Source of the DNA: a virus
IMG/VR virus record: IMGVR_UViG_3300028883_000029
Coordinates: 1-30,167 of that record
DNA length: 30,167 bases
Reading direction: 5' to 3' (one strand)
Shown here in pieces: positions 1 through 30,167 of this stretch (position 1 is the first letter of the stretch; each line of letters starts with the position of its first letter). The notes beneath the pieces were generated by a model. That model did not search any database and was not told where the DNA came from. It saw only the letters and a program-made list of their open reading frames with translations. Both the position numbers and the translations under genes were made by a program.

Positions 1-81
1 ACTTTCCTACTCAATGGAGTTGGACTCCAGATTGCCCAACAGAAGACACTTGTAATGGTGGTTGGGTAACTTTTGAAGTAT
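1..81. repeat. Terminal direct repeat marking a circular molecule (left copy)
   Basis: Bases 1-81 are identical to 30087-30167. The copy lies inside one open reading frame that stays in frame when the ends are joined, so the simplest reading is an assembly overlap of a circular genome of 30,086 bp rather than a biological long terminal repeat. Confidence 0.95.
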
Positions 82-1097
82 TCGGAATTGAAGAAGGAGT
101 GGGTTCTTCAACTTTCCCAATAGGAATTTCTGGGCCTTCGTGGGCTTATGATGGACAATTTGCAGGAGAGTTTGATAATAATAGTATAATTGATGTTGGA
201 AATAGTCAATTATTAACAAGTGGAAATGAAACAAATACATGGATTTTTTGGGTTAATATAAATTTAATAGAAAATGGAGATATGTTCTTACATCAATATT
301 CTACAAGTAATAATCAAAGAGCATTACAAATAAGACAATCAACAGTAGGCAATAAAATTGAAATGTTAATTTCAATGAATGGAACACAATACGATACAAT
401 ATATTCATCCAATAATTTTATGAACTTAAATAAATGGGAACAATATATAATAACATTTAATTTAGGAAATATAACTTTTTATAAAGATGGAAATTATGTT
501 AGTAATACAACAACAAGTCATATTGGAATATATAATACATCTGCAAATATGGGTATTGGACATGATGTTTTATTTTCAAATGGAAGAGGATTTCAAGGTT
601 CAATAGATGAAGTATTAATTTACAACAGAAGTTTAAGTGCAACAGAAGTTGCAGGTTTATATGCAAACTACACACTCCTCTCAACAGGACCACAAAGAAC
701 AGGAACACCAAGCACAGATGGACTTGTTTTGGACATAAATTTTGATGACTATTCTGTGGCAGATAACTCAGGTTCTGGAAATCATGGAACAAATACTAAT
801 GTAAGTTTTAGTGAGGTAGTTAATAATGATCAAACATTAGTTGAAGGAACTGATTTCAGTTGGACAACAGCAGGAGTATTAACTTTGTTAAACATAGATA
901 GAGAATATACAAGATTTGTATTCACAACAACTTATGATTCTGATTTTAGAAACTACTACGGCTTAGGACAGAACTGGTTTGTTACTTTCTTTGATGATTT
1001 TACTAATTGGATAACAGTAATAGTTTTAGTTACAGCAGCAGGAATAGTTTTATACATAATACTTAAAGAGTTCTCTGGACAGGAGAGTAATATATAA
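1..1097 (+). CDS. LamG-domain surface protein with C-terminal membrane anchor (3' part of circle-spanning gene)
   Basis: This is the C-terminal part of a 495-aa protein that starts at 29696; codons are in phase from base 3. Visible parts are a LamG/concanavalin-like jelly roll ending in the typical GSIDEVLIYNRSLS strand, a second partial LamG start (NSGSGNHG near 765-790), a small beta region (DFSWTTAGVLTL), then a C-terminal hydrophobic helix WITVIVLVTAAGIVLYIIL and the tail KEFSGQESNI. Many N-x-S/T sequons suggest a glycosylated exterior. The last 100 residues resemble the C-terminal half of the 169-aa protein at 7291. The GTG at 99 is internal and is not the start. Its role is probably glycan binding on a virion or cell surface (inferred). 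Confidence 0.9.
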   Translation, partial: FPTQWSWTPDCPTEDTCNGGWVTFEVFGIEEGVGSSTFPIGISGPSWAYDGQFAGEFDNNSIIDVGNSQLLTSGNETNTWIFWVNINLIENGDMFLHQYSTSNNQRALQIRQSTVGNKIEMLISMNGTQYDTIYSSNNFMNLNKWEQYIITFNLGNITFYKDGNYVSNTTTSHIGIYNTSANMGIGHDVLFSNGRGFQGSIDEVLIYNRSLSATEVAGLYANYTLLSTGPQRTGTPSTDGLVLDINFDDYSVADNSGSGNHGTNTNVSFSEVVNNDQTLVEGTDFSWTTAGVLTLLNIDREYTRFVFTTTYDSDFRNYYGLGQNWFVTFFDDFTNWITVIVLVTAAGIVLYIILKEFSGQESNI

Positions 1098-1243
1098 TGG
1101 GAAGAAAAAAAGGATTACCTACTTGTATTATTCCAATAAGAGAAAAAGTTGCAATAAAGAAATTAGTAATAGAATATGCAAAACAAACTGGAATAAGTGT
1201 ACAAGAAGCATATAAAAGAATGATTAAGCAAGGGAGGATTTAA
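1097..1243 (+). CDS. 48-aa basic protein, possible ribbon-helix-helix regulator
   Basis: The ATG overlaps the TAA of the LamG gene by one base (TAATG). The protein has a short strand-like stretch (TCIIPIREKVA) followed by two helices (KKLVIEYAKQTG, VQEAYKRMIKQG), the layout of small RHH DNA-binding proteins. It ends in KQGRI, similar to the NQGGI end of the 59-aa protein at 6728. No family is firmly recognised. Tight packing between two structural genes suggests it is co-transcribed and may regulate the late operon. Confidence 0.7.
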   Translation: MGRKKGLPTCIIPIREKVAIKKLVIEYAKQTGISVQEAYKRMIKQGRI

Positions 1244-1244
1244 A

Positions 1245-1763
1245 ATGTTTCCACCAAATAAAAGAGGAGATTTAACAGGAATACTTTATTTTATAACTAT
1301 GATTTCTGCATTTGCAATCTTCTTACTTATTGCAGGTTTCATTGCAACAGAAATTTCAACTAATGTAAAAGAAAAAATTAATTCTACAAACGACGAAGTA
1401 AATAATGCTTTTGATGCTACAACCAATACAGCAAGGAATACTCTCTCAGTTATATGGTATGTTATGTTTGGTGGATTACTATTAGGATTACTTGTAACCT
1501 CGTGGTATATTCCATCTCAACCAGTATTTGTTCCAATCTTTTTAGTGCTTCTTGTAATAGCAATTATAGTTGGAGTAGCTATGAGTAATGCTTATGAAGC
1601 ATTATATGAAGTAACTAACTTTAGTTCAATCTCCACAACACAATCATCCATCTTCTTTGTAATGAGCAATCTTCCTTATGTTGCTTTAATAATTGGATTG
1701 ATTGGTTTAATAGTTACATTTGCTAAACCAGGAAGTGGAGGAGGAAGTAATACAATAATGTAA
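1245..1763 (+). CDS. 172-aa multi-helix membrane protein
   Basis: Four hydrophobic segments are visible (about residues 12-34, 68-86, 93-113 and 142-161). The N-terminus has a KRG just before the first helix, reminiscent of class III (prepilin-type) signals, and the C-terminus is a Gly/Ser tail. The start follows the previous stop by one base and is preceded by AGGGAGG. It lies between LamG genes in the structural arm, so it may be an envelope or virion membrane protein. No specific family is recognised. Confidence 0.85.
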   Translation: MFPPNKRGDLTGILYFITMISAFAIFLLIAGFIATEISTNVKEKINSTNDEVNNAFDATTNTARNTLSVIWYVMFGGLLLGLLVTSWYIPSQPVFVPIFLVLLVIAIIVGVAMSNAYEALYEVTNFSSISTTQSSIFFVMSNLPYVALIIGLIGLIVTFAKPGSGGGSNTIM

Positions 1764-1764
1764 A

Positions 1765-1971
1765 ATGATATGTGCAAAATGTGGAAAAGAGATACAAGAA
1801 CTAGACAACTACTTTGAAGTAAAACACATTGAAGAATTAGAACATAAAAATTCAACTTTTTATCATTATCAATGTTGGAAACATTTTCACAAAGATAAAT
1901 TTGAAGATGAATTTGTAAAAAAGATGAAAGGTTTAACTCCATTAATTAAAAGATTGGTACATCCACAATGA
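1765..1971 (+). CDS. 68-aa zinc-finger-like protein
   Basis: CAKCG near the N-terminus and HYQCWKHFH around residues 34-42 could form a single C-x2-C/H-x2-C zinc site of treble-clef or LIM-like type. The rest is charged and helical. It starts one base after the upstream stop and its TGA overlaps the next ATG (ATGA), showing translational coupling with the large LamG gene. Function unknown. Confidence 0.8.
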   Translation: MICAKCGKEIQELDNYFEVKHIEELEHKNSTFYHYQCWKHFHKDKFEDEFVKKMKGLTPLIKRLVHPQ

Positions 1972-4844
1972 AAAAAATACTAATGTTAATAATCTTGGGA
2001 ATGTTTTGTATTAGTTTAGTAAGTGCTGGAGTAACTAAGAGTTTTGTTAAGGATGAAATAAAATCAACTGATATGACTAAGTATGGAAAAATAACTTTGA
2101 AAGAAAAAAGTTGGATTGATATATTTGGATGGTTTGAAAAAACAAAAGAATTAACTTTAAAAGATAATACAGAGATATGTAAAAATGGAAAATGTAATGC
2201 TAATTTAGAAGTTGTTTTAGAAGATGATGGAGTTCTTATTGAAGATATTAGATTTATTGGAGATAAACCAAAAAGTTATGAAATTTATGTTAATGATAAA
2301 CCATACGAAATTGGAACAGAAGTTAATAAAGGAACTTACGAAGTGAATATTGAAGGTAAATTATCTATACTTCAAACAACAGATTGGCAAATAAAAGTTG
2401 GAGGATATTGGATAGATGAATGGGCTTTGTGGACAGGAGCAGATGGATTAAGAGCTTACTATGATTTTGATGAAGGAACTGGAACAAATGTAGTAAATAT
2501 GTTAAATGGAAGTTATAATATGACAGCAGTTAATATGAGCTGGAGTCCAAATGGAGTTACTGGTTATTCAATAGATAGAAACCAAACATCAGATTCTGGT
2601 TTAAATGCTGGGGATTTAGATTTGCCAGGAGATTTTTCAATTCAAATGTGGGTAAAATTTTATGCTTTACCTACATCAACAGATAGTAATTTATTAAACA
2701 AAGCAGGTTTTAATTATAATCTTTATGTAGATGATGCAGATGATAGTATAAAATGTTATGATACTACTCCAAGAGATTTTAGTTATACACCTCCAGAAGA
2801 TAAATGGGTTCAAATAGTTTTAGTTCATGATGATTCTGCCAATTTAATGGGATTATGGATTAATGGAACATTTATTTCCAATGTTACTTTTGGAGCTGTA
2901 GTAAGTGATGGAGATGCAACTTTCTCGTCTGTTGCAGTTACTGGAGCAGGTGGAGATTTTAATGGTAGTATGGATTTAGTTGGGGTATGGGAAAGAATAT
3001 TAGACCCAGATGAAATTGATGAATTATATAATGGAGGATTAGGTTTAAGATTTGGAGGGATTTATGAAGAAGTAATTACTACTTTAAATTCTCCATCAGA
3101 TAATTTAGAAACAGCAAATAGAACATTGTCATTCAATGCATCATTTTCTGTTATTGGTGGAATAAATTTAACAAATGCAACACTAAAAATTTGGGATAGT
3201 AGTAATAACCTTATTGGTTCAAATACAACAACAATAACTGGAACTTCAAATGAAACAACAAGTAGTATTTCTGAATTACCAATAGCAGATTCACATGTGT
3301 GGAATTATTATGCTTGTGGAACTAATTCAAGTGATGATACAATTTGTAGTTATGCGAGTAATAATAGAACTTTTAATATAACATACCTAACAGAAAACTC
3401 CCAAACTTATGATTCTTCTGTTACAGAAGGTTCAACAAATAATTTTACTGCAAATATTTCGTATGATAGTAGCTTTTGGAGTTTAATAACTGCTAGTTTA
3501 TGGTATAATTATACAGAATATTCTGGAAGTAAACTTGGAACTGGAGATACAGTAATATTCCACAAAGCAGTTTCTGCACCTGATGTTCAAGGAACAACTA
3601 ATGTTCCTTTTAATTGGAGAGTTGGTTTAACAAATGCAAGTGGAACATACTATACAAATTTAACAAATTATACACAGGCAGTTAACACAGTTAATATGAG
3701 TGTATGTGGTTCTCCTTATACAACTCCATTTATGAACTTTACATTCTATGATGAAGAAACTATGGAAAAAGTTAATGGAACAATAGATTTAACTTTCAAT
3801 TATAGATCATCAACTTCCCCAACAACTTTTAATGATGTGTTTAGTTATGTTAATAATTCAGTAGATGTTCAATCACATCAATTTTGTTTTGATCCAGCAG
3901 ATGAAACATTTACAGTTGATGCAATAATTAGTTATGAAGCACCAACATATACCCATAGGTTCTATAACTTTGAAGGTATTGAATTTACTAATACAACAAC
4001 AGAAATAGGTTTGTATTTATTAAATGAAAGTAAATCTACATCTTTTATAATTGAAGTTATTGATAATAATTATTATCCTTTAGATGGAGCAGAAGTTTAT
4101 GTTCAAAGATATTATCCTTCAACTAATTCATGGATTACATTAGAAATATTAGAAACTAATGAAGATGGAAAAACAATACAACATCTATTTACCGAAGATG
4201 TTTTATATAGATTTAAAGTTTATGAAAGTGGTACTTTATTACATACTACAACTCAATCTGTAATTGCTTGTGAAGCAACTCCATGTACTTTAACAATAGT
4301 TATTCCAGGAGAAATAGAAAACATATATACACCAACAGAAAACTTAGATACAAGTTTAACAATGGATGCAAGTTTCTTAATCTCATTTACATATTCAGAT
4401 ACTTCTGGAAATTTTGAATCTTCTAGATTAGAAGTTACAAGACAAGATTATGGAGTTCCTAGTATTCAACCAGTTTGCAATTCAACAAGTACAACTGCCA
4501 CAGCTGTTTTAACTTGTGATTTATTTTCAGAAACAAATGGAACTTACATTGCAAAAGGTTTTATTACAAGAACTGGAGAAAGTGAAGATAATGTAGAAAG
4601 AAAAGTATTCTATAAAATTAGAGATATTATTGCAGGAGTTGGTTTAGATGGTTTACTTTGGAGTATCTTTTTCTTAATGGGAATTATAATGTTAGGAATT
4701 TATAGACCAAGTTTAGCAATAATCTTTGCAATTACAGGAGTATTCTTATTATCATTATTACAATTAATGGAAATATCTATCACTGCAATTGTAGCAATAA
4801 TTGGTATTGGAGTAGTATTACTTGTGGGGGTGAGAAAACAATGA
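1968..4844 (+). CDS. 958-aa secreted LamG / Ig-like surface protein with C-terminal membrane helices
   Basis: An N-terminal signal peptide (residues 1-20, ending LVSAG) is followed by a beta-rich domain, a LamG jelly roll at about 150-370 (GLRAYYDFDEGTG start, VGVWERILDPDEIDELY end), several Ig- or PKD-like beta repeats with dense N-glycosylation sequons, and three hydrophobic segments between about 885 and 955, ending in VRKQ. This layout fits a large virion spike or surface adhesin with the bulk outside the membrane. LamG proteins of this kind are known in spindle-shaped viruses of Thermococcales such as PAV1 and TPV1 (family knowledge); the assignment here is inferred. It is coupled to both neighbours through ATGA overlaps. 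Confidence 0.9.
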   Translation: MKKILMLIILGMFCISLVSAGVTKSFVKDEIKSTDMTKYGKITLKEKSWIDIFGWFEKTKELTLKDNTEICKNGKCNANLEVVLEDDGVLIEDIRFIGDKPKSYEIYVNDKPYEIGTEVNKGTYEVNIEGKLSILQTTDWQIKVGGYWIDEWALWTGADGLRAYYDFDEGTGTNVVNMLNGSYNMTAVNMSWSPNGVTGYSIDRNQTSDSGLNAGDLDLPGDFSIQMWVKFYALPTSTDSNLLNKAGFNYNLYVDDADDSIKCYDTTPRDFSYTPPEDKWVQIVLVHDDSANLMGLWINGTFISNVTFGAVVSDGDATFSSVAVTGAGGDFNGSMDLVGVWERILDPDEIDELYNGGLGLRFGGIYEEVITTLNSPSDNLETANRTLSFNASFSVIGGINLTNATLKIWDSSNNLIGSNTTTITGTSNETTSSISELPIADSHVWNYYACGTNSSDDTICSYASNNRTFNITYLTENSQTYDSSVTEGSTNNFTANISYDSSFWSLITASLWYNYTEYSGSKLGTGDTVIFHKAVSAPDVQGTTNVPFNWRVGLTNASGTYYTNLTNYTQAVNTVNMSVCGSPYTTPFMNFTFYDEETMEKVNGTIDLTFNYRSSTSPTTFNDVFSYVNNSVDVQSHQFCFDPADETFTVDAIISYEAPTYTHRFYNFEGIEFTNTTTEIGLYLLNESKSTSFIIEVIDNNYYPLDGAEVYVQRYYPSTNSWITLEILETNEDGKTIQHLFTEDVLYRFKVYESGTLLHTTTQSVIACEATPCTLTIVIPGEIENIYTPTENLDTSLTMDASFLISFTYSDTSGNFESSRLEVTRQDYGVPSIQPVCNSTSTTATAVLTCDLFSETNGTYIAKGFITRTGESEDNVERKVFYKIRDIIAGVGLDGLLWSIFFLMGIIMLGIYRPSLAIIFAITGVFLLSLLQLMEISITAIVAIIGIGVVLLVGVRKQ

Positions 4845-5284
4845 ACAAAAAAGGTGGAATGGTACTTAGAGATATTATTTTCCTAGTTTTAATATTTTCT
4901 GGAATAGTTGCATTGAGTTCAATTTTTGTTACTCAAATGGGGATTACTTATGAAAATACTAATATGACTAGTGAGTTTAATCAAGATGCTCTTGGAGAAG
5001 ATGCTTTATCTAATAAATCTAGTCAATGGAATGAGATTGCAATAGATATGAATAAAGGAGGATTATTAAACTTCTTTGGTGGAGTTTTTGATACTTCTAA
5101 AGCTGTAATAAGTGAAGTTTTATTAGCACCAGCAACATTTAGTAATATTATGATTTCAATATTAGAAGATTTGGGTGTTGATGAATCACTAACAGATATT
5201 TTAAGAACAATATTAACAGCATTGTTATATGTACTAATAGCATTTGCAATAATCTCAGCTTTTCTCCAAGGCGGAAAGCTCTAA
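4841..5284 (+). CDS. 147-aa membrane protein, pilin-like N-terminus
   Basis: Starts at the ATGA overlap with the upstream gene. NKKGGM precedes a hydrophobic helix (residues about 11-30), and a second pair of hydrophobic stretches lies at 85-105 and 120-142. It ends QGGKL. The KKG-before-helix pattern resembles a class III signal peptide, but the protein could equally be a plain two-helix virion membrane protein. The gene originally abutted the one at 5730; an HNH gene now separates them. Confidence 0.85.
   Translation: MNKKGGMVLRDIIFLVLIFSGIVALSSIFVTQMGITYENTNMTSEFNQDALGEDALSNKSSQWNEIAIDMNKGGLLNFFGGVFDTSKAVISEVLLAPATFSNIMISILEDLGVDESLTDILRTILTALLYVLIAFAIISAFLQGGKL
5270..5284 (+). repeat. 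Direct repeat at gene junction, copy 1 (GGCGGAAAGCTCTAA)
   Basis: The last codons and stop of the 147-aa gene recur with one mismatch at 5716-5730 as the end of the HNH gene. The two copies bracket the endonuclease gene exactly, marking its insertion boundaries. Confidence 0.85.
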
Positions 5285-5289
5285 ACAAA

Positions 5290-5730
5290 ATGAAAATGAA
5301 TAAAAAAAATATACCATGGAACAAGGGATTGAAAGGAGTACAAGTTAGTTATAGAAAAGGTAAAACTTGGAAAGATATATGGGGAGAAGAAAAAGCAAAT
5401 AAAATGAAAATGAATTTAAGACATAAGAAATGGAAAGGTGTTCCACAATTAAATAAAGAAGGTTATTTAAGAATCAGGGATAGAAATACTGGAAAAGAAG
5501 TTTTATACCACCATCATATTTGGAGAAATTATCATAAAAAAGAAATACCAAAAGGATATTTAATACATCATATTGATAAAAATATATTAAATAATAATAT
5601 AAATAACTTACAACTTATGAGTTTTAAAGAACATACAAGAATGCATCATACTGGTTTAAAACATTCAAAAAAATCTAAAGAAAAAATGTCAATAAGTCAA
5701 AGAATAAGAAGAAGTGGAGGAAAGCTCTAA
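5290..5730 (+). CDS. HNH homing-type endonuclease with NUMOD3-like motifs
   Basis: A 146-aa free-standing endonuclease. The N-terminal part carries a NUMOD3-like DNA-binding motif (GKTWKDIWGEEKANKMK, residues 24-40). The HNH core spans about 58-120: the HHH around 74-76, IHHIDKNILNNNINNLQLM with H93/H94 and D96, then EHTRMHH at 114-120. The C-terminal HSKKSKEKMSISQ looks like a second NUMOD3 motif. It would nick or cut a specific site and spread by gene conversion. Its last residues (GGKL) and stop copy the end of the upstream structural gene, and its TAA overlaps the ATG of the next gene, so the insertion left both neighbours intact. Confidence 0.93.
   Translation: MKMNKKNIPWNKGLKGVQVSYRKGKTWKDIWGEEKANKMKMNLRHKKWKGVPQLNKEGYLRIRDRNTGKEVLYHHHIWRNYHKKEIPKGYLIHHIDKNILNNNINNLQLMSFKEHTRMHHTGLKHSKKSKEKMSISQRIRRSGGKL
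5716..5730 (+). repeat. Direct repeat at gene junction, copy 2 (GGAGGAAAGCTCTAA)
   Basis: Near-identical to 5270-5284 (one mismatch). Here it supplies the stop codon of the HNH gene and, via TAATG, the start of the next membrane-protein gene. Confidence 0.85.
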
Positions 5731-6035
5731 TGACATTCAGTAGTCCAGGAAATGTAACTAGCAGTGTTGGAATGTTCCAATGGGTTAATAGTGTAACTTC
5801 TAATTGGTTCTTTCCAGGAGCATTAGTTTCTGTATTTATAATTGCAATTATAAGTATGTTAAACAATCCTGGAAATAGTACATCTAAATCTTTTGCAGCA
5901 TCTTCATTTATAACTATGATACTAGCAGTATTTGCTAGAACCTTAGATTTAGTTTCTACTGGTTTCATGAGCATATTTATTATCTTCACAGCAGCAGGTG
6001 CAATATGGATGCACTTTGAAAATGTTGGGGGTTAA
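5730..6035 (+). CDS. 101-aa membrane protein with three hydrophobic segments
   Basis: Hydrophobic stretches lie at about residues 27-45, 55-70 and 76-95. There is no signal peptide, and the ends are short and polar. The ATG overlaps the HNH stop (TAATG). Before the endonuclease insertion it was probably coupled in the same way to the 147-aa gene. Likely a small membrane component of the structural arm; family not recognised. Confidence 0.85.
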   Translation: MTFSSPGNVTSSVGMFQWVNSVTSNWFFPGALVSVFIIAIISMLNNPGNSTSKSFAASSFITMILAVFARTLDLVSTGFMSIFIIFTAAGAIWMHFENVGG

Positions 6036-6044
6036 ATTTATATA

Positions 6045-6728
6045 ATGGTAAAACAAAAAAATATTATGAAAGGGATGATTTTTTTAGTGGTGGGTTTATT
6101 TCTAATCTCTTTAACCTCTGCATCACTTGGAACTTTTAAAGAAAATACAGAAGTAGATTTAATTCAAACTTGTAATAATTGTACTTACTGTAATTTAACT
6201 TCTATAAAATATCCTAATGGAAGTAATATGTTTAGTAATGTTGAAATGACTCAAGATAATACTTATTTTAATTATACTTTAAATGAATCTTATACGAATA
6301 CATTAGGAACACACAAATATTGCTATGATTGTGGAAATGATGCTGAGAAAGCAACAGGTTGTATTAACTTTGATATAACCCTCTCAGGTAATCCAACTCC
6401 AGAAGGTGTTTCTTATCTTCTTATAGGCATTGTGGTGATAGTTTTTGGTATTGCCTGTGTATTTCTATATCTAACTTCACAAATGAATGAACCAGGTTTT
6501 AAAGTATTCTTTATGATACTTGCATTTGTATTTCTAATTGGATCATTAGCAATACTTTCAATAATGGCAACAGATAGTAACTTAACTTCTGGAATAAATA
6601 CATCAATTTCTATAATGTTGTTTTCATTTGGTTTAGTATTCTTTGTATTCTTTGTATACATAATGATTAATCAAACTAGAAATGTACTTGCTATGATGCA
6701 AGAGAAAAAAGGTTATGAGGTGTATTAA
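6045..6728 (+). CDS. 227-aa membrane protein with Cys-rich external domain
   Basis: A signal peptide (residues about 8-27, ending LTSASLG) is followed by an external domain rich in Cys (CNNCTYC, CYDCGN) and N-x-S/T sequons (about 28-120), then four hydrophobic helices (about 122-144, 150-170, 185-206 and a continuation) and a short cytoplasmic tail. The paired cysteines suggest disulfides or a metal site. The sequence AATTTATATAATG immediately precedes and includes the start. Probably an envelope protein; function unknown. Confidence 0.87.
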   Translation: MVKQKNIMKGMIFLVVGLFLISLTSASLGTFKENTEVDLIQTCNNCTYCNLTSIKYPNGSNMFSNVEMTQDNTYFNYTLNESYTNTLGTHKYCYDCGNDAEKATGCINFDITLSGNPTPEGVSYLLIGIVVIVFGIACVFLYLTSQMNEPGFKVFFMILAFVFLIGSLAILSIMATDSNLTSGINTSISIMLFSFGLVFFVFFVYIMINQTRNVLAMMQEKKGYEVY

Positions 6729-6907
6729 TGGCTGGAACAACAATTTTAATAAGAGTTAAAAAAGATTTTTTTAATGATATTTTTCTTAAACTTAGAAAAA
6801 TTATGGCTGAACAGAATATGATTGATGAAGAACAAATAAGTTTCCCACAAATTTCTACTGAATTAAGAAGAAGAATTCTTAATCAAGGCGGAATAAAAGA
6901 AAAGTAA
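6728..6907 (+). CDS. 59-aa basic protein, possible RHH-like regulator
   Basis: The ATG overlaps the upstream TAA. The TTILIRVKKDFFNDIF start is a strand-then-helix pattern like ribbon-helix-helix proteins, followed by a second helix ending RRRILNQGG. It is the last gene before a promoter region and, like the 48-aa protein at 1097, sits at the end of a structural sub-block. Confidence 0.65.
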   Translation: MAGTTILIRVKKDFFNDIFLKLRKIMAEQNMIDEEQISFPQISTELRRRILNQGGIKEK

Positions 6908-6929
6908 TTACTTGTTACATTTAGTTACA

Positions 6930-6990
6930 CCTACTTATAAAGTATTTTATGTATTTAAACTATATGTTTAATATAATTGAAAGGAGGTTA
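6930..6990 (+). promoter_or_regulatory. Promoter and strong Shine-Dalgarno for the candidate capsid genes
   Basis: TATA-like boxes TTATAAAG (about 6935) and TATTTAAA (6952-6959) lie upstream, and AAGGAGGT at 6981-6988 is nine bases before the ATG at 6998. A dedicated promoter plus a near-ideal ribosome site points to high expression of the next two genes. Confidence 0.6.
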
Positions 6991-6997
6991 AACTTTA

Positions 6998-7282
6998 ATG
7001 AGATCTTTAATGAAAGATAAACGAGGTATGTCTTTAGGAGATATGTACCCAGCAGTATTAACTATTGTATTGATAGGTATTGTTTTAGGTATTGGACTTT
7101 ATGTTCTAGCTGAAACAGAAGAACAAATTGACAATAATGCTGCAGGAACTGCTATTAACACAACAATTTCTGGCTTAGGAGATTTTGCAGGTTGGATTGC
7201 TGTAATAGTTGTTGTAATTGCTGCTGCAATAGTTCTAGGAATTGTACTTCGTAGCTTCGGTCAAGGCGGAAGAGGAGTTTAG
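6998..7282 (+). CDS. 94-aa two-helix hydrophobic protein, candidate major capsid protein (paralogue 1)
   Basis: Two long hydrophobic helices are joined by a short polar loop: MYPAVLTIVLIGIVLGIG (about 15-36) and WIAVIVVVIAAAIVLGIV (about 65-86), ending RSFGQGGRGV. Small proteins with exactly two hydrophobic helices are the major capsid proteins of spindle-shaped archaeal viruses (fuselloviruses, PAV1/TPV1-like, halspiviruses; family knowledge). The dedicated promoter and strong SD support abundant expression. The N-terminal DKRGMS before the first helix also resembles a class III signal, so a pilin-like protein is the main alternative. The next gene is a paralogue. Confidence 0.85.
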   Translation: MRSLMKDKRGMSLGDMYPAVLTIVLIGIVLGIGLYVLAETEEQIDNNAAGTAINTTISGLGDFAGWIAVIVVVIAAAIVLGIVLRSFGQGGRGV

Positions 7283-7290
7283 TTACCTAA

Positions 7291-7800
7291 ATGGAACTCA
7301 ATGATTTATACCCTGCTGTTCTAACAATCGTTTTGATAGGATTAGTATTAGGAATTGGATTGTATGTAATGTCAGAAGTAAGAGAAGAAATTGCTACTGA
7401 ATATACTGGTTCAGATACTGCAGTTAATATAACTGCTACATCCCCAGCAAATACTACAACACTTACTGATTCAACATCAGATGATTACTATCTTAAAAGT
7501 ATAGACTCTGTAGTATATGAAAATGGTTCATCAACAACAATACCATCTTCTAATTATTCATTCACATCTACAGGAATAATTACTTGGGCAGATGAATTAG
7601 TTGCAGTTACTGATAACAGAGTAAATATTACTACAACATATATCTATGATGTAGCAAATAGTCCTGAAGAAGCAGTAAATGATTCTTTAGAAGGATTAGA
7701 TGATTTTGCTAGTTGGATTGCTGTAATAGTTGTAGTATTAGCAGCAGCAATAGTATTAGGTATTGTACTTCGTAGCTTTGGGCAAGGAAGAGCAGCATAA
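7291..7800 (+). CDS. 169-aa two-helix protein with inserted beta domain (paralogue 2)
   Basis: Both ends match the 94-aa neighbour: DLYPAVLTIVLIGLVLGIG near the start and FASWIAVIVVVLAAAIVLGI with LRSFGQG at the end. Between them about 85 residues of Thr/Ser-rich, sequon-bearing beta sequence are inserted (SNYSFTSTGIITW). That insert and the C-terminal helix are also similar to the end of the circle-spanning LamG protein. It may be a decorated minor capsid or envelope form of paralogue 1. It starts 8 bases after the upstream stop, in the same transcript. Confidence 0.85.
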   Translation: MELNDLYPAVLTIVLIGLVLGIGLYVMSEVREEIATEYTGSDTAVNITATSPANTTTLTDSTSDDYYLKSIDSVVYENGSSTTIPSSNYSFTSTGIITWADELVAVTDNRVNITTTYIYDVANSPEEAVNDSLEGLDDFASWIAVIVVVLAAAIVLGIVLRSFGQGRAA

Positions 7801-7838
7801 ATAAATTTATTTTTTTTATTTTTTTTATTTTATTGAAA
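7801..7838 (+). terminator. Poly-T terminator after the capsid-like pair
   Basis: Runs of eight Ts interrupted by single As follow directly after the stop at 7800. Archaeal transcription terminates at such T-tracts without needing a hairpin. The same stretch could contain an A/T-rich promoter for the following gene. Confidence 0.6.
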
Positions 7839-7854
7839 GAGAAGGAGAAAAAAC

Positions 7855-8175
7855 ATGGGAATTGGAAATTTTATAAAAGAAAAAGCAAAAAAATTGAAAG
7901 AGAATATCCAAGAAAGTATAGAATTTAATAAAAAATTAAAAGAGGAAGAGGAAAAAGCATTTAGAAAAGCTAGATTAGAAAATCTTGAAGAATTGGAAAG
8001 AGAAAAAGAAAAAGAAAGAAGAAAAGCACACTTAAAGAAATACAAAATGGAATTAAAAAAGCAAATTGAACCAAAAAAAGAAGAAAGAAATGATTTTGTT
8101 TCTAACTTTCAACCAAGTTCTGAATTTGCACCTACAATGAATTTTGATTTTCCACTGAAAGGAGGTAATATATAG
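7855..8175 (+). CDS. 106-aa charged coiled-coil protein
   Basis: Residues about 7-80 are almost entirely Lys/Glu/Leu helix with heptad-like spacing, followed by a polar tail (SSEFAPTMNFDFPL). There are no membrane segments. GAGAAGGAG lies just upstream of the ATG. It could be a scaffold or virion-internal protein given its place between capsid-like and fibre genes (inferred). Confidence 0.8.
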   Translation: MGIGNFIKEKAKKLKENIQESIEFNKKLKEEEEKAFRKARLENLEELEREKEKERRKAHLKKYKMELKKQIEPKKEERNDFVSNFQPSSEFAPTMNFDFPLKGGNI

Positions 8176-8177
8176 AA

Positions 8178-8312
8178 ATGGCAGTACACAATTCTCAAAC
8201 ATTAGCTAATGCCAAAAAGATGGCATCATACTTTAGGAAGAAAGGTTATAATTGTACTATATTTAAGAAAGGTAAGGGATATGGTATTAGTGTAACAAGA
8301 GGTAAGAAATAG
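8178..8312 (+). CDS. 44-aa basic protein
   Basis: The ATG is two bases after the previous stop and GGAGG lies about 13 bases upstream. The sequence has a helix (ANAKKMASYFRKKG) and a Lys/Gly-rich beta part (CTIFKKGKGYGISVTRGKK). The alpha-beta pattern and basic charge suggest nucleic-acid binding. It slightly resembles the 77-aa protein at 25787 in tone, not in clear sequence. Confidence 0.75.
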   Translation: MAVHNSQTLANAKKMASYFRKKGYNCTIFKKGKGYGISVTRGKK

Positions 8313-8315
8313 AAA

Positions 8316-8347
8316 GTTAAATAAATACTTCTTTCTTATATTTTTAA
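8316..8347 (+). promoter_or_regulatory. TATA box for leaderless fibre gene
   Basis: TAAATAAATA at about 8318-8327 lies some 25 bases before the ATG at 8348, and no Shine-Dalgarno is present. This spacing predicts transcription starting at or next to the ATG. Confidence 0.5.
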
Positions 8348-11116
8348 ATGGAATTCCCTAAAAAAATTGGTGTATTTTTAATTCTATTAATGATTGTTCC
8401 AGTTGTGGCTTCAATTGAAGTTGGAATTTCTGATGGTGAACCCCAAATTGGAATAGATCTTATTCCTGAAACTCCAACAAATTATTCTGCAGTTAATGTA
8501 AACAACTCAGAATATCTACAAGGATACACTCCAACAACTTTAAAGGATTGGATACAAGGATTATTTGATTCTATTTATTGCAAACTAACAGGTTGCACAA
8601 TGGAAGGAAATATTGATATGAACAAAAACAACATAACTAATGTTGCAGATTTATATTTTGATACAACTAATTGTGTAACAGATGGAATGAGTGAAGGTAG
8701 AGTTTGTTGGGACAATGATAAAAAAACATTAAGTATTGATTCTGGTTTAGGAACTGTTCTTCAAGTTGGGCAAGAACAAACAAGGGCAGTAAAAAATAAA
8801 GCAGGACAAACAATTTATGCAGGACAAATTACTTATATTTCTGGAAGTTCTGGAGAATTAGAAACAGTAATGTTAGCAGATTCAAGTAATGATACAAAGA
8901 TGCACAATTTAGCAATGGTTACACAACCAAGTTGTAATAATAATGCTTTATGTCAAGTAACAACTGTTGGATTAGTTCATGATATTGATACAAGCATGTG
9001 GATAGAAGGTGACCATTTATATCTTTCAGCAGATGGTTCTGGAAATGCAACAACTACTCAACCAAACTTCCCAAATTATAATATTCATTTGGGTGTTGTA
9101 ACAAGAAGTCATGCAAATACTGGTATGGTTGCTTTTTATCCAGAAATAGATTGGGGAGATGGAACTACAATTCATTCTTTAGGAATTTTAACAAATTTAA
9201 CTGTCAATGGTTGGATTAATGGAAAATTCAACTGGACATCTGGAGATGATTGGAATAGTTTTGATGGTTCAACATTATTATTTAATGATTCAAAACTTGC
9301 AACAACTTTCTACAATGCAACACAAGCAAGTGCAATTAGAGGAACAATAGATGGGGGAACTCTTGAAGATACTCAACACCCAGATGGAGATTATGATGGA
9401 GTTACTTTTAATTTTTCAGAAGAAGCAGGTGCAGTTGGTTTAGATTTAAGAGTTAATTTTACAAGTGTTGATGGTTTTAACAAAGGATATATCAGATATA
9501 AAACAAGTTCTCTTTCAGGAGATTATCCAGAAATTCAATTATGGAATTATGATGAAAGTGAATGGGAAGGTGGCTATGGTTATTTGTCTGAAACAGAGAA
9601 TTTCTTACAATATACAAATGATGTTTTAGATAGTTCAGAACATCTACAAGGGGGGATTATTCAAATGAGATTATATAAAGAAGGAAATGGAAATACAAAC
9701 AATCATTACTATGTTGATATGTTAGCGGTTGTTGATGGGTATGCAACACCAAGTGGTAATGTAGATTTAACTCCTTATTGGAGATATGATGATAATGATG
9801 AAAGTAGAAACTTTTTAACAGATGGGAATGTGACAGCAGACACTTATTTTGGAGATGGTTCTGAATTAATAGGAAATATGTCTTTTGATAAAACAAATAT
9901 TGCCTATACAAATAAATCAAATATTTTTACAAAAGAACAAGTTTTTAATGATAATTTTACAGGAAATTGGAGTGGATTGCCTTTTAGTTGGGTTTCTATA
10001 ATTCAAAAAGATATGTATGGAGCTATTAAAATGCCTGTAATAGAAGGACATTCAAGTTTAGGTGCTACAAGAACTTCTGTAGGATTAAGAGATGGAATTT
10101 ATGTTTTTGCTACAACAGGAATAAATCCTTCAATTATTTTAGCAAAAGATGATTTATTAGATTCAGCAGAAATAAGATATGATTTAACTTCAAGCCAATT
10201 AAATTTTACTTTAGCAGATAAATACAATTTTGATGATAGTATGAGTATAAATGGAAATTTAACTTTAGATAATGATGGATTGTTTATTGGAAGTTCTACT
10301 AGAATTTATAATGATGGAACAGATACAATTATCAATACAACTTCTGGAAGTTTATTTATTTATAATGATTCAGGTTGGGGAAATATTGAATATGGAAGTG
10401 CAGTAGAACACACTTATATAACACAAAAGACAAATAAAGAAGCATATGAATTAGTTGAATATGCAGAAGAAAATGGTGGAAATGATGGTAATTATTCAGC
10501 TTGGGAAGAATGTTATTCTACAAAAAATATAAAAGATTATTCAAGACCAGAGATTGAATATTATGAAAAAGAAGTATGTGAAATAGATATTATTATTGGA
10601 GGAGAACATATAAAAGAAAATTGTGAAAATAAGATTTTTGAAAATATAACTTATCCATATACAAAAGTTTCAGAAGGAATAAATGTTGGTTGTAAAAGTG
10701 TAATGATTCAAAAAGCATACGAATATTCTGAAAGAAATATAAAACATTTAGAAAATATAACTCAATTTGAAAATTCTGTTTTAGCAGAACATTACATAAC
10801 AAATACAACAAAAGAACCAGAAACATTAAATAAATTAGAAATTTTTTATGATGCTTTATCTACAAAAACATATTCACAAATGAAAGATATGATATTAACT
10901 TTAGATGGAAAGTTAAGTGATAATATTTTGTTTGATTATGAAAAGTCAGATTATGGAAGTTATAATTTAGAAGCTATTGGACATACAAATAGAGCAATGA
11001 ATGTTTTAATGTTATGGAAGATTTCAAAATTAGAAGATAGACAACAACAACAATTAGATTGTTGGGATTTATCAACTCAATCAGAAATAGTAAATTGTAT
11101 GAAGAATATAGATTAA
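8348..11116 (+). CDS. 922-aa secreted fibre-like / receptor-binding protein
   Basis: An N-terminal signal sequence (residues 5-22) is followed by a tail-fibre-type motif (EGNIDMNKNNITNV, 85-99) and a module at about 145-265 (VKNKAGQTIYAGQITYISG, LGVVTRSHANTGMV, with DTSMWIEGDHLYLS) typical of tailed-phage fibre and neck proteins. Next come beta-rich repeats with LTVNGWINGKFNW, DGNVTADTYFGDG and MSINGNLTLDNDGLF phrases, and a C-terminal helical part with QQQQL (about 890-910), as found in trimerising fibre tips. It probably binds host receptors. The signal peptide on a fibre is unusual for tailed phages and fits a membrane-budding particle. An adhesin is the alternative. Confidence 0.88.
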   Translation: MEFPKKIGVFLILLMIVPVVASIEVGISDGEPQIGIDLIPETPTNYSAVNVNNSEYLQGYTPTTLKDWIQGLFDSIYCKLTGCTMEGNIDMNKNNITNVADLYFDTTNCVTDGMSEGRVCWDNDKKTLSIDSGLGTVLQVGQEQTRAVKNKAGQTIYAGQITYISGSSGELETVMLADSSNDTKMHNLAMVTQPSCNNNALCQVTTVGLVHDIDTSMWIEGDHLYLSADGSGNATTTQPNFPNYNIHLGVVTRSHANTGMVAFYPEIDWGDGTTIHSLGILTNLTVNGWINGKFNWTSGDDWNSFDGSTLLFNDSKLATTFYNATQASAIRGTIDGGTLEDTQHPDGDYDGVTFNFSEEAGAVGLDLRVNFTSVDGFNKGYIRYKTSSLSGDYPEIQLWNYDESEWEGGYGYLSETENFLQYTNDVLDSSEHLQGGIIQMRLYKEGNGNTNNHYYVDMLAVVDGYATPSGNVDLTPYWRYDDNDESRNFLTDGNVTADTYFGDGSELIGNMSFDKTNIAYTNKSNIFTKEQVFNDNFTGNWSGLPFSWVSIIQKDMYGAIKMPVIEGHSSLGATRTSVGLRDGIYVFATTGINPSIILAKDDLLDSAEIRYDLTSSQLNFTLADKYNFDDSMSINGNLTLDNDGLFIGSSTRIYNDGTDTIINTTSGSLFIYNDSGWGNIEYGSAVEHTYITQKTNKEAYELVEYAEENGGNDGNYSAWEECYSTKNIKDYSRPEIEYYEKEVCEIDIIIGGEHIKENCENKIFENITYPYTKVSEGINVGCKSVMIQKAYEYSERNIKHLENITQFENSVLAEHYITNTTKEPETLNKLEIFYDALSTKTYSQMKDMILTLDGKLSDNILFDYEKSDYGSYNLEAIGHTNRAMNVLMLWKISKLEDRQQQQLDCWDLSTQSEIVNCMKNID

Positions 11117-11117
11117 A

Positions 11118-11243
11118 ATGGAATTAAAATCTTGGCAAATACAAATGATAATTCAAATGAAGAATCATGGATATAACATTTATGAAATAGAAGAAAAAAC
11201 AGGTGTTCCTTTAAAGGAAATAAAACAAATACTTAAACTTTAA
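11118..11243 (+). CDS. 41-aa helix-turn-helix microprotein
   Basis: The start is one base after the previous stop. GYNIYEIEEKTGVPLKEIKQIL reads as a homeodomain-like HTH when taken in two parts: GYNIYEIEEKTG (helix 2, turn) and PLKEIKQIL (recognition helix). Only the HTH unit is present, so it likely acts as a dimer or with a partner. It is the last gene of the late arm and could regulate it or the adjacent replication block. Confidence 0.72.
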   Translation: MELKSWQIQMIIQMKNHGYNIYEIEEKTGVPLKEIKQILKL

Positions 11244-11252
11244 AAAGTTTAA
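11233..11252. repeat. Inverted repeat TTAAACTTT-AA-AAAGTTTAA
   Basis: Nine-base perfect arms with a 2-base centre span the stop of the HTH gene. It could be an operator or a transcript-end element. Confidence 0.6.
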
Positions 11253-11260
11253 ATCACTTT

Positions 11261-11456
11261 CAATTTAGGGTGATGCATTACTCTACCCATAATGGAGTTC
11301 CCACATCACCCCTATAACTTCATGTTCCCTTAATCACCATCGAGGGAAAGGTGTTTTCATACACCCTCTTTTGCCATCCAAGGATTGCCACTATTCTTTC
11401 TACTCTCATGGGTAGTGGTTGGGTTTAATACCCCGTAAAATCCTTGGGTGTTTTTT
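11261..11456 (+). ncRNA. Candidate structured RNA in GC-richer intergenic island
   Basis: This stretch is clearly richer in G+C than its surroundings and holds many perfect stems: GGGTGATG (11268-11275) with CATCACCC (11304-11311), enclosing a 5-bp hairpin 11281-11285/11293-11297; TTCCCT (11325-11330) with AGGGAA (11343-11348); GGTGT/ACACC (11350-11354/11361-11365); and a 12-bp stem 11375-11386/11439-11450 enclosing CCACTATTC/GGGTAGTGG (11388-11396/11410-11418, two or more G-U pairs) and GGGT/ACCC (11421-11424/11430-11433), which gives a three-way junction. Six Ts follow the last stem. I recognise no known RNA family. A complex terminator or a replication origin are alternatives. Confidence 0.6.
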
Positions 11457-11479
11457 GTTACTACAATAAAGTTTACAAG

Positions 11480-11512
11480 AAATTATATAAACTAATTATT
11501 CTTAAACATCTC
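11480..11512 (+). promoter_or_regulatory. TATA box for leaderless replication operon
   Basis: AATTATATAA (11481-11490) is about 27 bases ahead of the ATG at 11513, with no Shine-Dalgarno between them, the spacing of a leaderless archaeal transcript. Confidence 0.55.
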
Positions 11513-11713
11513 ATGGACGGATGGAAGTATTGGGAAGGCAAGAAGGTATTTATTATTTCTAAAAATAGTTCACACCCTTATACTGGGGAAGTTATTGAAG
11601 TTGATGATTCTAAAGAACCATTAATTTGGATTACTATTATTGATAAATATGGATCAAGAGTTCAATTAGTTCATTCTGAAATATTAACAATTAAGGAGGA
11701 TGCTAAAAGATGA
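11513..11713 (+). CDS. 66-aa small beta-barrel (SH3/Sm-like) protein
   Basis: The frame is open from 11444, but that upstream part lies in the structured RNA. The ATG at 11513 is placed correctly for the TATA box and gives MDGWKYWEGKKVFII. Alternating strands (KKVFIISKN, TGEVIEVDD, IWITIIDKYG, VQLVHSEILTI) suggest a five-stranded SH3- or Sm-like barrel. The stop overlaps the nuclease ATG (ATGA). It may be a nucleic-acid-binding accessory; function unproven. Confidence 0.78.
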   Translation: MDGWKYWEGKKVFIISKNSSHPYTGEVIEVDDSKEPLIWITIIDKYGSRVQLVHSEILTIKEDAKR

Positions 11714-13137
11714 TTGGAGCATTTCATAAAGAAACTAAAAAGTATGTAACATCCTATATGATTCTTAAAGATATAGAATGGATTGGTAGGGAGAAAGAAA
11801 AATTTTATTCCCCAACACATGAGATAATAAATTGGGAAGAATTAGGTGATGAAAAAGAAATACCAGTTATATTTGTTAAAGAATCTATTGATGGAAAAAG
11901 ACCACATTGGAGAATCCATCATGATAAAGCTAAATCCTCTTCAATAAATGAATCACCAGAGCATAAAGAAATAAAAGAAACAATCTATTATGATTTAGTT
12001 TTAAATAATTCTAAATTAAAAATTGGAAATAATTTATATTCAATAGATGAATTGAGTGTAAAAAATATCTCTATTGAAGGAAGAATATGTGAAAAGAAAG
12101 ATTCAAAAATAGCAGATGTATTAATTGAATTTAAAGAATACAATCCTATGATTGGCAATGGAATTGCTATTGAAATTCAATTATCAAGACAGACAGAATT
12201 ATTTGGGTTAAAAAGAAGTTATGATAGATCAGTTTATGGATATTCATGTGCATGGATTGATAAAAAGATATTTTATGAAGATTATTTAATAAAAAAGGTA
12301 ATTGAAGTTGATCCTTATTTTGAATGTATTGAAAAATATAAAGAAGAAGTAAAAGATACAAATATCGAATTAGTAAATAATATTGGTTTTTCTATAAATG
12401 AAAAAATAAAAGAAATGTTCCAAATAAAAAATCAGATAGATTTACAAATTAAATTATTAAAAAATACTAAAGAAGAATTATCTAATGAACTAATTAATTT
12501 ATTTGATAAGGTTAAAGGAGAATTTAAAGATGAATATTTTGAAGAATTAAAAAATTCTATATTACCAGAAATAAATAATCAAAAAGAAAAAATATTAAAA
12601 GAATCAAAAGAGCAAGTAAATAAAATAATCAATGAAAAATTGGATTCTGAAAAAATAAAGGAAGAACTTATTATATCAGGAAATTCAATGGTTGAAGATT
12701 TATCTATTGAATTAATAAATAATTTAAAACAAGATATAGAATATGAATTTAAAAATACTTATAAAGAAAAAATTGATGAATTAGTTAAAGAAATAAAAAA
12801 AGATGAAAATTTTCAGAATATAGAAGAACTTAGAAAAAAATTAGAAAAACAACTATTTGAATCTTGGAGATCTAATCATTTAAAATTTGAATCATATTCT
12901 AATATGGTAAATGATTTTTTTACTGAAGATTTAGATAAATGTGCTTATTGGAATAAAACATTAAATGATGCTATTACCAATCCTAAACATATACTTAGAG
13001 AAAATTATAAACTTGAGGATTTGAAAATTATGAGAACTAAGGCAGAAATATTATTGAATGATAAAAAAATAATATCTAAATCAAGAAAGGAGGATTTTAA
13101 AAAAGAGAATGGTGAAACACAAACAAATATATGTTAA
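11710..13137 (+). CDS. CoiA-like PD-(D/E)xK nuclease with long coiled coil, 475 aa
   Basis: Residues 65-190 match the competence-protein CoiA pattern: SPEHKEIK helix (82-89), IADVL (D136), IAIEIQLS (E155-x-Q157), then R169 and Y171 in a helix and the strand YSCAWID. D136, E155 and Q157 are the expected metal-site residues. Residues about 230-400 form a long Lys/Glu coiled coil, and the remainder is helical with MRTKAEILL near the end. CoiA proteins act on DNA during uptake or recombination. Here, directly upstream of a helicase-like ATPase, it may process replication or recombination intermediates. The 3' end overlaps the next gene by 29 bp. Confidence 0.8.
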   Translation: MIGAFHKETKKYVTSYMILKDIEWIGREKEKFYSPTHEIINWEELGDEKEIPVIFVKESIDGKRPHWRIHHDKAKSSSINESPEHKEIKETIYYDLVLNNSKLKIGNNLYSIDELSVKNISIEGRICEKKDSKIADVLIEFKEYNPMIGNGIAIEIQLSRQTELFGLKRSYDRSVYGYSCAWIDKKIFYEDYLIKKVIEVDPYFECIEKYKEEVKDTNIELVNNIGFSINEKIKEMFQIKNQIDLQIKLLKNTKEELSNELINLFDKVKGEFKDEYFEELKNSILPEINNQKEKILKESKEQVNKIINEKLDSEKIKEELIISGNSMVEDLSIELINNLKQDIEYEFKNTYKEKIDELVKEIKKDENFQNIEELRKKLEKQLFESWRSNHLKFESYSNMVNDFFTEDLDKCAYWNKTLNDAITNPKHILRENYKLEDLKIMRTKAEILLNDKKIISKSRKEDFKKENGETQTNIC

Positions 13138-14578
13138 TGAAGAAGATATTAAAAAATTAAAAGAAAAATTTCCATCTTCATTTACTAATTTAAAAAAAGA
13201 AATAATTAATTGGGAAAAGAGATTTAATGATAATGTTGATTTTGCAGAAATTGCTGGATATAAATTTTTTTCAAATATAATAAAACAAGAAATATTTTTT
13301 GATTATCCTAATAAAAAAAATATTCAAAAATATGTTGATTTTTCAAAAATTAATAAAACATATTTAGATATACTTCAAAATAAAAATATATTTAATAATA
13401 TTACTGAAAAAGAATTAGATAAAAAAATAGTAAGAGAATATGGTGCAAGAAAAACTATATTTTTATGTGCAAATGGGAGGTTAGTTAAAAATTCTCAAAT
13501 AGCTTCATATAATTTATTAATTAATGATGAAGCAGGTACTGGAAAAGATTATGTTACAAGTAAAACTTTAGAAATATTGCCTGAAGAAATATATATTAAA
13601 AAAACAAGAATATCTCCATCTGTTTTTACTTATTGGCATAACTCACAATTTGAACCAGATTGGACATGGGATGGTAAAGTTTTTTACACAGAAGATATAT
13701 CTGAAAATATATTAAACTCTGAAGTTTTCAAAGTTATGTGTTCATCAGGAAGTTCTGCAACAATTGTAATTAAACAAAGAGCTATTGAAATTGATATTAA
13801 AGGTAAACCTGTTATGATCACAACAACTGCAAATTCGATTCCTAGTGCAGAATTAACAAGAAGATTTGAAATTGTGGGTTTAAATGAAAGTATTGATCAA
13901 ACTAAAGAAATTATGAAAAGACATTGTGAATATGCCATTGAAGGAATCTCCCCAGAATATAATATTGATTACACTAAGGCAATTTGTTTCTTAAAAAGGG
14001 TTAATGTTAAAATTCCTTTTGCAAAAAAATTATATTTATTGTTCCCTCATGAAAGTATTATAATGAGAACTAAATTTCCAAGATTTTTAGATTTTATCAA
14101 AGCTTCTGCATCATTTCATCAATTTCAAAGAGATTGGGAAGATAATGAAACTATTATTGCTAATGATCAAGATTATGAAATTGCTTGTGAAGTTATGAAA
14201 AATATTTCTTCAAATAGATATTTAGTTACTTTAACTAAAAGACAAAAAAGAATAATGGATTTCTTTGAAAAATCAACTTCTTTAAATGATAGTTTTTGTG
14301 AAGGAGCATCTAAAATAAGGCAAATGATGGGAAATTTTATTAGTTTAACAAGTATGTGTACTAATTTAAATCAACTTTCTTCTTATGGTTTACTTAGTAC
14401 TCATCTTGAAGAAACAGATAGAGGTAAAGAAGTAGAGAAATTTTTTTTAAATAATAATGTTAAAAATGGAACTCATACAATTATTTTTCCAAAATTTGAA
14501 GATTTAATTAAACTAAATGGAGGCTCAACTAAACCAACTAAACCAGTTAAAGCTACTAAATCTATTTCATTAAGTTAA
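13109..14578 (+). CDS. AAA+ ATPase, replicative helicase-like (MCM-like), 489 aa
   Basis: Walker A NDEAGTGKD (139-147), Walker B VFYTED (191-196), sensor-1 region MITTTANS (236-243) and an arginine-finger pair LTRRF (249-253) are in AAA+ order. Residues about 370-445 (TLTKRQKRIMDFF through LLSTHLEETDRGKEVEKFF) look like a winged helix. This layout fits viral or plasmid MCM-like or superfamily-3-type helicases. The N-terminal 110 residues are helical and unassigned, with no primase motifs seen. AAAGGAGG at 13086-13093 is about 16 bases upstream of the ATG. It is probably the replication ATPase of the element. Confidence 0.82.
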   Translation: MVKHKQIYVNEEDIKKLKEKFPSSFTNLKKEIINWEKRFNDNVDFAEIAGYKFFSNIIKQEIFFDYPNKKNIQKYVDFSKINKTYLDILQNKNIFNNITEKELDKKIVREYGARKTIFLCANGRLVKNSQIASYNLLINDEAGTGKDYVTSKTLEILPEEIYIKKTRISPSVFTYWHNSQFEPDWTWDGKVFYTEDISENILNSEVFKVMCSSGSSATIVIKQRAIEIDIKGKPVMITTTANSIPSAELTRRFEIVGLNESIDQTKEIMKRHCEYAIEGISPEYNIDYTKAICFLKRVNVKIPFAKKLYLLFPHESIIMRTKFPRFLDFIKASASFHQFQRDWEDNETIIANDQDYEIACEVMKNISSNRYLVTLTKRQKRIMDFFEKSTSLNDSFCEGASKIRQMMGNFISLTSMCTNLNQLSSYGLLSTHLEETDRGKEVEKFFLNNNVKNGTHTIIFPKFEDLIKLNGGSTKPTKPVKATKSISLS

Positions 14579-14665
14579 TTAATCTCGCATGCAGGATTGC
14601 TTAAGTAGCACTAACTGAATAGCACAATAGAGGTTTAACTGGTTTAACTGAGATTTTATTTTTTA
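14540..14665. other. Inverted-repeat region after the helicase gene (origin, terminator or small RNA)
   Basis: AAACCAGTTAAA (14540-14551, inside the gene end) is the exact reverse complement of TTTAACTGGTTT (14634-14645). Between them lie the palindrome GCATGC, AATCTC (14581-14586) pairing with GAGATT (14650-14655), and TAGCAC twice. TTTTATTTTTT follows. The T-tract suits a terminator, while repeats beside the helicase gene would also suit a replication origin. Confidence 0.45.
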
Positions 14666-14680
14666 AAGCTTTCGGTAAAA

Positions 14681-14908
14681 ATGACAAAATGTACAAAATG
14701 CAAACAAAAAATTGAAGGAAAAACCTGCTATTGGAAAACAAAAGTAGTATGTTCTGATTGTTTTTACAAATTAAAGGACAAACCTACTAAAAAATTCCAA
14801 AATATAGCTGAAATAAGGAAACACTACCTAAAATGGCTAAAGTCTCCTGAGATCAAGCGAAAACACAAATTTGAGCTATTACAGAAATCACTTGGAGGTA
14901 AAGAGTAA
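14681..14908 (+). CDS. 75-aa zinc-ribbon protein
   Basis: CTKCKQKIEG (C4, C7) and VCSDCFYKL (C23, C26) form a compact two-knuckle zinc ribbon, followed by a basic helical tail (IAEIRKHYLKWLKSPE). It is likely a DNA- or protein-binding adaptor. It opens a run of small genes; its TAA overlaps the next ATG (TAATG). Confidence 0.85.
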   Translation: MTKCTKCKQKIEGKTCYWKTKVVCSDCFYKLKDKPTKKFQNIAEIRKHYLKWLKSPEIKRKHKFELLQKSLGGKE

Positions 14909-14994
14909 TGGATAGCAACTTACCAATTAAAGTAGTTTGTATAATTTTACTGATCATTGTTGCATCAATGTTGATATATAGCGTAATAAAATGA
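14908..14994 (+). CDS. 28-aa single-helix membrane microprotein
   Basis: A short polar start precedes one hydrophobic helix (IKVVCIILLIIVASMLIYSV). The start overlaps the previous stop and the stop overlaps the next start (ATGA), which supports translation despite the tiny size. Confidence 0.6.
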   Translation: MDSNLPIKVVCIILLIIVASMLIYSVIK

Positions 14995-15137
14995 AAATAA
15001 ACAAAACAATAAAATATTTAGTAACTACAACAGATGGAAATGTAGTAGGTAAATTTAGATTGAAATGCTCTGCAACAAGTTTTGTTAAATCAAATGGTAA
15101 AAGGTACTTAACTAAATTAGAAATAAAAGAGAAATGA
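14991..15137 (+). CDS. 48-aa small protein, unknown
   Basis: An ATGA overlap lies at each end. The sequence is basic and beta-like (YLVTTTDGNVVGKFRLKC, then NGKRYLTKLEIKEK). No motif is recognised. Confidence 0.65.
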   Translation: MKINKTIKYLVTTTDGNVVGKFRLKCSATSFVKSNGKRYLTKLEIKEK

Positions 15138-15292
15138 AAACATATTATTGTGCATGTTGTAATAATGAGATATTTACATTTGATAATGTTTTAGTTGTTT
15201 GTAAATGTGGAAATCAAATGATTAAACAAAAAAATGGAAGATCTGTTAAAAAGAATATTATTCCAAAGGAAATAAAGGTTAAGAAAAAATGA
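15134..15292 (+). CDS. 52-aa zinc-ribbon microprotein
   Basis: CACCNNE (C6, C8/C9) and VCKCGNQM (C23, C25) provide likely zinc ligands, followed by a Lys-rich tail. It is coupled to its neighbour by ATGA. One of at least eight small Cys-pair proteins in this region. Confidence 0.72.
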   Translation: MKTYYCACCNNEIFTFDNVLVVCKCGNQMIKQKNGRSVKKNIIPKEIKVKKK

Positions 15293-15396
15293 ATAAATTA
15301 CAAAGTTTATCGAAGATATTCACTGGAAATAAAGGGGTACTTAAAAAAATCCAAAACGAAACATTTAAATACTTTAATATATTAATTAAAATATGA
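15289..15396 (+). CDS. Possible 35-aa ORF overlapping a promoter
   Basis: The frame has ATGA overlaps with both neighbours (MNKLQSLSKIFTGNKG onward), but its 3' third is the strong BRE/TATA motif of the next unit. It may be translated as part of the coupled chain, or it may be only promoter DNA that happens to be open. Confidence 0.3.
   Translation: MNKLQSLSKIFTGNKGVLKKIQNETFKYFNILIKI
15357..15392 (+). promoter_or_regulatory. Strong BRE/TATA promoter (CGAAACATTTAAATA)
   Basis: BRE-like CGAAAC precedes TATA TTTAAATA (15364-15371), about 26 bases before the ATG at 15393. The same 15-base motif occurs at 19899, and a close relative (GAAACATTTAAA) reads leftward at 25578-25567. Confidence 0.8.
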
Positions 15397-15494
15397 AAAA
15401 CAAAATAAAAAACTTCGCGAGGAAACTTAGTTTCCTTATGTTCTGTAAAAAGAACGAACACACTTTATTAAAAAGAGGGATTGGTTTATACTAA
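15393..15494 (+). CDS. 33-aa leaderless microprotein (or non-coding transcript)
   Basis: The ATG sits where the promoter predicts transcription to start. The peptide is MKNKIKNFARKLSFLMFCKK followed by 13 residues. It is basic and amphipathic. The DNA contains several perfect hairpins and ends in a terminator, so the transcript may act as RNA; both readings are kept. Confidence 0.45.
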   Translation: MKNKIKNFARKLSFLMFCKKNEHTLLKRGIGLY

Positions 15495-15512
15495 TCCTCT
15501 CCTTATTTTTTT
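15474..15512 (+). terminator. Hairpin plus T7 terminator
   Basis: An eight-pair stem with one bulged G (15474-15482/15493-15500) is followed by CCTTA and seven Ts at 15506-15512, just before the next gene start. Confidence 0.7.
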
Positions 15513-15515
15513 ACA

Positions 15516-15665
15516 ATGGAAAACACAACAATAACCGTAAGCAAAGATGTAAGGAAAGATCTTATGTTATTTAAAATACAATCAGATGCTAAGAATTTAA
15601 ATGATGTATTAAAAATAGTAATTAAAAAACTAAAAGAGGAGATGGGAGATGAAAAGAAAGTGTGA
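15516..15665 (+). CDS. 49-aa ribbon-helix-helix DNA-binding protein
   Basis: TTITVSKDVRKDLMLFK is the typical RHH beta strand and first helix, followed by a second helix (NLNDVLKIVIKKLKEE). Such proteins bind DNA as dimers and commonly repress their own or neighbouring promoters; antitoxins use the same fold, but no toxin partner is recognised next to it. The gene overlaps the following one by 17 bp. Confidence 0.85.
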   Translation: MENTTITVSKDVRKDLMLFKIQSDAKNLNDVLKIVIKKLKEEMGDEKKV

Positions 15666-15819
15666 TTACTGCACAAATGAATTAGAAGATCACAATTCAA
15701 CAATGTGCGATAAATGCATAGGTTCATTTTCAAGGATAGCAAACAAAATGAAATTCAATAAAACAAATACTCATCCCTTAAGGGAAGATAAAGAATTAAA
15801 TGGAGGTAAGCACAAATGA
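15649..15819 (+). CDS. 56-aa zinc-ribbon protein
   Basis: CDYC (C5, C8) and CDKC (C20, C23) form a zinc ribbon, followed by a basic, polar tail. It starts inside the RHH gene in another frame, preceded by GGAGATGGGAG, and its TGA overlaps the next ATG. Likely a small nucleic-acid-binding factor. Confidence 0.78.
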   Translation: MKRKCDYCTNELEDHNSTMCDKCIGSFSRIANKMKFNKTNTHPLREDKELNGGKHK

Positions 15820-16151
15820 GTTACAACTATACAGAAGAACAAAAAAAACTTGAAGCATACAAACCAATAGAAGGTTCTCTATTTTGGAAACCTACAGCTG
15901 GTAAATACAAAGTTAAAGCTATGACAGAACTCGAAGAAGCTGAACCGTACGAAGATAAACCACAGGTTAAGATTGTTCTTAACATTAATGGTGAAGATAA
16001 GATTTGGACTTTCGGTCACGGAAAGACACCTGCTTCAGTATATGGACAATTTGTTAGAATGGCAACTGAAAACAATAATACCTTAATTGGTAAAGAGTTT
16101 ACAGTAGTTGTTATTAACGATGGAACAAAGAACAGTTATACATTAGTTTAA
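15816..16151 (+). CDS. 111-aa probable OB-fold ssDNA-binding protein
   Basis: The compact beta-rich sequence has FWKPTAGKYKVKAMTEL, PQVKIVLNINGEDKIWTFG, GKTPASVYGQFVRM and a final strand FTVVVIND. Aromatic-rich strands and a Lys/Thr pattern recall small viral ssDNA-binding proteins, but the match is by pattern only. Codons look more GC-rich and regular than in its neighbours (for example ACCGTACGAAG), suggesting strong expression. AAATGGAGGT upstream is a good Shine-Dalgarno, and a hairpin terminator follows. Confidence 0.8.
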   Translation: MSYNYTEEQKKLEAYKPIEGSLFWKPTAGKYKVKAMTELEEAEPYEDKPQVKIVLNINGEDKIWTFGHGKTPASVYGQFVRMATENNNTLIGKEFTVVVINDGTKNSYTLV

Positions 16152-16170
16152 ATTATTACACATACCACAT

Positions 16171-16210
16171 TCCAGGAAGTTTGATTTCCACCTTCTTCCT
16201 GGATTTATAT
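16171..16210 (+). terminator. Nine-bp hairpin after the ssDNA-binding-like gene
   Basis: TCCAGGAAG (16171-16179) pairs perfectly with CTTCCTGGA (16195-16203), followed by TTTATATT. The stem is unusually GC-rich for this region and sits directly after the stop, so it may end or stabilise the mRNA. Confidence 0.6.
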
Positions 16211-16214
16211 TAAA

Positions 16215-16367
16215 ATGAAACAAAAAGAATACAGAAAAAAAATTGAAGAACTAACTAAAAAGTATTTTGATGAAGCTGGTTTCGCAGCACAAAGATATGT
16301 AAATGCTTTAAGTGAATTAAATTGGAAATACTATGTAGAGGAAAATGTAGGAGAGGAGTTAAAATGA
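16215..16367 (+). CDS. 50-aa charged helical protein
   Basis: The protein is a single charged helix-rich sequence (KKIEELTKKYFDEAGFAAQ, then VNALSELNWKYYVEENVGEE). It has no signal peptide or membrane segment. Its TGA overlaps the next ATG, and it heads a chain of seven coupled small genes. Function unknown. Confidence 0.7.
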   Translation: MKQKEYRKKIEELTKKYFDEAGFAAQRYVNALSELNWKYYVEENVGEELK

Positions 16368-16672
16368 AACCAACAGAACAAGCAAAGAAATTAATGAATG
16401 GATGTGGAGAGATAGAAATCCAAAGATATTCAAAGGAAATAGGTTTTGTAGACGAGGAATGTAATAAATTAGAATTATGTCCATCTTGCAAAAAAGCAAT
16501 TAAAGAACTAAAGATTGCATTTGAAAATGAGTTGGAGAAATGGGAAGAGATATGGAATAGAAATTTATTAGAAAAACCTAAAAAAGAATACAATGAGGGA
16601 CAAATGGAATTTATTAAAAAACAAATAGAAGAATTAAAACAAGCAATTAAAATATTGGAGAATGGGAAATGA
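16364..16672 (+). CDS. 102-aa protein with Cys cluster and coiled coil
   Basis: The start is set at the ATGA overlap (16364); the frame is open further upstream, but that part overlaps the previous gene. C14, C34 and the CPSC pair (about 39-42) could bind zinc, and residues 45-100 are charged helix (ELEKWEEIWNRNLLE, KKQIEELKQAIKILE). No family is recognised. Confidence 0.78.
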   Translation: MKPTEQAKKLMNGCGEIEIQRYSKEIGFVDEECNKLELCPSCKKAIKELKIAFENELEKWEEIWNRNLLEKPKKEYNEGQMEFIKKQIEELKQAIKILENGK

Positions 16673-16869
16673 AAAAACTACCAAAAAACTTAGACAACCT
16701 TGTATCTAAAATTCACAAAAGTATGTGGGAAATAGGAGAAATAAAACCAATCAAACTAAAAGTTTATGACATAGTTGTAAACATTGCAGAGAAAAGAGGT
16801 TACGAAGTTTCACAACACCGAGAATATGTTGATACTTACAAATTTATTTTGAAGGAGGAAAAGAAATGA
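16669..16869 (+). CDS. 66-aa small protein, unknown
   Basis: ATGA overlaps lie at both ends. The mixed alpha/beta sequence (LDNLVSKIHKSMWEIG, KLKVYDIVVNIAEKRG, YVDTYKFILKEEKK) is soluble and basic. No motif is recognised. Confidence 0.72.
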   Translation: MKKLPKNLDNLVSKIHKSMWEIGEIKPIKLKVYDIVVNIAEKRGYEVSQHREYVDTYKFILKEEKK

Positions 16870-17165
16870 AAATAGAATATAAAATAATAATTGGAATATT
16901 AATTGTATTAGGTTTAATTAGTATTTTTGTAACTCCTGCTTTTAAAGAAGAACCTAAATGGAAAACAAATGGAACAATATATAATATAACTTATTATGAT
17001 ACTGGAGAAAGAAGTGTTATTTGGGATTATACTTATGACGATAAAGAATGGAAATATTTTAAAATTCTTAATGCAAATTGTAAAGAAGTAATTTGTCCTT
17101 GTGCTAAAGATGGATGTCTTGCTTATTGTATGGAATGTGAGGAATTATTGGAGGAAAGGAAATGA
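16866..17165 (+). CDS. 99-aa membrane-anchored Cys-rich external protein
   Basis: A single N-terminal hydrophobic helix (residues 7-25) anchors a polar domain with sequons (NGTIYNITYY) and a C-terminal cysteine cluster with seven Cys in about 25 residues (CKEVICPCAKDGCLAYCMEC). The cluster may form disulfides outside the cell or bind metal. It is coupled on both sides by ATGA. Confidence 0.78.
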   Translation: MKIEYKIIIGILIVLGLISIFVTPAFKEEPKWKTNGTIYNITYYDTGERSVIWDYTYDDKEWKYFKILNANCKEVICPCAKDGCLAYCMECEELLEERK

Positions 17166-17338
17166 AAGAAATATATGAAAAAGAATTTATATTAAATTGT
17201 GAAAATCAATTTCCAAATGAAAGTGGATGTTTTGGTTATGAAATAGATGGATATATTTTTAGAAGATTAATAATTAAATTTTCAAAGGAATTATTAAATT
17301 CACAAATACCTCCGAAAACAAATGAGGTGAAAAAATGA
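17162..17338 (+). CDS. 58-aa small protein, unknown
   Basis: Coupled by ATGA at both ends. Soluble; FGYEIDGYIFRRLIIKFSKE looks like a strand followed by a helix. No motif is recognised. Confidence 0.68.
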   Translation: MKEIYEKEFILNCENQFPNESGCFGYEIDGYIFRRLIIKFSKELLNSQIPPKTNEVKK

Positions 17339-17475
17339 ATAAGAAATTTAAATGTTGTTTTACAGATTGTTCATATAAATCTGATAGTTTACTTCAAGTT
17401 TTAGAACATATGAAAAAAATACATAAATTAGAATGGACACAAATGCCACCAATTGTGCAGGAGAAATGTAAATGA
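17335..17475 (+). CDS. 46-aa C2H2 zinc-finger protein
   Basis: C7-x4-C12-x12-H25-x4-H30 gives a single classical zinc finger, within CCFTDCSYKSDSLLQVLEH then MKKIH. Single C2H2 fingers are common regulators in archaeal viruses and plasmids. ATGA overlaps lie at both ends. It probably binds DNA, alone or as a dimer. Confidence 0.82.
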   Translation: MNKKFKCCFTDCSYKSDSLLQVLEHMKKIHKLEWTQMPPIVQEKCK

Positions 17476-17681
17476 TAAATAAAATACAAAAAAAAATTCC
17501 TTATTTTGTAATTTTTTTTGTTGGATATATTATAATGAAAACTTTTTGGAAAACTGATTTAGGGGTTTATAATGAATGGAAAGTTTTGATGGAAATATTT
17601 ATAGGAATAAGTTTATTATGTGTAATAATAGGTATTTATTTAGCAAATAAAAATAGGGAAATGGTGGAGGAATGTGAATGA
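17472..17681 (+). CDS. 69-aa two-helix membrane protein
   Basis: Hydrophobic segments lie at about residues 9-23 and 39-58 with a Lys-rich start and an acidic end. ATGA-coupled to the zinc-finger gene. Function unknown; an envelope-modifying role is possible. Confidence 0.72.
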   Translation: MINKIQKKIPYFVIFFVGYIIMKTFWKTDLGVYNEWKVLMEIFIGISLLCVIIGIYLANKNREMVEECE

Positions 17682-17687
17682 AAATAC

Positions 17688-17700
17688 AAAACACTTAAAA
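17688..17700 (+). repeat. Gene-start element AAACACTTAAAA, copy 1
   Basis: The motif directly abuts an ATG. Further copies precede ATGs at 18001 and 18563 (AAAACACTTAAAAA), and a weaker one (TTCACTTAAAAA) precedes 17836. Confidence 0.6.
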
Positions 17701-17756
17701 TGAAACAAAAACAAAAGCCACCAATAGTGAATGGAGGGAAAGATGGGGATAAATGA
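17700..17756 (+). CDS. Possible 18-aa microprotein
   Basis: MKQKQKPPIVNGGKDGDK is preceded by the recurrent CACTTAAA element and overlaps the next start. PPIV also occurs in the zinc-finger protein just upstream (MPPIVQ), so this could be a duplicated gene fragment. Weak case. Confidence 0.3.
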   Translation: MKQKQKPPIVNGGKDGDK

Positions 17757-17832
17757 ATTATTAATCATTGGAATTGCTTTTTGCATAATTCAGATTATAA
17801 ATATTAAATGGATAGAATCACAATTCACTTAA
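17743..17832 (+). CDS. 29-aa single-helix membrane microprotein
   Basis: The sequence is nearly all one hydrophobic helix (ELLIIGIAFCIIQIINI) with a polar end (KWIESQFT). GGAGGGAAAG lies just upstream as a Shine-Dalgarno, supporting translation. Confidence 0.58.
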   Translation: MGINELLIIGIAFCIIQIINIKWIESQFT

Positions 17833-17835
17833 AAA

Positions 17836-17988
17836 ATGATGAAAGAAGAAGAACATGGAATAGAACCAGAGAATAGAACTATTTGTGAATACACTGGAGG
17901 AAATCATCAATGGATATGGGATGAAGAAAAAGAATCTTATTTTTGTGATGAATGTGGAGTATTAAAAGATAATCAGGAGGATGTATAA
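17836..17988 (+). CDS. 50-aa acidic zinc-ribbon-like protein
   Basis: The possible start codons at 17836 and 17839 are in frame. C17, H24 and C37-x2-C40 (YFCDECGV) could bind one zinc, with an aromatic strand between them (HQWIWDEEKESYFC). It is acidic, unlike the other ribbons here. The CACTTAAAAA element directly precedes it. Confidence 0.7.
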   Translation: MMKEEEHGIEPENRTICEYTGGNHQWIWDEEKESYFCDECGVLKDNQEDV

Positions 17989-18000
17989 AACACTTAAAAA
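17987..18000 (+). repeat. Gene-start element AAAACACTTAAAAA, copy 2
   Basis: Exact 14-mer abutting the ATG at 18001 and identical to 18549-18562. Confidence 0.7.
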
Positions 18001-18426
18001 ATGACAAATATAATAAGTTTTAAATCAACAAGAGAAAATTTTAATAAAGAACTTCATGGAATTAAATGTAATACTCTTAGAGAAATGGATAGTGATGATA
18101 AGAGATTTAAAAGTATTATTGAAATGGAAATTTCAAAGAATTATGGAGTTATTGAAATAACTTGTGATAATTCTTCATTCAAAAGAAGAATAAAAGATAT
18201 TACTTTTTTTAAGAAGTTTGTAATAATCTCTTGGGATAATCCAGATGTTATGAAGAAAATTAATGAAATTATTGATAAGGAAATAAAAATAAATAATAAG
18301 TTTTATTTTGATATGCATGACCAAGGAAAGAAATATGCAGAAGATATATTTTATAGTAAAGTTAAGATGTTAGAAGGAATAAAACATTCATTAAACCCTA
18401 CTAGTGTGAATAGGAGTAAAGAATGA
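18001..18426 (+). CDS. 141-aa soluble protein, possibly ASCH/PUA-like
   Basis: The start SFKSTRENFNKELHGIKCN followed by TLREMDSDDKRF recalls small phage proteins with a K-x-NT-(L/V)-R signature and ASCH-like RNA-binding folds, but I cannot confirm the family. Alternating strands and helices fill the first 80 residues, and a long helix with charged residues ends the protein. The stop overlaps the next ATG. Confidence 0.75.
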   Translation: MTNIISFKSTRENFNKELHGIKCNTLREMDSDDKRFKSIIEMEISKNYGVIEITCDNSSFKRRIKDITFFKKFVIISWDNPDVMKKINEIIDKEIKINNKFYFDMHDQGKKYAEDIFYSKVKMLEGIKHSLNPTSVNRSKE

Positions 18427-18566
18427 ATGCAACAATATTAGAAGCATTTTGGTTTATATGTATTGGTAGTTTAATTGGTTTTTTATTAGCATATATTATT
18501 TGGATGGATTGGTATATTAGAAATGGATATAATACTTTGAAATTAAATAAAACACTTAAAAAATGA
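18423..18566 (+). CDS. 47-aa single-helix membrane protein
   Basis: Residues 8-30 form one hydrophobic helix rich in Trp and Phe (FWFICIGSLIGFLLAYII), followed by a basic tail ending KTLKK, which is encoded by the recurrent AAAACACTTAAAAA element. ATGA overlaps lie at both ends. Confidence 0.68.
   Translation: MNATILEAFWFICIGSLIGFLLAYIIWMDWYIRNGYNTLKLNKTLKK
18549..18562 (+). repeat. Gene-start element AAAACACTTAAAAA, copy 3
   Basis: Identical to 17987-18000. Here it also codes the end of the upstream microprotein and abuts the methyltransferase ATG. Confidence 0.7.
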
Positions 18567-19180
18567 AAATACTTAATTTATATGCAGGAATTGGAGGAAA
18601 TAGAAAACTATGGGGAGATGAACATGAAGTAACTGCTGTTGAAATTAATCCAGAGATTGCTAAAATATATCAAGATTTCTTTCCAAAAGATAAAGTAATT
18701 GTTGCAGATGCACATGAATATCTTTTAGAACATTTCCAAGAATTTGATTTTATTTGGAGTTCACCACCTTGTCCAAGTCATTCAGTATTATGTTTCTGCC
18801 AAAAGAAGAAGAAGTTTCCAGATATGAAACTTTATGAAGAAATAATATTTTTGAAAGCATGGTTTAAAGGAAAATGGGTAGTAGAGAATGTTAAACCATA
18901 TTATGAACCATTATTAAAACCACAGAAGGTTGGAAGACATTGTGTTTGGAGTAATTTTGAAATAACAGATATTGATGTTGATTATCAAATAGGAACTTTC
19001 AATAGATTAGCTTCTAAAGAAGCATTAGAAAAAGCAAGAATTAGAAGGGCACAAATACCAGACCTAATTGATTTTCATGGATTAAAAGATTTTAAATTAA
19101 AAAATAAAAGACAGGTTTTAAGAAATTGTGTTTATCCTAAAGTGGGATTACACATATTAAATTGTTCACAATTCCCCTAA
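18563..19180 (+). CDS. DNA (cytosine-5) methyltransferase, short viral form, 205 aa
   Basis: Motif I NLYAGIGG (5-12) binds S-adenosylmethionine, AVEINPEIA gives the acidic residue of motif II, and SSPPCPSHS (66-74) holds the catalytic Cys70. VENVKPYY (108-114) is motif VI. At 205 residues it is shorter than restriction-linked C5 enzymes (usually above 300) and lacks an obvious target-recognition domain, as in some phage solitary methyltransferases. No restriction partner is recognised. It may protect the element from host nucleases or mark its own DNA. Confidence 0.88.
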   Translation: MKILNLYAGIGGNRKLWGDEHEVTAVEINPEIAKIYQDFFPKDKVIVADAHEYLLEHFQEFDFIWSSPPCPSHSVLCFCQKKKKFPDMKLYEEIIFLKAWFKGKWVVENVKPYYEPLLKPQKVGRHCVWSNFEITDIDVDYQIGTFNRLASKEALEKARIRRAQIPDLIDFHGLKDFKLKNKRQVLRNCVYPKVGLHILNCSQFP

Positions 19181-19208
19181 AAAATGAATAAAAAAAATAA
19201 AAAAAGAG

Positions 19209-19370
19209 ATGATGGCAAATAGTAAAGAGTGTGTAATTAAGATTTGTGAAAGATGTGGAGGAAAGACAAGAGGAGTATGGAGGTATAGGAATTTTTTTTA
19301 TTGTTATAATTGCTACAAAAAAAGATTAAAAGAAAAACATTATAAAATGTTAAATTCACAAAATAAATAG
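19209..19370 (+). CDS. 53-aa zinc-ribbon protein
   Basis: CERCGGK (C13, C16) and YCYNCYKK (C32, C35) form a two-knuckle ribbon with a basic tail. ATGs at 19209 and 19212 are both possible starts. It lies just before the recombinase gene and is a likely nucleic-acid-binding factor. Confidence 0.78.
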   Translation: MMANSKECVIKICERCGGKTRGVWRYRNFFYCYNCYKKRLKEKHYKMLNSQNK

Positions 19371-19373
19371 AAA

Positions 19374-19868
19374 ATGAAAATAGCAATATATGCCAGAGTT
19401 TCAACAGAAGATCAACACGCAGATAAACAAGTTGATATTTGTAAAGAAGAATGTAAAAGAAAGAATTTAGAAGTTTACAAAGTTTATCAAGATGTTATCT
19501 CTGGAACAACATCTTCAAGACCACAATTTAACAAACTATTAGAAGATATGAGAGCAAGGAAATTTGGAACAATCATGGTAACGAAGTTAGATAGAATGGG
19601 AAGATCATTAAAGCATCTTTTAACTTTATTTGATGAGTTTCAAGCTAAAGGGATAGATTTTATTGCAGTTACACAAAACATAAATACTTCTACTGCAACA
19701 GGAAGATTACAAATGCAAATCATGGGAGCTTTTGCAGAATTTGAAAGAAACATAATATCTGAAAGAACAAAGGAAGGATTAAAGAAAAAGAAAGCAGGTA
19801 AGAGAGGAAAGGATAAAAAACCAAGAAAAAGAAGGGGGGTACTAAAAAGTCCTAAAATCTACTATTAG
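19374..19868 (+). CDS. Serine recombinase / resolvase, 164 aa
   Basis: The catalytic domain is complete: IYARVSTEDQ with nucleophile Ser10 and Arg8, TKLDRMGRS with Arg74 and Arg77, and FAEFERNIISERTKEGL starting the long E helix (121-137). The DNA-binding tail is short and very basic (KAGKRGKDKKPRKRRG) instead of the usual helix-turn-helix of 185-aa resolvases. It may resolve multimers of the circle, invert or integrate DNA. A 7-bp palindromic element AAAAACG-GA-CGTTTTT sits just downstream (19881-19896). Confidence 0.92.
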   Translation: MKIAIYARVSTEDQHADKQVDICKEECKRKNLEVYKVYQDVISGTTSSRPQFNKLLEDMRARKFGTIMVTKLDRMGRSLKHLLTLFDEFQAKGIDFIAVTQNINTSTATGRLQMQIMGAFAEFERNIISERTKEGLKKKKAGKRGKDKKPRKRRGVLKSPKIYY

Positions 19869-19880
19869 ATTGATTAAGTT

Positions 19881-19937
19881 AAAAACGGACGTTTTTACCG
19901 AAACATTTAAATAGTTTAATATTATCATAATAATACA
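19881..19937 (+). promoter_or_regulatory. Palindrome plus strong BRE/TATA promoter
   Basis: AAAAACG-GA-CGTTTTT (19881-19896) abuts CCGAAACATTTAAATA (19898-19913); TATA lies about 29 bases before the ATG at 19938, consistent with a leaderless transcript. The palindrome could be an operator or a recombinase site, and its T-run could end the recombinase transcript. Confidence 0.75.
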
Positions 19938-20066
19938 ATGAAAAACAAATGTAAAAAATGTGGACATGAATGGATTGCAAGAGTTGAAGATCCTATTCAA
20001 TGCCCTAAGTGTAAACAATATGATTGGAAAGAAAAGAAAAAGGAGATTAAGAAAGATGTCTTTTAA
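19938..20066 (+). CDS. 42-aa rubredoxin-like zinc-ribbon protein
   Basis: CKKCGHEW (C5, C8) and CPKCKQYDW (C22, C25) make a classic archaeal zinc ribbon with a basic tail. It is the first gene of a separate promoter unit. Its first 12 coding bases equal those of the microgene at 15393, suggesting a duplicated promoter and start. Confidence 0.85.
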   Translation: MKNKCKKCGHEWIARVEDPIQCPKCKQYDWKEKKKEIKKDVF

Positions 20067-20328
20067 TAAATACCAATTTTTAGTATTATTTTTTGGATTT
20101 TTAATATTATCTTCTTTTTTAATTGTATTTTTAGGTTTTGAAGAAGGAGAAGTCATAAAAGTTCCATGTGTAGATGGAATGAATAGAGTTAATCTTGAAG
20201 GAATAATGTGTCAAGATACAACTTCTAGTTGGTATGGAGTAAATTCAAATTGGTCATTAATAATGATTCCAGTTATTTTTCTATTATTTTTTGGATTATT
20301 TTATGTTCTAGAGAGGATGAAAGGATGA
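20056..20328 (+). CDS. 90-aa two-helix membrane protein
   Basis: The ATG at 20056 (AAGATGTC) is preferred over the upstream in-frame start at 19960, which would overlap the whole zinc-ribbon gene. Hydrophobic helices lie at about residues 7-28 and 66-84, with an external loop containing two Cys (PCVDG, IMCQD) and a sequon. Coupled to the next gene by ATGA. Confidence 0.78.
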   Translation: MSFNKYQFLVLFFGFLILSSFLIVFLGFEEGEVIKVPCVDGMNRVNLEGIMCQDTTSSWYGVNSNWSLIMIPVIFLLFFGLFYVLERMKG

Positions 20329-20567
20329 AAAAAGAAACACAAAAACAGGATAGAGCTATAATTAAAACAATTCTTATTATAATGGTTATTATAGCATGTA
20401 CTTTATTAGTAATTGTAACTATAAATCAATTACAAGAAACTAAGAAGAATATGGAAATCTGTAAATCATTAGGATATGATGGTGTAAAATTTGTTAGTAA
20501 ATATAATAATGAAGTTGAATGTTCTAATTTTAGTCCATTAGAAAAAGCTAGGAGGGATAGAGGATGA
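20325..20567 (+). CDS. 80-aa single-helix membrane protein
   Basis: The start at the ATGA overlap gives MKKETQKQDRAIIKT, then one hydrophobic helix (IILIIMVIIACTLLVIVTI-like, residues 16-36) and a polar external domain with two Cys. The DNA after the start (AACACAAAAACAGGATAGA) recurs exactly in the next gene, showing reuse of gene starts. Confidence 0.78.
   Translation: MKKETQKQDRAIIKTILIIMVIIACTLLVIVTINQLQETKKNMEICKSLGYDGVKFVSKYNNEVECSNFSPLEKARRDRG
20336..20354 (+). repeat. 19-bp direct repeat in gene start, copy 1
   Basis: AACACAAAAACAGGATAGA is identical to 20569-20587. Both encode a TQKQDR peptide at the N-terminus of consecutive membrane-protein genes. Confidence 0.85.
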
Positions 20568-20704
20568 AAACACAAAAACAGGATAGAATGAATGAAGATG
20601 AGAAATTTGATTGGAAGAAATATTTTAAATCAATATTGCTTGTTTTTGTTTTAGTATCTCTTGCAGTTTGTTTAGTTTATTTTACAGAGGTATTATTAAA
20701 ATGA
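20564..20704 (+). CDS. 46-aa single-helix membrane protein
   Basis: MKTQKQDRMNEDEKFDW leads into one hydrophobic helix (residues 22-41). ATGA overlaps lie at both ends. The N-terminus duplicates that of the preceding gene and partly the following one (MKTQMKRK). Confidence 0.72.
   Translation: MKTQKQDRMNEDEKFDWKKYFKSILLVFVLVSLAVCLVYFTEVLLK
20569..20587 (+). repeat. 19-bp direct repeat in gene start, copy 2
   Basis: Second exact copy of AACACAAAAACAGGATAGA; see 20336-20354. Confidence 0.85.
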
Positions 20705-20898
20705 AAACACAAATGAAGAGAAAAGTGAATAAAGATTTTAGAAATCTTATTAATTTGAATTTTTGGATATACTTGTCTGGATCAGCATTATTTGGTATTA
20801 CTTATGCTATTACAAATAAACCAGAGTATCTAATATTTGCAGGGTTACTTCTTATTTATTCAGAACTAAAGAATATGAGGTTAGATTATCTAGAATGA
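20701..20898 (+). CDS. 65-aa two-helix membrane protein
   Basis: The start at the ATGA overlap gives MKTQMKRKVNKDFRN; hydrophobic stretches lie at about residues 20-36 and 42-55. The upstream extension to 20668 would run inside the previous gene. Function unknown. Confidence 0.72.
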   Translation: MKTQMKRKVNKDFRNLINLNFWIYLSGSALFGITYAITNKPEYLIFAGLLLIYSELKNMRLDYLE

Positions 20899-20948
20899 AA
20901 TCGGCACAAGTTAAGGCTAAAATGAACTATGAGGAGATAAAAAAATGA
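20895..20948 (+). CDS. 17-aa linker microprotein
   Basis: MKSAQVKAKMNYEEIKK has ATGA overlaps at both ends, so ribosomes re-initiating along the chain would translate it. It may serve only to couple its neighbours. Low certainty as a functional product. Confidence 0.4.
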   Translation: MKSAQVKAKMNYEEIKK

Positions 20949-21199
20949 ATAATGGAGTTAGAACATTTTTATTAATTTTATTATTTTCATTATTATTGTC
21001 TTTAGCAATAATATTATTAGCATTTTTGCAAATTTTAAATGAAAAGATTACTTATGGAGAAAGTGCTATAGGTTTTTGTAATAAAAACGGCGGAACTTAT
21101 AGTGATGGTGTATTTAAAGAAGCTGTTTGTTTTATTGATAATATAAAATATTCAATTTATTATAATTATGATGATGAAACTTGGAGATTAGCAAAATGA
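20945..21199 (+). CDS. 84-aa membrane-anchored external protein
   Basis: One N-terminal hydrophobic helix (residues 6-30) is followed by a small external domain with two cysteines (FCNKNGG, VCFID) that could pair. GAGGAGAT upstream is a good ribosome site. Coupled to the next gene by ATGA. Confidence 0.76.
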   Translation: MNNGVRTFLLILLFSLLLSLAIILLAFLQILNEKITYGESAIGFCNKNGGTYSDGVFKEAVCFIDNIKYSIYYNYDDETWRLAK

Positions 21200-21333
21200 A
21201 TTTACAAATCAAAGGAAGTAAGGATGAAATTGTAGAAAGAAGAATTAGAATGTTTGAAAAAGCATTTCTTAATAAGGGGGATAATATGCAAATGTTTGAT
21301 GATTTAATAAATGAAGGAGTAGAAATAAAATGA
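21196..21333 (+). CDS. 45-aa soluble helical protein
   Basis: MNLQIKGSKDEIVERRIRMF begins a charged helical sequence with no membrane segment. ATGA overlaps lie at both ends. IKGSK resembles the NKGS and NKGF starts of the next two genes. Confidence 0.65.
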   Translation: MNLQIKGSKDEIVERRIRMFEKAFLNKGDNMQMFDDLINEGVEIK

Positions 21334-21452
21334 CACAAAACAAAGGAAGTATGCAAAAATTTACATATATGAAAATTGGAAATTTTTTCTTTTTTCTTCT
21401 TTTAGCAGGGTTTACTTTTTTTAAAGTTGGAAAGGAGTTTGGAATATGGTAA
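21330..21452 (+). CDS. 40-aa single-helix membrane microprotein
   Basis: MTQNKGSMQKFTYMK precedes one Phe-rich hydrophobic helix (residues 16-32). The next gene starts inside its last codons. Confidence 0.62.
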   Translation: MTQNKGSMQKFTYMKIGNFFFFLLLAGFTFFKVGKEFGIW

Positions 21453-21694
21453 AAATACAAAACAAAGGATTTACGAATCAAACATTAATATTTATAATAA
21501 TGTTAATTATTGGAGCAGATATGTTTTGGTTAGGAATATATTTTTCACAATTTTTTAGTAATTTTTTTACTAAAGCACCAGTTTTAGTTTTAGGAATGGT
21601 TGGTGTAGCAATAACATTTGGAGTTGGAATAAATATTATTAATGAATTAACATCAAAAGCGAACAAAAATAAAAAAATCAACAAGGAGAAATAA
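21446..21694 (+). CDS. 82-aa two-helix membrane protein
   Basis: MVKIQNKGFTNQ leads into two hydrophobic segments (about residues 13-36 and 44-65) and a Lys-rich cytoplasmic tail. AAAGGAG precedes the start. It lies directly before the thioredoxin-like gene with no gap. Confidence 0.76.
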   Translation: MVKIQNKGFTNQTLIFIIMLIIGADMFWLGIYFSQFFSNFFTKAPVLVLGMVGVAITFGVGINIINELTSKANKNKKINKEK

Positions 21695-22069
21695 ATGAAA
21701 ACGACCCATTTTCAGCCAATTACGAACAAACCAAATCCATGGAAAAGAATGACAATCATATTAGGAATAATATTAATGATTCAATTAGTTTATGATTTAC
21801 AAACAGATAAAACAAATGATATGGTTGAAGAACAAATCAATTTAGTAGATCAATTAATTGAAAATCAGATTGTATTTGTTTATAGTTCAGGTTGTTCTGC
21901 TTGTCATAAGCAAATAGAAATATTTGGAGAAGATTGGGATAGATATTTTCAAACTGGTTTAACAATAGATTGTGGTTCTCAATCAAGTGTATATTGTCAA
22001 AACATAACAGCAACACCCTCGTGGAGATTATTAGATGGAACTATAATTGGAGTTGGTGTTATACAATGA
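21695..22069 (+). CDS. Membrane-anchored thioredoxin-like protein, 124 aa
   Basis: A hydrophobic anchor (residues 18-34) is followed by an extracellular thioredoxin-like domain: strand IVFVYSS, active-site C67-S-A-C70 on a helix, and ATPSW with the likely cis-proline P108 before the last strands (LLDGTIIGVGV). Extra cysteines C93 and C101 may form a structural disulfide. It probably forms or exchanges disulfides outside the membrane, perhaps for the Cys-rich external proteins of this element. It starts directly after AAGGAGAAATAA. Confidence 0.85.
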   Translation: MKTTHFQPITNKPNPWKRMTIILGIILMIQLVYDLQTDKTNDMVEEQINLVDQLIENQIVFVYSSGCSACHKQIEIFGEDWDRYFQTGLTIDCGSQSSVYCQNITATPSWRLLDGTIIGVGVIQ

Positions 22070-22158
22070 GTGAACAGAAAAAAGAAAAAAGACCAAGTAA
22101 GAGAAATTCAGAAAAGGAGAACAAGAAACATCCATACAAAAATAGGAGAGATAAATGA
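22066..22158 (+). CDS. 30-aa highly basic microprotein
   Basis: MSEQKKEKRPSKRNSEKENK and ten more residues carry almost only Lys, Arg, Glu and polar residues. ATGA overlaps on both sides support translation. It could bind nucleic acid or be a spacer peptide. Confidence 0.5.
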   Translation: MSEQKKEKRPSKRNSEKENKKHPYKNRRDK

Positions 22159-22265
22159 ATTGGGTAGGAATAATTATGGGTGGAATGGTTTTAATAGGAA
22201 TACTTTTTATAATCTGGATTAAAGTAGAATCAGATAGAATGTTGAAAGGAGGTAAGAAAAAATAA
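22155..22265 (+). CDS. 36-aa single-helix membrane microprotein
   Basis: MNWVGIIMGGMVLIGILFII is one hydrophobic helix followed by a basic tail (KVESDRMLKGGKKK). Coupled by ATGA upstream and TAATG downstream. Confidence 0.62.
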   Translation: MNWVGIIMGGMVLIGILFIIWIKVESDRMLKGGKKK

Positions 22266-22474
22266 TGTTTGGAAGAAAGAAAGCAGTACCTGCACAAGCA
22301 CCTGTTGAAGAAATAGAAATACAAAAACCAAAGGTTGAAGAACCAAAAGTTCAAGAGCCAGTTGCAGAAGAAAGTGAAGATGAAGAATTAACAGAAGAGA
22401 AAGTTAAAGGTTATTTACAAATACTATTCAACGAGGTAGCTAAAATAAAACACCATCTAAGAATTGATTTTTAA
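22265..22474 (+). CDS. 69-aa Pro/Glu/Val-rich protein
   Basis: A basic start (MFGRKKAVPAQAP) is followed by low-complexity P-K-V-E-E/P repeats at about 22-40 and a C-terminal helix (KVKGYLQILFNEVAKIKHHL). AAAGGAGG lies upstream. Possibly an extended linker protein joining two partners. Confidence 0.75.
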   Translation: MFGRKKAVPAQAPVEEIEIQKPKVEEPKVQEPVAEESEDEELTEEKVKGYLQILFNEVAKIKHHLRIDF

Positions 22475-22476
22475 AA

Positions 22477-22797
22477 ATGGAATATCAAGAACCTACTTAT
22501 GAGGAGTATAAAAAAGCAACTCAATATGGTAGGTTTAAATATAAGTTCAGCTTATATATATTAATTCTTTGTTGGATTTGTTTAATTTTTTTATGTTATT
22601 TTATTTATTCTTATGGTGAGGAGTTGAGATCTAACCCTATGATATATGCAATGAGGAAAGGAAACCTAGATTGCATGTGTACTTGTACTAATAATATAGG
22701 AGAGATGATTTTTTTGGATATAAATTCTAGTTCTTTGGTAATTAATGGTGGAAAAAAGGTGGATATTGATTGGAATTCTATTAATATAAGTGGTTAG
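22477..22797 (+). CDS. 106-aa membrane protein with CMCTC motif
   Basis: A soluble N-terminus (about 25 residues) is followed by one hydrophobic helix (about 26-45) and an external domain carrying CMCTC near residue 67 and sequons near the end. It closes the + strand small-gene run; its stop falls inside the first 24-bp tandem repeat. Confidence 0.78.
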   Translation: MEYQEPTYEEYKKATQYGRFKYKFSLYILILCWICLIFLCYFIYSYGEELRSNPMIYAMRKGNLDCMCTCTNNIGEMIFLDINSSSLVINGGKKVDIDWNSINISG

Positions 22798-22849
22798 TTA
22801 TCCTGTTAACCGAATAACTATTGGTTTAGTTATCCTCTTCACCGAATAA
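22794..22849. repeat. Two 24-bp direct repeats between convergent operons
   Basis: The units at 22794-22817 and 22826-22849 share TTAGTTATCCT, then TT, then ACCGAATAA, with two mismatches, on a 32-bp period. ATAACTA and TAGTTAT can pair between and within units. The place between convergent operons suits an origin, a partition site or a bidirectional terminator. Confidence 0.75.
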
Positions 22850-22908
22850 ATCCTTTTGAACAAGAATATTAGTATAGTGTTTGCTATTTTAGTTTTAGGT
22901 AATTTTTT

Positions 22909-23808
22909 CTAGGTATTTTCCCTTTTATGTTCTTTAATCCAATTATAAAGGGTCATTTCTGTAACTAAAAACCCTTCAGTCCATTGTTTCATTGTAACAA
23001 ATGGCATTTTCTCGTGTAATTCTAAGAACAATTCCTTCTTATATTTCTTTTTATCTGCTTCTTCTAGCTGTACTATGTGGTCATCACGAGTATCATCAAA
23101 TTTCCTTTTCTTATACTTATTAATCTCTTTCTTTAATTGTTCTGGCATATTAGCTGTTAAGAAGTGATAAGATTGACTAAAAACTCCGCTAAAGTCAGAA
23201 GAAACTACATCATAATCCCATTCTCTTTTTCCTTTTAAATATAATTTCTTCTTAGAACTTGGTCCATAGAAATCAAAGTAACCTCTCTCAAATTCTCCAC
23301 CAAATTTAACATTAATTAAACAATGACTTCTTGCTAGTGCATAGAACTTAGGTAATTCAAAGAAGCTAGGAAGTATTAATATTAATATTTGGTTTAGCTG
23401 TCTACATTTTCTAAAATATCTTTTTAATCTAACTGCTAACTCTTTCATTCCATGTGTAGTTAAGTCATCTCCTTCATCAAGTTGTTGTATTTTGTATGCA
23501 GGTTTTTCTATTGAATTAATTGTTAATTCTTTTGAATTAAAATAAACATCTGAAGAATTAAATTCATTTTCTGTATTATGTAATTCATTTATTCTGTAAG
23601 TTAGATAAGAACCTATCTGTGTAGCAAGTGTTGACTTCCCATTTCCAACAGAATCATTACCCGTTATTATAATTAGAAAGTGCATATCATTTTTAATCTT
23701 TTTAGCATAAACATCTAAGTTTTTTGCTAATGTTCCATCTATATAAGCACCAGGCGTTCTTTGATCTGGTAAACTTCCCATAGGAAAAAACTCTTCTGCA
23801 TATTTCAT
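22909..23808 (-). CDS. P-loop ATPase with C-terminal helix-turn-helix, 299 aa
   Basis: Walker A GNDSVGNGKST (50-60) and a Walker B-like strand YKIQQLDEG (105-113) are followed by ILILILPSFFELPKFYAL (141-158) as a sensor-like strand and helix. Residues about 262-296 read as a helix-turn-helix (VTMKQWTEGF, then TEMTLYNWIKEH). There is no membrane helix. The layout suits a DNA-packaging, partition or HerA/Zot-like ATPase, but no subfamily is certain. It is the last gene of the minus-strand operon, one base after the 144-aa gene, so it probably works with those proteins. Confidence 0.85.
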   Translation of the reverse strand: MKYAEEFFPMGSLPDQRTPGAYIDGTLAKNLDVYAKKIKNDMHFLIIITGNDSVGNGKSTLATQIGSYLTYRINELHNTENEFNSSDVYFNSKELTINSIEKPAYKIQQLDEGDDLTTHGMKELAVRLKRYFRKCRQLNQILILILPSFFELPKFYALARSHCLINVKFGGEFERGYFDFYGPSSKKKLYLKGKREWDYDVVSSDFSGVFSQSYHFLTANMPEQLKKEINKYKKRKFDDTRDDHIVQLEEADKKKYKKELFLELHEKMPFVTMKQWTEGFLVTEMTLYNWIKEHKRENT

Positions 23809-23809
23809 T

Positions 23810-24244
23810 TTAATGTATTACTGCTTTATTTGGATCTCTAGCTTCTGGTGAAGATATTTTATGTTTAACCATAAGTTGTTTTAATTTTAATTCATATTTA
23901 AATAATTCCTCTTCTAAATTATTCCATATTTCATAGTTAATTAGTTCTCTTTTCTTTCCAGAACTTGTTGCTGGTACTATTTTAATAACAGCTCCTATTC
24001 CTTTCTTAATTTCTAATCTTTTACTATTAACTTCTTCTAATTCTGTATCGTTAAGTTTAGCACCAAATTCTAAGAATAAAGAATTTAATAAACTGAACCA
24101 AGTTTCAAAACCATATTTTTTAGTTTGTTGATCTTTCATTAAACTAAAATTTTTACATATATTTATTCTACTTTGTATCTCATGTATCCTTTCCATTTGG
24201 AATATTCCTTCATTAAATTTAAAAGAACCAGTTGGTTGTTCCAT
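23810..24244 (-). CDS. 144-aa soluble helical protein
   Basis: The protein is mostly helical with charged faces (HEIQSRINICKNFSLMKD, LEVNSKRL-type segments) and no membrane segment or known motif. Its start overlaps the stop of the 200-aa gene, which argues for a joint role with the ATPase. Function unknown. Confidence 0.8.
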   Translation of the reverse strand: MEQPTGSFKFNEGIFQMERIHEIQSRINICKNFSLMKDQQTKKYGFETWFSLLNSLFLEFGAKLNDTELEEVNSKRLEIKKGIGAVIKIVPATSSGKKRELINYEIWNNLEEELFKYELKLKQLMVKHKISSPEARDPNKAVIH

Positions 24245-24846
24245 TATCCTCTCCTTCCAAACATTCCAGAAATAAATCCAGGTTTCCTCTCTTGTTGTTC
24301 ACCAAAATTTAAAGAATCATTCATATTTAAACTCTTAAATATTCTTTTGCTCTCTGAACCTTGTAAACTTCTTGAAAGAACTAATAATGCTGCACGATAA
24401 ATCATTTCAGTTACATCATCCATTCTAGAAGTATCTGGATTACCTTTATTTTCAAATTCACCAATATCATAATACTTTCCTGGAGAAACAAAACCAAACT
24501 TTTCTAAATTACATCTAAAAGATTTAGTTACTGTTTTAATTACACCTTCCATTAAATATCCAAGTTGTGTTTCAGAAATAATTCCCATAGTTGAAGCATT
24601 ATTCATAAGAGAATTAAGATAAGAAACAATCCACCCACGACAACTTTTATTTACTAACTCTTCTCCAACTTGTTCCCATAATCCTTTTTCTTTATTAAAG
24701 AACTCTCCTTTTAATGAATGGTTTAAATTGTCTAGAATATGTGCTGGATCAATTTGCCCAACAATATTTGTTATATCTTCTTCAGAAGTATAATTAGCTA
24801 CGGGAAACTGACTATCCATAGGTTCTTGATTAAAATTTTGTTGCAT
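24244..24846 (-). CDS. 200-aa soluble protein, unknown
   Basis: A Gln/Asn-rich start (MQQNFNQEPMDSQF) is followed by a helical body (GWIVSYLNSLMNN, MEGVIKTVTKSFRC, MIYRAALLVLSRSL) and a Gly/Arg-rich end (FISGMFGRRG). No catalytic motif is visible. It is packed between a membrane protein and the 144-aa gene in the minus operon and could be an adaptor linking ATPase and membrane. Confidence 0.82.
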   Translation of the reverse strand: MQQNFNQEPMDSQFPVANYTSEEDITNIVGQIDPAHILDNLNHSLKGEFFNKEKGLWEQVGEELVNKSCRGWIVSYLNSLMNNASTMGIISETQLGYLMEGVIKTVTKSFRCNLEKFGFVSPGKYYDIGEFENKGNPDTSRMDDVTEMIYRAALLVLSRSLQGSESKRIFKSLNMNDSLNFGEQQERKPGFISGMFGRRG

Positions 24847-24847
24847 T

Positions 24848-25534
24848 TTAATTAATAATAGGAGTTCCTTTTAAACCTGTTGCAACATTTTCCAAAGCAG
24901 TAGCAACATCTTTAAGTCCTTGCCAATTTATGTATACAGAAAGCATTACAATAAATATAAAGATAGTTATCTGAATCATATCTTTATATTTCTCCCAGAA
25001 TCCATGAAAAGTAAATCTTTTCTTTGCATGTTCTCTGTTATCTTCCACCCAAGCTGTTGCATCTTGATTAATACATTTCATATCAATAATTGGAATCTTC
25101 CTTCCTTTTGCAGTTGTTACATATAAAAAAGAAGTTGGATCTATTGGTTCAAAATCATCAACTCCTTTTTGTACTAGGAATAGTTTTCTATTTAAACCAA
25201 CTAAGAAGTGAGAACTTGGTGGAGGTAATTCTACCGACGGTGTTCCTTTTCTTTTTAATCTAAATACAGTAACATATCCTCCATCTGAAGTTTTAGTTTT
25301 AAAGTAACCTCCAACTCCATCAATCATATCTGTTATTGTATTATTACTTCTTGGAATACAAATAGTTACTGGAATATTATAGTTCTTTTGATTCTTTCTC
25401 CATAAAAGAACTGCAACAATACCTCCTAAAATTAATAAACCTATAATTATTTTAATACCAATAGAAATTGTTGAACTAATTATTGGAGTTAAGTTTCCTC
25501 CAATTCCAGTTGAATCAGTAAAAGGGTTTGCCAT
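24848..25534 (-). CDS. 228-aa two-helix membrane protein heading the minus operon
   Basis: Hydrophobic helices at about residues 24-45 and 187-204 flank a large soluble domain (50-180) with beta strands and conserved-looking patches (VTICIPRSNNTI, VELPPPSSHFLVG, FRLKRKG). Residues 205-228 form a short amphipathic tail. The soluble part may face the cytoplasm and dock the ATPase. This layout suggests a membrane platform for DNA transport or particle assembly (inferred). Confidence 0.82.
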   Translation of the reverse strand: MANPFTDSTGIGGNLTPIISSTISIGIKIIIGLLILGGIVAVLLWRKNQKNYNIPVTICIPRSNNTITDMIDGVGGYFKTKTSDGGYVTVFRLKRKGTPSVELPPPSSHFLVGLNRKLFLVQKGVDDFEPIDPTSFLYVTTAKGRKIPIIDMKCINQDATAWVEDNREHAKKRFTFHGFWEKYKDMIQITIFIFIVMLSVYINWQGLKDVATALENVATGLKGTPIIN

Positions 25535-25636
25535 CTTTTTTTATAAAGTAACTAGTTGTAACTTGTTTTTAAATGTTTCTTTTATATTTGTATACAAATA
25601 ACAACATTTATATACTTGTATACATTTATTATTTGC
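25535..25636. promoter_or_regulatory. Divergent promoter region with two TTGTATACA operators
   Basis: Leftward, GAAACATTTAAA (25578-25567 on the minus strand) serves the operon starting at 25534. Rightward, ACATTTATATAC (about 25604-25615) is roughly 28 bases before the ATG at 25637. TTTGTATACAAA (25587-25598) and TTGTATACA (25616-25624) flank the rightward TATA, as expected for a repressor controlling the late arm. Confidence 0.68.
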
Positions 25637-25786
25637 ATGAAATATAAAGAAGTTTTGAAAAAAGCTAAGAAAAACTTTACTCCAAAACCTATTGTTACGG
25701 CATTTGGAAGTCCCACTGCCGTCAGAGAAATGTATGGTAAGAAGAGAGTAAAGAAGAAAAAAAAGAGAAAAGGAGGTAGAAAATAA
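25637..25786 (+). CDS. 49-aa highly basic protein
   Basis: MKYKEVLKKAKKNF begins it, the middle has TAFGSPTAVREMYG, and the last 15 residues are nearly all Lys/Arg/Gly. Basic proteins of this size often bind and condense DNA in virions. It is the first gene after the rightward TATA, probably leaderless, and 0 bp from the next gene. Confidence 0.75.
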   Translation: MKYKEVLKKAKKNFTPKPIVTAFGSPTAVREMYGKKRVKKKKKRKGGRK

Positions 25787-26020
25787 ATGGTTACAAATAA
25801 ACAATTTTATGAAAATAAATATATAAAATCAAATATAAGAAAGTTTGATTCATATAAAAAGAAAGGAATCATTTTAGGTCAAGCAACTTTTAAAACAAAA
25901 GCAAAAGCGTTAAAAATGATTAGAAGTCCTGCAGCTAAAAAATATAAAGGATTGAGAGTTGTACAACTTAATAGAGTTGATGGATCTAAAGTTTATGTTG
26001 TTGGTAGAAAATATAAATAA
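25787..26020 (+). CDS. 77-aa basic protein
   Basis: AAAGGAGGT lies just upstream. Polar helices are followed by beta strands (LRVVQLNRVDGSKVYVVGR), and the protein is strongly basic without Cys. Possibly a DNA-binding virion protein; family unknown. Confidence 0.8.
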   Translation: MVTNKQFYENKYIKSNIRKFDSYKKKGIILGQATFKTKAKALKMIRSPAAKKYKGLRVVQLNRVDGSKVYVVGRKYK

Positions 26021-26038
26021 AATTTATAAATCTAAACT

Positions 26039-28837
26039 ATGGCAAAAATAGGTGAACAAGTTGGATCAGTTTCAGCAGGTGAAAGAAGAACTGGAAGAAT
26101 TGGACAACAAATTGGTGCAAAGAAAACAAGAGCTGAGATAGTTAGAGAAGAACAACAAAGAAGAATTGCTAAAGAAGAACAGCAAAGGAAACAACAAGAA
26201 CTTCAAGCATCATTATCAAAAGTTTCTAATGCAACAAACATTAATCAATATAAAAAATTATTAAATGAAGTTCCAGATTGGCAGAAACCTTATATTCAAA
26301 AAACAATTAATGAATTAGAAACTAAACAACAATCTAGTATTTCTAAAATAAAATCTGAAATTAATCAAGCTAAACAATTAGCAGAAAGATATAAACAAGA
26401 AGCAGAAAGATTTAATCGTGAAGGAAGAGATGAAAGGGCAGAATCAACAGAAACATCTTATGCTATAACTCAAAAAAGAATAGAAGGTTTATCCTCAGGA
26501 TTAAATAAATTACAAAAGGGAGAATTAGTTTCTGCTAGTTCTGTTATACAATATTCACAAGCATTAAGTTCTGGAGTTGAACAAAGATTACAAGGAAAAG
26601 AAAAATTAATAAGAACTTTAGCAAAAGATGTTAGTTTAAAAGAAGCACAACAAATAGTTGCTACTGGAAAAATAACAAAAGAACAAATGAAAGATATAGC
26701 TCCAACAACTTTAACATCTATTGGATTAAAACCTTCAAAGGTTGAAACTGGTGGATATTATGTAGATCCAAAAACAGGACTAGGAATGAGTTCAATGCAA
26801 GATTTATCTAAAGAAGGTTATGTTAAAGTTGGAACTCCAGGAGAAGATTTTTCAATAGTTCAACAAAGAACTGCACAAGTAAAACCTTCTTATGTAACTC
26901 CAACTCCTTTTGGAGATTATATTGATATTACAAAATCAGGGGGATTCGAAGCTGCTACTAAAGAAATTAAAACTAAAGAATTTGAAACAGGACAAAGTAT
27001 AAAACAAGATCCAATGATTGGGCAATCAGTTATTTCAGAAGCTCCTTCTGAATTTTCATTATGGAAAAGAGAAACAGCAAAAGAAGGTTATGTTTCTGGA
27101 ACACTTAATTGGTTAGGTTCAGCAACTTCAAGAAAAACAACTCAACTTCAAAATTGGCAAAAAGGATATTTTGAAAGTAAAGGTTGGGATTATGAACCTT
27201 ATCAAGAACAAGCTACTGCAAACCTCGCAGGTTTCACAGCAAGAACAGCTCCTTATTTTACACCAGGAGGAGCTTATCTTTTAATTGGAGAAGGAGTTGA
27301 AGGATTAATGTCTGAAGGTGGAAAAGAAAGAATAGGAAAAAGATTTGATACTATTGAAAGTTGGGATTTACCTGGTGGAAAAGTAACAAGTAGTGTTTTA
27401 TCTATTAGTCCAGAGGTTGCACAAATAGGTTTAGGATTTGGTGCTATTCCAACTAGATACAAAGTTGTTGAAACTGGAGGAGTAAAACCATTTAGAACTC
27501 AAGAATTTAATATTGGTGGAAAAAATACTTTTGCAAGAGTAACTCAAACAACTTCAACAAAATATGTAAAACAAAATTGGTTTAATGATATAAAAACTGA
27601 ATTTGGTTTTCAACCAAAGAAATATACATTTCAGAAAGGACAAGTTTATGTGGAGAAACCAACAGAGTTTACAAAGATTGGAGAACCTTACCTATTGGAA
27701 ACAAGTAAGGTTAGTAAAGCTCCAGATAATTTTTTATCAGAGGGAGAATTAAGAATATTTTTGAAAGATGCCAAGTTTACTCCAACTAAAAAATATACTT
27801 ATGTAAAACCAGTTGCAGGAAAACAAATTATATTAGGTGAAGAAACAATTAGTGTTGGAGGAACTTATAGTTTTGAGTTAGGAAAAGCACAACCTAAGAA
27901 ATACACAATTGATTTAGACCGGATATTTAGAACACAAAAGTTTGATCTATCAGTTTCAAAAGTTAAGGGATTGCCTCAAATAATTCCTGAAAGACAAGTT
28001 TTATTAGGAGATTCATTTTCTCAAACAATTAATTTAAGAACTGGAAGAGGGTTGGGAAAAATTGGTAAAGAGAAAACTACTATCTTAAAAATTCTACCAG
28101 AAGAACAAAGTTTTACTTCTTTTAAAGGAAGAGGAACACCAAGTTCTCAAGCATACTTCCAAAAATTGTATCAGCCACAAATACAATTACCAAAACCAAC
28201 AATAAAACCAACAAAAACTTCACAAACTATAATTAAAACTCCAACTTCAAGTAAACCTTCAACTTTTGTAGCAGTTACAACAGGACAATTTACTACTCCT
28301 CCAATCTCCCAACAAACAAGTGGGATGTTTCCAATTTTAGATACAAGAGTAGATTCTTCCCTTCAAGTTAAAAGTTATTCTGATATTCAATTAAAATCAT
28401 TAGTTGAACAAAACATTAAATTAGATTCTGCAATAAAAATTAAATCAGATTCAATGTTAAACTTAAAAATTAAACAAAAACAACAACAAAAATCTCCACA
28501 AGTCCAAAGATTAAAAACAAAACAAATATTAGAACCAATGATTAGACCAATGAGATTTACTCCTACAAGAAAAGCTCCACCAAGAAGAACTCCTAAAAAG
28601 AAACCTCCTTTTGGACTAATGGGTTTTGACTTTCCTTCATTTTCATTACCAACTAGAAAATTAACTACCTCTAAACCAAAAAAGAAACCTATAAAAAGAC
28701 AAGCATCCTTAGTAGCATTGGGAGAAAACATCTTTGCAAAAGAAAAAGGTAAAGGTGAGTTCAGTGGTTTAACAATTCGTCCTATCATTATCGATGGAAA
28801 AAAGAAAAAGAAGAGGAGGACTAGCGAATGGATTTAG
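26039..28837 (+). CDS. 932-aa large virion-like protein
   Basis: An N-terminal basic and Gln/Glu-rich coiled coil (about 30-230) is followed by a middle beta-rich part with a weakly hydrophobic patch (about 395-425, TAPYFTPGGAYLLIGEGVEG), further beta segments, and from about 690 a Pro/Thr/Lys-rich, disordered tail with GLMGFDFPSFSLP and a final basic run (KKKKKRR). There is no signal peptide. Long proteins with coiled coil and disordered basic ends near capsid genes often span the particle interior or bind the genome. TTTATAAATC lies about 10 bases before the ATG. The stop overlaps the next gene by 10 bp. Confidence 0.83.
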   Translation: MAKIGEQVGSVSAGERRTGRIGQQIGAKKTRAEIVREEQQRRIAKEEQQRKQQELQASLSKVSNATNINQYKKLLNEVPDWQKPYIQKTINELETKQQSSISKIKSEINQAKQLAERYKQEAERFNREGRDERAESTETSYAITQKRIEGLSSGLNKLQKGELVSASSVIQYSQALSSGVEQRLQGKEKLIRTLAKDVSLKEAQQIVATGKITKEQMKDIAPTTLTSIGLKPSKVETGGYYVDPKTGLGMSSMQDLSKEGYVKVGTPGEDFSIVQQRTAQVKPSYVTPTPFGDYIDITKSGGFEAATKEIKTKEFETGQSIKQDPMIGQSVISEAPSEFSLWKRETAKEGYVSGTLNWLGSATSRKTTQLQNWQKGYFESKGWDYEPYQEQATANLAGFTARTAPYFTPGGAYLLIGEGVEGLMSEGGKERIGKRFDTIESWDLPGGKVTSSVLSISPEVAQIGLGFGAIPTRYKVVETGGVKPFRTQEFNIGGKNTFARVTQTTSTKYVKQNWFNDIKTEFGFQPKKYTFQKGQVYVEKPTEFTKIGEPYLLETSKVSKAPDNFLSEGELRIFLKDAKFTPTKKYTYVKPVAGKQIILGEETISVGGTYSFELGKAQPKKYTIDLDRIFRTQKFDLSVSKVKGLPQIIPERQVLLGDSFSQTINLRTGRGLGKIGKEKTTILKILPEEQSFTSFKGRGTPSSQAYFQKLYQPQIQLPKPTIKPTKTSQTIIKTPTSSKPSTFVAVTTGQFTTPPISQQTSGMFPILDTRVDSSLQVKSYSDIQLKSLVEQNIKLDSAIKIKSDSMLNLKIKQKQQQKSPQVQRLKTKQILEPMIRPMRFTPTRKAPPRRTPKKKPPFGLMGFDFPSFSLPTRKLTTSKPKKKPIKRQASLVALGENIFAKEKGKGEFSGLTIRPIIIDGKKKKKRRTSEWI

Positions 28838-29706
28838 ATAATATTGTACCAACTGTTATTACTTTGGTAGTTATTGGTTTTGCAATAGCAATTAGTATTT
28901 TAGTTGCTGTTGGAGTTCAAGATGGAACACTACAAATATCTTCTGAAAATACTACTGAATCATTTGTTATGTTAGCTAATGGATCAACTCAACAACTAAC
29001 AACTGTTGAAGAAGGAGTAACTTCCTCCTCAGCAACAGCCCACAACAACTCATGGCTTGAATTTGATGGGGTTAATGATGTTGTTAAAATTAGTGATTCT
29101 ATAAATGCAAATTTATCTAATGGTTATACAATTTCTTTATGGATAAATGCTAAAAGTAGTAATATTACTGGGGGAGATGGAATTTATTTACATTTTTTAA
29201 ATAAAACAGGTTCAAGACCAGATTATTTAATTGGTATTAGAGATGTTTCAGGGGTTGCACAAATTAAATTTAGAAGTATAATAAATGGATCTGGATGTGA
29301 TGATACTGCAACATCAAAAGGATTTGCAAAAAATAATAGAGAATGGATTTATGTAACTGGGGTTTTTAATGGAACTACAAATAAATTATATATTAATAGT
29401 TTATTAAACGATACAGATAATTTACCAGATTATTGTACTCAATTAATAAGTGAAACAATTTCTGATAATTTAAATATAGGAATTGGTGGAAGATACACAG
29501 AAGCATCTTATGTTGAAGGAAGTATTGAAGAAGTAAGAATATATAATAAATCACTTACAGATTCAGAAATCTCAGAAATCTACAACTCAGGAAGAATAGC
29601 AAATAGTTCTCTCCCTTCAACAGGCTTAGTTGCTTGGTATTCTTTCAATGAAGCAACTGGAAATGTTGTCTACGACAAGTCGGGGAATAATAATCATGGC
29701 TCTTAA
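28828..29706 (+). CDS. 292-aa LamG protein with N-terminal helix, apparently truncated
   Basis: An N-terminal hydrophobic helix (VPTVITLVVIGFAIAISIL, about 7-27) resembles those of the capsid-like pair. A LamG domain (residues about 70-245, starting WLEFDGVNDVVKI and ending GSIEEVRIYNKSLTDSEI) follows, then GLVAWYSFN and a stop just after GNNNHG, the very start of another LamG unit. In the next gene the same motif continues into a beta domain and membrane helix, so this gene looks cut at that point. GGAGG lies before the start. Confidence 0.85.
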   Translation: MDLDNIVPTVITLVVIGFAIAISILVAVGVQDGTLQISSENTTESFVMLANGSTQQLTTVEEGVTSSSATAHNNSWLEFDGVNDVVKISDSINANLSNGYTISLWINAKSSNITGGDGIYLHFLNKTGSRPDYLIGIRDVSGVAQIKFRSIINGSGCDDTATSKGFAKNNREWIYVTGVFNGTTNKLYINSLLNDTDNLPDYCTQLISETISDNLNIGIGGRYTEASYVEGSIEEVRIYNKSLTDSEISEIYNSGRIANSSLPSTGLVAWYSFNEATGNVVYDKSGNNNHGS

Positions 29707-30167
29707 AAACTACATATTATTAGGATTAGTATTCTTACTAGCAATAGCTCCAATAATGGCAAAAGATTTATCTTTAAATGAAATACAAGATATAAAAGAC
29801 AAACCAGATTTAATTACATTAGATGCTAAACAAGTTGAAATAACAGATAAACTTGATGCAAGTTATATTATTAAAGAAGATGGAGTTTACTTTAAAGATT
29901 TAAAACAAACAGACCCAATAGTTTATATTGATAAGTATGAATTGGATAAGAATAAAAAAAGAATTTATCATGTAGATAGTAAAAGAGATTTTATTGAAAA
30001 TGAATCAGTTAGTTTAACCTTCTGGTATTCTACTCAACCAGATTACATTGCTCATTACACTCACTCAGGAAAGTTTGATAGATATTACTTTCCTACTCAA
30101 TGGAGTTGGACTCCAGATTGCCCAACAGAAGACACTTGTAATGGTGGTTGGGTAACTTTTGAAGTAT
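29696..30167 (+). CDS. LamG surface protein, N-terminal part (continues at base 1)
   Basis: The ATG at 29696 overlaps the end of the previous gene. A signal peptide (MALKNYILLGLVFLLAIAP onward, ending IMAKD) is followed by a soluble domain. The frame runs to the end of the window and continues in phase at base 3, giving 495 residues ending at 1097 on the closed circle. Confidence 0.9.
   Translation, partial: MALKNYILLGLVFLLAIAPIMAKDLSLNEIQDIKDKPDLITLDAKQVEITDKLDASYIIKEDGVYFKDLKQTDPIVYIDKYELDKNKKRIYHVDSKRDFIENESVSLTFWYSTQPDYIAHYTHSGKFDRYYFPTQWSWTPDCPTEDTCNGGWVTFEV
30087..30167. repeat. Terminal direct repeat marking a circular molecule (right copy)
   Basis: Exact copy of bases 1-81, lying in the same reading frame of the same gene. 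It supports circularity with a unit length of 30,086 bp. Confidence 0.95.

Follow-up and report, generated by a model that had tools for sequence, protein, structure and literature searches.

What is the compact stretch at positions 11261-11456 of an otherwise AT-rich viral genome, and does it act as DNA or through an RNA copied from it? The window analysed here is the whole of an IMG/VR virus record (IMGVR_UViG_3300028883_000029; 30,167 nucleotides), and because it ends in an 81-base terminal direct repeat the genome is probably circular, with 30,086 bases. The host is probably an archaeon, an attribution drawn from promoter type only; scanning cellular genomes for the host gave no match, and the phage collection contained no close relatives of this virus. 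We know of few structured RNAs from archaeal viruses. The island lies where late and early genes meet, in a nearly undescribed group of viruses that recurrently places GC-rich hairpin arrays in non-coding early DNA, and it is this recurrence that makes the question of RNA versus replication origin testable.

The genes on both sides of the island all run rightward (+). Upstream lie a late gene of 922 amino acids (8348-11116) and, starting one base past its stop at 11116, a 41-aa open reading frame (ORF; 11118-11243), the last gene of the late arm, which likely encodes a helix-turn-helix (HTH) protein according to weak PHROG HTH matches (best E 0.005). Downstream, the first early gene is a 66-aa ORF (11513-11713), followed by a 475-aa gene and then a 489-aa replication protein with a Walker-A-like motif, so that gene order bears out the earlier note in placing the island between the late arm and the replication operon. 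Neither the 66-aa and 475-aa ORFs nor the 489-aa replication protein had relatives among viruses or phages, and searches of Pfam, PHROG, and PDB gave no confident match for the proteins neighbouring the island. The clear promoters of the window carry GAAACATTTAAATA, with the start codon about 40 bases from the start of the motif, and appear to be of the archaeal BRE/TATA type with leaderless starts. Near-identical motifs, (ACC)GAAACATTTAAATAGT, occur at 15355-15374, 19897-19916, and 25563-25582 and are common to relatives, with a 19/19 match to the related fragment L003. Between the island and the 66-aa gene, a BRE-like purine-rich AAGAAA with a TATA-like TTATATAAA reads as a probable early promoter (11477-11491, +), its centre about 26 bases 5' of ATG 11513, which is a leaderless spacing.

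The GC content of 11261-11456 is 0.423 compared with a genome mean of 0.280 (sd 0.042), and all 196-base segments of equal or higher GC in the 30-kb genome lie inside 11252-11465, making the island the GC maximum of the genome; the earlier note had seen it stand out by composition. The lowest 200-base folding energy genome-wide, on both strands, belongs to the segment starting at 11251. The region 11240-11460 has an MFE of −66.0 kcal/mol, with a z score of −5.0 as + strand RNA (0 of 200 dinucleotide shuffles were as good), −2.8 for the − strand, and −3.7 as DNA. Of 501 segments scanned across the genome (30 shuffles each), the 2 covering the island had the lowest z scores on the + strand (−5.7 and −4.6). 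The island is the best-folding non-coding segment of the genome, beyond dinucleotide-shuffled controls, and its folding is biased to the + strand, the direction of the flanking genes.

Reading the sequence directly recovered all 7 helices that had been described, including an 8-bp perfect stem closing an inner hairpin and a 12-bp stem closing 2 hairpins ahead of a T6 tract. Module A (11268-11311, +) consists of the 8-bp stem (11268-11275/11304-11311) and an inner 6-bp hairpin (11280-11285/11293-11298); a census of perfect GC-rich hairpins across the whole window (perfect stem of at least 7, G/C of at least 5, loop of at most 45) returned only 2, at 11268-11311 and 16171-16203. Module B (11325-11348, +) is a 7-bp hairpin (11325-11331/11342-11348), and module C (11350-11365, +) is a 5-bp hairpin pairing GGTGT with ACACC (11350-11354/11361-11365) across a loop of 6. 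Module D (11375-11450, +) is a three-way junction in which the 12-bp stem (11375-11386/11439-11450, one U.G) encloses a 10-bp hairpin with three G.U pairs and a 13-nt loop (11387-11396/11410-11419) and a second hairpin of 4 bp (11421-11424/11430-11433). The T6 tract (11451-11456, +) abuts this closing stem and is the first T run of at least 6 past the stop of the late genes. Modules A and D each exceed shuffles independently: A by itself (11262-11317) has a z of −4.7, while D (11370-11456) reaches −33.1 kcal/mol and z −5.3 on the + strand versus −22.4 kcal/mol and z −2.4 on the − strand. Module D contains 4 G.U pairs, and the opposite strand would have A.C mismatches in their place.

A hidden protein in the island was rejected, as the open reading frame list contains no ORF of at least 50 aa inside 11244-11443; a TTG-started ORF from 11444 continues in frame into the 11513 gene. 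A known RNA or tRNA was rejected as well, since Rfam searches at the curated gathering score found no match in the window or in its relatives (the best sub-threshold match of the island was HPnc0580, with 20.4 bits against 37 required) and ARAGORN found no tRNA/tmRNA structure in the window; the earlier note, likewise, had recognised no family. Searches of virus, phage, and plasmid sequences and of the genome itself yielded no homologues of the island DNA, and distant relatives of the virus (~50-57% protein identity) have no sequence in common with it.

These relatives were reached only via the ATPase, membrane proteins, and a 111-aa gene. G001 (28.6 kb) has structural genes syntenic with those of the window, G004 (41.7 kb) and G005 (26 kb) were recovered through the 111-aa gene, and fragments L002, L003, and L006 were recovered through the ATPase, L003 belonging to record G003. 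GC-rich hairpin islands also occur in the non-coding early-region DNA of four related viruses: G001 at L004:7675-7865 (L004:7675-8220 with the 111-116-aa gene; − strand z −5.6), G004 at L009:6904-7150 (L009:6559-7150 with the gene; whole-island z only −1.2 and −2.4), G005 at L010:6940-7095 (L010:6576-7095 with the gene; z about −3.4), and L003, with 3 hairpins (z −3.1) behind an analogous gene whose predicted 96-aa product we read as possibly an OB-fold. In z scans, no segment of the G001 stretch fell below its island on either strand, and none of the G005 stretch fell below its island on the − strand. The 111-116-aa gene, which is not assigned to a family, is always followed by one or more GC-rich hairpins in the window, L004, L009, and L010. 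The conserved copy in the window (15816-16151, +) has a 9-bp hairpin directly behind it (16171-16203, +), 11 bases 5' of ATG 16215, and the last hairpin ends ~10-12 bases 5' of the next ATG in the window, G005, and L003. The relatives' islands thus follow the 111-aa gene directly instead of separating late from early genes, and they show no consistent strand preference. No common sequence among the islands of different viruses was found above shuffles, and they are not alignable. An RNA model of module D retrieved only module D itself below E 0.7, with a best match in the relatives of E 0.78; it also matched L010:7015-7045 in the G005 island (E 1.7; a 9-bp stem with a 13-nt pyrimidine-rich loop), which we do not claim as a relative because hairpin-rich DNA favours such matches. 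The virus group repeatedly carries hairpin islands, while the window island between the late and early genes has a sequence found in none of the others.

G004 also contains a duplicated structured non-coding element (L009:6942-7001 and 7704-7763). Its flanks, AAGCAGGCGGTGATATGACAA and CCGACCTGCTCA(C/T)TTA, are identical between the copies at 21/21 and 15/16 positions, and the inner hairpins differ in sequence yet both pair, a pattern suggesting that structure is under selection in the virus group. A model of the element, R1, found no further copy in 200 kb, and homology between the element and the window island was not found.

The reading that we favour, with a probability of roughly 0.45, is that late transcripts carry the island as a structured + strand RNA domain at their 3' end, terminating at T6, and that this domain may be kept as a stable RNA. 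It is preferred because of the strand bias, the placement of T6 against the closing stem, and the position of the island. Late transcripts should enter the island, since the flanking genes are all + and no T run of at least 6 occurs from the late stop up to 11451. A polymerase coming out of the late genes and the 41-aa HTH gene would transcribe modules A to D and would stop at U6, directly against the junction closed by the 12-bp stem and 5' of the early promoter at ~11480. The fold could protect the 3' end and prevent late transcripts from running into the early operon, and the island RNA of ~190 nt may persist as a stable RNA.

The termination signal in archaea consists of U-tracts, with a hairpin not strictly required (PMC8716108). 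Measured by the criterion of at least 4 U at the transcript 3' end, the T6 at 11451-11456, as read from the DNA alone, stands where a U-tract terminator would. Like the aCPSF1-dependent archaeal terminators, its U6 is downstream of a stop codon and 5' of the next promoter; unlike them, it is preceded by 190 branched bases. Because archaeal terminators need only U-tracts, so elaborate a fold asks for more than termination, such as 3'-end protection or a stable RNA. Another gene junction in the window (after 7800) has bare T-rich runs and no GC-rich hairpins, so termination alone needs no such structure, which counts against the favoured reading.

In AT-rich archaea, an island of high GC content is accepted as a marker of structured RNA (PMC3432209), as the earlier note had said. 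The present island, GC-rich and foldable against an AT-rich background, resembles the archaeal non-coding RNAs found by GC screening (the approach of Klein et al. 2002), but it is viral, lacks homologues or an Rfam match, and is known from sequence alone. The earlier proposal of a structured non-coding RNA is supported in that the + strand fold is beyond chance and strand-biased, has no ORF or recognised family, and abuts T6 with its stem; a separate RNA, however, is not favoured over an mRNA 3' domain. Also counting against the 3' domain, the relatives' islands are elsewhere and have no consistent strand bias, and the motif at 11230-11249 would suit an independent RNA equally well.

Such an independent RNA would be a structured molecule of ~187 nt with its own promoter, acting in trans, perhaps together with a small protein from the adjacent gene. 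We consider this doubtful and no more likely than a 3'-terminal domain of late mRNA. The putative promoter is a weak PWM match at the right distance (11230-11249, +) to the virus-group promoter motif (ACCGAAACATTTAAATAGT), with a TATA-like TTTAAAAA at 11239-11246. Transcription from it would begin around 11269-11272, at the base of stem A, and this start and the terminal U6 fit the ends of the fold closely. The score of the match, 6.0, is not decisive, as it ranks 27th genome-wide, with 26 sites higher, many of them inside genes, and clear promoters score 18-25. The partner could be the 66-aa ORF, possibly a small beta-barrel (Sm/SH3-like) RNA-binding protein. This is a lead only: the fold is predicted, homologues were not found, and the AF2 model, with 5 strands and a pLDDT of 52, is too poor for structure search. 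A Pfam search with the 66-aa protein, including the LSM/Hfq profile for Sm/Lsm membership, gave no match. A similarly placed L003 protein matches the RimP-C (E 4.5e-5), Hfq (E 0.0035), and LSM (E 0.0064) profiles, all under the curated cut-offs. A wider claim, that modules A to D with their own promoter and U6 are a new kind of viral RNA (~187 nt) of AT-rich circular viruses, probably archaeal, with a virus-encoded RNA-binding protein, and that the relatives' islands are fast-evolving members of one functional class, seems improbable.

It is likewise unlikely that the island is a DNA replication origin whose hairpins or cruciforms are bound by viral replication proteins. Its position past the late arm and ahead of the replication genes and its single-stranded DNA fold (z −3.7) agree with this role, and there is a precedent in the archaeal virus SNJ2, the origin of which is a hairpin DNA element adjoining rep (PMC13107129). 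Inverted repeats in relatives point the same way, one of 20 bp (perfect, spacer of 54 bases) close to where the late arm of G004 meets the helicase gene (L009:2729-2822) and a long imperfect one just behind the helicase-like gene of G003 (L003:5103-5240). Origins of the SNJ2, Rep-Arvir type combine a hairpin and an adjoining inverted repeat with a neighbouring Rep-Arvir gene. While the island, which has hairpins, resembles them as hairpin-forming non-coding DNA beside replication genes, it is larger, multi-hairpin, and strand-biased, and no Rep-Arvir gene was recognised (no dedicated model used). It is also without iterons and GC-rich rather than AT-rich, the inner hairpins of module D depend on G.U pairs, the composition skew at the island merely tracks gene direction, and no rolling-circle Rep was identified (without a dedicated search). 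The G004 repeat, possibly the origin of that virus, overlaps the 3' end of the primase-helicase gene (z −6.9) and adjoins three AGAACCATT repeats encoding the C-terminus of its product.

An operator array, in which inverted protein-binding sites control the early promoter and RNA structure is irrelevant, is very unlikely: the island is directly 5' of the probable early promoter and 3' of the small HTH gene, and repeats the words GGGTGAT/ATCACC and GGTGT/ACACC in inverted arrangement, but three-way branching and unequal stems do not fit, folding is strand-biased, and no sequence is common with the other islands above shuffles. Nothing was found that specifically supports a packaging RNA, an option raised earlier.

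Other non-coding stretches of the relatives also draw attention. In G005, L010:7521-7680, just 5' of a small gene, has a strongly + strand-biased fold (z −6.9 versus −2.1). In G004, the late arm is followed directly by a near-consensus promoter (L009:1897-2280) that reads into ~350 bases without an obvious ORF, possibly giving a non-coding transcript at the end of the late arm.

Follow-up and report, generated by a model that had tools for sequence, protein, structure and literature searches.

Two overlapping genes in the window (the whole 30,167-nucleotide stretch analysed, from the virus record IMGVR_UViG_3300028883_000029) each encode a LamG domain, and between them they carry what look like the two ends of a capsid-type protein. 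The N-terminal helix of the first gene (gene A) and the C-terminal beta segment and helix of the second (gene B) find their best matches in the two-helix proteins of the same virus, and the interior of the pair is shared with another virus. We consider it probable that the pair is a bicistronic LamG cassette, placed between two halves of a capsid-protein frame and displaying binding domains. This suggests that an undescribed archaeal-type virus displays binding domains that can be exchanged, mounted on a coat protein divided into two parts; an archaeal host is presumed from the style of its proteins.

The overlapping gene pair and its relatives

The two ends of the window consist of an identical 81-bp terminal repeat, so the molecule is circular and genes A and B are neighbours across the window ends (Table 1). 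A preliminary description of the sequence had correctly identified the 292-aa ORF ending in ...GLVAWYSFNEATGNVVYDKSGNNNHGS*, the start of gene B in the shared CATGG at position 29696, and GLVLDINFDDYSVADNSGSGNHG preceding the beta segment and C-terminal helix of gene B. Gene A closes with CAT GGC TCT TAA, and gene B opens inside the same bases with ATG GCT CTT AAA and encodes 495 aa in total. Laminin_G_3 (PF13385; curated cut-off 27.6 bits) was detected with 67.8 bits in gene A and 71 bits in gene B. The GGGGA located 9 nt 5' of the gene B ATG is written with the rare codons TCG (1.2% of Ser) and GGG (6.8% of Gly) and is also kept in one of the relatives described below (L001), there ahead of an endonuclease start. 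Expression of the two genes is probably coupled through this putative ribosome-binding element. Gene overlaps are common in the window genome.

Searches of viral records for relatives of the pair, some of them aimed at further A genes and at fused versions, returned two relatives only, IMGVR_UViG_3300031111_000005 (L001, 36.9 kb) and IMGVR_UViG_3300033145_001111 (L006, 26 kb). Their A and B genes are all above the Laminin_G_3 cut-off. No relative was detected in cellular genome contigs scanned with gene B alignments, in which the short peptide patterns reach close relatives only. Named phages gave no matches for gene B, the 169-aa protein, the 299-aa protein at 22909-23808 or the 958-aa adhesin.

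Table 1. Positions of the features of genes A and B in the window and of their homologs in L001 and L006 (aa, amino acids).
Feature	Position	Strand	Remark
Gene A, 292 aa	28828..29706	+	ORF; capsid-like N-terminal helix, then one LamG unit
Gene A helix 1	28828..28914	+	matches helix 1 of the window virus's own two-helix proteins
Gene A LamG unit, residues 72-292	29041..29703	+	from AF2 model alignment; appears to be without last strand of the fold
Gene A GLVAWYSFNE..NNNHG element	29623..29700	+	C-terminal part of the LamG unit
GGGGA, putative Shine-Dalgarno-like element	29682..29686	+	within gene A, 5' of gene B start
Gene A/gene B overlap, 11 nt, ATGG-NNNN-TAA	29696..29706	+	gene A stop against gene B start
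Gene B 5' part: signal peptide and N-terminal domain	29696..30167	+	resumes at 82 (circular)
Gene B 3' part: LamG, beta segment, C-terminal helix	82..1097	+	joined translation
Gene B GLVLDINFDD..GSGNHG element	720..788	+	equivalent of the gene A terminal element
Gene B beta segment and helix 2	795..1094	+	matches second half of the 169-aa two-helix protein
169-aa helix-beta-helix protein, putative major capsid protein	7291..7800	+	reference for both halves
94-aa two-helix protein, putative major capsid protein	6998..7282	+	without beta domain
Gene A homolog	L001:9866-10774		302 aa, 46% identical
Gene B homolog	L001:11512-12948		478 aa, 60% identical
Gene A homolog	L006:8149-9042
Gene B homolog	L006:9032-10486		11-nt overlap with L006 gene A, no endonuclease

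The junction reads ATGG-NNNN-TAA in all three viruses (ATGGCTCTTAA, ATGGAGAATAA, ATGGAATTTAA), and the sequence after it differs. In L001 it holds an additional gene with two stretches of NUMOD3 (58.3 bits) and a DUF559/Vsr-like nuclease domain (33.9 bits). With NUMOD3 motifs and a nuclease domain, its product is a predicted free-standing NUMOD3 homing endonuclease. Comparison of L001 with the window by blastn showed collinearity up to position 29699 and again from 29703, with a 751-bp insertion between, and the endonuclease could start at the very ATG of CATGG. The junction is also an insertion point of this putative homing endonuclease.

Programmed readthrough, suggested earlier as a possible link between the genes, was rejected, as was frameshifting. 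In L001 both are excluded by the ~750 bp, including the homing endonuclease gene, that separate A from B, and in the window the gene A frame continues past its stop for only 24 codons to the next one. In a tree of the LamG units, the A clade and the B clade each received full bootstrap support and were joined at 89/82. Genes A and B were already separate when the three viruses diverged.

LamG folds and the GLV..NHG element

AlphaFold models of modest confidence were obtained for gene A (mean pLDDT 65) and for gene B of L001 (mean pLDDT 53.5). Residues 72-292 of the gene A model aligned with PAPP-A (Z 18.7, 197 residues, rmsd 3.1), with 4dqa (Z 17.3), with PTX3 and CRP (Z 15-16) and also with SAP. 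The gene B model aligned with the same domains over residues ~180-407 and covered the pentraxin domain to its end (PTX3 residue 381, CRP 206). The last residue of gene A falls at PTX3 372 and CRP 193, about 10-13 residues before the domain end in this modest-confidence model, and all 15 non-A units in the alignment go on past this point. Measured against the Laminin_G_3/LamG-like jelly roll of the pentraxin/PAPP-A type, the domains of A and B would thus be complete or nearly so, gene A ending one short strand before the full fold and gene B having that strand. The missing strand in gene A would be expected if an ancestral frame once ran past NHG.

The preliminary description had taken the NHG motif as the boundary of an inserted or duplicated unit, marked by base-level similarity between the two genes. 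The sites themselves were found as described (AATCATGG at 29692-29699 and 780-787), but they do not mark boundaries. The shared bases are these 8 only, with nothing beyond, and a local alignment of the two regions stayed within the shuffled range, with 377 of 1000 shuffles as good. The sequence, which encodes N-H-G, occurs 5 times in the window (expected 1.6 +/- 1.1).

We compared motifs and cores across 18 aligned LamG units, 15 of them non-A. The gene A motif scored 49 against the gene B motif at the protein level, which is rank 8/16 among the non-A motifs, and several unrelated phage LamG motifs scored 50-66, above that of gene B. The gene A motif is thus no closer to that of gene B than to unrelated LamGs. 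In the 18 units the GLV..YSFNE..SGNGNHG element comes after the LamG core at nearly constant spacing. The same element is present in unrelated stand-alone phage proteins with a single core (L009, L015, L024, L026, L034), which terminate 10-20 residues past it and have no second core. In the gene A model a strand at residues 267-272 lies in the element, and for both genes the alignment of the model with complete pentraxin and PAPP-A domains runs on through it. These results argue against NHG as an insertion or duplication boundary. The alignments and models present GLV..NHG instead as an intrinsic part of the LamG domain, close to its C-terminus, found twice because two LamGs are present.

A search of the PDB with the gene A motif by sequence alone gave no useful match. 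The element is weakly matched ahead of the core in 4qvs and 5hon, whereas in A and B, as in many phage LamGs, it follows the core. A circular permutation special to the gene pair was rejected, since phage LamGs commonly have the motif after the core and the fold is matched in the usual order of pentraxins.

Capsid-type ends and a shared interior

The 94-aa and 169-aa proteins of the window are paralogous two-helix proteins, the latter with a beta segment in the turn; the 169-aa protein was aligned to the 94-aa one and to homologs from L003. A similar pair of ~98 and 181 aa is encoded in L006. In capsid proteins of spindle-shaped archaeal viruses, an exposed turn joins two hydrophobic helices (PMC10866085, PMC10848311). 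Both window proteins, known from a metagenomic record, likewise have two hydrophobic helices and are putative capsid proteins. A PHROG search with the capsid-like two-helix proteins gave no match, and phmmer with the 94-aa protein found no significant match in the PDB.

The preliminary description had also noticed a capsid-like N-terminal helix in A and a capsid-like C-terminal end in B, and both observations hold. An HMM of the gene B C-terminus matched the 169-aa protein with E = 7.6e-9. We then compared the first 48 residues of gene A and the last 60 of gene B with the two-helix proteins of each virus. Against the proteins of its own virus, gene A reached z 9.2 in the window, 10.9 in L006 and 3.4 in L001, and gene B reached z 16.9, 22-24 and 8.9, respectively, the last with a 76-aa two-helix protein. 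The own-virus match is thus clear in the window and L006 but weak for gene A in L001. Cross-virus z values were mostly 0-3, with the exception of L003, whose two-helix proteins are close kin of those of the window. In a ranking of all ORFs of each genome, the two-helix pair came first and second for either end in the window (the 169-aa and 94-aa proteins among 56 ORFs) and in L006; in L001 two-helix proteins again came first, for gene A weakly (score 39) and for gene B with 54. The match reaches into flanking polar residues, as seen for NNFTAGVDNVSSKIPT in L006 gene B and ANFTRGVDNVSAKIPT in the L006 181-aa protein, and for gene B it also extends into the beta segment. DNA identity between the A/B termini and the capsid-like genes is just 0.43-0.62, by which recent gene conversion between them was rejected.

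Gene A has the first helix only and gene B a signal peptide and the second helix, and neither polypeptide contains a two-helix hairpin. From these sequence comparisons it is likely that the ends of A and B form a composite capsid-protein frame. Such a frame differs from the spindle-shaped virus capsid proteins in having its helices on separate polypeptides with the LamGs between. By analogy, the LamG domains most likely take the place of the hairpin turn.

Nucleotide identity between the window and L001 changes abruptly along the gene pair. It is 0.37-0.43 in the first 75 columns of gene A, 0.85 at the start of the gene A LamG region, ~0.4-0.7 in the LamG cores, 0.87-1.00 across the first 100 codons of gene B, 0.96 around the gene B motif and ~0.4-0.5 in the region of the gene B C-terminal helix. 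Identical codons number 82/87 in gene B codons 1-100 versus 68/108 over the next 265 columns (Fisher p 1e-7). The block from the gene A LamG to just past the gene B LamG is therefore common to the viruses, and the capsid-type halves outside it are virus-specific. As the interior is shared and the terminal helices follow the capsid-like proteins of each virus, the interior acts like a bicistronic cassette that has been transferred to different capsid frames.

No stretch of the gene pair is more similar than the ~300 bp of gene B adjoining the endonuclease site (94% identical codons), and a high-identity stretch starting at this site would fit co-conversion during homing (PMC2988022; PMC10448857). 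In phages, nuclease genes have been found to border regions of genetic exchange (PMC10448857), and the L001 endonuclease also edges its high-identity stretch; however, this is one small tract and not a >10-kb island, and the window virus has no endonuclease at the junction.

Proposed architecture and origin of the gene pair

We propose that the conserved overlapping genes A and B encode two membrane-anchored virion surface proteins. Protein A would combine a capsid-type helix 1 with a pentraxin-like LamG lectin domain, and protein B would run from a signal peptide through an N-terminal domain and a LamG to a capsid-type beta segment with helix 2. Jointly they would correspond to one capsid-protein hairpin, cut at its outward-facing turn and with the binding domains in the turn. 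The predicted topology places the N-terminus of A inside and its LamG outside, and, after cleavage of the signal peptide, the LamG of B outside and its C-terminus inside. The terminal helices probably seat A and B in or beside the capsid/membrane lattice, and the LamG domains held outside may bind glycans of the host surface. A and B may pair with each other. More tentatively, A and B may act as one split capsid protein, in which helix 1 and helix 2 pair at a lattice position, B perhaps supplies the missing strand of A in trans, two lectins project from the turn and the cassette passes between viruses whose capsid proteins differ.

Little is known of how receptor-binding domains are attached in archaeal viruses with tiny helical-hairpin coat proteins, spindle-type and others. 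A capsid protein cut at the exposed turn and fitted with an exchangeable lectin cassette would, if true, be a simple and testable answer, and exchange of the cassette would bring new receptor specificity onto a fixed frame. The own-virus helix match also provides a cheap genomic signature for finding similar proteins elsewhere.

The leading accounts of how the pair arose, independent fusion and the splitting of one gene, concern its origin and are both compatible with the display of a LamG cassette on a capsid-type frame. It is a serious possibility, a little short of an even chance, that two fusions occurred independently: a LamG was joined to a capsid-type N-terminal helix in A, a secreted adhesin gained a capsid-type C-terminal half in B, and the two became adjacent through clustering of structural genes. 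The signal peptide and N-terminal domain of B, the separate and well supported clades of the A and B LamGs and the frequency of overlapping genes in the window genome agree with this, but this requires that the complementary halves, their adjacency and the absence of the last strand from A are all coincidences.

The account given in the preliminary description, in which one ancestral helix-LamG-beta-helix gene was split by insertion or duplication of a signal-peptide/LamG cassette at NHG, is rather doubtful. Helix 1 in A and the beta segment with helix 2 in B are of the same protein type, B has the strand that A lacks, and the branch uniting the A and B LamGs is moderately supported (89/82). 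However, whole-record Laminin_G_3 searches of the records found detected no undivided gene, both relatives having two genes; the two-gene state is older than the divergence of the three viruses; and NHG is an ordinary LamG element. Two-gene relatives and ordinary motif similarity had been named beforehand as the outcomes that would speak against an insertion, and this is largely what the three viruses sampled display. The missing last strand of A leans slightly towards a once-single helix-LamG-beta-helix gene over separate assembly, and both this undivided frame and the event behind its split are presumed.

A homing endonuclease might alternatively have split one gene, as in nrdA of phage Aeh1, and later have been lost from the window virus. 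The L001 endonuclease does lie exactly at the junction of adjacent coding regions, as in Aeh1 nrdA/mobE and T4 topoisomerase/mobA, it could start at the shared ATG, the adjoining 300 bp of gene B are the most similar of the pair, and there is a precedent for such a split (PMC2988022). We nevertheless regard this as very unlikely, as the more divergent L006 is split without an endonuclease, which makes insertion into an existing junction more parsimonious, and B, with a signal peptide and a domain of its own, is more than a second half of A. No contiguous homolog without the endonuclease was found, the two endonuclease-free viruses of the three (window and L006) both having two genes.

Short hydrophobic helices can converge, for which the ranking over all ORFs controls in part; that A and B are ordinary tandem adhesin genes with convergent membrane anchors would fit the low complexity of these helices and the weak gene A match in L001, but is hardly probable with ranks 1 and 2 in two genomes and a match running into the polar flanks and the beta segment.

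Circularity of the record and the junction of genes A and B

The window record carries a direct terminal repeat of 81 bp and is circular; the ORFs at its two ends are therefore one gene. In the related virus record IMGVR_UViG_3300031111_000005 (L001), a homing endonuclease gene is positioned exactly at the junction of the two LamG genes A and B, where the CATGG start is usable by this gene. In the window, an HNH_3 endonuclease-like ORF flanked by structural genes is a candidate homing nuclease of this virus.

Coordinates of the features
Feature	Window	Related record	Bits
Direct terminal repeat	1-81; 30087-30167		
NUMOD3/DUF559-Vsr-like homing endonuclease gene		L001 10764-11522	
HNH_3 endonuclease-like ORF	5290-5730		40.9
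958-aa adhesin	1968-4844	L001 5285-8287	
665-bp tract	16207-16871	L001's record (L002 18976-19593)	
Membrane-anchored CSACHK protein	21695-22069	L001 14427-14638	
DNA methyltransferase-like gene, SPPCP motif	18563-19180	L006 1117-1821	

Adhesin mosaic

Comparison of the 958-aa adhesin with L001 revealed 88.7% DNA identity over the first 488 bp, encoding the signal peptide and N-terminal domain, followed by a sharp drop over the LamG domain. The adhesin shows the same mosaic as the A/B pair.

Further common tracts and genes

The 665-bp tract, a further one of recent sharing, displayed 89.5% identity to L001's record, the genomes being dissimilar elsewhere. DNA identity to L001 was 75% for the membrane-anchored protein, whose CSACHK is a thioredoxin-like CxxC, and the methyltransferase-like gene common to the window and the related record IMGVR_UViG_3300033145_001111 (L006) had 71.6% DNA identity between the two.
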